In this document: one piece after another, positions 1 to 64,000 of the stretch
Numbering within the stretch: position 1 is the first letter of the stretch
Layout: each line of letters opens with the position of its first letter
Assembly: GCF_014695715.1 (NCBI RefSeq)
Contig: NZ_JACJOT010000008.1
Location: forward strand, 930,001-994,000
Source of the DNA: Microcoleus sp. FACHB-68
Lineage (GTDB): Bacteria > Cyanobacteriota > Cyanobacteriia > Cyanobacteriales > Oscillatoriaceae
DNA: 64,000 nucleotides
Direction of reading: 5' to 3'
Translations under genes and position numbers: made by a program
The notes under the pieces: model-generated
Database searches by the model: none
What the model was told of the DNA's origin: nothing
Seen by the model: only the letters and a program-made list of their open reading frames with translations

Positions 1-1
1 T

Positions 2-2608
2 AATGATGCGCCAACGATTAGCGATGTCGCTGACCAATTTACCACTCCAGACACTCCCACTGGGCCGATTCCATTCACTATCGGTGATGTGGATACTGAA
101 CTGGCGAATTTAACCGTCACCGCGACTTCTTCCAATCCGGCTTTGGTGGCAGATGCCGATATTACACTGATCGGCACCGGCCCTGAGCGCAAGGTGACAG
201 TGACTCCAATTGCCGGCCAAGTGGGCACCACCACCATCACACTCGCTGTTAGCGACGGGGTGACAACGACAACCGATACATTTAATCTGGCAGTTTATAC
301 GCCAATTGCGCCTAATGACATTACCCGGAAGGTGTTGTTAAGTAGCCCCTTGCAAATTACTCCTGCAGAACTGCTGGCTAACGACATCGATCCCATCGGC
401 CAAGGACTGACGATTACTGCCGTGTCCGATGCTGTCAATGGCACGGTAGCTATGGACCCACAAACTGGGCTGATTACTTTCCAGGCAATTAGGGATTTTT
501 CGGGAATCGGCTCTTTTACCTACACCGTGCAAGATAGCAATGGGGGCACGGCAACAGCGACAGTCACAGTACCGATTACTCCTGTAGTAGAGTTGGCTTC
601 AATTGCTACAAACACGAACGTGCCGGTGGGAACCGGCGGCTTTCCCATTAACGGCGAAACACCCGGAGACAATGCCGGTAATTCGGTGAGCGGCATCGGG
701 GATCTCAATGGTGATGGCCTTACAGACATGATTGTTGCCACGAACCAAGCCGACCCCGACGGCTTGGTTAATGCCGGCAAAGCTTATGTGGTTTATGGCA
801 AGGCAGATCCCGCTCCAATTAATTTAACCGATGTCAATGCCGGCATCGGCGGCTTTGCCATCAGCGGCGAGGCGGAAAATGACCAAGCCGGTCATGAGGT
901 CAGTGGGGCGACGGATTTCAATGGCGATGGTGTTGTCGATGTGATTATCGGCGCTCGCTATGCTGACGTTGGTGCCCTTGGCAATGCCGGCAAAGCTTAT
1001 ATTGTCTACGGAAAGACAGACGGCACCCCTGTTCCTTTAACCCAAGTGGCAGCCGGCACCGGCGGCGCAGTTCTCTTAGGTCAGGCGGGAGCCGATCAGC
1101 TCGGCAATTCCGTGAGTGAGGCAGGGGATGTCAATGGCGATGGCATTGGAGATGTAATTATCGGTGCACCCAGCGCGGCTGTTGGTGCAACTATCTCTAC
1201 TGGGAAATCCTATGTGGTATTTGGTAGAGCAAATGGCACTGCACCCTCAATTAGCGATGTTGTTGCCGGTATTGGCGGTTTTGTGATCAACGGCGAAGCG
1301 ATCGATGATCAGTCAGGTCAGTCTGTCAGGTCAGCGGGGGATGTCAATGGCGACGGCCTAGCTGATGTGATTGTGGGTGCTCCGTTGGCCGATGCCGCCG
1401 GCGTGAATGACTCTGGCAAAGCCTACGTGGTTTTTGGTAAAGCTGATGGGACGGCGGTGAGTCTGGCTAATGTGACAGCCGGCACTGGCGGCTTTGTGAT
1501 CAACGGCATAGACCCAGGCACCCGTGCCGGTCGCTCCGTAAGTGGCGCTGGAGATGTCAATGGCGATGGTTTTTCTGACCTAGTCATCGGTGCTCGTGGT
1601 ACTAACAATACGGCTGCCGGCAATTCTTATGTGGTGTTTGGTAAGGCAGAGGGGACAGCCGTCAATCTCACTGCCGTGGAAGCCGGTACCGGCGGCTTTG
1701 TTATCAACGGTGAGCCAACGAATGACACCACAGGGCGTCCGGTGCGGTCGGCAGGGGATATTAACGCAGATGGCCTTGCTGATATTATTTTGGGCGCGAG
1801 TATTGCGGATGTAAATGGCCCTCAATCTGGGAAAGCCTACGTGATCTTCGGCAAAACTGGCACTGAGGCGCTTAACTTGAATGAAGTGGCTACCGGCATG
1901 GGCGGGTTTGCCATTAACGGGGAGTCGCCGCAAGACTTGGCCGGTACTGGAGTCAGGCGGGCCGGAGATGTCAATGGCGATGGCTTCTTGGATGTGATTG
2001 TGGGTGCTCCAGGGACGACCCCGAACAATGCTGCAGGAAGATCCTACGTGGTTCATGGGGGCGATTTTACCGGCTCTGTGACCCAGCAGGGAGGTGCCGG
2101 TGCTGATGTTCTCACCGGCACGGCGGCGGCGGATGTTCTCGTTGGTGGTGGCGGCAACGATACCCTCACGGGTGCCGGCGGTGCGGATGTTCTCTATGGT
2201 GGCCCTGGTAATGACATTCTGGGAGTCAGCGATGGCAGTTTCATTCGTGTCGATGGTGGCACCGGCACCGATACCCTGCGCCTTGATGGAGCCGGTTTCA
2301 ATCTCGACTTGGCAGCGATTTCTAATATTCGGATGTCTAGCATTGAGCAAATTGATCTCACGGGTGCTGCCACCAACAGCTTGGGACTGACTCGTCTGGA
2401 ACTTTTCGCTCTGACGGATACCAACAAGCAGCTCATTGTTAATGGCATTGCGGGTAATGTGGTGAGCTTACAGGATCAAGGCTGGACGCTTGCCGGTCAA
2501 AGTGCCCTGAATGGCATCACCTACAACCAGTACAGCAACGGCAATGCTTCCCTGTTAATGGATACAGACATTACCGTGCAAAACTTTAACCAAAATGCTG
2601 CTGTGTAA
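2..2608 (+). CDS. Secreted FG-GAP / RTX calcium-binding repeat protein, 3' part (5' end outside window)
   Basis: The reading frame is open from base 2, so this is the C-terminal part of a larger protein; the first ATG at 89 is internal. The first ~170 residues look like Ig/cadherin-like tandem domains (NDAPTI...; SFTYTVQDSNGG). Seven FG-GAP-type repeats follow, each with a GDxNGDGxxDxIxGA core and a GKAYVVxGK end, as in integrin alpha propellers. Next come RTX nonapeptides (GGxGxDxLxGG, about bases 2090-2230) and a ~120-residue C-terminal region. RTX repeats bind calcium and usually mark type I secretion, so a surface or released adhesin-like role is inferred. No T1SS genes lie in the window. 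The 764 bases that follow have no gene but contain two hairpins. Confidence 0.85.
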   Translation, partial: NDAPTISDVADQFTTPDTPTGPIPFTIGDVDTELANLTVTATSSNPALVADADITLIGTGPERKVTVTPIAGQVGTTTITLAVSDGVTTTTDTFNLAVYTPIAPNDITRKVLLSSPLQITPAELLANDIDPIGQGLTITAVSDAVNGTVAMDPQTGLITFQAIRDFSGIGSFTYTVQDSNGGTATATVTVPITPVVELASIATNTNVPVGTGGFPINGETPGDNAGNSVSGIGDLNGDGLTDMIVATNQADPDGLVNAGKAYVVYGKADPAPINLTDVNAGIGGFAISGEAENDQAGHEVSGATDFNGDGVVDVIIGARYADVGALGNAGKAYIVYGKTDGTPVPLTQVAAGTGGAVLLGQAGADQLGNSVSEAGDVNGDGIGDVIIGAPSAAVGATISTGKSYVVFGRANGTAPSISDVVAGIGGFVINGEAIDDQSGQSVRSAGDVNGDGLADVIVGAPLADAAGVNDSGKAYVVFGKADGTAVSLANVTAGTGGFVINGIDPGTRAGRSVSGAGDVNGDGFSDLVIGARGTNNTAAGNSYVVFGKAEGTAVNLTAVEAGTGGFVINGEPTNDTTGRPVRSAGDINADGLADIILGASIADVNGPQSGKAYVIFGKTGTEALNLNEVATGMGGFAINGESPQDLAGTGVRRAGDVNGDGFLDVIVGAPGTTPNNAAGRSYVVHGGDFTGSVTQQGGAGADVLTGTAAADVLVGGGGNDTLTGAGGADVLYGGPGNDILGVSDGSFIRVDGGTGTDTLRLDGAGFNLDLAAISNIRMSSIEQIDLTGAATNSLGLTRLELFALTDTNKQLIVNGIAGNVVSLQDQGWTLAGQSALNGITYNQYSNGNASLLMDTDITVQNFNQNAAV

Positions 2609-2702
2609 ATTTGTCAGGGTTTCTTCACATGAAAACAACGCAATTGCAGAGGTATCAATGAGCGGAACTGCATTTAATATGCACAAGTAGAAAAGGAGTT
2701 AT

Positions 2703-2760
2703 TGTCAGGAATCAATATTCATCTTACGTTTGCGTGCTAAATGAATATTGATTTCTGGCA
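2703..2760. repeat. Long inverted repeat downstream of the RTX gene
   Basis: Two 20-base arms (2703-2722 and 2741-2760) are complementary except for two positions that form G-T wobbles in RNA. The loop is 18 nt. The core ATCAATATTCAT / ATGAATATTGAT is perfect. No T-tract follows, so it may be an RNA-processing hairpin or a small palindromic element rather than a terminator. Confidence 0.6.
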
Positions 2761-2874
2761 TTGACTCGCCGGGAGCTTAATTGACCAAATTATCTTTTGC
2801 TTCCTTTTCTTTCGGATTGTTGTTAATTAAATGTTTTTGTTTTCAAGATAAGGAAGTAACGACATTATTATCTC

Positions 2875-2922
2875 AAGCTACAGAGCATTTAAATGGCGCT
2901 TCTGTAGCTTTTAATTTTATCA
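2875..2922 (+). terminator. Rho-independent-type terminator after the RTX gene
   Basis: A perfect 10-bp stem (AAGCTACAGA at 2875-2884, TCTGTAGCTT at 2901-2910) is followed directly by a T-rich run. It lies 267 nt beyond the RTX stop. No gene lies between it and ppc. Confidence 0.6.
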
Positions 2923-3573
2923 TTGTACTCATTTTAACTATAAAATTTATAAGTAATTGAATTTAAAATTTAAGCATAGATTTAAATTTAACCTTAAATT
3001 TAAGAATGTGACATTTATTTAAATAACTACTAATTTAATTCTGTAAAACTCTATCTGTGAAAGATTTTGAGGTTAAAAATATAAAAATTAAAAGTGAATC
3101 AATCAAAGATTAAATGATTAACACTATTAAATCCGAATATTCATTAAAATGCCATAAGGAACCGTAAATTTTAGCTCTAGAGTAACCACCGGCAGCTAGG
3201 GAAGAATCAGTGATTTGCCTCAACCCAACCTAGACCCTTATAAGGAGCCACCTTAAGAGATTTAACAGCCAGTTTGGCTAAGGACTGCAAAAAACCATTC
3301 AAAACCGATTAGACAGATTAAAAAGTCGCCTTAAAATCGTAAAGCGCTCCGTATAGAACTCAATAGCGGTGTATGTCACCACCTCCTAGCCTCCTGGATC
3401 GCCCCTGGTACTGGAAAATTGGCATTATCACACAGACACGGGTTCCGGCGCTGGCACAACCAAAAATGTGCCGCATCAGAGGTAACAGAAATCTTATATG
3501 TTTCTTGAGAATACAAAAAGAAGAGTTAACCCCTAAAATTGTGAAGTATCCTAGCTCAGCCCGGAAAGAACCT
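2923..3573. other. AT-rich gene-free stretch upstream of ppc
   Basis: No convincing gene. The stretch is very AT-rich up to about 3150, then more balanced. It presumably carries the ppc promoter and leader. The frame of ppc stays open upstream to an ATG at 3373, but that extension (rich in Trp, Arg and Cys) does not resemble a PEPC N-terminus. Confidence 0.5.
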
Positions 3574-6500
3574 ATGAGTTCGCTACTCCACTCCTCAGAT
3601 CAGGCTATCAGCGTCACCTCAACCGACCTGTTCTTGCGACATCGCCTCAAAGTCGTGGAGGACTTATGGGAGTCTGTACTGCGATCCGAGTGTGGTCAGG
3701 AATTCGTAGACTTGTTGAGACGCCTGCGCGATCTGTGTTCCCCGGAAGGTCAAGCGCCCGATTTTATGGAATCGGAAGTCTTAAGCATTGTAGAAAAACT
3801 TGATCTCAATGATGCCATTCGAGCCGCCCGCGCCTTTGCCCTGTACTTCCAGCTGATCAATATCGTCGAACAGCACTATGAGCAACGAGAGCAACAGCTC
3901 GCCCAAGCCGGCGGCAAAGGAGTCGGATCTCAAATATTCCCCAAACCTGAAGTAGAAGCTCACAGTGGTGGCCCAGAAGCCGATTTACTCGAAAAAAGCT
4001 GGCACGAACCCAGCCAGCGACGCCGGGACATTGGCACCTTCGACACCCTATTTCCCAGGTTACAAAGCCTTAACGTGCCACCGAAACAGATCCAGAAATT
4101 GATCGAGCGTCTGGATATTCGGTTAGTGTTTACCGCTCACCCCACGGAAATTGTCCGCCAGACAATGCGGGCCAAGCAGCGGCGCATTGCCAAGATTCTG
4201 CAACAGCTTGACCAACAAGAGGAAAACACGACCACGTTGCCTGATCCGGCCCTGCTCATGGCCAACGCGGAAGCTAGCGTCACGGGGGTTTCTTCTTGGG
4301 AAGCCCAACTCCTGGACGAACAGCTGACCGAAGAAATCCGGCTTTGGTGGCGTACCGACGAGCTGCATCAGTTTAAACCAACCGTGCTTGATGAAGTAGA
4401 ATACACCCTCCACTACTTCAACGAAGTCCTGTTTGATGTGCTGCCCAAACTCTATCAGCGCCTGAAGCATTCATTGCAGGTGTCCTTCCCCTATTTGCAG
4501 CCACCGCGTCACAGCTTCTGTAATTTCGGTTCTTGGGTTGGCGCAGATCGAGACGGCAACCCTTCAGTCACACCGCAAATTACTTGGCAAACGGCTTGCT
4601 ATCAGCGCCATGTCGTTTTAGAAAAATACGCCCAGTCGCTGCGGCAGCTAACGGAGCTGTTGAGCTTGTCACTGCACTGGAGCGATGTTTTGCCAGAACT
4701 GCTGGAGTCGTTGGAACAAGACCGGCAGCAAATGCCAGAAATTTATGAGCAGCTAGCCATTCGCTATCGGCAGGAACCCTACCGTTTAAAACTTTCTTAC
4801 GTGCTCAAGCGGTTGGAAAACACCCGTGATCGCAACTGGCGTCTGTATAACGGTGATGATTGGCAGCGGCAAATTCGGGAAATCCCCGCCGTCCCCACTT
4901 ACCGCTCTGGCAACGACTTTTTGGCAGAATTACGGATGATTCAGCGTAACCTCTCCGCCACAGGTTTGAGCTGTCGCGAATTGGAAACGCTCATTTGTCA
5001 GGTGGAAATTTACGGGTTTACTTTGGCGCACCTGGATATGCGTCAAGAATCATCCCGTCACAGCGACACTATTAGCGAAATTGCTGAATACTTGCAAGTT
5101 TTGCCAAAGTGTTATAACGAATTGTCAGAATCAGAGCGCACGCTGTGGCTGGCAACTGAGTTGCAAACACGGCGACCGTTAATCCCAACTGAGCTGCCGT
5201 TTAGCGAAAAAACGAACGAGGCGGTTGAAACCTTCCGCATTTTACGAGCGCTTCAGCAAGAGTTTGGCCCAGAAATCTGCCAAACCTACGTGATTAGCAT
5301 GAGCCATGAGGCTAGCGACTTGTTAGAAGTGTTGCTACTGGCGAAGGAAGCCGGTCTTTACGATCCGGCCACCGGCATTAGCACCCTTCAAGTTGTGCCC
5401 TTATTTGAAACGGTAGAAGACCTCAAACGCGCGCCGGCAGTGATGACAAGTCTGTTTGAGTTGCCGCTGTATCGCGCCATGCTTGCCGGCGGCTATGAGA
5501 GATGGAAAAAGGAGAATGAAGAGAGCCAACTCAAGCAAGAGTCAACCGTTTTGAATTCTCAATTCTCAAATCAGAATTCTCTGCAAGAGGTGATGCTGGG
5601 CTACTCTGACAGCAATAAAGATTCAGGATTTCTTAGCAGCAACTGGGAGATTCATAAAGCTCAAAAAGCCTTACAAAATATTGCTGAGCCGTATGGAATT
5701 GGGTTGCGAATCTTCCACGGACGCGGGGGTTCTGTTGGGCGGGGTGGTGGCCCTGCTTATGAGGCGATTTTGGCGCAACCTTGCAACAGTATTGGCGGAC
5801 GAATCAAAATTACTGAACAGGGGGAAGTTTTAGCATCAAAATATACTCTGGCCGATTTAGCAATTTACAACTTAGAAAGCATTTCCGCTGCGGTCATTCA
5901 AGCAAGTTTGCTAGGCACCGGCTTTGATGATATCCAGCCTTGGAATGAAATTATGGAAGAGTTGTCGGCGCGTTCACGATCTCACTATCGTGATTTGATA
6001 TACGAGCAACCCGATTTCATCGAGTTCTTCCATCAAGTGACCCCCATCGACGAAATCAGCCAGTTGCAAATATCTTCGAGGCCGGCACGTCGCAGCAGCG
6101 GTAAAAAAGAGCTATCTAATTTACGGGCAATTCCTTGGGTGTTTAGCTGGACGCAAACCCGTTTCCTCCTCCCCTCTTGGTATGGAGTCGGCACGGCGCT
6201 GCAAAGCTTTTTGAACGAGCAACCAGAGGAGCACATGAAACTGTTGCGCTACTTTTACTTTAAATGGCCTTTCTTCAAAATGGTCATTTCCAAGGTAGAA
6301 ATGACGCTATCTAAAGTAGATTTGCAAATCGCTCATCACTACGTGCGCGAACTAGCAAAATCTGAAGATCAAGCTCGCTTTGAAGCGCTATTTGAACAAA
6401 TTGCGAGTGAATACCATCTCACTCGCGATTTAGTGCTGACGATCACGGGACACAAGCGACTTTTGGATGGCGATCCGGTTCTCCAACGTTCGGTGCAGCT

Positions 6501-6681
6501 GCGTAATGGAACGATTGTTCCCCTTGGTTTGTTGCAAGTTTCTTTGTTAAAACGTTTGCGCCAGCACAGCACGAGTTCGGTTCCTGGTGTGATCCACTCG
6601 CGCTATAGCAAAGCGGAATTACTGCGAGGTGCGCTGTTAACAATTAACGGCATTGCTGCCGGGATGCGGAATACAGGTTGA
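3574..6681 (+). CDS. ppc: Phosphoenolpyruvate carboxylase
   Basis: This enzyme catalyses PEP + bicarbonate to oxaloacetate + phosphate, the main anaplerotic carboxylation in cyanobacteria. All hallmarks are visible in 1035 residues: TAHPTE with the catalytic His at 189, [10 protein letters not shown] around Lys682, the [13 protein letters not shown] glycine loop at 714-726, and the C-terminal GMRNTG. I chose the ATG at 3574 because GGAAAGAA precedes it and the protein then starts near the Ser/Thr-rich N-terminus typical of cyanobacterial PEPC. The open frame could start 67 codons earlier at 3373. A ~25-residue hydrophilic insert ([10 protein letters not shown]... to ...NQNSLQ) sits just before the [10 protein letters not shown] motif. 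No phosphorylation-type plant N-terminus is seen. Confidence 0.97.
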
Positions 6682-6713
6682 GCTGTTAAACAGCAGAAAC
6701 AAAAGGGAATACT

Positions 6714-6832
6714 AGGAGGAATATGGGTTCTAGAAAAGTTGCTCCAACCGCAAACGCTTAAGTCGCGTGTCAACGTTGAGCAAACTTTTTATGAACCCAT
6801 CTTGTTGCAACGACAACTAAATCATTCCTCCT
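6714..6832 (+). promoter_or_regulatory. Structured leader with a 12-codon mini-ORF upstream of the hybrid kinase
   Basis: AGGAGGAAT (6714-6722) pairs perfectly with ATTCCTCCT (6824-6832), and ATGGGTTC (6723-6730) pairs with GAACCCAT (6793-6800), so the pairings are nested. The AGGAGG is a consensus Shine-Dalgarno, and an ATG at 6723 opens a 12-codon frame ending in TAA. The fold would bury both. The large kinase gene starts 18 nt beyond the distal arm. A regulatory leader is an inference. Confidence 0.35.
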
Positions 6833-6850
6833 AACCCTAACCCCAACCGC

Positions 6851-9800
6851 ATGATCGCACTGTCAGGCTACAAAATTACTGAAGAACTTGTTTCAGGAAT
6901 CAGAACCGTTATCTATCGGGGACGCGACGAGCGAGCACAAAGGCCGGTTATCGTTAAAACCCTCAAATCAGATTATCCCACCCTTGAAGAAATTACTCGC
7001 TTAAGGCAAGAATATACGCTTGCTAAAAATTTTGATTGTGAAGGAATTGTCAAAGCTTATAGTTTAGAAAAAGACCGCAACAGTTTTGCTTTAGTCATAG
7101 AAGATTTTGGCGGCCAGTCCCTTGCGGAATACCTCGCTGAGCAAAAAATTCAACTCGTAGAAGTGCTACGGATAGCAATTGCTTTGGCAGAAGCTTTAGA
7201 TTATTTGCATAAAATCCCGATCATTCATAAAGATATTAAACCTTCCAATATTATTATTAATCCAGTTACGAAAAAAGTTAAATTAACAGATTTTAGTAGT
7301 GCGTCTCGCCTGCATTTGCAGAATACAACCAGCAGCTCTTCCAATTTACTAGAAGGCACTCTGGCTTATATGTCACCGGAGCAAACTGGGAGGATGAACC
7401 GTTCGGTTGACTACCGGACAGATTTTTATTCTTTGGGTGTCACCTTATATGAGGTGCTAACAGGTGAGTTACCTTTTACAACGACCGATCCAATGGAATT
7501 GGTTCATTGTCATTTAGCTAAACAACCGCTGCCGGTTTGGAAAGTAAAAGCAATTCCCCAAGCGGTTTCTGATATTGTCATGAAGTTATTAGCCAAGACG
7601 GCTGAAGACAGATATCAAAGTGCCTTAGGATTAAAGTTTGATTTAGAAACTTGCTTGACTAAACTGCAAACATCGGGAAAAATTGAAAGCCTTGTTTTGG
7701 GTAAAAACGATTGGGGCAGCCAGCTTTTAATCCCACAAAAACTTTACGGGCGGGAAATTGAGGTGGATACGCTGATGGATGCCTTTGAGCGTGTCAGCGA
7801 AGGGGCAACCGAGCTTATGCTAGTTTCTGGTTATTCGGGAATTGGTAAAACTTCGGTTGTTCATGAAATTCATAAACCAATTGTCGGAGCACGGGGCTAC
7901 TTTATTGCCGGCAAGTTTGACCAATTTAAACGAAATATTCCTTATGCGGCTCTGATTCAAGCTTTGCAGGAATTGATTCGTCAATTATTAACAGAAAGCT
8001 CTGAAAAAATAGCGATTTGGAAAGAAAAGCTGTTAGAAGCTCTAGGACAGCAAGGGAATGTGATTATTGAAGTGATTCCCGAAGTGGAGCTGATCGTCGG
8101 TAAACAACCAGAATTAGCGCAACTGGGTGCTACTGAATCGCAAAATCGCTTCAACCGCGTGTTTCAACAATTCATTCATGTTTTTTGCCAATTTGAACAT
8201 CCCCTTGTTTTCTTTCTGGATGATTTACAGTGGGCGGATTCAGCCTCTTTAAAATTACTGCAACTCCTGAGCAATGATCCGGATAGTCACTTTTTATTAA
8301 TAATTGGCGCGTATCGAGATAATGAAGTTCATCCCACACATCCGTTAATTCAAACGCTGGAGAAGATTCAACAAGCCGGCACTGTGGTGAATAATATCAT
8401 CCTCCAGCCTTTGGATATTAATCATGTCACTCAATTAGTCGCTGAGACTTTAGGAGAAGGTGAGTGTGCTGGAGGAGAAGAGTGGCAGAGTGATTCTTCA
8501 AACCTCCTGATTACCTCTTCTCGCTCAAAACCGCTTGCCAAGCTACTTTTCAATAAAACGCAAGGAAATCCCTTCTTTTTAACCCAGCTTCTTAAAACTT
8601 TGTATTTAGAACATCTGCTGGTTTATCAGGCAAACACCGGCATCTGGCATTGGGACGTAGAAGAAATTCAAGCAATCGGAATTACGGATCGTAATATTGT
8701 TGAGTTAATTGCGAGAAATATTGGCAAGCTGCCAGAAACTACTCAAAACATTTTAAAATTAGCAGCTTGTGTTGGAAATAAATTTAATTTAGATGTTCTG
8801 GCAATTGTGAATGAGGAATCACCCACCGGCACCGCAGCTCAACTGTGGCCGGCACTTCAGGCGGGTCTCATTTTGCCGCTTTCAGAAACCTACAAAATTC
8901 CGCTAGTATTTAGACAGGAAGAATCAGAAGCCCTAACGCTTCATGATATTAAAGTTGATTACAAATTTTTACATGACAGGGTGCAGCAAGCCGCTTATTC
9001 TTTGATTCCGGAAGACCAGAAAAAAGCCACTCATCTGAAAATTGGTCAATTGCTGCTGCAGAAAACCAATATAGAAGAACGAAAAGAAAATATTTTTGCT
9101 TTAGTTAATCAATTAAATTTTGGCGTTGACTTACTCACGGTTCAGCAAGAAAAAGATGAACTAGCTAACCTGAACCTGATAGCCGGTCAAAAAGCAAAAG
9201 CAGCAACAGCTTATGAAGCGGCTTTGAAATATTTGAACGTTGCTTTATTACTCTTAGCGCCTGAAAGCTGGGAGAGTCAGTATGACTTAACGCTGGCACT
9301 TTATATCGAAACAGCAGAAGTAGACTACCTTAACACAAATTACGAACGGGCGGCACAGCTAGCTGAGATAGTTCTGCAAAAAGCGAAAGACATTTTAGAA
9401 AAAGTCAAAATCTATGAGCTGCAACTTCAGTTTTATATCGCTCAAGGTCAGATGTTAGAAGCGGTCGAAACATCTCTAGAAGTGTTGAATATGTTGGGAG
9501 TCTCGCTGCCTAAAAAAGAAAAAGAAATCATAAAGGCTACAAAAAAATTGCGTGCAGAGTTGGCAGATGAAATCGAAGATATTTTAGATTTAGCTAACTT
9601 GCCGGCGATGAGTGATCCCTATAAACTCTCGGCGATGCGACTTTTAATGAGTGTGAGCACTCCCGCTTATCTATGGCAACCGGCGTTGTTGACGCTGATC
9701 ATTTTCACAATGATTAAGCTATCAATTAAGCATGGAAATTCACCCCTAGCCGCTTATGCCTATGGTTATTACGGCGTGCTATTGTGCGGGGTTTACGTGG

Positions 9801-12394
9801 ATATCGAGAGAGGATATAAATTTGGTCAACTATCAGTGCGGGTGCAGGAGCAATTTAATACCCCTGAACTAGGTGTAAAAATTAGACATTTGTTTAATGC
9901 TTTTGTGAGACCCTGCAAAGACCATTTCCAGGAAACGATAGAACCCTTTCAAGAAAATATTCAAGCCGGCATAGAAGTGGGGGATTTAGTATATGCTTTT
10001 TATGGCGCACTTCAATATTGCAATCATCTACTGTTTCTCGGAGAACCCTTAGATTCTGTTCATGAAAAACAGAGTCAATACCTTGAGCTGATGGGGAAGC
10101 TTAAACTAGAATTTCACAGCGATATTGTTAAAATTTGGAGACAATTAGTTTTAAATTTATCGGGCGAATCTGCGAATCCCTGCTTGTTGGTGGGGGAAAG
10201 CTTTGATGAGTTAACGATGCTGCCGGTTTGGATAGAAGAAAATTCGCCTTATTTAATTTTTTGCACTTATATGTGCAAAACGATTCTACTGTATTTTTTT
10301 AAAAAATACCCTGAAGCAGTAACAGCCGCCTCTTTAGTCGAAAAATATGAAAAAGGGGGTGCGGGGGTACTTTATGCGGCTGAACTTAGTTTTTATTATT
10401 CGCTGGCGCTTTTAGCTAACTACCGGCAGGTTAATCCTCAAGAAAAAGAGCGTTATTTAAAAAAAGTAGCCGCGAACCAGAAACAAATGAAGCACTGGGC
10501 AAAAAATGCACCTGCCAATTTTCAGCATAAGTATGACTTAGTAGAAGCTGAAAAAGCACGGGTGCGGGGACAATCTTTTAAGGCAAGCACCTATTATGAG
10601 CAAGCGATTCAAGGAGCTAAGGCGCAGGGATATATTCAAGAAGAAGCACTTGCCAATGAATTGGCTGGAGAATTTCATCTTTCTCTCGGTCGAGAAAGTA
10701 TGGGACGCTTCTATATTATAGAGTCTTATTATAGTTATATTCGCTGGGGAGCAACCGCAAAAGTTAAGAATTTAGAGGAAACATATCCGCAGTTTTTATC
10801 TAAGATTGTTCATCAAAAATCGACAGAACTTGATGTTTATCACACAAAGTTAACCACAACAGATAGTGATTCAGGCTTTTTAGATTTTGCCGCAGTGACA
10901 AAAGCATCCCTGGCGATATCGGGTGAAATTGTGCTGAGTCAACTGCTGAACAAGTTGATGAAAATTGCGATTGAGAATGCCGGCGCACAAAAAGGCTGTC
11001 TTATCCTGAATCGCCAAGATGCGCTTGTCATTGAAGCAACTGGGGAAGTTGAAGGGAACGAGGTGACGGTGATGCAGTCTTCGCCAGGGGAGATTGGTGA
11101 AGCTGTGCCGGTGACGGTGATTAATTATGTGGGACGGACTCAAAAAAGTGTCGTGTTAAATGATGCGAGAAATGAAGGAGTCTTTAATCACGATCCATAT
11201 ATTATTAAACATAAATGCCAATCTGTTCTTTGTATGCCAATTTTAAATAAAGGAAGCTGGCTTGGTTTACTTTATTTAGAAAACAATTTAACTCAAGGTG
11301 CTTTTAATAGCAAGCGGCTGGAAGTTTTGAAAATTCTGGCATCTCAAGCAGCGATTTCAATTGAAAATGCCCGATTGTATGCCAATTTAGAAATGGTCAA
11401 TGAGCAATTAGAAGATTACAGCCGGACGCTGGAAGTAAAAGTTTCAGATAGAACAATGGAGTTACAAGACAAAAATGAGCGTTTAAATGAAACGCTAAAC
11501 CAGCTACAGCAGGCTCAAATGCAACTGATTCAAACAGAAAAAATGTCCTCTTTAGGACAAATGGTTGCCGGAATAGCCCACGAAATTAATAATCCTATTA
11601 ACTTTGTTTATGGGAATCTCCTCCACGCACATGAATATACCTTGGATATGCTACGTCTGATTGACATTTACGAGCGAAATCAGCCGCGAGCTATACCAGA
11701 GCTGGAAGCGGCCCTCGAAACAATTGACATCAACTTTGTTAAAGAAGATATGCCAAAAATGCTGGAGTCGATGCAGTATGGAGCCGAACGTATCCGCGAA
11801 ATTGTTTTGAGCTTGCGGAATTTTTCTAGGCTGGATGAATCGGAGATTAAGGCAGTTGATATTCATCAAGGCATTGACAGTACGCTGCTGATTTTGCAGC
11901 ATCGTTTCAAAGAAAGCAGCCACGGGAAACAAGCTGGTTTTGCTAAAGAAATTCAAGTGATTAAAGAATATGGGAAGCTGCCTTTGGTGGAGTGTTGCGC
12001 CGGCCTGTTAAATCAGGTGTTTATGAACATCCTGAGTAATGCGATAGATGCGCTGCAAGCGTCTGGAGGAGAGGGTTTTTCCCAATCTCCTACGCGCACG
12101 ATTTGGATTCGCACAGAGTTGGGGGGTGAAGGAGCCGGATCGTCTGCTGTAATTCGCATTGCCGATAATGGTGCCGGCATGACAGAAGAAATCCGCTCAA
12201 AGCTGTTCGATCCCTTCTTCACAACCAAACCCGTTGGCAGTGGCACCGGCTTAGGATTATCTATCAGCTACCAAATTGTCGTAGAAAAACACGGCGGACA
12301 ATTAAAATGTAATTCAGCACCCGGAGCCGGTGCTGAGTTCATCATTGAAATTCCACTCAAGCCCCGTCAAACAGCGCGACTGAAACCCGACTGA
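6851..12394 (+). CDS. Hybrid Ser/Thr kinase - AAA-type ATPase - GAF - histidine kinase
   Basis: An 1847-residue multi-domain signalling protein of a type common in cyanobacteria. The N-terminal eukaryote-like Ser/Thr kinase (about 5-270) has HKD at 126-128 and DFS in place of DFG. The STAND/AAA-type ATPase module has a P-loop GYSGIGKT at 327-334 and Walker [10 protein letters not shown] at about 454-463. A long helical TPR-like region follows (about 640-1310), then a GAF domain (about 1355-1510), a short coiled coil and a histidine kinase. That kinase has the phospho-acceptor His1577 in AHEINNP, N-box around 1719-1730 and GTGLGLS at 1798-1804. There is no membrane segment, so it is cytoplasmic. 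No response regulator is adjacent. Input and output are unknown. It overlaps the next start by one base (TGATG). Confidence 0.9.
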
Positions 12395-12684
12395 TGACCG
12401 CGAAGAAACGAGCCTTGATCTGCAGCTTAGTTGCGATAGCCTCTGGATTGTTTGGTGCCTACCTTGGTGGGCAACTCAGTGTCGTGGATCGCACCAACCA
12501 GTGCCAAACCCTTCCAGAGGGATTCAAAAGCGTGTGCGCCCTTTTAGTCACACCAGAAGCTGCGATGCGAGGCAGCACCACCGGCTTGTGGGTGGGAACG
12601 ATTGTTGGGGCGTTTGTGGGGGGATTGGCAACTCATAAGGAAGGGGAAGCGGAAATGGAGAAAGAACCCAGAAGAGAGAAGTGA
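12394..12684 (+). CDS. Small two-helix membrane protein
   Basis: This 96-residue protein has two hydrophobic, glycine-rich segments (about residues 8-28 and 63-83) separated by a loop with two cysteines, and a charged C-terminal tail. Its ATG shares the last base of the upstream kinase stop (TGATG) and no separate Shine-Dalgarno is seen, which suggests translational coupling. I do not recognise the family. A link to the kinase, for example as a membrane anchor, is only suggested by the coupling. Confidence 0.65.
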   Translation: MTAKKRALICSLVAIASGLFGAYLGGQLSVVDRTNQCQTLPEGFKSVCALLVTPEAAMRGSTTGLWVGTIVGAFVGGLATHKEGEAEMEKEPRREK

Positions 12685-12776
12685 AGATTCTTTCTTCTTG
12701 CTTTCTCTAGTAAGCTTCAACTTTCTATCATCGCTTGTGACTTCTGATGTCTCACTTTGTTCTAAAAGGCTGGGTT

Positions 12777-14372
12777 ATGATACACGCGAAAAAATGGCAC
12801 TCTAGACTGGCCTTACCGGCAGCAAGAATTGCGCTCATTGGCACATTTATGCCTTGGGCGATCGCGCCCTCAGCACAGGCTCAAAGCCGGTTTAACGACA
12901 TCCAAGGTCACTGGGCGCAAACCTGCGTTGAACAATTGGCCAACCGGCAGATTATCAGCGGCTATCCAGATGGCACCTTTCGCCCCACCGCACCCGTCTC
13001 GCGAGTGGAGTTTGCCGTTTTAATTAGCAAAGCGTTCCCCAATATAACGCCGGTGCGCGATCCCATTACTTTTGTGGATATTCCCACAGATTATTGGGCG
13101 GCAAGTGCGATTCAATCGGGATATCGAGCCAACTTTCTCACCGGCTATTCTGATCGAATTTTCAACCCCAACCGCAAGATTGAGCGGGCACAAGCCTTGA
13201 GTTCTCTGGCTAGCGGTTTAAGATATGCGCCCAGTTCAAGGGCAACTGAGATGTTAACAATGGCATTTGATGATGCTGCTGACATTCCCAACTATGCCAA
13301 AACTGGAATTGCCGCCGCTACAGAAAGAGGGCTGGTTGTTAATTACCCCAATGTCAGGCAGCTCAACCCCAATCAGCAAGTCACTCGCGCAGAGATGGCA
13401 GCCTTTGTCTGTCAAGCGTTGAGCAGAGGGCAAACGGCTTTGGTGCCGGCGCAGTATATCGCCCAGTTAACACCGCAGCAACAGCCGGCGCAACAACAAG
13501 CGCAGCAACAACCGCCGCAACAACCACAGCCCCCACAACAACCACAGCGACAGCCGGCTGTGACTGCCGCGCCAAGGGTGGTAGGTAAAATCCAATCCGT
13601 TGAATCTGGCAATGTGCGAGCCGAATTTTCTTATGATCCGCAAGACATCACCGGCACCGGCATCGGCAGCAATATGCGATTAAGAATTGCACGTGCCGGT
13701 CAAGTGCTGCTAGATAAGCCGGTGCAATTGCCGGTGCGGGGACTTGCAGACAACCCAAGGCGTTCAGAAGAACGGGTTTCAGAAGGCCGGTTTCTTGGTT
13801 TAGAAGTCCGAGATATTGATGGTGATCGCGAACCAGAAATTATCACGGATTTATTCTCTACCAAAAGCGGCAACAACTGCTGCGCTTATTCCTATATTTA
13901 TCGCTACGAGCCGGCGCAAAATCGTTACACCCATATCGAACAATCTTGGGCAAATTTGGGCTATGAAGTCAAAGATGTTGAGGCAGATGGAATTCCAGAA
14001 TTTGAGAGTTTGGACAGCCGGTTTATCAATGCCTTAGACATTCCCGATGCAGATGCTCGTTTGCCAAAACGCATTTGGCATTACCGGCAAGGAGAGATGG
14101 TTGATGTTAGCCGCGAGTATCCTCAATTAGTCTCTGAACACAATCAAAAGCTGTGGCAGGAGTATCAAGACCGGCAGGCTTTAAATCAGGAGGTTAAAGG
14201 CGTTTTAGCTGCTTACTTAGCCAATAAATTCTTGCTCAATGAAAATGTTGAAGGCTGGCAAGTTTTGCAACAAGTCTACACCAGCAGTGATCGCGATGAA
14301 TATTTCGCACAACTCGGTAAACTTCTCAGCGACTTAGGCTATGACAGTCGCAAAGCCGGTTCAGCTCGCTAA
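12777..14372 (+). CDS. S-layer homology (SLH) domain protein, exported
   Basis: I start at the ATG at 12777 (AAAGG just upstream), which places a standard signal peptide at the N-terminus (cleavage predicted after PSAQA). Three SLH repeats follow: FNDIQGHWA...GYPDGTFRP, FVDIPTDYWA...GYSDRIFNP and FDDAADIPNYA...LNPNQQVTRAEMAAF. SLH domains anchor proteins to cell-wall polymer or peptidoglycan. A Gln/Pro-rich linker (about bases 13465-13555) leads into a ~260-residue C-terminal domain with an EVRDIDGDREPEIITDLF motif reminiscent of FG-GAP/VCBS-like calcium sites. The total is 531 residues. The function of the C-terminal domain is unknown. Confidence 0.85.
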   Translation: MIHAKKWHSRLALPAARIALIGTFMPWAIAPSAQAQSRFNDIQGHWAQTCVEQLANRQIISGYPDGTFRPTAPVSRVEFAVLISKAFPNITPVRDPITFVDIPTDYWAASAIQSGYRANFLTGYSDRIFNPNRKIERAQALSSLASGLRYAPSSRATEMLTMAFDDAADIPNYAKTGIAAATERGLVVNYPNVRQLNPNQQVTRAEMAAFVCQALSRGQTALVPAQYIAQLTPQQQPAQQQAQQQPPQQPQPPQQPQRQPAVTAAPRVVGKIQSVESGNVRAEFSYDPQDITGTGIGSNMRLRIARAGQVLLDKPVQLPVRGLADNPRRSEERVSEGRFLGLEVRDIDGDREPEIITDLFSTKSGNNCCAYSYIYRYEPAQNRYTHIEQSWANLGYEVKDVEADGIPEFESLDSRFINALDIPDADARLPKRIWHYRQGEMVDVSREYPQLVSEHNQKLWQEYQDRQALNQEVKGVLAAYLANKFLLNENVEGWQVLQQVYTSSDRDEYFAQLGKLLSDLGYDSRKAGSAR

Positions 14373-14374
14373 TC

Positions 14375-14440
14375 TTAACTTCTGAGTTTGAGAAGAAGTT
14401 AAACAGGGGTTTCTCAGGTTTTCTGCCGAGATCCCCTTTC
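14375..14440 (+). terminator. Tandem hairpins after the SLH gene
   Basis: A perfect 9-bp stem (14375-14383 / 14394-14402) starts three bases after the stop codon. It is followed by a second imperfect hairpin, AGGGG..TCTC / GAGA.CCCCT (14405-14435), running into TTTCATTAT. The position suits transcription termination, but the T-tract is weak. Confidence 0.45.
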
Positions 14441-14854
14441 ATTATCTACCCCTTAAAGCACCGGCCAAAGTCCCCATCCATCTGTACCTAAAAAAAGACT
14501 TTGATTACATCGCCTCATGAATACTCCGACAAGAAATAAATCTACAAACTCACCTTTCGGAAGATTCTTATAGTAGAGTGCGCTCCCTTTTCATATCTGC
14601 CCTATCTTGATTTCTGGCGAATTCTACTCATGCCGGCTCTACTTTCTGCCCTTAGACGGAGTTTTTTTTCTCTTTAAACAAGCACCATAAGTATATAGGA
14701 TGATCCGAGAAAACCAAGAGTCATACCATCTCTTGTTTAATGTCCCTGCTAGTGCAATGGGAGGATCTTATCGTAAAAAAAACCAATTTATTTTCTGATC
14801 AAATAAACACTGTCTCGATTATTTGATTGAGTCAGTTTATCACGCTCAAGATAA

Positions 14855-15055
14855 GGCAATTTTGCTAAAATTTGCAGTGAATTGAATTTTCTTGAACGTT
14901 ATAAACTGAATTCTGAAGGCGTCAAGCAAGGTTTTCGTAAACTGTTTGATGATCCGAAAGTAGAATTTGAGACAGTGAAGGAATACGGGCAACTACCGCA
15001 ATTGCTACAATTGCTAGGAGCATTCGGTAGTCGGCATTACTGTATTCCTTGCTGA
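14855..15055 (+). pseudogene. Orphan coding-like fragment without a start codon
   Basis: Between an in-frame TAA (14852) and TGA (15053-15055) there are 66 sense codons with protein-like composition (for example LNFLERYKLNSEG and FRKLFDDPKVEFETV), but no ATG or plausible start. It sits in a 926-base region with no other gene. It looks like the remnant of a lost gene whose family I do not recognise. The rest of 14441-15298 shows nothing convincing. Confidence 0.3.
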
Positions 15056-15298
15056 GTCGCACAAAGTTTCCACGTCTACTAACTGAATCTCCTTGATTAA
15101 TAGGCCGGCTCTATGTTGGCCTATTTCTTTACAAGTTAGCTTTTTCGCAAATCTTCACCAATATTTAACACATTTAGACAATAATTTAAATAATCAATAA
15201 AAAATGTTAATTCTGATACGGTTAAATTTTTAATTTGAATACAATATAAGTAGAACAAGTTTTACTCCGTCTCAGTCCTGTCTGTAGAGGTCTTCTTT

Positions 15299-15493
15299 AT
15301 GTCAGACTTAACCAATACTCTTTCCATTCCCAGCACCCTGCAAGAATTGGAACAAGCGGTTGAGCGCTACAAATCCAGCGATCTAAGCGGGAGTGAACTC
15401 CTTCGTTTGTGGCAGGCGATCCGTGATGGATCGCTTAATCAGTTTTTATCCCAAGCAGATCAAGATGGAGTTCCCGGAGAAGAAAGTTATTAA
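15299..15493 (+). CDS. Small acidic protein, unknown
   Basis: A 64-residue acidic protein, mostly predicted helix (LQELEQAVERYK, SELLRLWQAIRDGSLNQFL). AGAGG precedes the ATG by about ten bases. No membrane segment and no motif I recognise. It stands alone between gene-free stretches. Its length, ribosome binding site and amino-acid composition support a real gene, but no function can be given. Confidence 0.55.
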   Translation: MSDLTNTLSIPSTLQELEQAVERYKSSDLSGSELLRLWQAIRDGSLNQFLSQADQDGVPGEESY

Positions 15494-15633
15494 GTAACAT
15501 TTTCTGGTTGAAAATGACGAATGCCGGCATTCATTCAGCAATGAATCGATGCTTTCTTCAACAAGTTGTTCAAGTTTTTGCCGGCAGCCGTGACAACTGC
15601 TTGTTTACTTCTCTCATCTGCCTTTAATAACCG

Positions 15634-15657
15634 AGAGGCGTCTGGCAAGACGCCTCT
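15634..15657. repeat. Perfect 10-bp palindromic hairpin
   Basis: AGAGGCGTCT, a GGCA loop, then AGACGCCTCT. This GC-rich hairpin with no T-tract resembles the small palindromic repeats dispersed in cyanobacterial intergenic regions. The rest of 15494-15802 contains no gene. Confidence 0.6.
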
Positions 15658-15802
15658 ACCGTTTGCACTTGCGCCCTCCCTACACAGCGCAAATGCACAT
15701 CAACCGCTTTCTTTTAGGTTAGAATAGAATAGATGGGCAGGTTATAAGACTTTGTTGAATAACCGGCCCATTAGGTTTGAAAAAAGATTTTTCCCCACAG
15801 AT

Positions 15803-16285
15803 ATGGTTCAGTACACGCTCGCTCAGTGTCCAGAAGTTGTCCTCACTGTTTCCGGCAAAGATTCCACAAAAGCCCGTGACAAAGCGATGGATCAGCTAAT
15901 GGAACTGATGGATGCCGGCAAACTTCCCACTGAACTCTCAGATGGATTTGGCCCTCAGCAGCTGATTGAAGTGAAAGAGCAAGTATCGGATACTGCCGGT
16001 GATGAGGACGCTGTAACTCAAGCAATACAGACGCTTAGCAACCTCGCCACCCTCAAGCTAAAGGTGCAGGAGTCCCGCGCTGAGGCGCTCAAGGTTCGCG
16101 CTCAAGTCGATATCCTTTTTTCTGATAAATCCGTAAGTGAGGAAGAAATCACCAGCCTCAAGGACGGTTTTAAGGTTCTCAAAACCTTCGCCCAAGCCAA
16201 TCTGCGCTACCAAGAAGCCCGATCTAAAGCAGAAGATGCGCGTGCAGTGTTGGATCGCGCTTTGAAATCTCCTGAAGAAAGTTAG
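15803..16285 (+). CDS. Conserved cyanobacterial protein of unknown function
   Basis: A soluble 160-residue protein starting MVQYTLAQCPEVVLTVSG. The N-terminal third (to about LPTELSDGFGPQQLIEV) looks like a small alpha/beta unit. The rest is long charged helices suited to a coiled coil (residues ~75-160). An upstream in-frame TTG at 15752 would add 17 residues; I prefer the ATG at 15803 because the extension is basic and unlike the rest. It converges on the CheB-like gene with only 55 bases between them. I do not know its function. Confidence 0.7.
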   Translation: MVQYTLAQCPEVVLTVSGKDSTKARDKAMDQLMELMDAGKLPTELSDGFGPQQLIEVKEQVSDTAGDEDAVTQAIQTLSNLATLKLKVQESRAEALKVRAQVDILFSDKSVSEEEITSLKDGFKVLKTFAQANLRYQEARSKAEDARAVLDRALKSPEES

Positions 16286-16340
16286 CCGGCTAACAGAAAA
16301 AGCAGTTGCCCACTCATTTTACAAACGAATTCTCGATAGA

Positions 16341-17975
16341 TTATTCGTCACGATTTGCCATTACTAAATTTACAAGCGCAGGCGCAATCTCATCGAGTGG
16401 CAGAATCGAATCTACAGTGCCGGTGGCAATGGCAGCGCGAGACATTTCAAAAAATTGAGCTGTAGTTTCATCCAAGGCAATCGTTTTGCCACCCATCTTT
16501 TGAATCGCCCGCACCCCGGATGCCCCATCACTGCCGGTGCCAGAAAGAATTGCGGTGATCGCGCGATCTTTGAAACTCGCTGCAACTGACTGAAGCAACA
16601 AGTCGGCGGAGGGACGCGCAAAGTCTACCAGTACCGCCTGAGAAAGGCAGAAAGTGCCATTGGGAGTTACCAGCAAGTGCTCATTTGGGGGCGCAACGTA
16701 GACAACGCCCGGTTGCAGTTGCTCTCCTTCTTGTGCCTGTTTGACCGGCAAGCTATGAGACCGGCTCACAGCATCCGCCATCAAAGTAGAATCGGACTCG
16801 GTATCAAGGCGCTGGAGTACGATGACGGCTGCCGGCAAGTTGGCGGGTAAAGCCGGCAGGATATAACTTAAAGCCAAACGCCCGCCGGCTTCCCCTACCA
16901 GCACCACCACCTTAAACGCAGCCTCTACAGCCTCACCCTCACTCGATGAAACTGCCGGCTCATCTGGATTCTCAATCACCGGCACTTGACCTTGGAACAG
17001 CGTTTGCCGGATCGAGTCAGCACGTTGTTCCGCCTCCTTTGCTTGCATTTCATAACGCTCTGCTGATTTGATATTTTTCCGTTCGCGAGCGTTCTTAGCC
17101 ATCTTGTGCATCAACTCTGCACGCTCCTCTAGAGAGCGAATTGCGGCCCACAGCGCCACCTCTTGCGACTCGCTTTGCCCCGCAACCAAAGTCTGCCCTG
17201 AATAGGCGTGGCCCACACGACACCGGAACTTCAGCAAACCCTTGCCTTGCACTTGGAACAGCGTCCCGCCGCAATCTGGACAAGTAAAATTTGAGGCCGG
17301 CCCAGGGTGCCCTTGCTGCCGCAATCCAGCCCCATCCACTTCCACAATGTCACTATTGCCATCAATTCCGCTTTCGCTAGACACAGCCTTTCCTCCGTCC
17401 TCTACTACTGGTTCATGGGCTAGACCTACCAACGCCGGTGCTATGGATGAGAGCGGCAGAATATGGTCAACCTTTGCGTATTCGATAGCGCTGCTGGGCA
17501 TCCCCGAAAAAAGCGCATCATCCGGGTTCTGAACAACAGCGACACCACCCAGCCGCTTTAACTCTATAAGTCCCTCAGTGCCATCGTCGAGCGTGCCCGA
17601 AAGCACCACCCCTACCACGCGGCGTCCGTATGCTCTTGCGGCTGTGCGAAACAAAGGATCGACTGCCGGACGGGTGCCATTTTCCTTCGGCCCTTGCACC
17701 AAACGAATATAGCCGCTTTTGACGAGCAGGTGGTAGTCTGGCGGCGCTACATAAATGCGTCCGTGTTCGATCCTCTCATAATCTTTAGGGTGAGCCGCCG
17801 GCAAAGGCCCATATCGGCTGAGAATATCCGGGAGAAAGCTTTTTGTTTCGGCTCGAATGTGAACGACGATGAACAATGCAGCCGGCAAGTCTTTAGGCAA
17901 ACCAGCCACCAGTTTATTCAAGGCTTCCAGCCCGCCGGCGGAGGCTCCAATAACGATAATATCGTGACCGGGCAT
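16341..17975 (-). CDS. Double CheB-like protein: active methylesterase domain, zinc ribbon, degenerate second domain
   Basis: CheB enzymes remove methyl groups from chemoreceptor glutamates using a Ser-His-Asp triad. The first domain (1-185) keeps all three: Ser12 in GASAGG, His39 in VVHI and Asp131 in SGTLDDG. A middle segment has a Cys/His zinc-ribbon pattern (Cys232, Cys235, Cys252, His256) followed by a charged helix (about 265-330). The second domain (about 355-540) keeps the fold and the GTGSDG Asp, but the Ser position reads GEAGG and the His position reads VLQRLD, so it should be inactive. There is no receiver domain. No CheR or receptor gene is near, so the protein acted on is unknown. 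Confidence 0.88.
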   Translation of the reverse strand: MPGHDIIVIGASAGGLEALNKLVAGLPKDLPAALFIVVHIRAETKSFLPDILSRYGPLPAAHPKDYERIEHGRIYVAPPDYHLLVKSGYIRLVQGPKENGTRPAVDPLFRTAARAYGRRVVGVVLSGTLDDGTEGLIELKRLGGVAVVQNPDDALFSGMPSSAIEYAKVDHILPLSSIAPALVGLAHEPVVEDGGKAVSSESGIDGNSDIVEVDGAGLRQQGHPGPASNFTCPDCGGTLFQVQGKGLLKFRCRVGHAYSGQTLVAGQSESQEVALWAAIRSLEERAELMHKMAKNARERKNIKSAERYEMQAKEAEQRADSIRQTLFQGQVPVIENPDEPAVSSSEGEAVEAAFKVVVLVGEAGGRLALSYILPALPANLPAAVIVLQRLDTESDSTLMADAVSRSHSLPVKQAQEGEQLQPGVVYVAPPNEHLLVTPNGTFCLSQAVLVDFARPSADLLLQSVAASFKDRAITAILSGTGSDGASGVRAIQKMGGKTIALDETTAQFFEMSRAAIATGTVDSILPLDEIAPALVNLVMANRDE

Positions 17976-18186
17976 TTGCCTCTCCTTTTTGAACAGCGCT
18001 CACAGCTCTATCTTATTACGATAAAAGGGTGAGTCGCCTCAAGTAATGGTTTGCCGAATTTTGTCAGAAGGTTGTTGTTATCATGATGCCCCAATTTCCT
18101 GCTGAGATCGGTGGCAAAATTCCCCATAAAATACTCCCCACACTGTCAGGGGAGAATAAAAGTCATGACAGAAGTTTTTCAACGCG

Positions 18187-19149
18187 TCAAAAGCGTTCGC
18201 GAGAGTGGGGCGCATCTAAATCAAGTTTTGGCCCTTTGGGAACAATGCCGGTTGGATTAACTTGATTGTGGCTTTTGTAATAATGTTGCTTAATGTGGTT
18301 CAGGTCGCACGTTTCCTTAACTCCGGGCTGCTGGTAAATATCTTTCAAGTAATTCCACAAATTTGGGTAGTCCCAAATGTGACGCAAATTGCATTTGAAA
18401 TGCCCGTAGTAAACGGCATCAAATCGCAATAAAGTTGTGAACATACACACGTCTGCTTCAGTGAGGCGATCACCGCAGAGATAGCGCTGCTGGCTCAACA
18501 CCTCGTCCCAATGGTCAAGATTATCAAAGAGTTCCGTAACCGCTTCTTCGTAGGATTCCTGTTTCGTCGCAAAGCCGGCTCTGTAAACACCATTATTAAT
18601 CGGCTGGTAAATCGCATCAATTGTCTGGTCAATCTTCTCCCGCAAATCTGTAGGATAGAGAGTGATATCTGATTTTGCCACCCCCTCAAATTCGGTATCT
18701 AACATCCGAATAATCTCGCGGGATTCGTTGTTAACAATGGTGCCGGTTTTCTTGTCCCACAGTATCGGCACTGTCACCCGTCCCGTGAAATTAGGTTCTG
18801 CCTTTAGATAGATGTCTCTGAGATATTTTGCCCCATTTACACTATCAGGAATGCAAGCCGGTGCTTCAGAAAAAAACCATCCGTCATCCCCCATAAACGG
18901 ATCAACGATTGAGATCGAGATCGCCTCATCTAAACCCTTCAGGTTTCGCATAATCAGCGTGCGTTGTGCCCAAGGACAGGCGAGGGCAACATAAAGATGG
19001 TAACGACCGGCTTCTGGCAGATAATCGCTAGAACCGTCTGCCCGAATCCAATTGCGGAACGTCGTTGAAGGACGGATAAACTTACCTTGCGAGTCTTCTT
19101 GCTCTCGTTTGCTTGTCCATTTGCCATCAACCAGCATCCCTAGCGCCAT
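18187..19149 (-). CDS. Glutathionyl-hydroquinone reductase (YqjG/ECM4-type GST)
   Basis: This glutathione-S-transferase-like enzyme reduces glutathionyl-hydroquinones, using a catalytic cysteine to take glutathione off the substrate. The signature ALACPWAQRT places that Cys at residue 58. The family's N-terminal stretch (SDYLPEAGRYHLYV) and the C-terminal all-helical GST domain with RFDAVYYGHFKCN are clear. I start at the ATG at 19149 because AAGGAGA lies just upstream, giving 320 residues, the usual length. The frame is open further to 19242. It is transcribed alone. A protective or detoxifying role is inferred from the family. Confidence 0.9.
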   Translation of the reverse strand: MALGMLVDGKWTSKREQEDSQGKFIRPSTTFRNWIRADGSSDYLPEAGRYHLYVALACPWAQRTLIMRNLKGLDEAISISIVDPFMGDDGWFFSEAPACIPDSVNGAKYLRDIYLKAEPNFTGRVTVPILWDKKTGTIVNNESREIIRMLDTEFEGVAKSDITLYPTDLREKIDQTIDAIYQPINNGVYRAGFATKQESYEEAVTELFDNLDHWDEVLSQQRYLCGDRLTEADVCMFTTLLRFDAVYYGHFKCNLRHIWDYPNLWNYLKDIYQQPGVKETCDLNHIKQHYYKSHNQVNPTGIVPKGPKLDLDAPHSRERF

Positions 19150-19277
19150 AAATTGTCTCCTTTTGTTCCTGCTAAGTGATGTTTCAAGTTTAGTTCTATC
19201 GTAACGTGGGGGTTTAGGGGAGCGATAGGACTGCGGCTTCAACGTAACGAAGTGGAGTTAGCCGGAGGTACTGCCAA

Positions 19278-20317
19278 GTAAAAAGCATTACTCAACGTAC
19301 CTGCTTTTTACCATTCCTGTATCCTAAGTTAGAATGTTCAGCATAGATTCAAGACAACCATGCTAGTATTTGAGGCAAAATTACGAGGAACAAACGCGCA
19401 GTACGCCATCTTGGATGAAATGATTCGGACTGCCCGTTTTGTGCGTAATTCCTGCCTGCGATACTGGATGGACAATACTGGGGTTACGAAATACGACCTC
19501 AATAAATATTGCAAAATACTCAGAGAACAATTTGATTGGTGCAAAAAACTTTCAGCTCAAGCTTGTCAAGCTAGCGCCGAAAGAGCTTGGAGTGCCATTG
19601 CCCGATTCTTTGAGAACTGCAAGAAAGAAGTTACAGCCAAAAAAGGCTTCCCTAAATTTAAAAAACATCAGACTCACGGTTCTGTTGAGTACAAAGTCGA
19701 TGGCTGGTTATTATCGGATGACCGATTAACCATTACCTTTAGGGTCGGATTAAAGCCATCAAGCGGTTAGGGAGAACGCATCTCAAGGTATCAAGGCGGC
19801 GTAAAGACTTTGTGGTTAAGACCGCAAGGGCGCTTGTCCAGTCGGCAGACTTGGTAGCCATTGAAGACCTAAAAGTGCAGAATATGGTCAAGAACCATCA
19901 TCTAGCCAAGTCAATCTCTGATGCTAGCTGGACATTGTTTAGGCAGTGGTTGGAGTATTTTGGAAAAGTGTTTCATGTGCCGGTCATTGCGGTTGCACCT
20001 CATTACACGTCCCAGAATTGCTCCAACTGTGGATGTGAAGTGAAGAAATCCTTATCCACTCGTACCCATAAATGTAACAAGTGCGGGTACTTGGATAATC
20101 GTGACACGAATGCTGCCATCAACATTTTGGCGAAAGCATTACAAGGTTTAGCACAACTACCGAGGGGCACTCGGAAAGTCACGTCTGGGGATGAGATGAC
20201 CCACTGCGATTATGGGGAAACCCAGAAAAGTAAGGTTGCTCGTAGAACCAGAAAGTCTCATCAGTGATGATGAGAATCCCCACTCCCAGCAATAGCGGGG
20301 TGGGGAGGATGTCAATA
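19278..20317 (+). mobile_element. IS200/IS605-type element remnant (left hairpin to right end)
   Basis: A perfect inverted repeat (GTAAAAAGCA 19278-19287, TGCTTTTTAC 19302-19311) precedes a deleted tnpB. After it comes a G/C-rich right end finishing in GGGGAGGATGTCAA (about 20304-20317). The same end sequence occurs in reverse complement at 49376. No tnpA is present. The left boundary is a guess; the right end is supported by the second copy. Confidence 0.6.
19360..20267 (+). pseudogene. tnpB (OrfB) with internal deletion and frameshift
   Basis: TnpB is the RNA-guided nuclease of IS200/IS605 elements. The first frame (19360-19770) carries the N-terminal domain up to ITFRVG. The second frame, readable from about 19745 to 20267, resumes at IKAIKRLGRTHLKV. 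The segment that normally lies between them, roughly a hundred residues holding the RuvC-I Asp, is missing, and the junction changes frame. What remains is the RuvC-II Glu in AIEDL, a CxxC...CxxC zinc ribbon (CSNCGCEV, CNKCGYL) and the RuvC-III Asp in NRDTNAA. Without RuvC-I it cannot cleave DNA. A deleted pseudogene is the simplest reading. Confidence 0.8.
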
Positions 20318-20391
20318 AGTAACACCATCGGCTGAGAGAATTCGACCCCATAAAGCGGTATATTTCAGGGAAGTCAGCGTCGGAATTTGCA

Positions 20392-21024
20392 GTGCCAAGA
20401 ATCATCGCCATCATCAACGGTAAGGGAGGCGTCGGGAAAACCACGACGGCAGTCAATTTGGCTGCTGCCCTCTCGGAGAAAACACGCGTTCTTTTAGTCG
20501 ATGCCGATCCTCAAGGATCTGCCTCTTGGTGGGTTGAGCGTGGGGAGGAAAAAATGGGCTTCGATCTGTCTCGAAATACAGATCCGAAACTTTTGGGGCG
20601 TTTGCGGAAGGTAGAAGGCTACGAGATAGTCGTCGTAGATACACCGCCGGCGCTGAGATCCGAAGCTTTAGCGGCGGTGGTGGCAAGTGCGGATTATGTG
20701 GTTTTGCCCACACCTCCAGCGCCGATGGATCTAACTGTGCTGATTGAAACCGTACGGGAAGCCATCATGCCGGTGGGAACCGCCCATCGGGTGCTTCTAA
20801 CTAGAGTGGATACGCGGAGTTTAGGAGAAGCACTAGAGGCTCAAAACACACTTCTCGAATTAGGAATCCCCGCTTGCAATGCTTTTGTGCGTGCATATAA
20901 AGCACACGAAAGAGCCGCACTTGATGGAGTTCCCATTACAAAAGCGAAAGGAAAAAACGCACGAGAAGCTGAAGCAGATTACCGCCGCGTGGCAGAAGAA
21001 ATACAGCGTGACTGGAGGAAATAA
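20392..21024 (+). CDS. ParA-family ATPase
   Basis: A 210-residue P-loop ATPase with the deviant Walker A KGGVGKTT (Lys11 is the signature lysine, Lys16 the P-loop lysine), [12 protein letters not shown], and VDTPPA as Walker B. It is short and lacks the N-terminal helix-turn-helix of plasmid P1-type ParA. Such ATPases position DNA, carboxysomes or other cargo on the nucleoid, with a small partner that stimulates ATP hydrolysis. The next gene overlaps by one base (TAATG) and is a good candidate partner. The pair sits between an IS remnant and a HicAB module, which suggests an accessory origin. Confidence 0.88.
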
Positions 21025-21698
21025 TGGCTAAAAAACGGCTTGCAGACTTGTTACATGAAGAAGCGGAAAAATTCCCGAATTCAGAAACTGAGGGAGTTCT
21101 AGAAGCTCAGGTTGAAGAAGTTCTAGAAGAGGAAGCAGACACAGAAGACGAGGCTGAAACAGAAGAACATGACGACACTCGCCCGAAACGCACAGCCCCA
21201 ACCAAAGCTGAATTACAAGCCATTGTCAATGAATTAACCGCATCTCTAGCGTTAGCCCACCAAACAGTTGAATCTCAACAGCAACAAATTGCTGAATTAC
21301 AGTCTGAGTTAGACATTCAAAGAGCATCCGTTGCTGACTTACAATCTGAGTTAGACAAGCAAACAACCTCCGTTACTGACTTGCAGAAAAAGCTAGATCG
21401 CGCTCAGCACAAGAAAAATGAATTTGAGGAAGCTAAAAAAGCAGCCTTGCAACTTGCAGAAGCCAACTCAAAACTCATTGAAGAAATCGAGGCGTTGAAA
21501 AAAGACAAGGAACCCGTTAAACAAAAAGACAAGGAACCCGTTAAACAAAAAGACAAGGAACCGGCTAAACAAAAAGAGACGGCACTCGTTAAAAAACAGC
21601 AAGAATTCATCAAAGCGCCAGGAAGATTTGAGCGGTTTGTTCTCCCCCTAAGCCAGGAGAAGGCTGACACCGGCGCAAATAGTTGGATGCTTGACTAA
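21024..21698 (+). CDS. Coiled-coil partner of the ParA ATPase
   Basis: A 224-residue protein with a short basic N-terminus ([10 protein letters not shown]), an acidic low-complexity stretch (Glu/Asp-rich, residues ~15-55), a long Gln-rich coiled coil (~65-150) and three tandem KDKEPVKQ units (~160-183), encoded by 24-bp DNA repeats. The C-terminus ends GANSWMLD. ParA partners such as ParB, MinE and McdB often carry a basic N-terminal peptide that activates the ATPase, so a regulatory partner is a reasonable inference. No ParB DNA-binding HTH is visible. The cargo is unknown. A McdB-like or other adaptor role cannot be told from sequence alone. Confidence 0.6.
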   Translation: MAKKRLADLLHEEAEKFPNSETEGVLEAQVEEVLEEEADTEDEAETEEHDDTRPKRTAPTKAELQAIVNELTASLALAHQTVESQQQQIAELQSELDIQRASVADLQSELDKQTTSVTDLQKKLDRAQHKKNEFEEAKKAALQLAEANSKLIEEIEALKKDKEPVKQKDKEPVKQKDKEPAKQKETALVKKQQEFIKAPGRFERFVLPLSQEKADTGANSWMLD

Positions 21699-21905
21699 AA
21701 GTTATACGGTTTTTATTTTGAGGCGCTACAAATAGAACCCCCCTACCTTTCTTTTGGGATGTGGGGGGATCATGTAGCCAGGGGAAAAGGAAATAAGATT
21801 AATCTCATTTGTGCCGGTGCCGGTGTTGCAACAATTAACCGCAGATTCCGCAGGTAATACTAAGTCCGGTTTGCCCCGACTTTGCTACAATTCCAATATG
21901 TTCTC

Positions 21906-22127
21906 ATGCCTAAAAAGATTCGAGAACTCAAAAGCCTGTTGCTGAAAGCCGGGTTCACTTATCGTTCGGCAAAAGGCAGTCATACGAGATGGATTCATCC
22001 TTTGCTACCTAGTGAACCCATTACTATTGCTGGAAATGACGGCGATGATGCCAAACTCTATCAAGAGAGAGAAGTTATCCGAAAACTTGAGAGATTGAAA
22101 GCAATTGAAGAGGGCGAGTCAGAATAA
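21906..22127 (+). CDS. hicA: HicA-type mRNA interferase toxin
   Basis: A small basic protein (73 residues) with the HicA double-stranded-RNA-binding fold: PKKIRELKSLLLKAGF, then KGSHTRW with catalytic His26, then TIAGNDGDDA. HicA toxins degrade mRNA during translation and are blocked by HicB. I start at the ATG at 21906; an in-frame TTG at 21882 would add eight residues. The stop overlaps the start of hicB by one base (TAATG), the usual toxin-first arrangement of hicAB. Confidence 0.85.
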   Translation: MPKKIRELKSLLLKAGFTYRSAKGSHTRWIHPLLPSEPITIAGNDGDDAKLYQEREVIRKLERLKAIEEGESE

Positions 22128-22354
22128 TGCAATTACATTACACAGTTGTTATTCACTGGTCTAATGAAGATAACTGCTACCTCGTTCACTTACCCGATTT
22201 TCCATCCCAACAGTTCCACACTCATGGAAATACCTACGAAGAAGCTTTAAAGAATGCACAAGAAGTATTAGAGCTTTTAGTAGAAGAATATCAGGCAGAG
22301 GGTAAACCCCTCCCAGAACCTAAAACTATAGAGCAAAACGTTCAGTTTGCTTGA
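22127..22354 (+). CDS. hicB: HicB-type antitoxin
   Basis: A 75-residue HicB protein with the partial RNase H-like fold: YTVVIHWSNEDNCYLVHLPDFP, then HGNTYEEALKNAQEVLELL. It neutralises HicA by direct binding. It has no C-terminal DNA-binding domain, so autorepression by HicB itself is unlikely here. It is coupled to hicA by a one-base overlap. After it come 268 bases without a gene, containing degenerate repeats around 22440-22500. Confidence 0.85.
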   Translation: MQLHYTVVIHWSNEDNCYLVHLPDFPSQQFHTHGNTYEEALKNAQEVLELLVEEYQAEGKPLPEPKTIEQNVQFA

Positions 22355-22546
22355 AAATTGGTAAGGTGAAGTTGTCAGATTTCAAACATATAATATTTTG
22401 CGTTTGCGCCGGCAGAATGTGGCTCATATCCAATTCATCTACGTTGATCTTTCATCTGTGTTTATCTGTGTATGGCTAGCGCTACGCTGCGCTATCATCT
22501 GTGGTTAAAATTCAATCACTTTACTTCTGCAAAAGAAGATTAGGTG

Positions 22547-22592
22547 AATACAAAAACAAATCCTCCGGACGGTATTTGAACTGTCCGGAGGA
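22547..22592 (-). terminator. Terminator of the M50 protease gene
   Basis: A perfect 10-bp stem (TCCTCCGGAC 22561-22570, GTCCGGAGGA 22583-22592) with a 12-nt loop. Read on the reverse strand it is followed by TTTGTTTTTGTATT. It lies 31 bases beyond the stop codon of the protease gene. Confidence 0.8.
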
Positions 22593-22622
22593 AATAATAA
22601 GTTATGAATTAAAGAAAGCTAG

Positions 22623-23723
22623 TTAAGCGGGATTGGCTTGCGCTCTTTTCTCAAGTAAGCTGATAATCGCAGCTTTTTCTATAAGCCCGACAATCGCTCC
22701 GTTTTCACGAATCACCGGCAGCTCAGTTAGCTGTTTTGTTTCCAGTAACGTCACAACTTCTAGTAACGATTGTTCCGGTTTAACGACGTTAGCGAATTCG
22801 ATGGGTTTCATCAAGTCTTTCACTTGAGTTTGGGGCCACTGATCAGTTGGAATTGCTTTCAAATCGTCAACCGAAATCGCGCCCAACACTTGCCCTTCAG
22901 TATCGGTGACAAAGAACTTACGCCAAGTTGCTTTGCCAATGATGTACTCGTTTGCCAATTCTCTCAGGGTCAACTCTGCCGGCACAATCGGACTATTCGG
23001 ATTCACCGCATCTTCAGCCGTCAAACCGGCTAATTTATCTTGCACTGTGGCAAACTGAGCAGAGCGACCGGCATTTTGCAGTAAGAAGAAGCCGATTAAC
23101 AAATTCCAGAAGTTGCCGAACACCCCAGTAGCGATTGCAATCCAGCCAATAATTTGACCGACGCGACTGGCAAACACAACACCTTTATAAGGATTGCCGG
23201 TGAACTTCCAGACTGCGGCTTTGAGGATATTACCGCCATCAAGAGGTAAACCAGGAATCAGGTTAAAGGCAGCCAGGACTAAATTAATCGAAGCGAGGAG
23301 TCCCACAATTGCCGCAACCGGCCCTGTCAGACCGATGCCGGTGCCAATGGCTGTAAACAAACCAAAGAGTAAAAAGCTAACTGCCGGCCCTGCGATGGCC
23401 ACCCAGAACGCCTCTGCCGGTGTTTTTGACTCTCTTTCCAGACTTGCTAAACCACCAAACAGAAACAGAGTAATCGATTTCACTTCTATTCCCTGCTGCA
23501 TGGCGACAAAACTATGCCCCAACTCGTGCGCTAAGACAGAAGCGAACAGCAACAGCGCCGCAACAAATCCCAACACCCAGGGCATCGCGCCGCCCATTGC
23601 CGGAAATTGAGCTGCGAGTCCACCACCATAACTGAACGTCACTAAGCCCAAAACTAAAAACCAGGAGAGATTCACAAAAAATGGAATCCCAAATAAGTTG
23701 CCTACGCGGATGTTGCCGTTCAT
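22623..23723 (-). CDS. Site-2-protease-type M50 metalloprotease with CBS pair
   Basis: An intramembrane zinc protease of 366 residues. The first half has several hydrophobic segments. The zinc ligands are in AHELGHS (His66, Glu67, His70), and the third ligand site is in PGLPLDGG (Asp162). The C-terminal ~120 residues form a tandem CBS domain (from about 245), which in relatives senses adenine nucleotides or controls activity. S2P enzymes release membrane-bound regulators such as anti-sigma factors; the substrate here is unknown. AAGGAG lies eight bases before the ATG at 23723. It is monocistronic with its own terminator. Confidence 0.93.
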   Translation of the reverse strand: MNGNIRVGNLFGIPFFVNLSWFLVLGLVTFSYGGGLAAQFPAMGGAMPWVLGFVAALLLFASVLAHELGHSFVAMQQGIEVKSITLFLFGGLASLERESKTPAEAFWVAIAGPAVSFLLFGLFTAIGTGIGLTGPVAAIVGLLASINLVLAAFNLIPGLPLDGGNILKAAVWKFTGNPYKGVVFASRVGQIIGWIAIATGVFGNFWNLLIGFFLLQNAGRSAQFATVQDKLAGLTAEDAVNPNSPIVPAELTLRELANEYIIGKATWRKFFVTDTEGQVLGAISVDDLKAIPTDQWPQTQVKDLMKPIEFANVVKPEQSLLEVVTLLETKQLTELPVIRENGAIVGLIEKAAIISLLEKRAQANPA

Positions 23724-23855
23724 TCTCGGCTCCTTTTTAGTACATCTTAGAGAAGAGAAGCTTAATTTGGCCTCTCGACTTCTCTATTGTAACGAAGCGT
23801 AAACAAGGCTTTCAGTTTTCCACTAGCGTGGTTGCCGTCCCTTAAGGTTCGGTTT

Positions 23856-24012
23856 TGGGCATTGGGGATTGGGCATGGGGCATGGGGCATTGGGGATTGG
23901 GCATGGGGCATGGGGCATGGGGCATGGGGCATGGGGCATGGGGCATGGGGCAATGGGCATGGGGCATTGGGGATTGGGGATTGGGCATGGGGCATGGAGC
24001 ATGGGGCATGGG
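23856..24012. repeat. Heptamer array (GGGGCAT-type)
   Basis: About 150 bases built almost entirely of GGGGCAT, GGGCATT and GGGGATT units in direct orientation on the + strand. It resembles the short tandemly repeated sequences of filamentous cyanobacteria. The 369-base gap 23724-24093 contains nothing else except a GCTTCCGCGAAGC palindrome near 24047. Confidence 0.85.
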
Positions 24013-24093
24013 TTTTTGATATCGTAGTTACCGCGTCCTTAGCTTGCTTCCGCGAAGCGGTGGGATGGGGCATTGCTGAGATACGGGGTGATT

Positions 24094-24468
24094 ATGGCAA
24101 GACCTGATTTTGAAGACTTGGAGGTTTATAAATTAGCGGAGAGCTTGGCTAATAATATTTGGGATATTGTTAAGCAGTGGAACACTTTTGCTCAAGATAC
24201 AATAGGTAAGCAAATTGTTCGCTCGGCAGATAGTATTTGTGCCAATATCGCCGAAGGCAGAGGTCGGTATAATGACCAAGACAATCGGCGTTTTGTAAAG
24301 ATTGCCAGAGGCTCATTATACGAAACCATAAACTGGTTAAGATTAGCCTATGCAAGGCAACTCTTGAGCAGTGAACAGGTAGGCCGGCTTAAACCAATTA
24401 CTGATGAACTATTACCCAAACTTAATGCTTACTTAAAATCAATAGGACATAGGGAACATAGGGAATAG
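24094..24468 (+). CDS. Four-helix-bundle protein (S23 / IVP family)
   Basis: A 124-residue all-helical protein with the family signature: FEDLEVYKLAESLA, KQIVRSADSICANIAEGRGR and RGSLYETINWL. Members occur as intervening sequences inside some bacterial 23S rRNA genes and as free-standing genes in cyanobacteria, and form homo-pentamers of four-helix bundles. Their cellular role is not established. The ATG at 24094 is chosen because the family starts with DFEDLEVYK. The gene lies between heptamer arrays of opposite orientation. Confidence 0.85.
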   Translation: MARPDFEDLEVYKLAESLANNIWDIVKQWNTFAQDTIGKQIVRSADSICANIAEGRGRYNDQDNRRFVKIARGSLYETINWLRLAYARQLLSSEQVGRLKPITDELLPKLNAYLKSIGHREHRE

Positions 24469-24486
24469 AGAAAGGGAAAAAATTAC

Positions 24487-24533
24487 ACTTGCCCAATCTC
24501 CAATACCCAATGCCCAATGCCCCATGCCCCAAT
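24487..24533. repeat. Heptamer array (CCCCATG-type)
   Basis: Several heptamers of the CCCAATG/CCCCATG type, in the opposite orientation to the array at 23856-24012. It abuts the end of sbcC. Confidence 0.75.
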
Positions 24534-27500
24534 TAAACAGAAAGACTGATTTTAGACCCATTGGGGGTTTTAATCACCTCAATCCGAGCTTGGAAAGCCT
24601 CTTTGAATTGCGGCATATGAGTGACAGTGAGAATGCAAGCAAACTCTGGGGCGATGGCATTGATCGCAGAAATTAAGCGATCGCATCCTTCTGCGTCTTG
24701 TGTCCCGAAACCTTCATCCACAATTAGCATTTGCAAGGCTGTACCAGAACGGTGTGCCAGCAACCGGGCGAGGGCGAGACGAATGGCAAAGTTAATGCGG
24801 AAGGCTTCCCCGCCAGAGTAGGTTTCGTAAGGGCGCGTGCCACGGGCGTCGGCAATCAAAATATCTAAGGTGTCGATGAGTTTACCGGCACTCTTAGAGG
24901 ATGCTTTTTTGCTTTTACCGGCTCGTTGCGTCACAAACTGGATGTGCAACTGATTTGCACTTAACCTCGATAAAATTTGATTGGTTTCCGCTTCCAGCTG
25001 CGGCAGCACATTCTCAATCATCAGCGCTTGGATGCCATTTTTGCCAAAGGCTGCGGCAAGTTCCTGATAAACGCGCTGTTGTCTGAGTCCGGTTTGCAAC
25101 TGTTGCTGCTGTTCGCTTAGTTGTATCTGGAGGTTTTCAAGATGCTGCTGTTGTTGTTGCAAACGCCCCAAACTCGCCAGCCGGCTATCTAGCTGAGTGC
25201 GTCGCGCTGAGATTTGCTGTTCTAAGGATTGAATCTTAGTACCGGCATCCGGGGTTTCCAATAGCTGCCGGTTAATGCTTTCAATTTGATTTGCAATCCC
25301 CTGCCGGTCTTGATTTCGCACTTGCAGCCGGCTGGTTAGCTCCTCTGTCCTGATAGACAGTTGCGGGTACTGTTCACGGGCGGATAGCAATTCTTGGTAA
25401 CGCGCCAGCCAAGTTTGCGCCTTGCCTCTGGCTTCACTGACTGCTTTATGGGCTTGCCGGTCATAACCGAGTTCAGCCAACTGCTGCTCAAGGCCGGCAA
25501 TTTGTTGGGAGAATTCGGAAGATGTTTGCTGCTGTTCGAGATCCTGGGTGAGTTGGGCAATTTGCGCTTGCAGTTCTGGCTTGCGGGCATCAATTTGCGC
25601 TTGCCGGCGCGTTGCGGTTTTAATTTCTGCCTGCTTAATTTCCGCCCAACGCCAACGATCCACCTGTCCGCGAGTCAGGGCGTGATCTTTCTCGTCATAG
25701 TTGAGCTGTTGCAATTTCCCGTCAAGCTGTTGCAGTTCTGCATACACCTCCGTGGCATAAGTGCCGGTGGAGAGCGATCGCTCCAGCTTTTCTTTTTCCT
25801 CTGCCAATTGTTGCAGCCGGTGCCGGTCAGATGTTGTGGCGTCTAATTGTGCCTGCAAACTGCCTCGGCGCTCTCGTAGGGCGTCATAACCGGCCAGTTC
25901 ATGGCTTAGCTGCTGATATTCCGTTCGCAGAACTTGAATCTCCCGCTCGGATGTGGCCAGTTGCTCTCGCACCACCCACAACTGATTGAGAATTTCTTGC
26001 TGTTCCGCTTGATGTTTTTCCATCACCAAGTCCCAGTGATGTTCATCTAGGGGGCGATCGCACAAGGGGCAGGGCGGAAATTGTGAGTTCATCAGTGAAA
26101 TCGCAGAATTTCCCCGGCTTTCCTGCTCAACTGCTCCCTTTTGCAACATCAGCATTTTTTGCTCCATTTCTGAGAGCTTCATCTCATAATCTCGCTGATG
26201 CGCTTGCAGGCGTTCCATAAAGCTGCGCCGTTCCAGTCCTTTTTCCCGCACTCGCTGCTGATAAACGCGCTTTTTCTCTAAATCTTCCAACTGATTCGCC
26301 ACTTCTATAACAGCTTGTTGCAGTTGCGGCTGATGTTGTTGCTGCGTTTGCAGTTGGTAAGCTTGGTTATAAAGTTCTTCCAGACGGGCACCCATCCGAG
26401 CATGGGCGCGTTCCAGTTCAGTTTGCAGGCTGTTGCGGCGCTGAATGAGGGGGGCGACTTGAGTTTGCAACTGATCTAAACCGGCCAGTCTATCCCGCGC
26501 TTGTTGCAATTGAGCCATGCCGGCTTCTATTTCAGGCGCTTGTTTCAGGGTTTGCTGAATTTCTTCTTCCTGTTGCAACAAGGCGTCTAGCTGGGCTTTG
26601 GCTGAAGAAATTTGGCCGCCAAGATAGGACAGATGTTGCGTCAGCTGCTGTTGCACCTGCTGCCGGCGTTCTTGAATGTCTTGGTGAGTTTGCCACTTGG
26701 AAACTTGAATTTCTTCTTGGGCTTGTAGTTGCAAGAATTGGGCGTAACCGGCATCAATTGCTTGTTGCTGTTGCAAAAGTGCTTCTAATTCTTGCTGTCG
26801 CCGGCGCGTAGTGGCAAGTTCTTGTTGCAAGCGATCGCATTCACTGCTGAGTTGATCGTATTGCTGCCGGTGCCACACTTGCTGTTGTTGCCAAGTTTGC
26901 CGCTGATGCTGTTGGGCTTGCAGTTGTTGCAATTGTTGCCGATCACTGTCTTGTTCACGATGCAACTGGGCGATCATTTCTTCGAGTTGCGCGAGTTCTT
27001 GGGCAATTGCCGGCTTGACTTGCAGTTGAGCTTGAATTGATTGCAAACTCTGCTCTAATACTTCTATCTGACCTTTAAATTGGCGAGAACGGTCTTTTGC
27101 TTGTTCTGCTAATTCGTCATAATGGTTGAGTTTGAGCAACTCCGCTAAAATTTCTTTGCGTTCGGTGGGGCGCTTGAGCATGAATTCATCAGCTCGACCT
27201 TGGCGCAAGTAAGCAGAGTTAATAAATGTCTCGTAGTCGAGTTTCAAATGTTGGATAATTTTCTCTTGCGTCGCCCGAACGCCGCGCTCGGTTAACGCCC
27301 GAAAACCGTCGCCGGTGGCTATTTGAAATTCCAAGCCAGATGCGTGTCCTCGCTGCCGGCTGCGAATAATGCGATAGATTTGATCGTTATTCTGGAAGGT
27401 AAAATCGACACGGGCTTCTTTGGCTCCCATGTGGATGATATCGTCTTCCGAGGCGGCGCGGCTTTGACCCCAAATCGACCAGGCGATCGCTTCGAGTAGG

Positions 27501-27616
27501 GAAGATTTACCGGCACCATTCGGCCCACAAATGCAAGCGGTGTGCAAGCCGGCAAACTCTAGGGTTGCGTCAGAGTAACTTAGAAAGTTTTTTAGGATCA
27601 GTTGATGCGGAATCAT
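24533..27616 (-). CDS. sbcC: SbcC/Rad50-type exonuclease ATPase subunit
   Basis: A 1027-residue SMC-like protein with an N-terminal Walker A (GPNGAGKS at 31-38) and very long Gln-rich coiled coils. A central zinc hook CPLC lies at about 513-516, and the C-terminal signature SGGE and Walker B LIVDEGFG bring both ATPase halves together. With the SbcD nuclease it opens hairpins and processes DNA ends. The sbcD gene is not adjacent. The reverse complement of the coiled-coil region gives several spurious Leu-rich open frames. The gene is flanked on both sides by CCCCATG heptamer arrays. Confidence 0.93.
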   Translation of the reverse strand: MIPHQLILKNFLSYSDATLEFAGLHTACICGPNGAGKSSLLEAIAWSIWGQSRAASEDDIIHMGAKEARVDFTFQNNDQIYRIIRSRQRGHASGLEFQIATGDGFRALTERGVRATQEKIIQHLKLDYETFINSAYLRQGRADEFMLKRPTERKEILAELLKLNHYDELAEQAKDRSRQFKGQIEVLEQSLQSIQAQLQVKPAIAQELAQLEEMIAQLHREQDSDRQQLQQLQAQQHQRQTWQQQQVWHRQQYDQLSSECDRLQQELATTRRRQQELEALLQQQQAIDAGYAQFLQLQAQEEIQVSKWQTHQDIQERRQQVQQQLTQHLSYLGGQISSAKAQLDALLQQEEEIQQTLKQAPEIEAGMAQLQQARDRLAGLDQLQTQVAPLIQRRNSLQTELERAHARMGARLEELYNQAYQLQTQQQHQPQLQQAVIEVANQLEDLEKKRVYQQRVREKGLERRSFMERLQAHQRDYEMKLSEMEQKMLMLQKGAVEQESRGNSAISLMNSQFPPCPLCDRPLDEHHWDLVMEKHQAEQQEILNQLWVVREQLATSEREIQVLRTEYQQLSHELAGYDALRERRGSLQAQLDATTSDRHRLQQLAEEKEKLERSLSTGTYATEVYAELQQLDGKLQQLNYDEKDHALTRGQVDRWRWAEIKQAEIKTATRRQAQIDARKPELQAQIAQLTQDLEQQQTSSEFSQQIAGLEQQLAELGYDRQAHKAVSEARGKAQTWLARYQELLSAREQYPQLSIRTEELTSRLQVRNQDRQGIANQIESINRQLLETPDAGTKIQSLEQQISARRTQLDSRLASLGRLQQQQQHLENLQIQLSEQQQQLQTGLRQQRVYQELAAAFGKNGIQALMIENVLPQLEAETNQILSRLSANQLHIQFVTQRAGKSKKASSKSAGKLIDTLDILIADARGTRPYETYSGGEAFRINFAIRLALARLLAHRSGTALQMLIVDEGFGTQDAEGCDRLISAINAIAPEFACILTVTHMPQFKEAFQARIEVIKTPNGSKISLSV

Positions 27617-27837
27617 AATAAAGTCAAGGTTATAAATTTAAAATGAGCAGCAATCTTTTGTCTTTTCCGTTTTCAGTTTTTCCTAACCGGCTGTTGTTGC
27701 TTTCCATGTTGTCTGACTGTTGAGCATTCCAAATAACTATTGTGTGCCAGTCAGACTAAGGATTACAGCTATTTATCAATTAATTTTACAATTGTTTACA
27801 TTTTTGCGGGCAACCCATAAGATTCTATCAAATCTCC

Positions 27838-27867
27838 TCATGCCCCATGCCCCATGCCCCATGCCCC
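27838..27867. repeat. Short heptamer array (CCCCATG)
   Basis: Four direct heptamers on the + strand between sbcC and the next gene, in the same orientation as 24487-24533. The open frame of the downstream gene runs through it, which is why an upstream ATG at 27854 appears; that start is not credible. Confidence 0.8.
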
Positions 27868-27907
27868 TCTCCCTAACAGATTTACTAGCTTAAAGGAAAA
27901 TAATAGT

Positions 27908-28762
27908 ATGAAAGGATTTGGCTATAGCCGTGAAAAGAGTTTAATTGCCAAGGCGATCAAGACTCACGATGTCGCGGTAGTGGATAAGCAAATTTCTGAA
28001 TTCGAGCAGCGCATTTCCGCAAAACAGATGGCGTCTCTTTTGTTTGAGGTGATAGAAACGCTGCCGGCTGAAGATAAAATTTGGGCATATAGCAATCTAC
28101 TGCCGCAGGAAGCTTTGCAAGAAATGTATCAAGAGGCGGTAACGCTTCTCTATAAACTTTTAATAGAACATGGATTTGAAGCCGGCAGAGATTTCAGCAC
28201 AAGTGAGCAGGGATTAAAAATGAGCCGGCAAGCGAGTGAAACACTCTTAAAAGAATTGCCGGCAGACTTTCAAGCGAATTTTGACGATATGGTGACATCA
28301 GGCGTGATTGTCATTCAAGACGAATCGCCAATTGATGTATTAGAGGCGCAGTTAGGAGTGCCGTTTGTAGAGAATTTGCTGCAACGAATTGAGCGCCGGC
28401 TGCCCGATTTAACCGATAGTGAGGCTTGCACTTATTTATATAATATTTTTGAGGGAGTAGAAGCGCAAACCGGCATCTCAGTGGTGGATTTGGTGTCTTC
28501 TCGTTTGCAAGGAAATAAACGGTTGGGCAAACTGTTTCAAATGATGGAGAAGGGAGAAACTGAGGAAAATATTGATTGGATGTTCGATCTGGTGTGTGCG
28601 GCAGGAGGTGAAGCGCAATTGCAACCCGATCCAGAGGATGCCGGTAATTGGATTCTCAGCCGGCAAGCCATAGAATTATTAGATAAAGTTTATCTAGGTG
28701 AAAGGCCGGTTGCTTCTTTAATTGAAGCAGCAGAATTGATTGAAAAGTTAGAGGAAGGGTAG
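27908..28762 (+). CDS. Conserved protein of unknown function
   Basis: A soluble, mostly helical protein of 284 residues starting MKGFGYSREKSLIAKA. The ATG at 27908 follows AAAGGA by 12 bases. Two halves can be seen: an N-terminal helical part up to about residue 125 (SEQGLKMSRQASETLLKEL) and a C-terminal part with DESPIDVLEAQLGVPFVENLL and EENIDWMFDLVCAAGGEAQL. No catalytic motif, signal peptide or membrane segment is visible. I do not recognise the family. The codon use matches its neighbours. Confidence 0.75.
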   Translation: MKGFGYSREKSLIAKAIKTHDVAVVDKQISEFEQRISAKQMASLLFEVIETLPAEDKIWAYSNLLPQEALQEMYQEAVTLLYKLLIEHGFEAGRDFSTSEQGLKMSRQASETLLKELPADFQANFDDMVTSGVIVIQDESPIDVLEAQLGVPFVENLLQRIERRLPDLTDSEACTYLYNIFEGVEAQTGISVVDLVSSRLQGNKRLGKLFQMMEKGETEENIDWMFDLVCAAGGEAQLQPDPEDAGNWILSRQAIELLDKVYLGERPVASLIEAAELIEKLEEG

Positions 28763-28790
28763 CCACGAGTTAAATTTACTTCTTAGTAAA

Positions 28791-29021
28791 TTAGTAATCA
28801 TCTTCACTGTCAGATAACCATAAATCATGCAGCGAATTTCCGGGCATATAGTCTGGAAGTGCGGCTTTTGCTGCTACTGCTAACTTCTGCTATTTTTCAG
28901 CATTCAGTCTAGCCTTTTCTTCTATTTCTTCGCGCATCATCCGCGAGATAGATTCGATGATTTCTAAGCGCTCGTCTGCACTCATCTGCTTTAGTGCTTC
29001 CAAGATTTCTGTTTTTGTCAT
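28791..29021 (-). pseudogene. Antitoxin-like small gene interrupted by an in-frame TAG
   Basis: On the reverse strand an ATG at 29021 opens a frame of 76 codons with a single in-frame TAG at codon 44 (28890-28892). Both sides read as one protein: MTKTEILEALKQMSADERLE... before, and QKLAVAAKAALPDYMPGN... to a natural end SDSEDDY. The first part resembles short helical antitoxins that accompany PIN-type toxins. No toxin gene follows. Either the gene is decayed or a 43-residue product is still made. Confidence 0.55.
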
Positions 29022-29125
29022 GGGTTAGCCTCGGTGGTTAGGCGCTCACGCTACAGGATTATTTTAAAACAATTAAACCCATCGAGGCCGGTTTATTCTG
29101 TGTGCGCCTAATCTCCTTTGGCTAG

Positions 29126-29181
29126 GAAGTGATCACCGGCAGCACCTTATAAATTAAGGTTTGAGATTGGGCGATCACTTC
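29126..29181. repeat. Nested inverted repeat
   Basis: GAAGTGATC (29126-29134) pairs with GATCACTTC (29173-29181), and inside it ACCTT pairs with AAGGT. It lies just beyond the stop of the small reverse-strand ORF at 29196 and could end its transcript, although no T-tract is present. Confidence 0.4.
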
Positions 29182-29195
29182 TCATCTGTGGATGT

Positions 29196-29417
29196 CTACT
29201 GACTTAAATTCTCTTTTTCTCGCTTTGGTATGGCTTTTACAGGTGTTTTGAGCAAAACCCAATCGAGATACAGCATGAGAATTTGCATTTTCAATAAGTT
29301 GCTTGCACGCTTGATATTGCTATCACTTAGCACCGACTCCCAGAACTTCTTCAGCCGGATTCCAAGAACAATGTCGGTAGACTTCTCTAGAGCCAGAAGA
29401 ACAAGATTTTCAACCAT
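29196..29417 (-). CDS. Possible small helical protein upstream of the NACHT gene
   Basis: A 73-residue open frame with a plausible protein composition (MVENLVLLALEKSTDIVLGI, KFWESVLSDSNIKRASNLL) and AAGG about ten bases before its ATG. It is divergent from the NACHT gene, so both would be transcribed away from the repeat-bearing 29418-29582 interval. A 70-codon frame on the + strand (29230-29442) covers the same DNA but has more Arg/Ser and no good ribosome binding site. I do not recognise either product. Confidence 0.35.
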   Translation of the reverse strand: MVENLVLLALEKSTDIVLGIRLKKFWESVLSDSNIKRASNLLKMQILMLYLDWVLLKTPVKAIPKREKENLSQ

Positions 29418-29477
29418 TTCAATGACCTTAGTTATTTACTAAGGACACTGTCGCAATTTTATTTAAGAGTGATTTAC

Positions 29478-29526
29478 CTGACTTGCTCTGACTTAGCCTG
29501 ACTTGTTCTGACATTCCCTGACTAGC
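29478..29526 (+). promoter_or_regulatory. Five CTGAC direct repeats with exact 10-bp spacing
   Basis: CTGAC begins at 29478, 29488, 29498, 29508 and 29518; three copies extend to CTGACTT. The spacing equals about one helical turn, so all copies face the same side of the DNA. The array ends 57 bases before the NACHT start. The NACHT protein starts with a helix-turn-helix, so an operator for autoregulation is an attractive inference. Confidence 0.6.
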
Positions 29527-29582
29527 TAAATTTTTTGGGAAAACTTTGGCTAGACTGGTTTAAGAGATTTAGGAAATAGTAA

Positions 29583-31919
29583 ATGTCGCTACCAGAAGAC
29601 TTTCTGACTCAACTAGAACAGTATGGGGAGTTATCGCAGGGGGAAAGGGAGGTCTTCGTGGCGATATTTAGTCATGGCAAGAGTCGAGTGGAAGTTACAC
29701 AGGCTTTACATATCTCAGATAGTAATTTGAGTACCCGGCTATCAGGCATTTACAAAAAATTCAAGATTAGTGGCAATGGCCCAGTTAAGGAAAACCGATT
29801 ACGGGAATATCTGAGCAAACGATACTCACTGTTGAAAGCGTCTGCTTCCTCAACTCCTCATGATTCAGACTCTAACATTAATGCGTTAGTCCAAGAAGTG
29901 CGAGAGAAGGTGAAACCCGGCATTCAAGAACGTTGCAGTACAATGCGCGTGCTGGATATGACTCAGCCTATAGGGTTGAATGATATCTACACCAATGTCA
30001 ATATTCTGGAGAAAATTACAAGAAATCGGCGTATAGAAGTTTCTGAACTATTGAAAGTGTGCAACTCAGATGATTTTGAGCGCTTTGGACTTAGTGAAAT
30101 CGCTGAAGAACGAGTGCCGGGACTGGAAGCCGTCAAGAAATATACCAAGCTGATGATCTTGGGGAAGCCGGGAGCGGGAAAAACCACGTTTATGAAATAT
30201 GTAGCGATGCAGTGTATTGCGGGAAATTTTCAAGCTGATCGCGTGCCAATTTTTGTCACTCTCAAAGACTTTGCAGATTCTACAAATAAATCCGGATTAC
30301 TGGAATACATCTGTCAGCAACTTTCTAACGGCGCAGAAACACAAAATTCTGCGTCTATGCAAAAGGTGATCGCCCACGGCAGAGCATTGATTTTACTCGA
30401 TGGCTTGGATGAAGTTAGAGAAGACGAGAGCAACTGTGTTTTAAAGGAAATTCGTAATTTATCTGATAAGAATAGTGATAATCACTTTGTAATGACTTGT
30501 CGCATTGCAGCGCAGGAATATATCTTCAATAAATTTACAGATGTAGAAGTCGCTGATTTTGATAATGAGCAAATGGCCACGTTTGCGAATAAATGGTTTA
30601 AGGGTAAAGTCGTAAAAGCGGAAACTTTTCTTAAACGTATTCAAGATAATCAACGAATCAGAGAGCTGGCCACAAATCCGCTGTTGCTGACGCTCTTATG
30701 TTTGGTCTTTGAAGAATCCGGAGATTTTCCGGCAAATCGTTCTGAACTGTACAAAGAAGGACTGGATGCCCTGCTGAAAAAATGGGATGCCAAGCGCGGA
30801 ATTGAGCGCTATCAGATTTACAAAAAGCTATCCGTTCAACGCAAGGAAGATTTACTTAGCAAAATAGCCCTAACTACATTTGAGAAGGGAGACTATTTCT
30901 TCAAGCAAAAAGCAGCAGAACTCTACATTAAAGATTACATCCGTAATTTACCTGATGCTAATACTGAACTGGAAGTATTGCAATTGGATAGTGAGAAAGT
31001 CTTGCAATCAATAGAAGCTCAACACGGGTTATTAGTAGAAAGGGCTAAGGGAATTTACTCTTTTTCCCATTTGACATTTCATGAGTATTTCACGGCTAGA
31101 GAGATTATTGTCGGCAATCAATCATCAGAGGAAGCATTGCAAAATCTGGTCAACCACATCACTGAAAGGCGTTGGCGAGAAGTCTTTTTACTCGCTGTTG
31201 GGATGTCGCCAAGTGCAGATCGGCTGTTGTTGCTCATGAAAAAGCAGGTCGATTTGCTTCTAGAAGATGATCAGAAGTTGCAGGAGTTCTTGATATGGCT
31301 CAGGGAGAAATCTGATTCACTTGACGTTCCATATAAATCAGCAGCAGTTCGGGCTTTTTACTTCAAGCTCGACCGCGACCTTGACCGCGACCTTGCCCGC
31401 GACCTCGACCGCGGCCTCGTCCGCGACCTCGACCGCGCCCTCGCCCGCGCCCTCGACCTCGACCTCGTCCGCGTCTTCGCCCTCGACCTCGTCCTCGACC
31501 ACGCCCTCGACCTCGACCGCGCCCGCGACCTCGCCCTCGACCACGTCCTCGCCCCCCTTTTTGCCTACGCCCGCGACCGCGCCCGCGACCGCGACCTTAA
31601 GGAAGCACTGCAAGAACTTAAGGAACAATTACCTGTTCTAAATGATGAAGAAAAAATATTTAAACAATGGTGGAAAGATAATGGTTGGGCTTGGATTGAG
31701 CAATTAAGAGTCGTAACCATTAAATATTGCAATATTGGGCACGATTGGCAGTTCAGTAAACAGCAAAAGGAACTGCTTCAGCGGTATTACGATGCGAACT
31801 TGTTGCTAATCAATTGCTTGAATAGCGATTGTTATGTGTCCCGTGAGGTGCGGCAGGAAATAGAGGATACCTTGTTGTTACCCATTGCAGAGATTGAAAA
31901 ACACCGGCACCCCGCATAA
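29583..31919 (+). CDS. HTH-NACHT NTPase with Asp/Leu/Arg repeat tail (STAND-type, NLR-like)
   Basis: A 778-residue protein. The N-terminal ~80 residues form a helix-turn-helix like those of LuxR/sigma-4 or cyanobacterial STAND proteins (LSQGEREVFVAIFSHG, VEVTQALHISDSNLSTRLSGIYKKF). The NACHT NTPase follows: P-loop GKPGAGKTT with Lys200, Walker B LILLDGLDEV at about 267-276, and a helical NACHT-associated region to about 590. Residues ~595-675 are a low-complexity run of DLDRDL/ARDLD-like units from CTCGACCGCGAC-type DNA repeats. A ~100-residue unique C-terminus ends the protein. Bacterial NACHT proteins include anti-phage sensors; that role here is inferred. AGGAAA precedes the ATG. There is no obvious separate effector domain. 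Confidence 0.85.
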   Translation: MSLPEDFLTQLEQYGELSQGEREVFVAIFSHGKSRVEVTQALHISDSNLSTRLSGIYKKFKISGNGPVKENRLREYLSKRYSLLKASASSTPHDSDSNINALVQEVREKVKPGIQERCSTMRVLDMTQPIGLNDIYTNVNILEKITRNRRIEVSELLKVCNSDDFERFGLSEIAEERVPGLEAVKKYTKLMILGKPGAGKTTFMKYVAMQCIAGNFQADRVPIFVTLKDFADSTNKSGLLEYICQQLSNGAETQNSASMQKVIAHGRALILLDGLDEVREDESNCVLKEIRNLSDKNSDNHFVMTCRIAAQEYIFNKFTDVEVADFDNEQMATFANKWFKGKVVKAETFLKRIQDNQRIRELATNPLLLTLLCLVFEESGDFPANRSELYKEGLDALLKKWDAKRGIERYQIYKKLSVQRKEDLLSKIALTTFEKGDYFFKQKAAELYIKDYIRNLPDANTELEVLQLDSEKVLQSIEAQHGLLVERAKGIYSFSHLTFHEYFTAREIIVGNQSSEEALQNLVNHITERRWREVFLLAVGMSPSADRLLLLMKKQVDLLLEDDQKLQEFLIWLREKSDSLDVPYKSAAVRAFYFKLDRDLDRDLARDLDRGLVRDLDRALARALDLDLVRVFALDLVLDHALDLDRARDLALDHVLAPLFAYARDRARDRDLKEALQELKEQLPVLNDEEKIFKQWWKDNGWAWIEQLRVVTIKYCNIGHDWQFSKQQKELLQRYYDANLLLINCLNSDCYVSREVRQEIEDTLLLPIAEIEKHRHPA
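31366..31605 (+). repeat. GC-rich 6/12-bp tandem repeats inside the NACHT gene
   Basis: About 240 bases of degenerate CTCGAC/CGCGAC/GCCCTC units, all in phase with the codon frame. The other frames across this stretch are also open, giving artefact ORFs rich in Ser/Thr/Pro (+ strand) or Val/Glu/Gly (- strand). Base composition is far more GC-rich than the surrounding gene. Confidence 0.85.
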
Positions 31920-32101
31920 CTCTGCAAAATGGGGGGTCAGACCCCTCTAGGTGACAAATCACCGGCACGCTATGCTGCAAACAAAGAATTTCTGTCAACT
32001 GTAAAACTACTGAAAGCGCGGGGCTGTGCGGCTGGCACCCCGCTCGTTCGCCTAAGAAGGCATTGGCGCAGCTGTTGTCTATGTGAGAATCGAGGGAGAA
32101 T

Positions 32102-32701
32102 ATGTATAGACCCTATCCGCATCTGAGAGATAACGGCAAACAAGCTGTTGCCAATGAGCCATCTATGAGAAAAGTTTTATTCATCCTCGGCGAGTTAAAC
32201 GATCGGGATCTCGATTGGATGCTGACAATCGGCAGCCGGCAAGAAATCGCTGCCGGCACCGTACTCATCGAAGAAGGAAAACCCACTGACGCACTCTACA
32301 TCGTACTTGAGGGCACCTTAACCGTTTCGATGGCGGCTTTAGGCAACAGAGAAATCAGCACAATCGGTTGCGGCGAAGTCTTGGGAGAAATGTCTTTCGT
32401 AGATGATCGCCCGCCGGCAGCCACCGTCAAAGCGATTGAAGACTCCGTTGTTTTGTCGATTCCGCGACAGCCCTTAACTGAAAAATTACAGCTAGACGTG
32501 CTTTTCGCTTTACGTTTTTATCGAGCCATCACCAAATTTCTTTCCACCCGACTGCGCGGTGCCGTTAACTGGTTCAGTGATGATAAAGACTTACGCATGA
32601 GTCACCAGCAAGACGACGACTTAGCAGCACTGCCGCCTCATGACATGGCACTGGCGACAGCCAGATTCGATCAACTCCTTGAACGTCTCAAAAATTCCTA
32701 A
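32102..32701 (+). CDS. Cyclic-nucleotide-binding domain protein
   Basis: A 199-residue protein made of one CRP/cAMP-binding-type beta-roll (residues ~30-150). It includes GTVLIEEGKPTDALYIVLEGTL and a phosphate-binding cassette region GEVLGEMSFVDDRPPAATV. No helix-turn-helix follows; the last 40 residues are a charged helix. It therefore looks like a ligand-binding or regulatory subunit rather than a transcription factor. GAGGGAGAA lies five bases before the ATG at 32102; another ATG at 32165 is possible. An imperfect hairpin at 32752-32773 follows, then 290 bases with no gene. Confidence 0.85.
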   Translation: MYRPYPHLRDNGKQAVANEPSMRKVLFILGELNDRDLDWMLTIGSRQEIAAGTVLIEEGKPTDALYIVLEGTLTVSMAALGNREISTIGCGEVLGEMSFVDDRPPAATVKAIEDSVVLSIPRQPLTEKLQLDVLFALRFYRAITKFLSTRLRGAVNWFSDDKDLRMSHQQDDDLAALPPHDMALATARFDQLLERLKNS

Positions 32702-33063
32702 CAGCTTCTAACCATTCAGGTGTGGCATTTATTCATGCTCACCCACATATCGGCCTTTTTTCAATAAAAAGCCTGGGTTAACCGTTGCCAAAGCTGATGA
32801 CAACTGCCGGCAGCCGAGCGTTTTTGACTTAAACATTCGTTTCAATTTCAGAAACCAAAGTAAAAAAACGCACCTAAGCTATTAGAAAAATTATCGAGTT
32901 TTTCAAGAAATCTAAGCATTAATTCTCAATTAAATAGCCTTAATAACGATTAAATTTAAAATAGGAAAAGCTCAGGAACACTTCAGCAAACTTCTGGTCT
33001 ACCTAAATACGAGCAACGCATAACTTGCTTTACCAATACAGGCGTCTCCTGAGGGAGCTATCT
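32702..33063. other. Gene-free stretch
   Basis: No coding signal. An imperfect inverted repeat GGCCTTTTTT / AAAAAGCC at 32752-32772 could end the preceding transcript. The AT-rich 32870-32960 section probably holds the promoter of the next gene. Confidence 0.4.
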
Positions 33064-33789
33064 ATGTTTAAAACTAAAAAATGGCAATCTAAAACCGCTG
33101 CGCTAATGGCATTGGCAATGAGCCTTGCTGCCGGCGCACCGCTTGTGCAAATAGAGCCGGCTAATGCACAGTGGAACGCGCCGCCAACACGCCCGAAAAA
33201 CGGACAACAGAACACGCCCCGATCACGCCCGAATAACGGACGGTGGAATGCGCCCCCATCAAGTGCTAATGCCAGCCTTCCATACGGCACAGAGATTCGA
33301 GTTAGGTATGACGATGCCGAGAAAATCCTTGTTTTGCCCGATGAAACCGCACCTCTAACCCTAAGAGTTGCCCAAAACATCAAATCATCAACCGGCACCA
33401 TTTTAATTCCTGCCGGCAGTCAAATTATTGGGGAACTGCGACCGGCAAACGGCGGATCTCAATTTGTCGCCAAAGAACTGCTAATGGGGCGTAATAGCCG
33501 GCCCATCCCCCTGAATGCCCGTTCTGAGGTCGTTACAAAAACCGAAAAGATCGATAAAGGTGCCAGTACCGGCAACATATTAAAAGGTGCAGCCATCGGT
33601 GCAGCCGCAGCAACCGCCATCTCAGCAATCACCGGAGATCGTGCCATTGCCACAGAAGAAGTCCTCGGCGGTGCTGGTGTCGGTGCCCTCGGTGGACTGC
33701 TGCTAGGGCGCAAAAAAGATACCGTCGTGGTGATCAATCCCAATACCGATCTGGATCTGACCTTACGTTCTGAGTTAGCGCTGCGCTAA
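33064..33789 (+). CDS. Exported protein with TrbI/VirB10-like C-terminal domain (no SLH)
   Basis: This 241-residue protein begins MFKTKKWQSK and has a signal peptide (cleavage near EPANAQ). GGGAG precedes the ATG at 33064; an earlier in-frame start at 33025 is less likely. A short Asn/Pro/Arg-rich repeat (NAPPTRPKNG, RPNNGRWNAPPS) links to a ~165-residue domain with GTEIRVRYDDAEKIL, ILIPAGSQIIGEL, a glycine/alanine-rich hydrophobic segment and the ending DLDLTLRSEL. The same domain forms the C-terminus of the SLH protein at 34478, so the two are paralogues. The pattern (IPAGSxIxGE) resembles TrbI/VirB10 outer-envelope domains. Its function is unknown. Confidence 0.8.
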   Translation: MFKTKKWQSKTAALMALAMSLAAGAPLVQIEPANAQWNAPPTRPKNGQQNTPRSRPNNGRWNAPPSSANASLPYGTEIRVRYDDAEKILVLPDETAPLTLRVAQNIKSSTGTILIPAGSQIIGELRPANGGSQFVAKELLMGRNSRPIPLNARSEVVTKTEKIDKGASTGNILKGAAIGAAAATAISAITGDRAIATEEVLGGAGVGALGGLLLGRKKDTVVVINPNTDLDLTLRSELALR

Positions 33790-33891
33790 CCTACGGCAAA
33801 ACAAAGCCGGCTACCCTCAGCATCGGGTGCGTCAGCGCTGAAATATAGCAGTGCTCACTTATATGAGGCTCAGCAGATCACCCCTTTTGGA

Positions 33892-33948
33892 GGGGGTTTG
33901 GGGGACGCAACCGTCCACCAATGGGGGGTTTGGGGGGAACCCCCCCAA
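33892..33948. repeat. G-run cluster (possible G-quadruplex / dispersed repeat)
   Basis: Four runs of five or six G (33892-33896, 33900-33904, 33923-33928, 33932-33937) are followed by a run of C, so both a quadruplex and a GGGGGG/CCCCCC hairpin are possible. It looks like a dispersed cyanobacterial intergenic repeat. It lies in the 688-base gene-free region 33790-34477. Confidence 0.6.
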
Positions 33949-34027
33949 TGCCTTTCTGACTTTTCCCAGTTTTTCATCCAATGGAGAACCGCTATAGATA
34001 CGGTTGTTCATCATCACACCAACCCAG

Positions 34028-34058
34028 GAGCACCTCTAGTAGGTGCTCTCAAGTTTTT
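34028..34058 (+). terminator. Hairpin with T-tract
   Basis: An 8-bp perfect stem, GAGCACCT / AGGTGCTC with a CTAGT loop (34028-34048), followed by TCAAGTTTTT. It lies 240 bases after the exported-protein gene and could terminate its transcript. Confidence 0.5.
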
Positions 34059-34477
34059 CGGTAAGCTTATCGGAATTGGGGTAGCAATTCTTACCAAAAC
34101 CTGACTGATCACCCCCGTACCTAGCCGTAGGTATTGGTTATGAGGGATGCGATTGATAATTATTCAATTTAAATAAAATCTTATCAACCCAATTCCCACA
34201 TTTTCTTACATCACTGCTAAGCATGGGCCGGCTATCGGTGAACTAGCAACTGAGTGCAACAAATTTGACAGCAATGCGTCTGGAACAGTTAGGAAAGTTA
34301 AAGAAAAACCACGCAAAATTACGAAAATGCCCCGTTGTTTTGCTAAATTAACTTGATTTATCTGCCAAACTCAGCCTAGGAACAAGTGTTGCATCCTAAT
34401 GTCTATTTAATTAGCTAGGCAAGAACACAGCAGGCCGTGCCTCTACTCACTCTCATGTATTCTGGAGAACATTGATT

Positions 34478-35737
34478 ATGACCATGAATCGTTTGCAATC
34501 AGGAACCGCCGCCTTAATCGCTTTTGGTATGATTGCAGGTGCTGCCGCACCCATCGTGGTTACGGCCCCAGCATTTGCTCAAACCAGCTTTTCTGATGTC
34601 ACTACCAACTACTGGGCTAGAGATTTTATACAAGCGCTAGCCTCGCGAGATATTATTAAAGGCTTTCCTGATGGCAGCTTCCGACCGAATGAGCCGGTGA
34701 CGCGGGCACAGTTTGCCGCAATGGTTCGTAAAGCATTTAATAAAGCCGATGTTCGCACCGGCATCAACTTTGTCGATGTCTCGTCCAACTACTGGGCTTA
34801 CACTGCGATTCAAGATACCTATGAGATGGGATTTCTCACCGGCTATCCTGGCAATGTTTTCAACCCAGAACAAAATATTCCTCGCGCACAAGCCTTGGTG
34901 TCGCTGGCAAACGGGCTAAACTACACCAGCACAACTGCTGCCGGCACCGTCTTGCAAGGTTACACTGACGCCACGGCTATCCCAGACTACGCCCGTGGCA
35001 GTGTTGCCGCAGCCACAGAAAAACGCATTGTCGTCAACTATCCCGATGTTAAATACTTAAATCCCAACCAAGTCGCCACACGCGCTGAAGTGGCAGCCTT
35101 CATCTACCAAGCCTTAGTGAGTGCCGGTCAAGCAACCGCCCTCACCTCACCTTACATCGTGGCTGGGGCAACAACCCCAACCCCACCCGCAGATGATCGC
35201 ATCATTGTTAAGACAGGGACGACTATCCCCGTCAACTACTCAAAAGCCGAGAAAATTCTCCTCGCGACTAACGAACCCAAACCCGTACCTGTAACCTTGA
35301 CAGTGGCTCAAAATGTCTCGGTTCAAAACACAGTAGTGATTCCTACGGGAAGCCAGATCGTCGGTGAAATGCAATTAGTTCAAGGCGGCGCTCAGTTTGT
35401 CGCCAAAGAACTCGTGCTGCCGAATGGCACACGCAGCGCGATCAGTGCTAATTCTGCTGTCGTTACCAAAACCGAAGAAATTACCAAGGGCATTAATATC
35501 GCCAAGGTGCTGAGGAATGCAGCCTTGGGTGCTGCAGCAGCAGCGGCAATCTCGGCGGTAACCGGCGATAAAGCCATCGCCACTGAAGAAGTGTTGTTAG
35601 GTGCCGGTTTGAGCAGCGTGCTCACCCTAATTGGCGTCTTCCAAGGTCGCAACAAAGTCGATCTGATTTCAGTTGACCCCAACAAGGATCTAAATCTCAC
35701 CTTACGCTCAGATTTAGTCTTCCGTCGCGCTTCTTAA
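34478..35737 (+). CDS. SLH-domain exported protein with TrbI/VirB10-like C-terminus
   Basis: A 419-residue protein with a signal peptide (cleavage after APAFA) and three SLH repeats (FSDVTTNYWA...GFPDGSFRP; FVDVSSNYWA...GYPGNVFNP; YTDATAIPDYA...LNPNQVATRAEVAAF). After a short Pro/Thr linker comes the same C-terminal domain as in the 33064 protein (GTTIPVNYSKAEKIL, VIPTGSQIVGEM, ITKGINIAKVLRN, DLNLTLRSDL). The SLH part should bind the cell wall and display the C-terminal domain in the periplasm or outer envelope. The ATG at 34478 has GGAGA ten bases upstream. A strong terminator follows. Confidence 0.87.
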   Translation: MTMNRLQSGTAALIAFGMIAGAAAPIVVTAPAFAQTSFSDVTTNYWARDFIQALASRDIIKGFPDGSFRPNEPVTRAQFAAMVRKAFNKADVRTGINFVDVSSNYWAYTAIQDTYEMGFLTGYPGNVFNPEQNIPRAQALVSLANGLNYTSTTAAGTVLQGYTDATAIPDYARGSVAAATEKRIVVNYPDVKYLNPNQVATRAEVAAFIYQALVSAGQATALTSPYIVAGATTPTPPADDRIIVKTGTTIPVNYSKAEKILLATNEPKPVPVTLTVAQNVSVQNTVVIPTGSQIVGEMQLVQGGAQFVAKELVLPNGTRSAISANSAVVTKTEEITKGINIAKVLRNAALGAAAAAAISAVTGDKAIATEEVLLGAGLSSVLTLIGVFQGRNKVDLISVDPNKDLNLTLRSDLVFRRAS

Positions 35738-35758
35738 CTTCTCTAAAGTCATTTAATT

Positions 35759-35800
35759 AAGCGTTCGCAATCTTAACGGGTTGCGAACGCTTTTATTTTT
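35759..35800 (+). terminator. Rho-independent terminator of the SLH gene
   Basis: A perfect 12-bp stem (AAGCGTTCGCAA 35759-35770, TTGCGAACGCTT 35781-35792) with a 10-nt loop, followed by TTATTTTT. It starts 22 bases after the stop. Confidence 0.9.
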
Positions 35801-35911
35801 AGATAAAGTTCGCATTTATATATTTCAATTTTGCCTATTTTTTACAAAAATAAAAAATAAACTACACACAACAGATTAAACTCTTTTTTCTCCTACTCTC
35901 CCACTCAGGAC

Positions 35912-37369
35912 TCAGGACTCTTCTCCCACCGGCAGCGACAAAATAAACGTCGTTCCTGGCCCCGCATTCGGAATATCTGCCTTCCATTTCTCCAACTTCG
36001 CCGGACTAAAAACTTGAATTTTGCCCTGCATTTGTTCTACCAAATCTTTAGCAATGGCTAAGCCCAAACCTGTGCCAGGAATCTCTGTTTCTGCCTGAAC
36101 GCCTCGGAAATGCCGCTCAAACAGCCGCTCCAAATCCTGTGGGGGAATGCCTGGGCCGGTATCTGAGATGCTGAATATGATCCATTCAGAAGGGGAATTT
36201 GAGGGAATGATGGGATGCTGGGATAAGGGGCGCAATTGTTCTTGATTCTCTCCCTCGCCGGCTCGCTTCTCAACCTGGATATAAATCTGCCCGCCGGCAG
36301 GTGTATATTTCAAGGCATTGTCTATCAAATTGCTCAAGACTTCGCGCAATGCCTTGGGATTAACCGGCACCGGCGGTAAATCGGACACAATGCCGGTGAT
36401 GATACTCAGTTGGCGCTCACCGGCAATTGCTCTGGCTGATACCAGCAATGGTTCGAGGACTTGCGCGACGGAACACAATTCTAGAGGGGATGCCGGCAGC
36501 AGGGGTAATATCTGGGAATTGGGGGCCGGTTCGCCGGTTTGTCGGGAAGTGCCTTCTGAGGTTCGCACCGCTTCCCAATTAACTGCTAAAGGAGCCGGCT
36601 CGATTTCCAGCCGGTCTTGTTCGATGGTTCGATCCATCTGTTGCAGCAACTCTTGCAAGCGATCGCTCTCCCGGACAATGCTGGCGGCAATATCGCGGTT
36701 GCCATCTCCGGGTATTAGGCGTCTTAGCAACAGTTTGCCGAATGTTTTTAAAGCCGTAAGCGGACTGCGAAGCTGGTGCAGCAAATTATCCAGGATGTCG
36801 TGTTGCTGAGCGTGAATCAGCTGCTGCTGGCGATAGTTATGCTCTACCCACTCAGAACGCTGGTCTAAAATACAAGCCAGTGCGAGAGTATGGGCGATTT
36901 GTTCGATTTGAGAGCGCTCTCGTTTATTCCAAGGCCGGTCTTCTCGACTGGTGACCAACAATCCCATCACCACCCCCTCATGCATGAGAGGCAGGATAAT
37001 TTGGCGCTGTTGCTGCCAGGAATCTTCTTCATCGCCCTCCCCCGCCTGCCCCCGATCTGCCTTCTGGTCAAAAAAAGGTGTTTGCGAATCAATTAATGCA
37101 TCTACCGATGGGATAATGCCTGGTGCGGCAGAGAGTAAGCGAGGGAACGCCGCGCCGGCTCGTTCGGGTAAAAGCGTTAAGGGATCGTTTTCTTCCCATA
37201 CCACAGCCGTTTCTGGGTAAGCCACTATCGGAATTAATTTGGCTTCTGCCCCTTCTACCAGTTCCTCAGTCAAATACACCACACTTAAGGACGCTCTCAG
37301 TCCTTGAGTTAACAGGGCTAACTGCGCTCGGCAAAGCGCAACAAATTCTGAACTCGCAGGCATTAACAT
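35912..37369 (-). CDS. Sensor histidine kinase with N-terminal GAF domain
   Basis: A soluble 485-residue kinase. The N-terminal ~180 residues fit a GAF domain (LSVVYLTEELVEG, QIILPLMHEGVVMGLLV). HisKA follows with phospho-acceptor His198 in LHQLRSPLTALK. The ATPase domain has an N-box (REVLSNLIDNALKY), DTGPGIP and GTGLGLAI. There are no membrane segments. Its C-terminus has two short Pro/Ser-rich insertions between the ATPase motifs. No response-regulator gene is adjacent, so the partner is unknown. The signal is probably a small ligand or redox state bound by GAF, by analogy only. Confidence 0.88.
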   Translation of the reverse strand: MLMPASSEFVALCRAQLALLTQGLRASLSVVYLTEELVEGAEAKLIPIVAYPETAVVWEENDPLTLLPERAGAAFPRLLSAAPGIIPSVDALIDSQTPFFDQKADRGQAGEGDEEDSWQQQRQIILPLMHEGVVMGLLVTSREDRPWNKRERSQIEQIAHTLALACILDQRSEWVEHNYRQQQLIHAQQHDILDNLLHQLRSPLTALKTFGKLLLRRLIPGDGNRDIAASIVRESDRLQELLQQMDRTIEQDRLEIEPAPLAVNWEAVRTSEGTSRQTGEPAPNSQILPLLPASPLELCSVAQVLEPLLVSARAIAGERQLSIITGIVSDLPPVPVNPKALREVLSNLIDNALKYTPAGGQIYIQVEKRAGEGENQEQLRPLSQHPIIPSNSPSEWIIFSISDTGPGIPPQDLERLFERHFRGVQAETEIPGTGLGLAIAKDLVEQMQGKIQVFSPAKLEKWKADIPNAGPGTTFILSLPVGEES

Positions 37370-37833
37370 GAACTGACTGTGGGTTTTTTAACAACGGTGA
37401 TCAAATAAAGGGGTTTTGTCTCAGGCAAAGTAGACTTGTCCTCTACTATGATTGTGATAGGTTTGCGGCTAAGCGAGGCAAATGTAACAGGAAAATTCCG
37501 TTGCCGGTAAATTGGGATGGACACGCAGCCGCGCTCACTCACTCATTTGTCCCGCCACTGCTCGATTCTCTGTCGCTTGCGATCCGCGTTCTCTATCTCC
37601 CAAGACTTAATTTTTTAACTTTTATTAAAAAATATTTTTTTTTGTTAAAGATAGTGTAGCTTTTTTTCCGGACTCCCCTGGTTCTAAATCGCCAGAAGCC
37701 TTATCCACACTGGGTTCAGGAAAATTATGTAGAAAGGTTAAAAGAGATTGATATTTTGTACGGGAACAGATATACTTGCGACGGTTTTTGTAACTATCAC
37801 TACACCCGTCGGCTGAAAGAGGAGGTAAAGAGG
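37370..37833. other. Gene-free stretch upstream of the DUF3155 gene
   Basis: No credible gene. It contains long A/T homopolymer stretches at 37605-37672. The DUF3155 frame is open back to a TTG at 37756, but that extension is not needed. Confidence 0.4.
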
Positions 37834-38154
37834 TTGGCTAGGAGACGTAAACGTAAGAGCCGTCGTCGGCAAGAAGGGCGTCGAATTCTTGAGCACGTGC
37901 CTCAGTATAGTATCGAAAGTGGCGAAGATAAACCAGTCACAGCTGCTCGCAAGTTTATCCATACCGAGGGTATCCTTCCACCTGCCTTGCTGTTAGTTAA
38001 AAGGAACGAACACACCACTGACCGATATTTCTGGGCAGAAAAGGGTCTATTTGGGGCGCAATACGTTGAAGAAAATCATTTCCTGTTCCCTAGCTTAAAA
38101 GTGCTGGAGGGCAGTCCGGGCACGAATCCGAGCTTAGCACTCAGTGTCCGTTGA
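37834..38154 (+). CDS. DUF3155-family cyanobacterial protein (TTG start)
   Basis: This 106-residue protein begins MARRRKRKSRRRQEGRRILE if TTG at 37834 is the start, and continues HVPQYSIESGEDKPVTAARKF and LLLVKRNEHTTDRYFWAEKGLFGAQY. That matches the small, highly basic, cyanobacterium-specific DUF3155 family as I know it. A strong Shine-Dalgarno (AGAGGAGG, about 37818-37825) sits the right distance from this TTG, which decides the start. The Arg/Lys-rich N-terminus suggests nucleic-acid binding, but the function is unknown. The last ~20 residues after FPSL are variable. Confidence 0.82.
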   Translation: MARRRKRKSRRRQEGRRILEHVPQYSIESGEDKPVTAARKFIHTEGILPPALLLVKRNEHTTDRYFWAEKGLFGAQYVEENHFLFPSLKVLEGSPGTNPSLALSVR

Positions 38155-38693
38155 AATCAAAGACCGCGCCTTGAAAACACACCCCGCCGGGGAAGCGAGT
38201 TGAAAACGCTCAAGCTTGCTTAGAGATAAGTGAGCTTAAGTCTAACTAGAATACCTGATTGTGTGACGGGATATTCAAGTTGTCTCGATTAGTCTGGCAA
38301 TCAACGACTTGCTGTCGAGCCTTACTGCTAATTAGGGTGCTGCCGGCGACGGGCTGTAAGCCAGAGTTTCTCGAGAGGTTGGCCTCTCCAGGGGTGTGCC
38401 TAATAAAACTGCTTAAGTATCTGTTGGGAAGAAAAGCGAGTAAATCGCAAGGCAAAAATAAGGAAATCGGGTGGAGATAAACTCTAGCTAAGTGCCCGAA
38501 ATTCTTTCATTGCGCTTTGTGCCGGCTGTAAATAGCCAATATCGAATAGGCAATTATCAATATCGGCAGCCCTCAGCCAAGGTTCGTGCTGGGTGTTGAC
38601 TGGAATTAACATTCATTTTTTAGTGTGGTGTAGGGCGCTACGCCTTGCCTTTATTTTTCATCGGCGGTTGCATTCGCCGGTGTAATTTTTTTT
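38155..38693 (+). other. Gene-free region with structured segments and a terminator
   Basis: No convincing protein. A hairpin GAGAGG / CCTCTC lies at 38373-38388. The stretch ends in a terminator-like 7-bp stem (ATCGGCG 38660-38666, CGCCGGT 38675-38681) followed by an eight-T run to 38693. Base composition is balanced and not typical of the AT-rich spacers nearby. A non-coding RNA is possible but it matches none of the RNAs I recognise (rnpB, tmRNA, SRP RNA, 6S RNA). Confidence 0.3.
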
Positions 38694-38891
38694 GGATCTG
38701 TCCCCTGTTGTGTCTCTGATGACGAGGGCCGATTTTTGATTGGGCTTACCGGCAAGGGGTTACGCAAATAAGTTTGTCTTTATGAACCGGCTGGGGATTT
38801 AATATCCAGCAGCAGTTAAGCAGGATGGAAGCCGGCAGCGACAAAGCAGGATATCCTAGCAAAAGAATGTTTTCCCCACTCAGCCCTCTGT

Positions 38892-39224
38892 ATGCAGAAT
38901 ACCCGTCTCAACAGCCTGGTTGATGTCGCCTCTGGGCGGTTTGGGCAATGGTTACGCAATCCTTGGCGGCGAATCTCGCTGCTGGTAATCAGTGTGTTGT
39001 TTGGCGTCTTCTTGGGAACCGCTATTTCTACCATCGCCGGACAAAAAGCTAACTTAGATATTAGTGTGGCTGCGATTTTGGTCGTGCTAACGGAAGCGAT
39101 CAGCTGGGTTGTTTACAGGACAAAGCGGCCAATTTCCAACTCGCTGTTGGTACAAATATTAAATGCGCTCAAAATTGGTTTGACTTACAGCCTATTTGTA
39201 GAAGCCTTTAAGCTAGGTTCCTGA
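38892..39224 (+). CDS. ycf20: Ycf20-family membrane protein (DUF565)
   Basis: A 110-residue protein with the Ycf20 hallmarks: RFGQWLRNPWRRISLL, FGVFLGTAISTIAGQ, LDISVAAILVVLTEAISW and the conserved end NALKIGLTYSLFVEAFKLGS. Three hydrophobic segments make it a membrane protein. Ycf20 is conserved in cyanobacteria and plastids and has been linked to photoprotection (NPQ) in algae and plants. The glycerate kinase gene starts four bases after the stop, so the two are likely co-transcribed. Confidence 0.9.
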   Translation: MQNTRLNSLVDVASGRFGQWLRNPWRRISLLVISVLFGVFLGTAISTIAGQKANLDISVAAILVVLTEAISWVVYRTKRPISNSLLVQILNALKIGLTYSLFVEAFKLGS

Positions 39225-39228
39225 TGGC

Positions 39229-40287
39229 ATGGAGCAACCGAGTTTATCCCTGAATCAAATTCTTACACAGTGGGCGGATCAGCGCGAAACCCCGGCAGAG
39301 GTTTGGCAACAGCTAGAAGCATGGGAACTCTCAGATCAACGGCGGGCCAAAGCTTTTGGCGTTACGCCTGAGAATGTCAGTGAAATTGTCCAACAGCGAT
39401 GGCTGCTTTTTCAGTCTGTCTATCCCAGTTTCCCCCCAGCCGTTGCGGAAAATCCATCTTTATTAAACACCTTATGGCATCTTTGGCTGCCTTTGGGGAT
39501 GCAGTTGGCCCAATACCGGCAAACTTTAGGGCGTCCTGTAGTTCAGGGGATATTGGGGGGACAAGGCACCGGCAAAACAACTTTAGCTGCCGGCCTAACG
39601 ATGATTCTTGGCCATTTAGGCTACCGCACTGTCAGCCTGTCCCTGGATGACCTTTACAAAACTTATCGTGAACGGCAGCATCTCAAACTGCAAGACCCGC
39701 GTTTGATCTGGCGTGGGCCACCGGGAACCCATGATGTTGAGCTGGGGATTGAGATCCTGGATCAGTTGCGCCGGCTTGATCGTCCCTCTGTTCAGGTTCC
39801 GCGCTTTGATAAGTCTGCTTGGGGAGGTGCCGGTGATAGAACGAACTCCCAGACAGTTGCCGGCGCTGATATTGTCTTGTTTGAAGGTTGGTTTGTCGGG
39901 GCGCGACCGATTGATCCCGCTATTTTTGACACTGCACCGGCACCGATTATCACGCCGGCTGACTGCTGTTTTGCCCGTGATATGAATGCCAAACTCCACG
40001 ATTATTTACCCCTGTGGCAGCGCTTAGATCGCTTAATGGTGCTGTATCCGGTTGATTATCGGCTTTCTGTACAGTGGCGACAGCAGGCAGAACATCAAAT
40101 GATCGCTGCCGGTAAAGCGGGGATGAGCGATTTAGAAATTGAGCAATTTGTCTATTATTTCTGGAAAGCGTTGCATCCAGAGTTATTTATCAAGCCTTTG
40201 GTTAACCGTGCTGATTGGGTGGATTTGGTAGTGGAAATTAATGCCGATCATTCTGCCGGCAGCGTTTATAAGCCGATTGATGGCTAA
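39229..40287 (+). CDS. D-glycerate 3-kinase (GLYK type)
   Basis: A 352-residue P-loop kinase related to phosphoribulokinase/uridine kinase. Walker A GGQGTGKTT is at 110-118, followed by LSLDDLYKTY, WRGPPGTHDVELG, VPRFDKSAWGGAGDR and VLFEGWFVGARP. These are the plant/cyanobacterial GLYK motifs. The enzyme phosphorylates D-glycerate to 3-phosphoglycerate, the last step of the photorespiratory (2-phosphoglycolate) cycle. It starts four bases downstream of ycf20, which suggests one transcript. Length and motif order are normal. Confidence 0.9.
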   Translation: MEQPSLSLNQILTQWADQRETPAEVWQQLEAWELSDQRRAKAFGVTPENVSEIVQQRWLLFQSVYPSFPPAVAENPSLLNTLWHLWLPLGMQLAQYRQTLGRPVVQGILGGQGTGKTTLAAGLTMILGHLGYRTVSLSLDDLYKTYRERQHLKLQDPRLIWRGPPGTHDVELGIEILDQLRRLDRPSVQVPRFDKSAWGGAGDRTNSQTVAGADIVLFEGWFVGARPIDPAIFDTAPAPIITPADCCFARDMNAKLHDYLPLWQRLDRLMVLYPVDYRLSVQWRQQAEHQMIAAGKAGMSDLEIEQFVYYFWKALHPELFIKPLVNRADWVDLVVEINADHSAGSVYKPIDG

Positions 40288-40420
40288 TTTTACAAGCTTA
40301 AACATGAAGAAATTTAAGCAGTTTCTAACCGATTGGGGAATGTGCCGGTGAACCCCACACACTCCCCAGCCGTACAAATTGAAAGCCGGCTTATCACAAC
40401 TTCTGATAATTTCCAAACCT

Positions 40421-41557
40421 TTAACAATTTTGTAGATAATCAACAACAGCACCGGCGATCACTTCAGTTCCATCTTTAGGAATTGAGGCGTTGAGGCGAG
40501 GCGGTTGCAACGGTTGCTGCAAAAATTCCCAACTGCCTTCAAAAAAGTCTGCCGGTGAGATAATTTGATGATAAGCGCGATCAGCAATTCCTTCTAACAG
40601 TAAAGGAGATTCTGCAAACTCCTCTCGCGTTACTGAAACAATCGGAACACCCACCCTCAAAGCTTCGGCAAACGTACTATATCCAGGCTTAGAAATGACT
40701 CGCCCGCAAAGCGGCATAAAGTCTACGGGACGGATGGAAAGACTCTGAGAGGGAGAGAGGGAAAGATGGGGGAATGAAGAAGTTTTTGAAGGCTGTCCAG
40801 AGACTTTGATTAAATTAGGAAAATCTGGGGCTTGCTGATCAAAGGTGATAAATTGCCAGTCAGAAAATTTTTGCAGGTTGCTATAAGGAATTTGAGCTAA
40901 ACCCAATCCTCCAAAAGTGAGTAAAACAATTTTTTCCTGCGGTGCAGTTAAGCCCCAAATGCCTCTGATTTCATCCTCGTTATAACGAGGGGAACCTCCC
41001 GTTAAGCCCACATCGGTTATGTTGGGAAAAGCGCTCATTGCTTCGTGAAATGGCAAGCGAAATAGACGATCACACTGGCTAAAGCACTCTCCAATCCAAT
41101 CAGCCATTTCTATAAATTCTCCTCCCCAAGGCCGATAGATAAAATCCCAACCGAAGTTACTCATCATCCAACAAGGAATGCCGGCAGCTTTGGCAATGGG
41201 TGCTGCTAATGGAGGAATATCAGCTAAAATTAAGTTCACCTTATTTAAATGAATGAAACTAACTTCTGTGGCAATAATTGAGCGCTGTCGGTCACGGATT
41301 TGTTTTAATTCTTTCAGCGTGGTTTCTTTATCCATCGTCAGGCTGTCGCTTTGCACAACGCCCACATCAAACGCACGAGGACGCACGATAAAATCCCCAG
41401 GAATATAAGATTCTAATAACCAGCGGGGTGCGGTTGTGACTAACACAAGGAGAATTTCTGGATTCATCTGTTGAATTGCAGCGGCAACAGACGCAGCACG
41501 GACTGCATGACCGAATCCATGATTGGTAATTGCGATATATAAAACAGGTCGTGACAT
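40421..41557 (-). CDS. GT-B-fold glycosyltransferase-like protein
   Basis: A 378-residue protein with a two-Rossmann GT-B outline. The N-terminal half starts YIAITNHGFGHAVRAASVA (UDP-GlcNAc transferase / MurG-like opening), then WMMSNFGWDFIYRPW. The C-terminal half has VLLTFGGLGL and the nucleotide-binding-like CGRVISKPGYSTFAEAL. The same opening is seen in the N-terminal domain of plant L-arabinokinase-type proteins. The acceptor and donor cannot be read from the sequence. It has no signal peptide. It is transcribed alone, opposite to the glycerate kinase. Confidence 0.75.
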   Translation of the reverse strand: MSRPVLYIAITNHGFGHAVRAASVAAAIQQMNPEILLVLVTTAPRWLLESYIPGDFIVRPRAFDVGVVQSDSLTMDKETTLKELKQIRDRQRSIIATEVSFIHLNKVNLILADIPPLAAPIAKAAGIPCWMMSNFGWDFIYRPWGGEFIEMADWIGECFSQCDRLFRLPFHEAMSAFPNITDVGLTGGSPRYNEDEIRGIWGLTAPQEKIVLLTFGGLGLAQIPYSNLQKFSDWQFITFDQQAPDFPNLIKVSGQPSKTSSFPHLSLSPSQSLSIRPVDFMPLCGRVISKPGYSTFAEALRVGVPIVSVTREEFAESPLLLEGIADRAYHQIISPADFFEGSWEFLQQPLQPPRLNASIPKDGTEVIAGAVVDYLQNC

Positions 41558-41740
41558 TTCTAGTTTCTCAGGTACTTAGAAGGGAGGGTTAATTTTTGTT
41601 CGCACACATTTTGTACTAGCCGGCGAACCCGTTCAATAATTTATTTCTGGGCTAATGGTTAAAGTCTGCTTCATCCGAATAAAAAACACATTTCAATGTA
41701 ATTTATTGAATTTTAGCGATTAGATGGGCTTCAAAATCTC

Positions 41741-42952
41741 TTAGACTTTAAAATCTGAAATTCCTGCAACTAGCTGGTCTATTTCAGATTCCAAGGTGAA
41801 GTAATGAACACAGGCACGGATGCAGTGGGGATTAAGAAGTGTCCGCACCATTATTTTTTGTGATTCTAAGAATTGCACGAGTTGCTGATGTGTGACACCG
41901 GCATCCTGTCGGGTTGAATCTAGCTGAAAGGAAATTAACCCGGCTTCTGGGGGGGATGTTCGCAGACAGTTAATGCCGTCTAAGTTTTGTAATTGTTCCC
42001 AAAGATATTTACTAACTTTCTGTATCTGTTGGTAACGTTCCTCAGTGCTTCCCCACTGGTGATGAAGTGCCATTGCACTCCGCAAACCGGCATAGAGTGG
42101 CACTGCTGAAGTGGCAATTTCAAATCGCTTCCCAGTCGGCTGCCAACCTGCCGGCTGACCACTTCCATCGGTAATAATCCCGCGCCAGCCGATAAACGTG
42201 GGATGCAGGCTTTCTAAGGCTTCTGGCTGCACATACAGTCCCCCGACGCCGGCTGGCCCGCACCACCATTTGTGGCCGGTGAAGGCATAAAAATCTGCCG
42301 CAATTTCAGTTAAATTCAGCGGCAACACGCCGACAGACTGCGCGGCATCGACTAAAACTCGAACCGGCTTTCCCCAAGTTGAATGGTTATGGCATAGCTG
42401 GACAATTTCAGCCAGCGGCAAAACTTGGCCGGTGTTCCACAGGATGTGACTTAAAACCACTAGTCGGGTATTGGATCGCAAATATTGATCAATGGCTGCC
42501 ACCGGATCGCCATCATTCAACGTCGCCATCAGGGGACAGGTGGAAACTTCGATATCAAACCGGCGCTGCAATTCCCCCACGGCTGCTACAATGCCTTGAT
42601 GTTCGCAGTCGGTTAGCAGCAGGTGATCCCCAGGTTTCCAGTCAAAACCCCACAAGGCAATGTTGCAGCCAACGGTGACATCCTCGGTGAGGGTAATCGT
42701 TTCTGCCGGCACACAAAGTTCTGTGGCGATCGCTTGCCGCGTTTGGGTGGCTTCTCGGCCAAGCCAAGCATTCGCCTCTCCTGAAAATGGCCCAACACGT
42801 TCTACTTCTTCATAAGATTGTCTGATCGCCTCCAAAGCGGCTTGAGGCAGTGGACCTTGTCCCCCATAGTTAAAATAGGCTTTATTCACCAAGGCAGGGA
42901 AGTGCTGCCGGTGGTCTTCGAGGGAAGTTTGTACTGGGGTAGATCCCGTCAT
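41741..42952 (-). CDS. Class-V PLP enzyme, probably L-cysteine/cystine C-S lyase type
   Basis: A 403-residue fold-type-I enzyme of the NifS/class-V aminotransferase family. The PLP lysine is Lys228 in TGHKWWCGP, with VDAAQSVGVLPL and SHILWNTGQVLPL forming the cofactor pocket. It lacks the flexible catalytic Cys loop of a true cysteine desulfurase as far as I can see. The closest known cyanobacterial enzyme of this layout is the Synechocystis cyst(e)ine lyase C-DES, which could supply sulfide or persulfide for Fe-S clusters. Isopenicillin-N-epimerase-like annotation is the alternative. It stands alone. Confidence 0.75.
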   Translation of the reverse strand: MTGSTPVQTSLEDHRQHFPALVNKAYFNYGGQGPLPQAALEAIRQSYEEVERVGPFSGEANAWLGREATQTRQAIATELCVPAETITLTEDVTVGCNIALWGFDWKPGDHLLLTDCEHQGIVAAVGELQRRFDIEVSTCPLMATLNDGDPVAAIDQYLRSNTRLVVLSHILWNTGQVLPLAEIVQLCHNHSTWGKPVRVLVDAAQSVGVLPLNLTEIAADFYAFTGHKWWCGPAGVGGLYVQPEALESLHPTFIGWRGIITDGSGQPAGWQPTGKRFEIATSAVPLYAGLRSAMALHHQWGSTEERYQQIQKVSKYLWEQLQNLDGINCLRTSPPEAGLISFQLDSTRQDAGVTHQQLVQFLESQKIMVRTLLNPHCIRACVHYFTLESEIDQLVAGISDFKV

Positions 42953-43539
42953 AGTAATCAGTTCAAAGGAGGTTATACTATTTCGCGCTTGCCGATGCCC
43001 AAAATGCTAGGATTGCGCTCTAGACATTGTAAGAGCCAGCCGGTGAAATTTACCTGGAATTTATTTCAAAAATTGAAATAACCTGACAAGTAACATCGGC
43101 TGATTTCAAGTTGCCGGTTTTTCCCTGAGTGCCTTCGTCTTCACCAGCCTAGAACCTAGCTAAATTTTACTGTTTTAGCCGGCTTTACTTGCTATTGATG
43201 ATATTTATGGAGTTGAGATTGTGATTCAACCAAATTTATTTTCACTATGAAAGACGAAAAATTGATTTTTTATTCAATTCACCAAATCAAGTTAATTGAA
43301 AATTTCCTAAAACTAAATTAACTATTTTAAGATATAATCAAGCTTGAGAAGATATTAAAAAACAATATAATAAAAAAGTTATAAAGTTAACAATTAATCA
43401 GCAGAAATTAAAAAAAATAATCCAAAATCTAGTAAATTTGCTCATTAAGGAGTCAAGAAGAAATGTTCGCCGGCAGAAAATTTTTATTGAATAGCACTGA
43501 AACAATGCGGTCGGCTCAGTTTTTTGCTAGCCTAAAAGT
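42953..43539. other. AT-rich gene-free stretch
   Basis: No gene seen. The segment from about 43230 to 43460 is very AT-rich with many A-runs and probably holds the promoter for the nuclease gene that follows. A good AAGGAGG at about 42965 on the + strand is not followed by a usable start codon. Confidence 0.4.
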
Positions 43540-45006
43540 ATGCTTTTGACTGCTGAACTTTTATTTAATTACCAACGGTGCCGGCGTCGGTCTTTTCTAG
43601 ATACCTATGGAGACGCCCAACAGCAAGGGTGCGAGAGTGACTTTCTGTTGAAACTGCAACAAAACAGCTGGGCACACCGGCAAGCAATTGTTGCTGACAT
43701 GACGTACCATCAACCCCAGTACCCACGGCGAGATTTCATTGCCGGTGCTGAGGCAACGCTAGAATTGATGCGCCAAGGTGTTGATCGCATTTATCTGGGA
43801 ATACTGCGGGCAGACGGGCCGGCAGGATTTACACTGGCAAGCAGCCCTGATTTACTGATCAAACATCCCGGAAATTCATCTTTTGGCAACTGGCTTTACG
43901 TTCCCACAGATATCAAACTGGGCAAGCGTCCGAAGCTAGACTACCAAATTATTGTGGCTTTTCACGCCTATGTCCTGGCATCTGTGCAGGGAGTTAGCCC
44001 AGAAACGGCTGGGTTGCTATTGCGAGAAAAAGGTGCTTATCGGGTGAATTTGGGGCAACGAATGCCGCAAATGCAGCAGATGCTAACAGAATGTATCGAG
44101 ATGCTGCACCACCGGCAAGAACCTGAAGTTTTCATCGCCCGTCATCCTTGCAGCCATTGCCATTGGTATAACAGTTGCTACGCGATCGCAACAGAAACAA
44201 AACACCTGTCCCTGTTACCGGGAGTCACGCCGGTTCGTTACACCCAGTTGCAAGCGCTGAATTTAACAACCGTGGAAGCCCTTGCCGGCATCGATCCGGG
44301 GCAGCTTGCTTGTTTAACCGAGTTTCCCGATGAAGTGGCGGGGCAGTTGGTGTTGCAAGCGCAATCAGTTCGGCAAAATCAAGCAATTGCTAAACCGGCA
44401 GGTTTGTCCATTTCTCCCTCTGAGTTGCCCACTGCGCCGGTTGAGCTTTATTTTGATATCGAAGCGCAGCCAGAATTGAATCTAGCATTTTTACACGGCG
44501 TTTTAGTGGTTGATCGGCACGCTAAAACTGAAACATTTTATCCACTTTTGGCAGAACAGCCGGCAGAGGAAGGCGCAATTTGGGAGCAACTTTTAAACTT
44601 GATTTGGACATATCCCGATGCGCCAATTTTTCATTTTTGTGATTACGAGGTTCAAACTTTTAAACAATTTGCCAAGCGTTATAATACCCCCTCCCATTTG
44701 TGGCGTCCTGTGCTGAGTCGTTTCGTGGATGTACACGAACGGGTGACACGCACAGCCGTATTGCCGGTGGAAAGTTACGCCCTCAAAGCGATTGCCCGCT
44801 GGGTAGGTTTTGAATGGCGCGACCGGCAAGCAAATGGCGCTCAATGTATCTTCTGGTATGATCGTTGGTTAGAAACCGGCGACCGTGCTTTTCTTGACGC
44901 AATTCGGCGCTACAACGAAGATGACTGCCGCGCCACTTACGTGGTTAAAGATTGGCTAGTCAACTTTTTGCAAAATGCTGATCGCACACTTGCCCCCCTT
45001 TCCTAA
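43540..45006 (+). CDS. TM0106-family RecB-like / RNase H-fold nuclease
   Basis: A 488-residue protein of the TM0106 RecB-like nuclease family. The N-terminal half has LLTAELLFNYQRCRRRSFLD, then PTDIKLGKRPKLDYQ and a Cys cluster HPCSHCHWYNSC, consistent with an Fe-S-bound RecB-type nuclease. A helix-hairpin-like segment follows (LNLTTVEALAGIDPGQL). The C-terminal third is a DEDD-type exonuclease-like RNase H fold starting ELYFDIEAQPE, with YNEDDCRATY near the end. It probably acts on DNA ends. No CRISPR or repair genes adjoin it. The function is inferred from the fold only. Confidence 0.85.
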   Translation: MLLTAELLFNYQRCRRRSFLDTYGDAQQQGCESDFLLKLQQNSWAHRQAIVADMTYHQPQYPRRDFIAGAEATLELMRQGVDRIYLGILRADGPAGFTLASSPDLLIKHPGNSSFGNWLYVPTDIKLGKRPKLDYQIIVAFHAYVLASVQGVSPETAGLLLREKGAYRVNLGQRMPQMQQMLTECIEMLHHRQEPEVFIARHPCSHCHWYNSCYAIATETKHLSLLPGVTPVRYTQLQALNLTTVEALAGIDPGQLACLTEFPDEVAGQLVLQAQSVRQNQAIAKPAGLSISPSELPTAPVELYFDIEAQPELNLAFLHGVLVVDRHAKTETFYPLLAEQPAEEGAIWEQLLNLIWTYPDAPIFHFCDYEVQTFKQFAKRYNTPSHLWRPVLSRFVDVHERVTRTAVLPVESYALKAIARWVGFEWRDRQANGAQCIFWYDRWLETGDRAFLDAIRRYNEDDCRATYVVKDWLVNFLQNADRTLAPLS

Positions 45007-45064
45007 CCAATCAAACCCGACACTTTTAAAATTTTAAAGAGCGCTTAGGCAAATTTGATTTGCC

Positions 45065-45616
45065 TCAATTTAAGCTAATATCCGTAAAAGATAACCGAGG
45101 GCAATTATTCCACCAGTCAGGGTGAATACAATCTGCTCTCAGGGTAACACTTTGAGCATTCTGAAGATCAATTGACCAAGTTTGCTTTTCGTCTGAACGC
45201 GTGATATATCTTTGATCGACCAACTGCCGGTTTCTATAAACTTCTAGCACGATAATATCTTCTTTGTCAGTTACCTTGCTATTTCTGTCTAAACCGAACT
45301 CCAAATTTAGTTGAGAAAATCCCGAAGGCACCCCACAAACTACTTCAGCCGCCGCCACACTGTTATTTATAATATCTCCCGATTCATTCAATACATATCT
45401 ATTATATAAATAAGCAATTTCTGGGAAAGAATCTTTCCCCAGTTTCACCTTGGTTGCTTCCTCAACAGGTTTTAAAGGTTGCTGAATTTCAGGAGTTCGG
45501 CTCTGGCACTCTAGATCAAATAAATAAGTTTGATTGGTTTGCGCTTGAAGTTTTAAAGTTGAAAGTAAAACAAGAAAAGTAACGGGAAAAAGAATCAAAT
45601 TTTGAATAGTTTTCAT
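45065..45616 (-). CDS. Exported protein of unknown function
   Basis: A 183-residue protein with a clear signal peptide (MKTIQNLILFPVTFLVLLS, cleavage after LQAQ). The mature part is beta-rich: FDLECQSRTPEIQQPL, FSQLNLEFGLDRNS, EVYRNRQLVDQRYITRSDEKQTWSIDLQNAQSVTLRADC. This pattern resembles NPCBM-type carbohydrate-binding domains found in exported proteins. Four Cys could form disulfides. No partner is obvious. The identification as NPCBM-like is tentative. Confidence 0.7.
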   Translation of the reverse strand: MKTIQNLILFPVTFLVLLSTLKLQAQTNQTYLFDLECQSRTPEIQQPLKPVEEATKVKLGKDSFPEIAYLYNRYVLNESGDIINNSVAAAEVVCGVPSGFSQLNLEFGLDRNSKVTDKEDIIVLEVYRNRQLVDQRYITRSDEKQTWSIDLQNAQSVTLRADCIHPDWWNNCPRLSFTDISLN

Positions 45617-46167
45617 GTTTACGGCTCCTCACGGGTGGCAGGCGTTCAATAGAAAGTTAACGAATCTTATAATAGAGCTTTTGCAGCAAATTGAGTTAAG
45701 TTCAGCCACAAAGATGTTTGCTCAGGTTAGAAGTGATATCAGGTTATTTGTTTTTTAGTAGGTTTGGTGCCGGCCTTCCCTTAACCTAAATGGTTCATAT
45801 CATATCTAATGAGGCATCATTTAGACCAGACCTCAAATCACTTTAACGGGTTCCTATTTATAATTTAAAGTTCTCATCACAGCCGAGAATGAGATGCCAT
45901 CGCACGCAAAGCTCGTTCCTGAGAACACCCAAAAATATCGGCTTGAACTTTTCCTCGCACACCACCGGCATCCTTATCCAAATTTTGAACAACTGCTACG
46001 CCAAGTAAATATCTTGCTGGTTCACCCACTTTTAAGCCTGCCGGCGTTCCATTGGCGCACTCACAGAACTGCGACGCTATCTGCTGCCGGCGCAAAGGTA
46101 GATTTCTGACTGAATCCACCGGCAGCGCCAGGGTTGCCGGTTCAAACCTTAATATCACCCCCTCTTC
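45617..46167. other. Intergenic stretch with competing open frames
   Basis: A reverse 93-codon frame (45877-46158) and a forward 71-codon frame (45894-46109) overlap. Neither has a ribosome binding site or a composition I trust. I treat the stretch as non-coding or decayed. Confidence 0.35.
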
Positions 46168-46370
46168 CCATGCCCCATGCCCATACCTTTAGGTTGGCGC
46201 AGCCTTGCCCCATGCCCTATGCCCCATGTCCCATCACCCCCTCTTCCCATGCCCAATGCCCATACCTTTAGGTTGGCGCAGCCTTGCCCCATGCCCATAC
46301 CTTTAGGTTGGCGCAGCCTTGCCCCATGCCCCATGCCCCATGCCCCATGCCCAATGCCCCATGCCCCATT
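46168..46370. repeat. Heptamer array with three embedded ~30-bp modules
   Basis: CCCCATG/CCCAATG heptamers are interspersed with three copies of a module containing CATACCTTTAGG, TTGGCGCAGCC and TTGCCCC (about 46181-46210, 46260-46290 and 46295-46325). The same module, in reverse orientation and with small changes, occurs at 56950-57005 between nrtB and nrtC. Confidence 0.85.
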
Positions 46371-46439
46371 CAGCCATTTTCAAAAAAAGTGTTTGACAAC
46401 GCTGAGAAATGTGTGCATAATAAATCTTGGCGAAAAAAA

Positions 46440-46513
46440 GGGACTGTAGTTCAATTGGTTAGAGCACCGCCCTGTCACGGCGGAAGTTGCGGGTTCGAGC
46501 CCCGTCAGTCCCG
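46440..46513 (+). tRNA. tRNA-Asp (GTC anticodon)
   Basis: The 74-nt cloverleaf is complete. The acceptor stem is GGGACTG / CAGTCCC, with a D-arm GTTCAATTGGTTAGAGC. The anticodon stem is CCGCC / GGCGG with loop CTGTCAC, giving anticodon GTC. The T-arm is GCGGGTTCGAGCCCCGT, and the discriminator base is G. CCA is not encoded. It lies just upstream of gltX. Confidence 0.97.
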
Positions 46514-46636
46514 TTCTGGTAAGCTTGGTATCAAGACGCTTCATAATAGTGTCTTGAATTTAGAGAGAAGTAGAAAGGCCATTCTATACTTAATTTTGGC
46601 CGGCCTACTTGAATCTAGCGTTTAAGAGAGATTGCT

Positions 46637-48574
46637 GTGACTGTTAGAGTTCGTCTTGCCCCAAGCCCAACCGGCAACTTACATATCGGAACAGCCAGAA
46701 CGGCTGTGTTTAACTGGCTATACGCCCGTCACAACGGCGGCCAATTCATCTTGCGCGTAGAAGATACCGATCTCGAACGCTCACGCCCCGAATACACCGA
46801 GAATATCCTAGAAGGTCTCACCTGGCTGGGGCTGAACTGGGATGCGGGGCCATTTTTTCAATCGCAGCGCCTCGACTACTACCGGCAGATGATCCAGACC
46901 CTTCTGGATAAAGGGCTAGCCTACCGCTGCTACTGCACAGAAGAAGAACTGACTCAAATGCGGGAAGCGCAAAAAGCCAACAAAGAAGCCCCCCGCTATG
47001 ACAACCGGCACCGGAACCTAACCCAGGAAGAACGGGACGCCTTTGAAGCCGAAGGACGCACCTCAGTCATTCGCTTTAAAATCGACGATGACCGGCAAAT
47101 CATCTGGAATGACTTAGTACGGGATGAAGTCAGCTGGCGAGGCAGCGATCTCGGCGGCGACATGGTGATCGCCCGCGCCTCCACTAAAGACGACATCGGC
47201 CAACCCCTGTACAACCTGGCAGTCGTCGTGGATGACATTGATATGCGAATCACCCACGTCATCCGAGGCGAAGATCACATCGGCAACACGCCAAAACAAA
47301 TCTTGCTCTACGAAGCGTTTGAGGCAAAAATCCCAGAATTTGCCCACACGCCGCTGATTCTCAATCAATCTGGCCAAAAGCTATCGAAGCGCGACGGCGT
47401 TACCTCAATTTCTGACTTTAAGCAGATGGGTTATACGGCTGAAGCGCTGGTCAATTACATGACCTTGCTGGGCTGGTCATCCCCCGATAATGAAGAGATA
47501 TTCACCCTAGCGCCGGCAGCAGAAAAGTTTAGCTTTGACCGCGTGAATAAAGCCGGTGCTAAGTTTGACTGGGACAAACTCAACTCTCTCAACCGGCACT
47601 ACATCCAAGCGATGCCGGTGCCCCAGCTAACTGATTTGCTGATTCCCTACTGGCAAGAAGCCGGGTATCAATTCGATCCCATCGGCGAACGCGCTTGGCT
47701 AGAACAGCTCACCGCCCTCATTGGCCCAAGCTTCAACCGGCTTGATGAAGCAGTGGCGATGAGCCGAGTATTCTTTGTCCAAGGGATAGAATTCCATGAG
47801 GAAGCAGCCGACCAACTCCAGCAACCAGACGCCCCCAAAGTTTTACAAGCGATTCTGGCTATATTAGACAGCCCGCAGCCCCTCACCGAGTCTGACGCCC
47901 AAGATGCGATCAAAAAGGTGACAAAAGAGCAAAATGTAAAAAAGGGGATGCTGATGCGTTCGCTGCGGGCGGCACTCACCGGCGAAGTGCACGGGCCAGA
48001 TTTGATACAATCTTGGCTGCTGCTTCATCAGCGCTCTTGGGATAAAACCCGCTTGCAAAGTGTCTTAGGTGTGAATGACCCACAGGAGGGTGCCATGACC
48101 GAACTACCAACTCCAGAGCAACCAATCGATGAGACGCCGTCTGCAACGTCTTTGCCAGATCCAGCAGTTGCCGGCATGGTGACTGAACCCCCACCCCCTG
48201 ATGCCTGGGTTGAACAGGAAACACCGGCACCCGTCCCAACTGAAGACCAGTTTCAGCAGATTAGGGATCAAGTTCTCTCAACTTTGTCGGATTTGCCGAC
48301 TTCCGTGACTGAGTTTTTCGCACAGAATAAAAAGCTGATCAACTCCTTCGGTCTGATCATCGGTGTGTTGCTCGGCTTGAGAGTGCTTCAGGCACTGTTG
48401 GATGTGTTCAACAGTATCCCGCTCCTGGGTGGAATTTTTGAAGTGGTTGGCATGGGATACTCTGGTTGGTTTATTTACCGCTATTTGTTGCAAGCCTCTC
48501 ACCGCCAAGAACTCACCCAACAAATTCAATCAATCAAAGAACAAATTGCCGGTAAACATTCCGCCAATCAATAA
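46637..48574 (+). CDS. gltX: Glutamyl-tRNA synthetase with C-terminal CAAD membrane domain
   Basis: The class I synthetase charges tRNA-Glu, which feeds both translation and tetrapyrrole (chlorophyll, haem) synthesis. [14 protein letters not shown] (HIGH motif at 16-19) and KLSKRDG (KMSKS motif at 248) are present. The normal enzyme ends near residue 480. A Pro/Glu-rich linker then leads to a ~110-residue CAAD domain with two membrane helices (about 568-590 and 595-620: [31 protein letters not shown]) and a charged end. CAAD domains in cyanobacteria anchor some synthetases to thylakoid membranes. The start codon is GTG at 46637. tRNA-Asp lies directly upstream. Confidence 0.95.
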
Positions 48575-48593
48575 CCCTTGAAGCTTAAACGTC

Positions 48594-48612
48594 GGGCCGG
48601 CAGTGCCGGCCC
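48594..48612 (+). terminator. GC-rich hairpin after gltX
   Basis: GGGCCGGCA and TGCCGGCCC form a 9-bp perfect inverted repeat around one base, 20 bases beyond the gltX stop. There is no T-tract, so termination is uncertain. It is also an example of the TGCCGGCA palindrome that is common in this genome. Confidence 0.45.
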
Positions 48613-48847
48613 TGCTAATGAAGATTCAGGGGAAAATCGGGAAAGTGCGAACTTGAGTTCAGTTGCCGCCGGCAGAAACTCCCTAGGGGCACTTTTAACG
48701 AATTTTGTGTTAAAGTTGCCGGGAATAGGTCAAAGTTCCTAACTCAAAAGGTTTTAATTTTTAAGATGCCGGCGGTTTAGTTCTTATTTAAAATCTAAAC
48801 CTAAAATGCTAAAACCTCTGATTTCCAAAGCGCAATAGACAATCGCA

Positions 48848-49378
48848 ATGCACAACAGAGGGCTATATAAACGCTCGAAATGGTTGAAGGTGTGCGGCTG
48901 GACATCTGCCGTGGCGGTTTCGGTTGTAGCGATTGGATTCTGGAACCACTCGGATTTGCGAGCACAGCCGGCTTCGGTGCCTTTATTTGAAACGATTACC
49001 CTCAGCCCTAAGTTTAAACCCGACCCAAAAGCCATTAGCGGCATTAGTGGCGGATCAATCCCCGCAGAAGGGATTGCCGGTCGCAAAGAAACAGCCAATG
49101 GCCCTTGCGTTGGTTTTCTAGACAAAGAACCTGACCACGTCCTGACGTTGACTGCTTTTTTTAACTATCTCAGCATTCAAGTTGAAAGCACTACAGACAC
49201 AACCCTTTTGATACGCGGCCCTGGGGGAAGTTGGTGCAATGATGACTCACCCGGCAGAAGTAAAAATCCAGGGATTGCCGGCCAGTGGCTCGAAGGAACT
49301 TACCAAGTTTGGATCGGTTCCTACGAGCCAAATAAATACCACCCCTACGTCATAAAAATTACCACAGAGGTCAATTGA
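48848..49378 (+). CDS. Exported protein of unknown function
   Basis: A 176-residue protein with a basic N-terminus and one hydrophobic segment (residues ~17-32, VCGWTSAVAVSVVAIGF), ending near LRAQP as a likely cleaved signal. The mature part is beta-rich with GPCVGFLDKEPDHVLTL, TTDTTLLIRGPGGSWCNDDS and WLEGTYQVWIGSY. This order of strands is reminiscent of the pre-peptidase C-terminal (PPC) beta fold of secreted proteins, though I cannot be sure. Two cysteines could form a disulfide. It ends at the right end of an IS200/IS605-type remnant. Confidence 0.7.
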   Translation: MHNRGLYKRSKWLKVCGWTSAVAVSVVAIGFWNHSDLRAQPASVPLFETITLSPKFKPDPKAISGISGGSIPAEGIAGRKETANGPCVGFLDKEPDHVLTLTAFFNYLSIQVESTTDTTLLIRGPGGSWCNDDSPGRSKNPGIAGQWLEGTYQVWIGSYEPNKYHPYVIKITTEVN

Positions 49379-49640
49379 CATCCTCCCCGTCTGAATAACG
49401 GAGATTTCCTCAACCCTGCCGTGAGGTTTTATTCTTCAGCGACTCAAATGAGCTTGAGCCGATGCAAATGCCTTCTTCGCTTTCAGCCATCCGATGAATA
49501 GAACTGAAGAGCGAAGTTAAGCCTTTGCGCTCTGTGCCCATACAAGTGCGAAATTTTAGCCTTCACCCTTCACACCTGTACAGGCATGGCAGTGATAGGC
49601 TTCACCCTTCTAGCGCGAAGAATCTTCAGGTAGATGCCGG
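49376..49640 (-). mobile_element. IS200/IS605-type right-end remnant
   Basis: Read on the reverse strand, this stretch ends GGGGAGGATGTCAA, the same terminus as the TnpB element at 19.3-20.3 kb. A segment with CTCACGGCAGGG and GAAATCTCCGTTATTCAGACG lies just before it, which fits an IS200/IS605-type right-end hairpin region. No intact tnpB frame remains. The inner limit at about 49640 is approximate. The exported-protein stop codon abuts the element end. Confidence 0.55.
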
Positions 49641-49659
49641 TCAACGCAGTAAAGTAGCT

Positions 49660-50262
49660 TCAGAACTCCTCTAGCAACCCTCTCAGACGAGCGATCTCAG
49701 GATCAATTTCTTCTGGAGGCGGTTCAGGAGCCACGGGTTTTGGCGGGGGTTCTGGCAGCGAGGTTAGGTCAGCAACAGACGACTGACTGACTTGCAAAGC
49801 TAACTGCATCATCTGCTGGCTGAGTTGATGTAATTGGCGTTCCAGAGTTTCCAGCCGGCCCGATTCTTTGGCCATTACCCGCTGCTCTAAAGCGGCAAGT
49901 TGGCGTTGCACCTCAGCTACTTGTTGTTCCGTCTGACCGGCAGCCGGCTTAGGCTGCTGAGGTTCAAATACCGGCACAGGGCCGGCAGATGGTTTAGCCG
50001 ATCCCCGTTTCTCAAACTCAGCAAATTGACGCTGGAGATCCGCGATTTGCTGTTCGATTTCCCCAATTTTTGGGCTGGGCCTTAAAGATTCAGGGACGCA
50101 CAAAAATTGCCACAGAGCTTCTTTACAGAGGTCGCTGAAAGTCTTGTGCGGTTGTTTGGCCAACTCGGTTTCAATCACCGTCAACAAGGTTTGGTCAGCA
50201 ACCTCTTGGTTGAACGTGACCGATTTATTTGTCTTATTTGACCTCTGGAACATCAGGTTCAA
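49660..50262 (-). CDS. ParR-like partner: N-terminal ribbon-helix-helix, coiled-coil tail
   Basis: A 200-residue protein encoded directly after the actin-like gene with a 4-base overlap (ATGA). Residues ~12-60 (KSVTFNQEVADQTLLTVIETE, KTFSDLCKEALWQFLCV) fit a ribbon-helix-helix DNA-binding domain as in ParR. Then come two Gln-rich coiled-coil stretches (IEQQIADLQRQFAEFEKR and a second at ~112-160) separated by Pro-rich linkers, and a conserved-looking acidic end EIARLRGLLEEF. ParR proteins bind centromere repeats with the RHH and contact the ParM filament with the C-terminus; that role is inferred here. Confidence 0.6.
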   Translation of the reverse strand: MNLMFQRSNKTNKSVTFNQEVADQTLLTVIETELAKQPHKTFSDLCKEALWQFLCVPESLRPSPKIGEIEQQIADLQRQFAEFEKRGSAKPSAGPVPVFEPQQPKPAAGQTEQQVAEVQRQLAALEQRVMAKESGRLETLERQLHQLSQQMMQLALQVSQSSVADLTSLPEPPPKPVAPEPPPEEIDPEIARLRGLLEEF

Positions 50263-51416
50263 GCCTTATTATTGGCGCGAGCAGGGAATGTCGCTAACTG
50301 TGCTTCTCCATAAATATACTGTCCCAAGGCATTCGCTTGTCGAGATGGCGAGGCTAAATGGGCTTCGATCCGGGCGTCTTTGAGCAACAGTTGCATATCA
50401 TCCCAGAAGAATTCTCCGCCCCCACCAGTCAGAATCACCGCTTTCACGCGCTCTGGCAGCCATGCCAGCACACGCGCGCACATTTCACGGGAAAAACTTT
50501 CTTTCAGGTTAGGCAAAATATCATCAAGGTTGGTCGGTTTCGTTGCCCCTCTTGGCCGGTAGAACCGATCACCTTTGGCCCGGTTGACTGCCTCGATCAG
50601 AGACAGAGACTGGGGATCTGAGCCTTCAATCTGAGCGGCGACTTGTTTGTAAAACTCAGTCATGGCGAAGGGTTCGCTCTTAGATGCAGCTCGTGCGAAC
50701 CGGAAACTATCGACCATTAAACAATCGGTCGTTTGATGTCCAATGTCTATAATGGCCACCGGCACTTTTGATAGATCTGTCGTTGCCGGCTTTTTCGATT
50801 CGCCTTCACACCAAATGAGGCTGCCATACCCTTCGGGCATCACCCACACCTTGGTAATATTTATTGACATCTGCTCGCCCCGGAAGCTCATTGTGTGAGG
50901 GCCGGTTAGCAAGTTAACAAGCTTTTCTTTCTCACGCTCAAACTCTTCTTGGGCGTAGTAAGGCAGGCTGATCACGACGGACAGATCGTCCTTATCCTTG
51001 AGCTTGTCGCTAAAGTAACCGATACAAGTTAAGACTTTGGGCAGGGCATCTTCAGTCTTAGATTGCTTTTCTTGGGTGGCGCTAGAGTAAAGATTCGCTC
51101 CAAAGTCGGCTGCCAGTTGCCCAAGGGCGTACCCACTTCCCTGGTACTCTACCCACAAATCCAGTAGAGGATCGGTGGTGCGAGCTTCAAAGATGCCTCC
51201 ACGCAGCTCTTGCACCGGCTTCTCGACAATATTAGCCGGGATGAAAATGACACTATCAGGCTCGCGGCTGACGCAGGTTTTTGTAGATGTTCGGCCCAGA
51301 TCAACGCTCAGAATCGATTTGTTGACAAAACTAGAGGTTGGCTTGGCATTATTCAACGAAGTCGTCGTTGACTTCGGCGCATTCATCGGGGTAGCAGCGT
51401 TTGGTTGGCTATTCAT
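50259..51416 (-). CDS. ParM/StbA-type actin-like ATPase
   Basis: A 385-residue actin/Hsp70-fold ATPase. Phosphate 1 motif is SVDLGRTSTKT, phosphate 2 is VAIIDIGHQTTD, and the adenosine motif is ILTGGGGEFF. I place the start at the ATG at 51416, six bases after AGGAG. The N-terminus has a ~35-residue Asn/Thr/Pro-rich extension. Such proteins form filaments that segregate plasmids, or position other cargo. It overlaps its RHH/coiled-coil partner by 4 bases, so they form a two-gene operon. No rep gene or partition repeats are obvious nearby, so it may be a chromosomal derivative. Confidence 0.85.
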   Translation of the reverse strand: MNSQPNAATPMNAPKSTTTSLNNAKPTSSFVNKSILSVDLGRTSTKTCVSREPDSVIFIPANIVEKPVQELRGGIFEARTTDPLLDLWVEYQGSGYALGQLAADFGANLYSSATQEKQSKTEDALPKVLTCIGYFSDKLKDKDDLSVVISLPYYAQEEFEREKEKLVNLLTGPHTMSFRGEQMSINITKVWVMPEGYGSLIWCEGESKKPATTDLSKVPVAIIDIGHQTTDCLMVDSFRFARAASKSEPFAMTEFYKQVAAQIEGSDPQSLSLIEAVNRAKGDRFYRPRGATKPTNLDDILPNLKESFSREMCARVLAWLPERVKAVILTGGGGEFFWDDMQLLLKDARIEAHLASPSRQANALGQYIYGEAQLATFPARANNKA

Positions 51417-52220
51417 TAGAACTCCTAATCTCACTTAGCCTCAAAATTATCATGTCCCATCCCCCTATTTGGGAAGAGATGAAGACTAAGATATGTTCTG
51501 ACATTTGATCCGTTAATCGGGTTTATCTCAAACAGATTGTGCTTGGCCTCAACTGCCAGTGCAGTGCCACCGGCAACAGAGAGTTTGAAGGTGTTACAAG
51601 ACGCTTGAGTTTCTCTGGGTATTGCTGCCGGTGCCATCCAGTGCTATCACTATCCCCCGATCAGGCTCGTAGATGCTTTGCATCTGTCCCTGTTCGGATT
51701 GACCCAACAGCCATGCCGGCACCCGCACTCAACATCAGGTGCTGGCCATTAATTCACTTTGCCGTCTTGAAGGCGTCCAGTTAGCTTATGGCATCATTGC
51801 ACCCTTGGGAAGTCAGTCTTGCCCTTGTTCTTCAACCTTTTAAGTCTAAATGGACACGGTTCACCCTCAAGCACCCAAACCCTTAAAGCCGCACCGATAG
51901 CAATATCCATTGAACTTTAAAACGCTCACGCTTCCTACATAAATTTTTCCCAGTTAATAAAATTTTTTGTTAAATTTTGTAAACATCCATATTTAGAAAT
52001 ATAGCTAAACTTCTACTACATCAATAGTTTTTAAATGGCTGAGATTTTTTTTAAACAACATCTAAGTTCTGTCCTAGCTATTTATCTTTAAAGTAACTTA
52101 CGAGTTTAAGGCTTTTTGTCATCAGTCGATGCCAAACTTATTGAATTTTAGACGATTAATAAACTCAGGCTTCTCAGACTTTTTAACTTAAAAGCACAAA
52201 TGAGTTTGAGACGGAACTGT
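51417..52220. other. Gene-free stretch upstream of the ParM-like operon
   Basis: No gene or iteron array could be seen. A small hairpin AGATGC / GCATCT lies around 51670. The half nearer 52220 is AT-rich (51900-52200). The operon promoter and any partition site should lie here, but I cannot point to them. Confidence 0.4.
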
Positions 52221-53111
52221 TTAAGGAACCAAAACAGCTAAAGCTTGAGGAATGACGCGGAATTGAGCCGGCGTGTGGGTAGTAATTTCGCCATCAGTAT
52301 TGATGGGGCGAGGTTTGCGAGTAAACACCTCAAATTCAGTGCCGTTGAGGGCGCGAACACCCCGCAAATCAGCATGATTTCCTTGCCGCATTGCCGGCAG
52401 CAAGAGAATCATTTGCCACCAGGATTTAATTTCCAGACTGTATAGATCCAGCCGCCGGTCGTCAATTGTAGCATCCTCAGCAACAGTCATCCCGCCCCCA
52501 TAATAACGCCCGTTACCAACGGCAATTTGAACCGTTTTCACCTTTATTGATTTCCCCTTTAGGCGGATCTCTGCTTTAAAAGGTCGAGATTTCCAAAGCA
52601 CCTTAAGAGCAGTCAAACCATAGGCAAAAACTCCCCACCGGCGCTTCGCTTCTTTGCTCAACTGTTGAGTAATTTGCACGCTTAATCCCAAGCTTGCCAC
52701 ATTAAAAAAGTATTGGCCATTCACCCAACCCAAGTCAATGCGCCGAATTTTGCCGGCAGCAATAATTTGGCAGGCATCGGGTATAGAAGTGGGAATTTCT
52801 AAAGTCCGAGCGAGGTCATTTGCCGTTCCCAAAGGCAAAATTCCCAAAGGTAACTGAGAGTCTATCAATCCCTCTGCGGCTGCATTCAGAGTGCCATCAC
52901 CGCCTCCAATAATGACCAAATCCACTTCACGCCGGTAGCGCCGAATCAGATCGGGAATTTGTTGAGGATGCTCTGCTGATTCCTCTAGGATCTCAACCCC
53001 TAAGTATTGCAACTGCTTAACTGCTTTAGAGATACTTTCATCTCCCTTTCTAGCGCCACGATTGACTAATAGCAGTGCGCGACGCCTATCAGATTGCGAG
53101 TTATCAGTCAT
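52221..53111 (-). CDS. Diacylglycerol/lipid kinase family protein (YegS/DgkB type)
   Basis: A 296-residue kinase of the DAGK catalytic family with IIGGGDGTLNAAAEGL (the GGDGT nucleotide motif at 69-76), LPLGILPLGTANDLART and RIDLGWVNGQYFFNVASLG. These enzymes phosphorylate lipids such as diacylglycerol or sphingoid bases; the lipid here is unknown. The start is the ATG at 53111: it overlaps the upstream gene's stop by 8 bases (ATGACTGA). The frame could be read back to 53171 but only through that gene. It shares a transcript with the PsiE-like gene. Confidence 0.88.
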   Translation of the reverse strand: MTDNSQSDRRRALLLVNRGARKGDESISKAVKQLQYLGVEILEESAEHPQQIPDLIRRYRREVDLVIIGGGDGTLNAAAEGLIDSQLPLGILPLGTANDLARTLEIPTSIPDACQIIAAGKIRRIDLGWVNGQYFFNVASLGLSVQITQQLSKEAKRRWGVFAYGLTALKVLWKSRPFKAEIRLKGKSIKVKTVQIAVGNGRYYGGGMTVAEDATIDDRRLDLYSLEIKSWWQMILLLPAMRQGNHADLRGVRALNGTEFEVFTRKPRPINTDGEITTHTPAQFRVIPQALAVLVP

Positions 53112-53634
53112 ACTTTTTGGCGTTTTGGCTACGAATAATCCAATAACTAATTGAAAGGGAAAAAACTGCAACAGCTAATCCAATAATTTGAATCCCTTCT
53201 ATTTTCTCCAGATCCAAGATGATAATCTTACGAGCGACTGCAATGATAGAAGTAACAATGACTAACTCTACTTGAATAACGTGTTTTTTGAGGTAAGCCG
53301 TAATATTTTCTAGAATTTCTAGGGCAATCAAAACATTCAAAAACAAACCAAAAACTTTAAACAAATCCTTACCGAAATTGTCTGGCGGTGTTGTGAGGAG
53401 TTCTAGAAACAGAAAGAGTCCCAAATTCCAAAGGGAGGCTAAGATAACAATGATCATCCCCACAGAAAGAATTTTGGAGACAACTACTTCCAGGTTTTCT
53501 AGCCCATGCAGGAAGTTTTCATCTTGGCCAGCTCGTCTCAGTTTTTTGTATAGGTTTTTAAATAACCACATTGTTATCAGGTTTGTTGACAGCAAAACCG
53601 TTATGAGGTTCCTTTGAGAAAGCTGTCTTTTCAT
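53104..53634 (-). CDS. PsiE-like membrane protein
   Basis: A 176-residue protein with four hydrophobic segments in the PsiE arrangement: SVGMIIVILASLWNLGLFLF, FGLFLNVLIALEILE, VELVIVTSIIAVARKIIIL and GLAVAVFSLSISYWII. The family is named after a phosphate-starvation-induced E. coli gene and its activity is unknown. I start at the ATG at 53634, with AGAAGGGG nine bases upstream; a later ATG at 53571 has no ribosome binding site. It overlaps the lipid kinase start by 8 bases, so a membrane-lipid context is plausible. Confidence 0.8.
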   Translation of the reverse strand: MKRQLSQRNLITVLLSTNLITMWLFKNLYKKLRRAGQDENFLHGLENLEVVVSKILSVGMIIVILASLWNLGLFLFLELLTTPPDNFGKDLFKVFGLFLNVLIALEILENITAYLKKHVIQVELVIVTSIIAVARKIIILDLEKIEGIQIIGLAVAVFSLSISYWIIRSQNAKKYD

Positions 53635-53888
53635 TGAGGTCGCACCCCTTCTCAAGCAACTTATTAACTAGCTGGGAGAGCATGACTCAAAGAAAGCAAA
53701 AGCAAAAGTTATGCCGGCAGAGACTATCTTACTTTTGAATCAGTCAAGAATGCTCTAGAAGTAGAGAATCAGATAACCTCTAGGAGAGTAGGCTTCTCAT
53801 TTTCGTCCCCCTTCATATTTGCATAATTGCGCTGATAGGGAAAGCCTTTCACCGGCATGACTTGGATTTTAGTGTTTGCCTTGAAAAT

Positions 53889-54752
53889 TCACTCATCCTC
53901 ATCATGAGCGAAGCGGTGATAGAGGAAATCGAGGGCGTGATTGCGGAGTTTGTAGTATTCTGGATCTTCCATAATGCGGGCGCGATCGCGGGGACGCGGA
54001 AAAGGAATCTCTAAAATCTCCCCAATTTTAGCAGCCGGCCCATTCGTCATCATCACCAATCGGTCTGCCAGGAATAGCGCCTCATCAATATCGTGAGTAA
54101 TCATCAACACCGTTGCGCGGTGATCATTCCAAATTTTAAGTAATTCCTCCTGCAACTCTTCTTTGGTAATTGCATCCAGCGCCCCAAAAGGCTCATCTAA
54201 AATCAAGACTTTCGGACGCATTGCCAAAGCACGGGCAATCGAAACCCGTTGCTTCATCCCCCCAGAGATTTGGCTGGGCTTTTTATCCGCCGCTTCTGTT
54301 AAGCCTACCATTGCCAAGTGTTCCCGTGTCATGGCCGCTTTTTCTGCGCCCGATTTGTTGGGGTAAGCCGAGTCAATGGCTAAGTAAACGTTTTCATAGG
54401 CTGTAAGCCAAGGCAACAAAGCGTAATTTTGAAAGACGACCATGCGATCAGGACCCGGTTCGGTGATGCGCGAACCTTGCAATTCCACCTTGCCGCTAGT
54501 GGGTGTGGCGAAACCGGATACCATGTTCAGCAGAGTTGATTTGCCACAGCCAGAGTGACCAATGACGCAAATAAACTCCCCTTCCTTAACGGTGAGATTA
54601 ACGCCGTCAAGCACCGTGAAAGGCCCTTTGGGGGTTTTATAAACTTTAGAAACATCTTCAATGACCAGGAATGTGTCCTTACGGGTTTTTGGAGTAACAG
54701 CCGCCTGTGTCATGGTGCCGGTGTAGGTGAAATTGCGATTTAAAGATGCCAT
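53889..54752 (-). CDS. nrtD: Nitrate ABC transporter ATP-binding protein NrtD
   Basis: A 287-residue ABC ATPase of the nitrate/sulfonate/taurine group. It has Walker A GHSGCGKST, the Q-loop in VVFQNYALLPWLTAYENV, signature SGGMKQRVS and Walker B VLILDEPFGALD. It pairs with NrtC to power nitrate/nitrite import. It is the last gene of the reverse-strand nrtABCD operon, 152 bases after nrtC. AAAGGA lies 12 bases before the ATG at 54752. The intergenic sequence contains GCGC-rich palindromes (about 54810-54845). Confidence 0.92.
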   Translation of the reverse strand: MASLNRNFTYTGTMTQAAVTPKTRKDTFLVIEDVSKVYKTPKGPFTVLDGVNLTVKEGEFICVIGHSGCGKSTLLNMVSGFATPTSGKVELQGSRITEPGPDRMVVFQNYALLPWLTAYENVYLAIDSAYPNKSGAEKAAMTREHLAMVGLTEAADKKPSQISGGMKQRVSIARALAMRPKVLILDEPFGALDAITKEELQEELLKIWNDHRATVLMITHDIDEALFLADRLVMMTNGPAAKIGEILEIPFPRPRDRARIMEDPEYYKLRNHALDFLYHRFAHDEDE

Positions 54753-54904
54753 CGTTTTTGTTTGTCCTTTGTGCTTTATCTTGGGTTTTTTGTTGACAGT
54801 AGGGGCTATAGCTTAGCGGCGCGTCAGCGCTAGCATTCGCGTAAATAGCCTATCGGTTTAAGCAGAAACTTTAGCGCTAGTATTTGCCCCTATACCTAAC
54901 CTAA

Positions 54905-56905
54905 TTAAGCGGCTGTTGGGCGTGAATCGAGGATCACTTCGGCTACGCTGAAATCACGTTTAATTTCCAGACTGTTGAGATAGCCAATCGGGTCATCTGT
55001 ATTAAATGTGGTGCCATCAAATAGCTGGATTGAGCCGCGATTGTATTTCACATCCAGCACGCCAATTTCTCGCGCTGCGGTGCTAAATACACTCACACGG
55101 CATACCCGTTCTAGAATTTCCAACCAGTTCCGGGGGAAAGGAACGTCACCCCACCGTGCCATTTGCACCATGTGCCACAAATGTTCTGTGCGACTAGGCC
55201 GGTTCACGCCATCCCCAAAAAACAGGTGATGGGCATATTCCCGCATTGGCTGATCTAAGCTACAGGTTGCGGAGTTAGGGTCACCCATTTGGATATAAGC
55301 CACATCCGTACTCACATAATCACGTCCGGCGACGATCTGGCGCACCTCTTCGGCATTCGCTTCATCAGCACAGTATTTGCAAGCTTCCAGCAGCGCCTTA
55401 ACTAAAGCGATGTGGGTATTGGGATAGGCATTGGCCCAGTCTTCCCGAACGCCCAGCACTTTGCCAGGATGTCCAGGCCAAATTTCCAAATCTGTAGCGA
55501 CGGTAAAGCCAACCCCTTCCATTGCGGCGCGGAGGTTCCAAGGTTCCCCCATACAGAAACCGTCAATACTGCCGGCTTGCAGATCCACCACCATTTGAGC
55601 CGGCGGCAGGTTTTTTAGAGAGACATCAAGATCGGGGTCAATGCCACCGGCAGCCAACCAGTAACGCAATAGCAAATTGTGCATGGAAGAGGGATGCACG
55701 ATGCCCATTCTGTGCTGTTGAGCCGGCGACGCTTGCAGCATCTTTTTAAAGTCTGCCAAGGTATAAATTCCTTGGTCGTAGAAGCGCTTGCACAAGGTTA
55801 TCCCGTTCCCGTTGCGCGTCATGGTGAGGGAACTGACGGTGGGGACAGGCCGGTTTTCATGGCCTCCTAAGGTTAACCACAGAGGCATTCCTGAAGGCAT
55901 TTGAGCCGCATCTAAATAGCCGCCGGTGATGCCATCGCTAATTCCCCGCCAACTGGTTTCTCGCACCAAGGTCACTTCATCTAAACCGTGTTTGGCAAAG
56001 AAACCTTTTTCTTTTGCAACTGCCAAGGGGGCGCAAGCAGTTAGGGGAAGAAAGCCAATTTCTAAATTAACTTTTTCCAAGCCATGACGGGCGATTGCCG
56101 CCGTTTTTCTAGCGCGAAGTTTCTTAATACGTTTCTGTTGATTGAGGAAGTAGATCATTTCACTCCGCAAGCTGTAATAGCTGGGATGTTCTACAACTTC
56201 CATGCGCTTGCGAGGGCGGGGAATATCTACTTCTAGAATTTGACCAATTTTTGATTCCGGGCCATTCGTCAGCATCACAATTCTGTCAGACAATAGCACC
56301 GCTTCATCGACATCGTGAGTCACCATCACCGCAGTGACTTGGTTTTCCTCACAAATTTGCATTAATTTCTCTTGCAAATTGCCGCGTGTGAGTGCGTCTA
56401 AAGCGCCGAAAGGTTCATCTAGCAGCAGCAGTTTTGGACGAATTGCAAGGGCGCGGGCGATACTCACTCGCTGTTTCTGACCTCCCGATAGCATAGCCGG
56501 CTGTTTGTCAGCATGAGGTCGCAGCCCTACCATATCGATATGTTGCTCAACGATGCTGCGCTTCTCGGCTTTGGGAAGATGGCTGAAGACTTCATCAACC
56601 GCTAAGGCAATGTTTTCACGCACATTTAACCAAGGCAGCAGTGAATAATTTTGAAAGACCACCATGCGATCTGGGCCAGGGCCGGTGATTTTTTGGGATT
56701 CTAGAGTCACTAACCCATCTGTGGGTAAATCCAGGCCGGCAATTGTGTTCAAAAGCGTTGATTTGCCACAGCCGGAGTGTCCGATTAAGGAGATAAATTC
56801 TCCTTTTCTAATTTGAAGGTCGATTCCTTTCAGGGCGATGTATTTGCCCCCGCCGGATAAGTCAAAGACTTTCTCAAGTTGATCAACAGCAACAAAGACA
56901 GACAT
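54905..56905 (-). CDS. nrtC: Nitrate ABC transporter fused ATPase/regulatory protein NrtC
   Basis: A 666-residue protein. The N-terminal ~260 residues are an ABC ATPase (GHSGCGKST, SGGQKQRVS, LLLDEPFGALDAL). After a basic linker comes a ~370-residue domain homologous to the substrate-binding NrtA but without a signal peptide (IGFLPLTACAPLAVAKEKGF, GEPWNLRAAMEGVGF). In known NrtC proteins this cytoplasmic domain senses ammonium or nitrogen status and inhibits transport. The start is ATG at 56905. The frame is open to 56953 only through a repeat array. The gap to nrtB is filled by that array. Confidence 0.95.
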   Translation of the reverse strand: MSVFVAVDQLEKVFDLSGGGKYIALKGIDLQIRKGEFISLIGHSGCGKSTLLNTIAGLDLPTDGLVTLESQKITGPGPDRMVVFQNYSLLPWLNVRENIALAVDEVFSHLPKAEKRSIVEQHIDMVGLRPHADKQPAMLSGGQKQRVSIARALAIRPKLLLLDEPFGALDALTRGNLQEKLMQICEENQVTAVMVTHDVDEAVLLSDRIVMLTNGPESKIGQILEVDIPRPRKRMEVVEHPSYYSLRSEMIYFLNQQKRIKKLRARKTAAIARHGLEKVNLEIGFLPLTACAPLAVAKEKGFFAKHGLDEVTLVRETSWRGISDGITGGYLDAAQMPSGMPLWLTLGGHENRPVPTVSSLTMTRNGNGITLCKRFYDQGIYTLADFKKMLQASPAQQHRMGIVHPSSMHNLLLRYWLAAGGIDPDLDVSLKNLPPAQMVVDLQAGSIDGFCMGEPWNLRAAMEGVGFTVATDLEIWPGHPGKVLGVREDWANAYPNTHIALVKALLEACKYCADEANAEEVRQIVAGRDYVSTDVAYIQMGDPNSATCSLDQPMREYAHHLFFGDGVNRPSRTEHLWHMVQMARWGDVPFPRNWLEILERVCRVSVFSTAAREIGVLDVKYNRGSIQLFDGTTFNTDDPIGYLNSLEIKRDFSVAEVILDSRPTAA

Positions 56906-56915
56906 AGTGTTTAAA

Positions 56916-57020
56916 GATTGGGAATGGGGAATGGGGAATGGGGAATGGGGCAAGGCTGCGCCAACCTAAAGGTAGGGGCAAGGCTTCGCCAACCTAAAGG
57001 TATGGGCATTGGGAATGGGT
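56916..57020. repeat. Heptamer array with embedded modules inside the nrt operon
   Basis: GGGAATG/GGGGAAT units and two copies of a module with GCCAACCTAAAGGTA and GGGCAAGGC lie between nrtB and nrtC, where only a short spacer would be expected. The modules match those at 46181-46325 in reverse orientation. Confidence 0.85.
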
Positions 57021-57051
57021 GAAATTATAATTTTCACTCTTCCCTTGTCAC

Positions 57052-57900
57052 TTATTTACGTTCTTCTGGAACTACTTTGCTGGCGATGAAACCCATTGCT
57101 TTGTCAAGAATTAAACCCACAACTCCGACATAAACAAGCGCCACGATAATGTCACTGGTACGGCCCACGTTATAGGCGTCAAACATGAAGTAGCCAATTC
57201 CAACACCGCCGGTAATCATTTCTGCGGCCACAATTGCCAGCCAAGCTAAACCAATGCCAATTCTTAGACCTGTGAAGATGTAAGGAACCGCAGCCGGTAG
57301 AACAATTTTGAAGAAATACTTTTTCTGAGGTAAACGCAAGACTCTAGCAACGTTTTTATAATCTTGCGGAATTTGCTGCACGCCCACAACTGTATTAATT
57401 AAAATTGGCCAGAGTGAGGTGATGAAAATTACGAAAATCGCTGATGGTTCTGATTGTTTGATAGCTGCTAAGGCAATCGGTAACCAAGCAAGCGGGGGAA
57501 TGGTACGAAGGATTTGGAAAAGTGGGTCTAAAGCTTTGAAGAGAAGGGCATTAACTCCGACGATAATGCCAACTGTTATTCCCACAATCCCCGCCAAAGA
57601 GTAGCCGACTGCCACCCGTTGTAGGCTAGCCCAGATTTGCCAAAACAAGCCTTTCGCAGTGCCTTCTCGGTCAGGATAGGCAAAGGGCCAAAATATTTTT
57701 GTCCAGCTTTCTTGAAACACTTTAATTGGACCCGGCAAAGTAGACTCTGGACTGAGCGTAAATAACTGCCAGACAATTAGAAACGTTGCGAGGGCTAAAA
57801 GGGGCGGAATTAAATCAGGAGATTGCTTTTTTAAATAAGAAACTGCACTGTCAAGCAGATTTGCCTGATTCGCTTTATTACGTCTGGAGTTGACTACCAT
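57052..57900 (-). CDS. nrtB: Nitrate ABC transporter permease NrtB
   Basis: A 282-residue inner-membrane permease of the ABC nitrate/sulfonate/bicarbonate type, with about six hydrophobic segments. The EAA-like loop, where the ATPases dock, is at NTVVGVQQIPQDYKNVARVLRL. The N-terminal ~35 residues are cytoplasmic and Lys/Arg/Asn-rich, then LALATFLIVWQLF begins the first helix. It lies between nrtA and nrtC on the same strand, 123 bases after nrtA. It would form the membrane channel used by NrtC and NrtD. Confidence 0.93.
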   Translation of the reverse strand: MVVNSRRNKANQANLLDSAVSYLKKQSPDLIPPLLALATFLIVWQLFTLSPESTLPGPIKVFQESWTKIFWPFAYPDREGTAKGLFWQIWASLQRVAVGYSLAGIVGITVGIIVGVNALLFKALDPLFQILRTIPPLAWLPIALAAIKQSEPSAIFVIFITSLWPILINTVVGVQQIPQDYKNVARVLRLPQKKYFFKIVLPAAVPYIFTGLRIGIGLAWLAIVAAEMITGGVGIGYFMFDAYNVGRTSDIIVALVYVGVVGLILDKAMGFIASKVVPEERK

Positions 57901-58023
57901 TTGCTTTTCCTCTGATTGGTTGAAATACTTGACTTAACTGAAAACTACGGAACCGAGAATGCAAGAAACTCACTACAGAAGTTAGAACTTAAAAATTAAC
58001 TTAATTCTTAAGTTTTAACGTTT

Positions 58024-59373
58024 CTAAATCTTCTTAATCTTCACATTCTTCAAATAAGCCACTGGATCGGCGGGGTTAAAGGCAACACCATCAAAGAACT
58101 TCTCCACGCCTTTCGATGGATTCTTAGGAATTTCAGCAGCAGCAACGCCCATCTCCTTGGCCGCTTCCCGCCATAAATCCTCGCGGTTTACCTGCTTAAT
58201 AATTGCGTTTTTATCGGTATCCGCCGGCAGCATTCCCCAACGCATATTTTCTGTTAAAAACCACAGATCGTGACTTTGGTAAGGGTAAGAAGCTGTTCCC
58301 TTTTCCCAGTACCGCATAACGTGAGGGCTATTTTCCGCAACTGGGCGACCATCGCCGTAGTCTATCTTGCCTTTAAGCCGATCAATAATATCTTTTACGG
58401 GTACTTTTGCATACTCATCTCTTGAGAGAATCTGAGCCATTTCTTCGCGGTTTTCCATTTTGTCGCACCACTGCTGAGCTTCCATTACCGCTTTGAGAAT
58501 TGCTTTAGTTGTTTTGGGATGTTTGTCTACCCAGTCGGCGCGGAATGCGAGCGCTTTTTCTGGATGATCTTTCCAGAATTCGCCGGTAATTAAAGCGGTA
58601 TAACCAACTTTTTGATTAATGGCTCTCAGGTGCCAAGGTTCTCCAACACAGAAGCCTTGAATGTCACCTGTTTGCATATTTGAAACAAGTTGAGCGCCCG
58701 GTACAATTTGAATCACAACATCGTTTTCTGGATCGATGCCACCGGCAGCTAACCAATAGCGCAGCATAATATCGCTGGTGCCGCCTTTAAAGGTGTGGGC
58801 AAACCGCAGCGGTTTGCCGGCAGCTTTTGCTTCCTGAGCTCTCTGCTTCAATACGGAAGTATCGAGTTTAACACCTGTACCCTTAAGGCTATCAGCCACC
58901 GTAATGCCTTGCCCGTCAATGTTCAGGCGCAACGGTAAGTACATAGGAATCTTTTTATTTCCTTTGGTGACAGCACCTAATGCCATTAAGTAAGGCATCG
59001 GCGTGAGAACCATACCCGCCTCAATTCCACCGCCGGCTGGATCGAGTTCCAACTTATCTCGAACCACCGCCCAAGAGGGTTGCTTTTGTAACTTAATATC
59101 CGGCACCCCATACTTGGCAAAAAAGCCCAACTCTTGTGCAATAATCAGCGGCGCAGCATCAGTTTGACCGATAAAGCCGATATTTGCTGATTTTGTTTCC
59201 GGTACTTGTTCTGCCGGCAGAGTAAGTGCTTCTACTTTTTGGGTTCGAGTGGCTTCAGAGATAGATTCAGGAGGGTTTCCCAAACAGCCTTTGAGAAACA
59301 CAGAGCCAACAGCAGATGCTCCAGCAGTTATCAGAAATTTCCGTCGAGAATATTGAGCAGAAAAATTGGTCAT
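58024..59373 (-). CDS. nrtA: Nitrate-binding lipoprotein NrtA
   Basis: A 449-residue periplasmic binding protein that captures nitrate/nitrite for the NrtBCD transporter. The N-terminus SRRKFLITAGASAVGSVFLKGC combines a twin-arginine signal with a lipobox, so it is a membrane-anchored lipoprotein. The binding domain shows IGFIGQTDAAPLIIAQELGFF and GFCVGEPWHLRAI. It could in principle be the close relative CmpA (bicarbonate). The Lys in KDHPEKAL, where I recall CmpA having acidic residues, together with the fused NrtC, favours nitrate. It is the first gene of the reverse-strand operon. AGGAG precedes the ATG at 59373. I could not find a clear GTA-N8-TAC NtcA box upstream. Confidence 0.87.
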   Translation of the reverse strand: MTNFSAQYSRRKFLITAGASAVGSVFLKGCLGNPPESISEATRTQKVEALTLPAEQVPETKSANIGFIGQTDAAPLIIAQELGFFAKYGVPDIKLQKQPSWAVVRDKLELDPAGGGIEAGMVLTPMPYLMALGAVTKGNKKIPMYLPLRLNIDGQGITVADSLKGTGVKLDTSVLKQRAQEAKAAGKPLRFAHTFKGGTSDIMLRYWLAAGGIDPENDVVIQIVPGAQLVSNMQTGDIQGFCVGEPWHLRAINQKVGYTALITGEFWKDHPEKALAFRADWVDKHPKTTKAILKAVMEAQQWCDKMENREEMAQILSRDEYAKVPVKDIIDRLKGKIDYGDGRPVAENSPHVMRYWEKGTASYPYQSHDLWFLTENMRWGMLPADTDKNAIIKQVNREDLWREAAKEMGVAAAEIPKNPSKGVEKFFDGVAFNPADPVAYLKNVKIKKI

Positions 59374-60231
59374 AAAATCTCCTGGCGGCGGCTCTCTTTT
59401 CCTAAAATTAGGTTAAGAAAATCGTCACTTTGTGTGAGTTAACAAAGCGTACTTCACGGGTTTGACGATGGGTTGCTTAGATACTTCTGTCAGTCCTGCT
59501 TAAGTAAATTAAAGTTAAGCCAAATTTTCAGAATTTAAGCAACCATTTGTAAGAAACCTCAGGCGCTTCATCAGGCGAATTCGCTGAATTCAGCGCAAGT
59601 CATTGTTTGATATTTCGCACTTGACTATTGGCTAAATGCCGGTCAATCGCTTTTAAGCACCTTGGTGGGGTGCGTTCGCGTCGTGCGAAACATCGATTAA
59701 AAGTAAGCTTACTGCCTTTAACGCGTAATGCATAGACTTCGGAGCTGCAAAACTAAAATAAATATTAAATTGTATCCATAAGTAAATTAATAGATCTCTC
59801 AAACCCTTATAAAATAAGCTTTTTAATCTACCGGGATCAACCTATTGAAACCATTCAAAATCCCCGATAAGTAATTAGTCTTAAGGATTTTCCTGAATCT
59901 ACCCTATGAGCCTTATTGAAACCATAAGAATTTATCTATGCAAAACTGTGTTGCTCTGTTGGGCCAAAAAATCCCTTTAAATCCCCCTAGTTGAGACAAT
60001 TAAAACAATAGAGTTTTATCTATATAAATTCTCAATTCGGTCAGATACATCTTTTAAGGCGCAATGAGGAGCTGCCTCTAAGCTTGAATTCCCTATATAG
60101 CGCATGAAGACGCCAAACCCTGCCGGCTGCTAACTCAAAAAACGAGCACAGAAGCATCAGCTGCACAAGATAAGCAAAATCCTCGATTCCCGGCTTCCAG
60201 GCAATCGTTACAACTTCAAATCCAAATCTGC
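59374..60231. other. Gene-free region upstream of nrtA
   Basis: No credible gene; an 86-codon reverse frame at 60041-60301 overlaps the PEP-CTERM gene in another frame and is rejected. The nrt promoter must lie here, close to 59400-59560. Weak ~72-bp-spaced partial repeats at 59826-60000 are listed as a finding. Palindromic segments around 59600-59720 are unremarkable. Confidence 0.4.
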
Positions 60232-61101
60232 TCAAACGTTCTTCATCGTGCGTTTGGTAGCCAGCAAGCCCCCCAAACCGATTAGACTCAATATTGCACA
60301 AGGTTCTGGCACTCTAGCTGGAGGCACCCCCGCCAACAGCAATTCATAGTTCCCGTTATGCGAGAAACCATCGTCTAGCGCAAACAGCCCTGAGTTAGTT
60401 GCCCTAAAGTTATACAGATAATGAGTCTCGCCATTATAAGTAACTTTGACAATTTCACTGGCTTGCACTGTTGTGTTTGAAATCAAAGACTCTAGTGAAG
60501 CAGGAATCACACCTAATAGTAGAGATTTGGCATCATAATGACCCGCAAGCCCAATTTTAATCTCGCCGGTGATGTCATCTTGGTTTAGATAAGAAATATT
60601 AGGGTCACTAAACCGTTGCCGGCCTCCATTCACGATAAAAGAGTTATAAAGTGTACCCCCTTCCCGTGTTCCTACCAAGCTACCCAAACCGTTGGCACTC
60701 AAAGCCTCATTGAACCATCTCTTTGCCAGCGTCACGCCCCCAACTTTGCTATCCCAGTCAGCGGCGGTGAGACTGCTTAAGATAATGTCTTTTCCCCCTA
60801 TTGTGCCGGTGAGGCTGCTAACACCGGCATATTGTGCGAATTCCCCATTACTGAGTCTTTCACTACTGGAAAATAACTCGACATTTCCCCCTGGAGAACT
60901 GCTATTGCCACCTAAGATAGTTGACAATTTTGCAGAGGGTTGTATAAAGGTACTTGTCCCGTTAGAATCATAGAGCGAGTAATCACTACCGGCAACGGTT
61001 ACATTGGTGAGGCTGGCGGCGAGCACTGAGGTGCCGGAGATCGTAATCATGCCGGCCGCCAACGAAGTGCTGAGCATAAATTTTTTGACAGTTCCTGCCA
61101 T
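60232..61101 (-). CDS. PEP-CTERM sorting domain exported protein
   Basis: A 289-residue protein with a signal peptide (MLSTSLAAGMITISGTSVLAA), a ~230-residue beta-rich mature region and a C-terminal sorting signal: VPEP, then the hydrophobic segment CAILSLIGLGGLLA, then the basic end TKRTMKNV. This tripartite end is recognised by exosortase, which cuts near PEP and may hand the protein to the exopolysaccharide matrix. I chose the ATG at 61101 because GAGGAGG lies about eleven bases upstream; the earlier start at 61224 is unlikely. No exosortase gene is in the window. Its function is unknown. Confidence 0.85.
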   Translation of the reverse strand: MAGTVKKFMLSTSLAAGMITISGTSVLAASLTNVTVAGSDYSLYDSNGTSTFIQPSAKLSTILGGNSSSPGGNVELFSSSERLSNGEFAQYAGVSSLTGTIGGKDIILSSLTAADWDSKVGGVTLAKRWFNEALSANGLGSLVGTREGGTLYNSFIVNGGRQRFSDPNISYLNQDDITGEIKIGLAGHYDAKSLLLGVIPASLESLISNTTVQASEIVKVTYNGETHYLYNFRATNSGLFALDDGFSHNGNYELLLAGVPPARVPEPCAILSLIGLGGLLATKRTMKNV

Positions 61102-61496
61102 CTTGGGTGCCTCCTCAAATTTCTCTGGGCTATAGTCAGGCCGGTTCATCCTAACTGGTGAGAGATAGGATATCTGCTTTATTCCATTTGAGCGTTTAAT
61201 GTTTGAGTTTAGGTGTGATTGCACTCACATAAAATTATGATCCCGCAAACTGTGCGTTGAAAAACTTAACCCAAACTTTATCTCAAACCTATCGCTGATT
61301 TGGGCTTGCAATCCCTGATGTTTGTAGCGCGTTTAGTGGGAGCTATTTCTCTCTCACACCCTGTAGATATCATAGTTCCTTTCAACGTGACCCATAATCA
61401 AATGCGTGTTTCATTCATCAAACTTTGCGTAAAAATACATAAATACAAAGTTTGTTAGCAAATTTGCAACGCTTCTGTCTTTTTAGTTAAGAACGA
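61102..61496. other. Gene-free stretch
   Basis: No gene seen. The interval lies between two reverse-strand genes; it should hold the promoter of the PEP-CTERM gene and the end of the aminotransferase transcript. Confidence 0.4.
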
Positions 61497-62672
61497 TTAC
61501 GAGCGGACAAACTTAGCGATTCTTTCCACTGCTGCTTCCAGGATCGGCGGTTCATGGACTAAGGCAAAGCGAACATACCCTTCGCCGCCTTTCCCAAAAC
61601 CGGCACCCGGAGAGGCTGCAACGCCGGTTGTTTCTACCAGCTGCGTGCAAAATTCCATCGAATTATTTTCCCAAGGTGCCGGCAGTTTTGCCCAAACATA
61701 CATGGTTGCCGGTGGGGTTTCTACAAACCAGCCAATGCGGTGTAGTGCGGTGATAAAAGCATCCCGACGCTGGCGGAAAGTTTCTACCGTTTGCTTGACA
61801 ATATCTTGAGGGCCACTTAAAGCAGCGATCGCACCATTGAGAATTCCTAGATATTGGTTAAAATCAACCGCCGCTTTCACCTGTCGCAATGCTTGAATAA
61901 GTTGGGGGTTGCCGATGGCATAACCGATGCGAAAACCGCCTAAATTGTATGACTTAGAAAGGGTGAAGAATTCTATAGAAACCGTTTTATCCGGGTCAGC
62001 TTGCAAAATAGAGGGTGGGGCTGAGCCTTCAAACACCAAGTCTACATAGGGGAAATCGTGAACCAAGACAAGGTTGTGCTGCCGGCAAAACGCTACAGCT
62101 TCTTGAAAAAACGAGAGTGGAGCGATCGCGGCGGTTGGGTTGTGGGGATAGCTGAGCACCATCATCCGCGCCTGCGCTAAAACCGGCCCTGGCACGTCCT
62201 CAAACACCGGCAAAAATCCATTTTCCGCCCGCAGTTGCATCGGGTAAATCTGCCCACTGGCTAAGTAAACACCGCCGACATGGGAGGGATAGCCCGGATC
62301 GAGCAGCAGGGCAAAATCTCCCGGATTTAAAATCGCTAAAGGCAAATGCGCCGTTCCTTCTTGAGATCCAATGAGGGAGAGCACCTCCGTTTCCGGATCA
62401 ACCGGCACGCCAAATTTCTGCGTGTACCATTTGGCGGCTGCGTGGCGAAATTTTTGAGTGCCGTGAAATAGCAAATACTGATGGGTGCTGGGATCTTTCA
62501 AAGATGCGGCGATCGTGTCGAGGACGCGATCTTCGGCAGGTAAGTCAGAAGATCCTAGAGATAAATCAATCAAATCTTGGCCGGCTGCCCTCGCCTTTGC
62601 CTTTGCCCGATCCATATCAGCAAAGACATTAGCACGGAGGGGATCTAAACGTTTCGCAAATTGCATATTCAT
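61497..62672 (-). CDS. Class I/II PLP aminotransferase
   Basis: A 391-residue fold-type-I aminotransferase with DLSLGSSDLPAED at the N-terminus, SYPHNPTAAIAPLSFF (the Asn-Pro motif), HDFPYVDLVFEG, the PLP lysine in FTLSKSYNLGGFRIG (about residue 235) and the C-terminal carboxylate-binding Arg in GYVRFALVHE. The family includes LL-diaminopimelate and aspartate/alanine aminotransferases. Relatives in cyanobacteria are often named LL-diaminopimelate aminotransferase, but the substrate cannot be decided by reading. It is transcribed in the same direction as the thioredoxin gene, 79 bases after it. Confidence 0.85.
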   Translation of the reverse strand: MNMQFAKRLDPLRANVFADMDRAKAKARAAGQDLIDLSLGSSDLPAEDRVLDTIAASLKDPSTHQYLLFHGTQKFRHAAAKWYTQKFGVPVDPETEVLSLIGSQEGTAHLPLAILNPGDFALLLDPGYPSHVGGVYLASGQIYPMQLRAENGFLPVFEDVPGPVLAQARMMVLSYPHNPTAAIAPLSFFQEAVAFCRQHNLVLVHDFPYVDLVFEGSAPPSILQADPDKTVSIEFFTLSKSYNLGGFRIGYAIGNPQLIQALRQVKAAVDFNQYLGILNGAIAALSGPQDIVKQTVETFRQRRDAFITALHRIGWFVETPPATMYVWAKLPAPWENNSMEFCTQLVETTGVAASPGAGFGKGGEGYVRFALVHEPPILEAAVERIAKFVRS

Positions 62673-62751
62673 ATATCCTTTGTTATTGGTCTTTTGTCAT
62701 TGATGCGGCTGCCTTGGCAGGACAAACGACAAAAGACTCATAACTCTATGT

Positions 62752-63075
62752 TTACAAATGAGCGTCAAGCAGACCGGCTAGTTTTTGCTGGCTGATCGCT
62801 CCTTCATAGGACTCAATCACTTCTGTCCCATTAAACAATCTCAAAGCCGGAATTCCTTCCACTTTATATTGCTTGACGGTGGCGGGATTGGGATCAACTT
62901 CCATTTTCACGACCTTGAGGCGATCGCTGTAGTTGTTGGCTGCCCAGTCCACGGACGGTGACACGAGCCGGCATGGGCCACACCAAGACGCCCAAAAGTA
63001 GACTAAAACGGGTGTTGTGGATTGCAGGACTTCGGTTTCAAACTCGGCATCGCTAATGGAAATGAGGCTGCTCAT
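62752..63075 (-). CDS. Thioredoxin
   Basis: A 107-residue thioredoxin with the active site WCGPC (Trp31, Cys32, Cys35), the preceding LVYFWAS strand and the cis-proline in GIPALRLF. It reduces protein disulfides using electrons from thioredoxin reductases. GGGAG lies six bases before the ATG at 63075; a start at 63093 is possible but adds only six residues. It reads toward the aminotransferase. No reductase gene adjoins it, so its electron donor is unknown. Confidence 0.92.
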   Translation of the reverse strand: MSSLISISDAEFETEVLQSTTPVLVYFWASWCGPCRLVSPSVDWAANNYSDRLKVVKMEVDPNPATVKQYKVEGIPALRLFNGTEVIESYEGAISQQKLAGLLDAHL

Positions 63076-63417
63076 AGCACTCCCGTTAATCAATCTGCAA
63101 CAGAATTTTACAGTTTTATTATTGTGAAGCTTTTTGTGACCTCAAGGCAAATCTGTGAACACGACAGTCAACCGAGCCGGTGAACTGACATTATCGTATC
63201 CGTTTGATGATTCTTTGCTTGTCCGCAAATTTCTCCAGCCTAAAACCTTATCCCATCCAGATTGTATCGGCCAGCACTTAGCAAACAGGCCCCGATAGAC
63301 TCCCTGAATTAATCCATCCCCTCTGCGTTCGCTCGAAATGGAACAGGTAAGAGAGTGGACGTACAGCGGTTTATCGAGACCTGGGTTGCTGGAGAAACGA
63401 GTAAGAGCCGGTGAAAC
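63076..63417. other. Gene-free stretch between thioredoxin and vipp1
   Basis: No gene could be supported. It holds the thioredoxin promoter and the vipp1 3' end. A 74-codon reverse frame at 63309-63533 overlaps vipp1 in another frame and is rejected. Confidence 0.4.
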
Positions 63418-64000
63418 TTACATATCGTTGAGTTGCGAACGCAGCTCTTCCAATTCAGCGTCAACAGCTTGATTGTTTTTGGGGGCACTCGTTTGCCCAG
63501 AGGCGGGTAGAGCTTCTTGGGTAGGAGGAGCACCGCTAAGGGAAGCTTTCATGGCTGCGAGTTCGTCGTCAACATTGCTTCCAGATTCAAGCAGGGCAAA
63601 TTGACTTTCTAAATCGGCACCACCCAGCTCAGCAGCAGCTTGAGATCGGGCTTCCATTTGCAAAACCTTCTCTTCCATGCGCTCGAAAGCGCCCATTGCG
63701 CTGCTAGTGCCCAAATTGCCAATCGTGTTTTGCAGCTGTTCGTTAGCCTTAGCAGCTTGCGCCCGCGCTTTGAGCATATTCTTCTTGGTTTTGGCTTCAG
63801 AAATCTTACTTTCCAAAGCAATCAGGTTGCGCTTGAGCGTATCCACCTGAGTTACTTGTGTATCCAGCTGAGCTTTCAGCGTTCCTGCTGTTTCAGCGTG
63901 GCTTTTTTTCCGAACCAGTGCTTCGCGGGCTAGATTTTCATCCCCTTTTTGCAAAGCCAGCTGGGCGCGTTGTTGCCAGGTGTTGGCTTGAGATTGAGCC
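63418..64000 (-). CDS. vipp1: Vipp1/IM30 (PspA family), C-terminal part; 5' end outside window
   Basis: The reverse frame is open to the window edge (AQSQANTWQQRAQLALQKG continues upstream of a TTG at 63954), so about 193 C-terminal residues are seen. Long helices typical of PspA/IM30 (MLKARAQAAKANEQLQ, AFERMEEKVLQMEARSQAAAEL) end in a Pro/Ser-rich linker and the extra helix VDAELEELRSQLNDM. That last helix distinguishes Vipp1 from PspA. Vipp1 builds ESCRT-III-like assemblies needed for thylakoid membrane biogenesis and repair. It is followed downstream by the thioredoxin gene on the same strand. Confidence 0.92.
   Translation of the reverse strand, partial: AQSQANTWQQRAQLALQKGDENLAREALVRKKSHAETAGTLKAQLDTQVTQVDTLKRNLIALESKISEAKTKKNMLKARAQAAKANEQLQNTIGNLGTSSAMGAFERMEEKVLQMEARSQAAAELGGADLESQFALLESGSNVDDELAAMKASLSGAPPTQEALPASGQTSAPKNNQAVDAELEELRSQLNDM

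Follow-up and report, generated by a model that had tools for sequence, protein, structure and literature searches.

A phased direct-repeat array between an HTH-NACHT-NCH2 gene and a divergent small gene in Microcoleus sp. FACHB-68, a possible operator of the NLR-like protein itself

A short run of evenly spaced direct repeats precedes a gene of Microcoleus sp. FACHB-68 whose product joins a helix-turn-helix (HTH) domain to a NACHT ATPase. An initial annotation of this DNA had proposed that the NLR-like protein binds these repeats and controls its own promoter. Do the repeats serve the gene that they precede, do they serve another regulator, or are they a tract without function? Here, we analysed the window, which is a stretch of 64,000 nt (contig NZ_JACJOT010000008.1, positions 930,001-994,000, assembly GCF_014695715.1), and compared it with other cyanobacterial genomes. 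In the literature searched, which left subscription papers and preprints outside, we found no description of such arrays in the promoters of NACHT genes. The array, the gene and its domains are the following.

29478..29524, + strand: operator-like array CTGACTT, CTGACTT, CTGACTT, CTGACAT, CTGACTA at exact 10-bp steps, read from the sequence and recurring in homologues
29583..31919, + strand: HTH-NACHT-NCH2 gene, an open reading frame of 778 aa (Pfam NACHT 1.4e-17, NCH2 3.1e-40)
29583..29846, + strand: N-terminal HTH domain, residues 1-88, with the recognition helix at about residues 46-59
30150..30602, + strand: NACHT domain, residues 190-340 (Pfam)
31596..31883, + strand: NCH2 domain, residues 672-767 (Pfam)

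Five copies of CTGAC start at 29478, 29488, 29498, 29508 and 29518, in steps of exactly 10 bp, as had been read initially. The distance then given to the start codon was 57 bases; 60 bases lie between 29522, where the last CTGAC ends, and the ATG at 29583, and 56 bases when the array is ended at 29526, as the initial annotation had done. The array is better described as a heptamer, CTGACTT, with a 3-bp spacer. The heptamer is constant and the spacers, GCT, AGC, GTT and TCC, are unlike one another, so that the array is not a recent tandem duplication. At 29469, GTGATTT could be one more copy, the sixth, in degenerate form.

The pattern CTGAC-N5-CTGAC-N5-CTGAC, with up to 2 mismatches, occurs 3 times in the window, always within the array, and the mean of 100 dinucleotide shuffles of the window is 0.06. 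In the 6.5 Mb of the own genome, the three-copy pattern with up to 1 mismatch has 4 matches and the reversed control has 0. Three of these matches are exact and all lie in the array, which is the sole place of the genome with three exact CTGAC copies at a 10-bp step; the remaining match, located elsewhere, has 1 mismatch. An origin by chance or as a microsatellite was rejected by the shuffles, by this uniqueness and by the conservation described below. It is also very improbable that the repeats are a functionless tract of simple tandem repeats, such as cyanobacteria often carry. Heptamer repeats, for example TAACTGA, are abundant in some cyanobacteria, according to PMC4679880, and several places elsewhere with three TGACTT units have identical spacers. 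Against such a tract stand the constant heptamer with spacers that differ between copies, the uniqueness of the exact three-copy form in the own genome, and the occurrence of the array at the same promoter position across many genera.

The gene product begins with an HTH and continues with a NACHT domain, in agreement with the initial annotation, the class of the HTH being only probable. The NACHT domain (PF05729) scores 64.4 bits, above the curated cut-off of 26.7, and its C-terminal helical domain is NCH2 (PF22727), with 136.7 bits against a cut-off of 27. The N-terminal HTH is probably of the LuxR/NarL type. Pfam GerE gives it 17.9 bits, under the gathering score of 23.5; a related domain of the same genome (L013) passes at 31.5 bits, and the model of the HTH domain looks like LuxR/NarL-type HTH domains. 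Since the HTH is N-terminal, the protein does not have the C-terminal LuxR HTH by which MalT-type (LAL) proteins are defined. PADLOC and NCBIfam returned weak matches only, in the NACHT part (PDC-S60, EruA). Between NACHT and NCH2, tandem 6/12-bp repeats (window positions 31368-31593) encode a stretch rich in Arg, Asp, Leu and Ala (LDRDLARD...), and similar stretches that differ in length are found in the homologues L036, L049 and L062.

A NACHT homologue is found at 1e-40 in 221 of 388 cyanobacterial genomes, while a profile of the N-terminal HTH matches 115 of the 388 at 1e-9. From the matches listed (about 150), 70 HTH loci were picked roughly by score, with all those of at least 72 bits included, and the 320 bp upstream of the HTH start were read. 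A motif-free test compared self-similarity at periods 7 to 13 with 200 dinucleotide shuffles, p ≤0.01 being significant, and a motif scan compared CTNACNT units, at allowed steps of 9-11, with a 99% null. In the 18 closest loci (HTH of at least 89 bits, 13 genera), the motif-free test found period 10 in 14 and periods 7-9 and 11-13 in none. A CTNACNT array above the null lies within 320 bp in 17 of these 18. In the eighteenth, L107, five CTGACT-like units lie beside the small gene, at 640-690 bp upstream (by eye). What separates them from the NACHT gene is presumably a BrnT/BrnA-like toxin-antitoxin pair, a label given by eye, at about 118-620 bp before the HTH start.

With more distant HTH domains the array becomes infrequent. 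Between 72 and 89 bits, the motif-free test was positive in 0 of 34 loci and the scan in 6 of 34, one of them doubtful; many of the 34 belong to one genus (g60) and have another recognition helix. Below 72 bits, 18 loci gave period 10 in 3, period 11 in 3 and period 8 in 1. New loci came from 214 genomes belonging to this order: 23 of the genomes have the HTH at 1e-20, and 14 loci reach at least 85 bits, 13 of them with upstream sequence and three of these 13 sharing one genus. The scan was positive in 10 of the 13 and motif-free period 10 in 9. Of the three loci that failed the scan, L222 has a 10-bp array with a different motif, and L215 and L224 have none at 10. L233 and L234, which pass the scan, consist of short open frames, with lengths of 112 and 96 aa. 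Among 8 further new loci, with 72-81 bits, 3 pass. The expectation that homologues carry the array is thus borne out for the close HTH loci, old and new, and not for most of those with a more distant HTH.

Other features were seen at individual loci. Three HTH genes with more distant heads (L121, L151, L160) have arrays at or near 10 bp with other motifs, and the L121 protein appears NB-ARC/TPR-like by eye. In L112, what we take, by eye, to be a MITE-like inverted repeat lies between a CTTACAT array and the NACHT gene.

Many NACHT-homologue matches start only near residues 79-103, and therefore the N-terminal module is exchanged among homologues. An XRE/Cro-like profile, made from 12 sequences, matches 48 of 49 control NACHT loci, all except L057. 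Of two controls compared with Pfam HTH_3, L006 passes (32.1 bits) and L053 fails (15.8 bits). L006 is the one paralogue of the own genome with an XRE-type head; from residue 90 onward it is 54% identical. Upstream of the true start, as set by the XRE profile, these loci show period 11 in 14 of 48, period 9 in 7 of 48, and periods 7, 8, 10, 12 and 13 in 0 of 48. An earlier run, from the first possible start codon, gave 0, 12 and 4 of 49 for periods 10, 11 and 9. The scan found a CTNACNT array in 0 of the 48. A link of the array to the NACHT part was accordingly rejected, as neither a period-10 nor a CTNACNT array precedes any of these XRE-head homologues.

In a wider XRE-type sample (n=90, 100 shuffles), periods 7 to 13 were significant in 4, 3, 12, 6, 8, 8 and 3 loci, respectively. 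The excess is modest, because the background is already 3-4 loci, and a rule of "11 bp for XRE" was rejected by this sample. The CTNACNT scan was positive in 5 of the 90. XRE-type genes of genus g10 (L067-L070, L295, L300) have 10-bp TGACTT arrays, and the units of XRE-type arrays often read TGA(C/G)TTG. Arrays exclusive to the HTH type of the window were rejected, given that XRE-type genes own phased arrays. Phased arrays are found with DNA-binding heads of either fold; a step of strictly 10 bp is found with the HTH type of the window. In the XRE-NACHT relatives L238-L242, a 9-bp TGTTTGATT-like array stands before the gene.

Three TGACTT units in phase, with up to 1 mismatch, occur at 54 places in 39 of the 388 genomes, and at 35 in the reversed control. 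Thirty of these places have flanking sequence, and 9 of them, including that of the window, lie directly before an HTH open reading frame. The remaining 21, together with L024, are varied. L067-L070 lie before genes with an XRE-type N-terminal domain. In L078 and L079, from two genera, a gene that we take, by eye, to be GNAT-like follows 69 bp after three TGACTT-like units at 10 bp. Three further places adjoin what is presumably a tRNA-like gene (by eye), and the rest are mixed. Among the places without flanks, three match the HTH loci L100, L101 and L105. Exact four-copy CTGAC arrays are present in 7 of the 388 genomes, and the other six look like tandem repeats (L024 was the one examined). 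Occurrence of the same array before unrelated genes, which the initial annotation had set against its own proposal, is thus absent in the own genome; elsewhere, a few similar arrays precede other genes.

These comparisons bear on which protein binds. The gene's own HTH probably binds the array directly and controls from it, whatever the sign. The main evidence against this reading is that XRE-type arrays often share a TGA(C/G)TT core, some of them at period 10 (6 of 90); a core common to two unrelated folds might point to a third protein as the binder of both types of array. Such a protein would be a host regulator in its own right, of the OmpR/PhoB/RpaB kind, that binds TGACTT-like arrays and controls immune-receptor-like genes, the HTH having another role. 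The TGACTT-like core found with both HTH types is the strongest point for this alternative, which we consider quite unlikely. OmpR-type sites are direct repeats spaced 10-11 bp apart, about one turn. The CTTACAT arrays of L112, L113 and L226 resemble the HLR1 box and were counted for the host regulator. Response regulators are also able to bind direct repeats, according to PMC5859096. On the other side, pairs of TGACTT-N4-TGACTT (up to 1 mismatch) are not enriched in the own genome (35 places, compared with 45 for the reversed control), and no regulon of such sites was found in this genome. Furthermore, the period changes with the N-terminal module in genes that are otherwise alike, and the bases of the motif vary with the gene's own recognition helix, as far as a weak test tells.

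This covariation was followed in 36 array loci, above a 99.9% null and with an HTH of at least 72 bits. Of 10 loci with Phe49, 9 have A at position 6 of the motif, against 6 of 26 loci with other residues (Fisher 4e-4), in a comparison of residue 49 that was picked post hoc from the table. Helices with AIRNRK or AIRSRK go with CTTACAT in 3 of 3 loci, two of which are close relatives. A partial Mantel test of helix against motif gave r 0.14, p 0.038; the rest of the domain follows the motif nearly equally (r 0.12, p 0.06), ancestry being hardly corrected. Covariation of the motif bases with the own recognition helix is thus suggestive only. Self-control of the promoter, as proposed initially, is supported in part, by comparison, in that the array tracks the HTH head and is not spread in the own genome; binding by the domain, oligomerisation on the array and activation are presumed.

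On its other side, the array faces a second gene. That the array is shared with this small gene, which is conserved and divergent from the NACHT gene, is a point absent from the initial annotation.

29196..29417, - strand: small hydrophobic-protein gene, 73 aa, kind A, divergent (open reading frame, profiles)
29420..29450, - strand: leader hairpin of the small gene, with the ribosome site AAGG in the stem (MFE -14.6 kcal/mol, z -4.93)
29446..29456, - strand: TTGCGACAGTG block in the leader of the small gene (TTGCGACA in 12 of 27 leaders)

At E 0.01, the divergent small gene is the only match in its own genome. Profiles of two kinds, A and B, were run within 1 kb upstream of 92 HTH loci and 49 control loci, where they found 14 and 21 open reading frames, 35 in total, of which 14 are themselves profile members. 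All 35 lie on the divergent strand, 23 at HTH loci and 12 at controls. A small gene of kind A or B is present in 16 of the 18 closest HTH loci, and L110 and L217 have other short divergent open reading frames. The same layout of HTH-NACHT gene, array and divergent small gene is found on the Allocoleopsis franciscana plasmid pMIC7113.05 (L236). There, the small gene, of kind B and annotated as WP_015186280.1, lies opposite the HTH-NACHT gene, and the array between the two reads CTTATGT, CTGATGT, CTTACAT. Genes for a type I restriction subunit and for abortive infection come after the HTH-NACHT gene of this plasmid. A blastn search of the window promoter against plasmids found nothing related.

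The leader hairpin, when refolded, again gave -14.6 kcal/mol, with a z of -4.85. Among the leaders of small genes, 15 of 27 have a z below -2; such hairpins are common, and a universal leader hairpin was rejected. The TTGCGACA element occurs in 12 of the 27 leaders, with variants in others, between the array and the small gene.

The position of the array relative to the NACHT promoter gives an indication of the sign of control. Two candidate elements lie between the array and the start codon.

29551..29556, + strand: TAGACT, within TTTGGCTAGACTGG, a candidate -10 element; the last repeat starts 33 bp before it (sequence)
29571..29574, + strand: AGGA, a candidate ribosome site for the NACHT gene (predicted from the sequence)

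A -10-like (T/G)GNTANA(C/A)T follows the array in 12 of 35 loci. Its distance from the start of the last repeat is 33-36 bp in 9 loci and 21-24 bp, about one turn less, in 3, that of L233 being measured from a doubtful last unit. If transcription begins about 7 bases past TAGACT, the array would lie at about -85 to -39, just above -35, and such a position suits an activator. Activation is the likelier sign at the NACHT promoter, because the array in many loci ends just upstream of the expected -35 region.

Within the reading in which the own HTH binds, a smaller share belongs to the possibility, a serious one though less likely than not, that the N-terminal domain is a plain autorepressor on the array, antitoxin-like, and linked neither to sensing nor to NACHT oligomerisation. 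The array is near, and by eye maybe overlaps, the -35 region of the divergent promoter. A defence gene, AbiEi, reportedly represses itself through several repeats, and was counted for this alternative. Against it, among the 12 loci in which a -10-like element was recognised, 9 have the array upstream of the likely NACHT -35, which suits activation. Moreover, the HTH is fused to a NACHT ATPase, and the comparable ATPase part of AfsR regulates its DNA-binding part (PMC10936776).

The preferred reading, in which the own HTH binds, can be described as follows. The array, which is conserved, linked to the N-terminal module and flanked by the divergent gene, would be a bidirectional operator between the NACHT gene and the small gene and would control both promoters. 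Each CTGACTT heptamer, one per helical turn, would be bound by the N-terminal HTH of one subunit, and several subunits would line up head-to-tail along one face of the DNA. How many heads are presented together would be governed by the NACHT ATPase, and the small protein may be an effector or partner. In this scheme, cooperativity, control by the NACHT part and the sign are each presumed. A more far-reaching proposal, which we regard as unlikely, is that of a receptor of the NLR kind with a transcriptional output: sensing would lead to a NACHT oligomer, the oligomer to a row of HTHs on the array, and this row would fire the small gene and the own gene. The small protein would then be the executioner, otherwise restrained by the leader hairpin, and head exchange would go with array exchange.

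Phased direct repeats are present in the promoter of this STAND-type gene by sequence, period test and CTNACNT scan, and known systems offer partial parallels, the nearest designs being STAND-type regulators. MalT is a STAND protein with a LuxR-type HTH, that of the window protein being only probable, and its DNA binding is coupled to oligomerisation. It differs in that its HTH is C-terminal, and in its response to maltotriose and its metabolic regulon. AfsR (SARP-NOD-TPR) shares with the window protein a STAND ATPase joined to an N-terminal DNA-binding domain; ATP binding activates it and also has a role in MalT, and the operators of SARP proteins consist of direct repeats at a distance of 11 or 22 bp (PMC10936776). 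Unlike the window protein, AfsR is a Streptomyces antibiotic regulator and not an NLR-like gene, and its target afsS has two repeats, the upstream one overlapping the -35.

PimR of Streptomyces natalensis, a SARP-LAL regulator, has an ATP/GTP-binding part and an N-terminal DNA-binding domain (PMC5930380). At pimM, its operator is made up of three heptamers in direct repeat, separated by 4 nt and located upstream of the -35, and cooperative binding was proposed (PMC5930380). It resembles the window protein in its N-terminal DNA-binding domain, its nucleotide-binding part and its operator of heptamer direct repeats. It differs in its SARP (OmpR-like) domain, in a period of 11 against 10 here and in regulating another gene, not itself; in the accessible text of PMC5930380, no NACHT or NCH2 and no divergent small gene are described. 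BldC binds cooperatively and head-to-tail on direct repeats, with protected tracts one helical turn apart, as is proposed here, but it is a small MerR-like protein without ATPase or sensor (PMC5859096). bNACHT25 has a NACHT ATPase and a C-terminal helical domain, NCH1 there and NCH2 here; its N-terminal effector is a nuclease (PMC12169576), whereas the window protein has a DNA-binding domain in that place.

By analogy with AfsR, PimR and MalT, the NACHT protein would most likely bind the array with several HTH heads and control both genes. The system belongs to a known kind, in which a protein of the STAND type has an operator of phased direct repeats, and it is found here with an NLR-like gene, a small divergent gene as probable partner and a head that can be exchanged. 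Those NLR-like proteins of bacteria that have been characterised, for instance bNACHT25 with its nuclease, bear effector heads, whereas here the head resembles a transcription factor. This head has a visible conserved candidate target on DNA, and the target differs where the head differs; action of an NLR-like protein on DNA can therefore be tested directly at this locus. A promoter reporter would be an easy readout of whatever the NACHT protein senses. The small divergent gene, itself conserved, may be a partner, and the homologues supply a natural collection of head/operator pairs.
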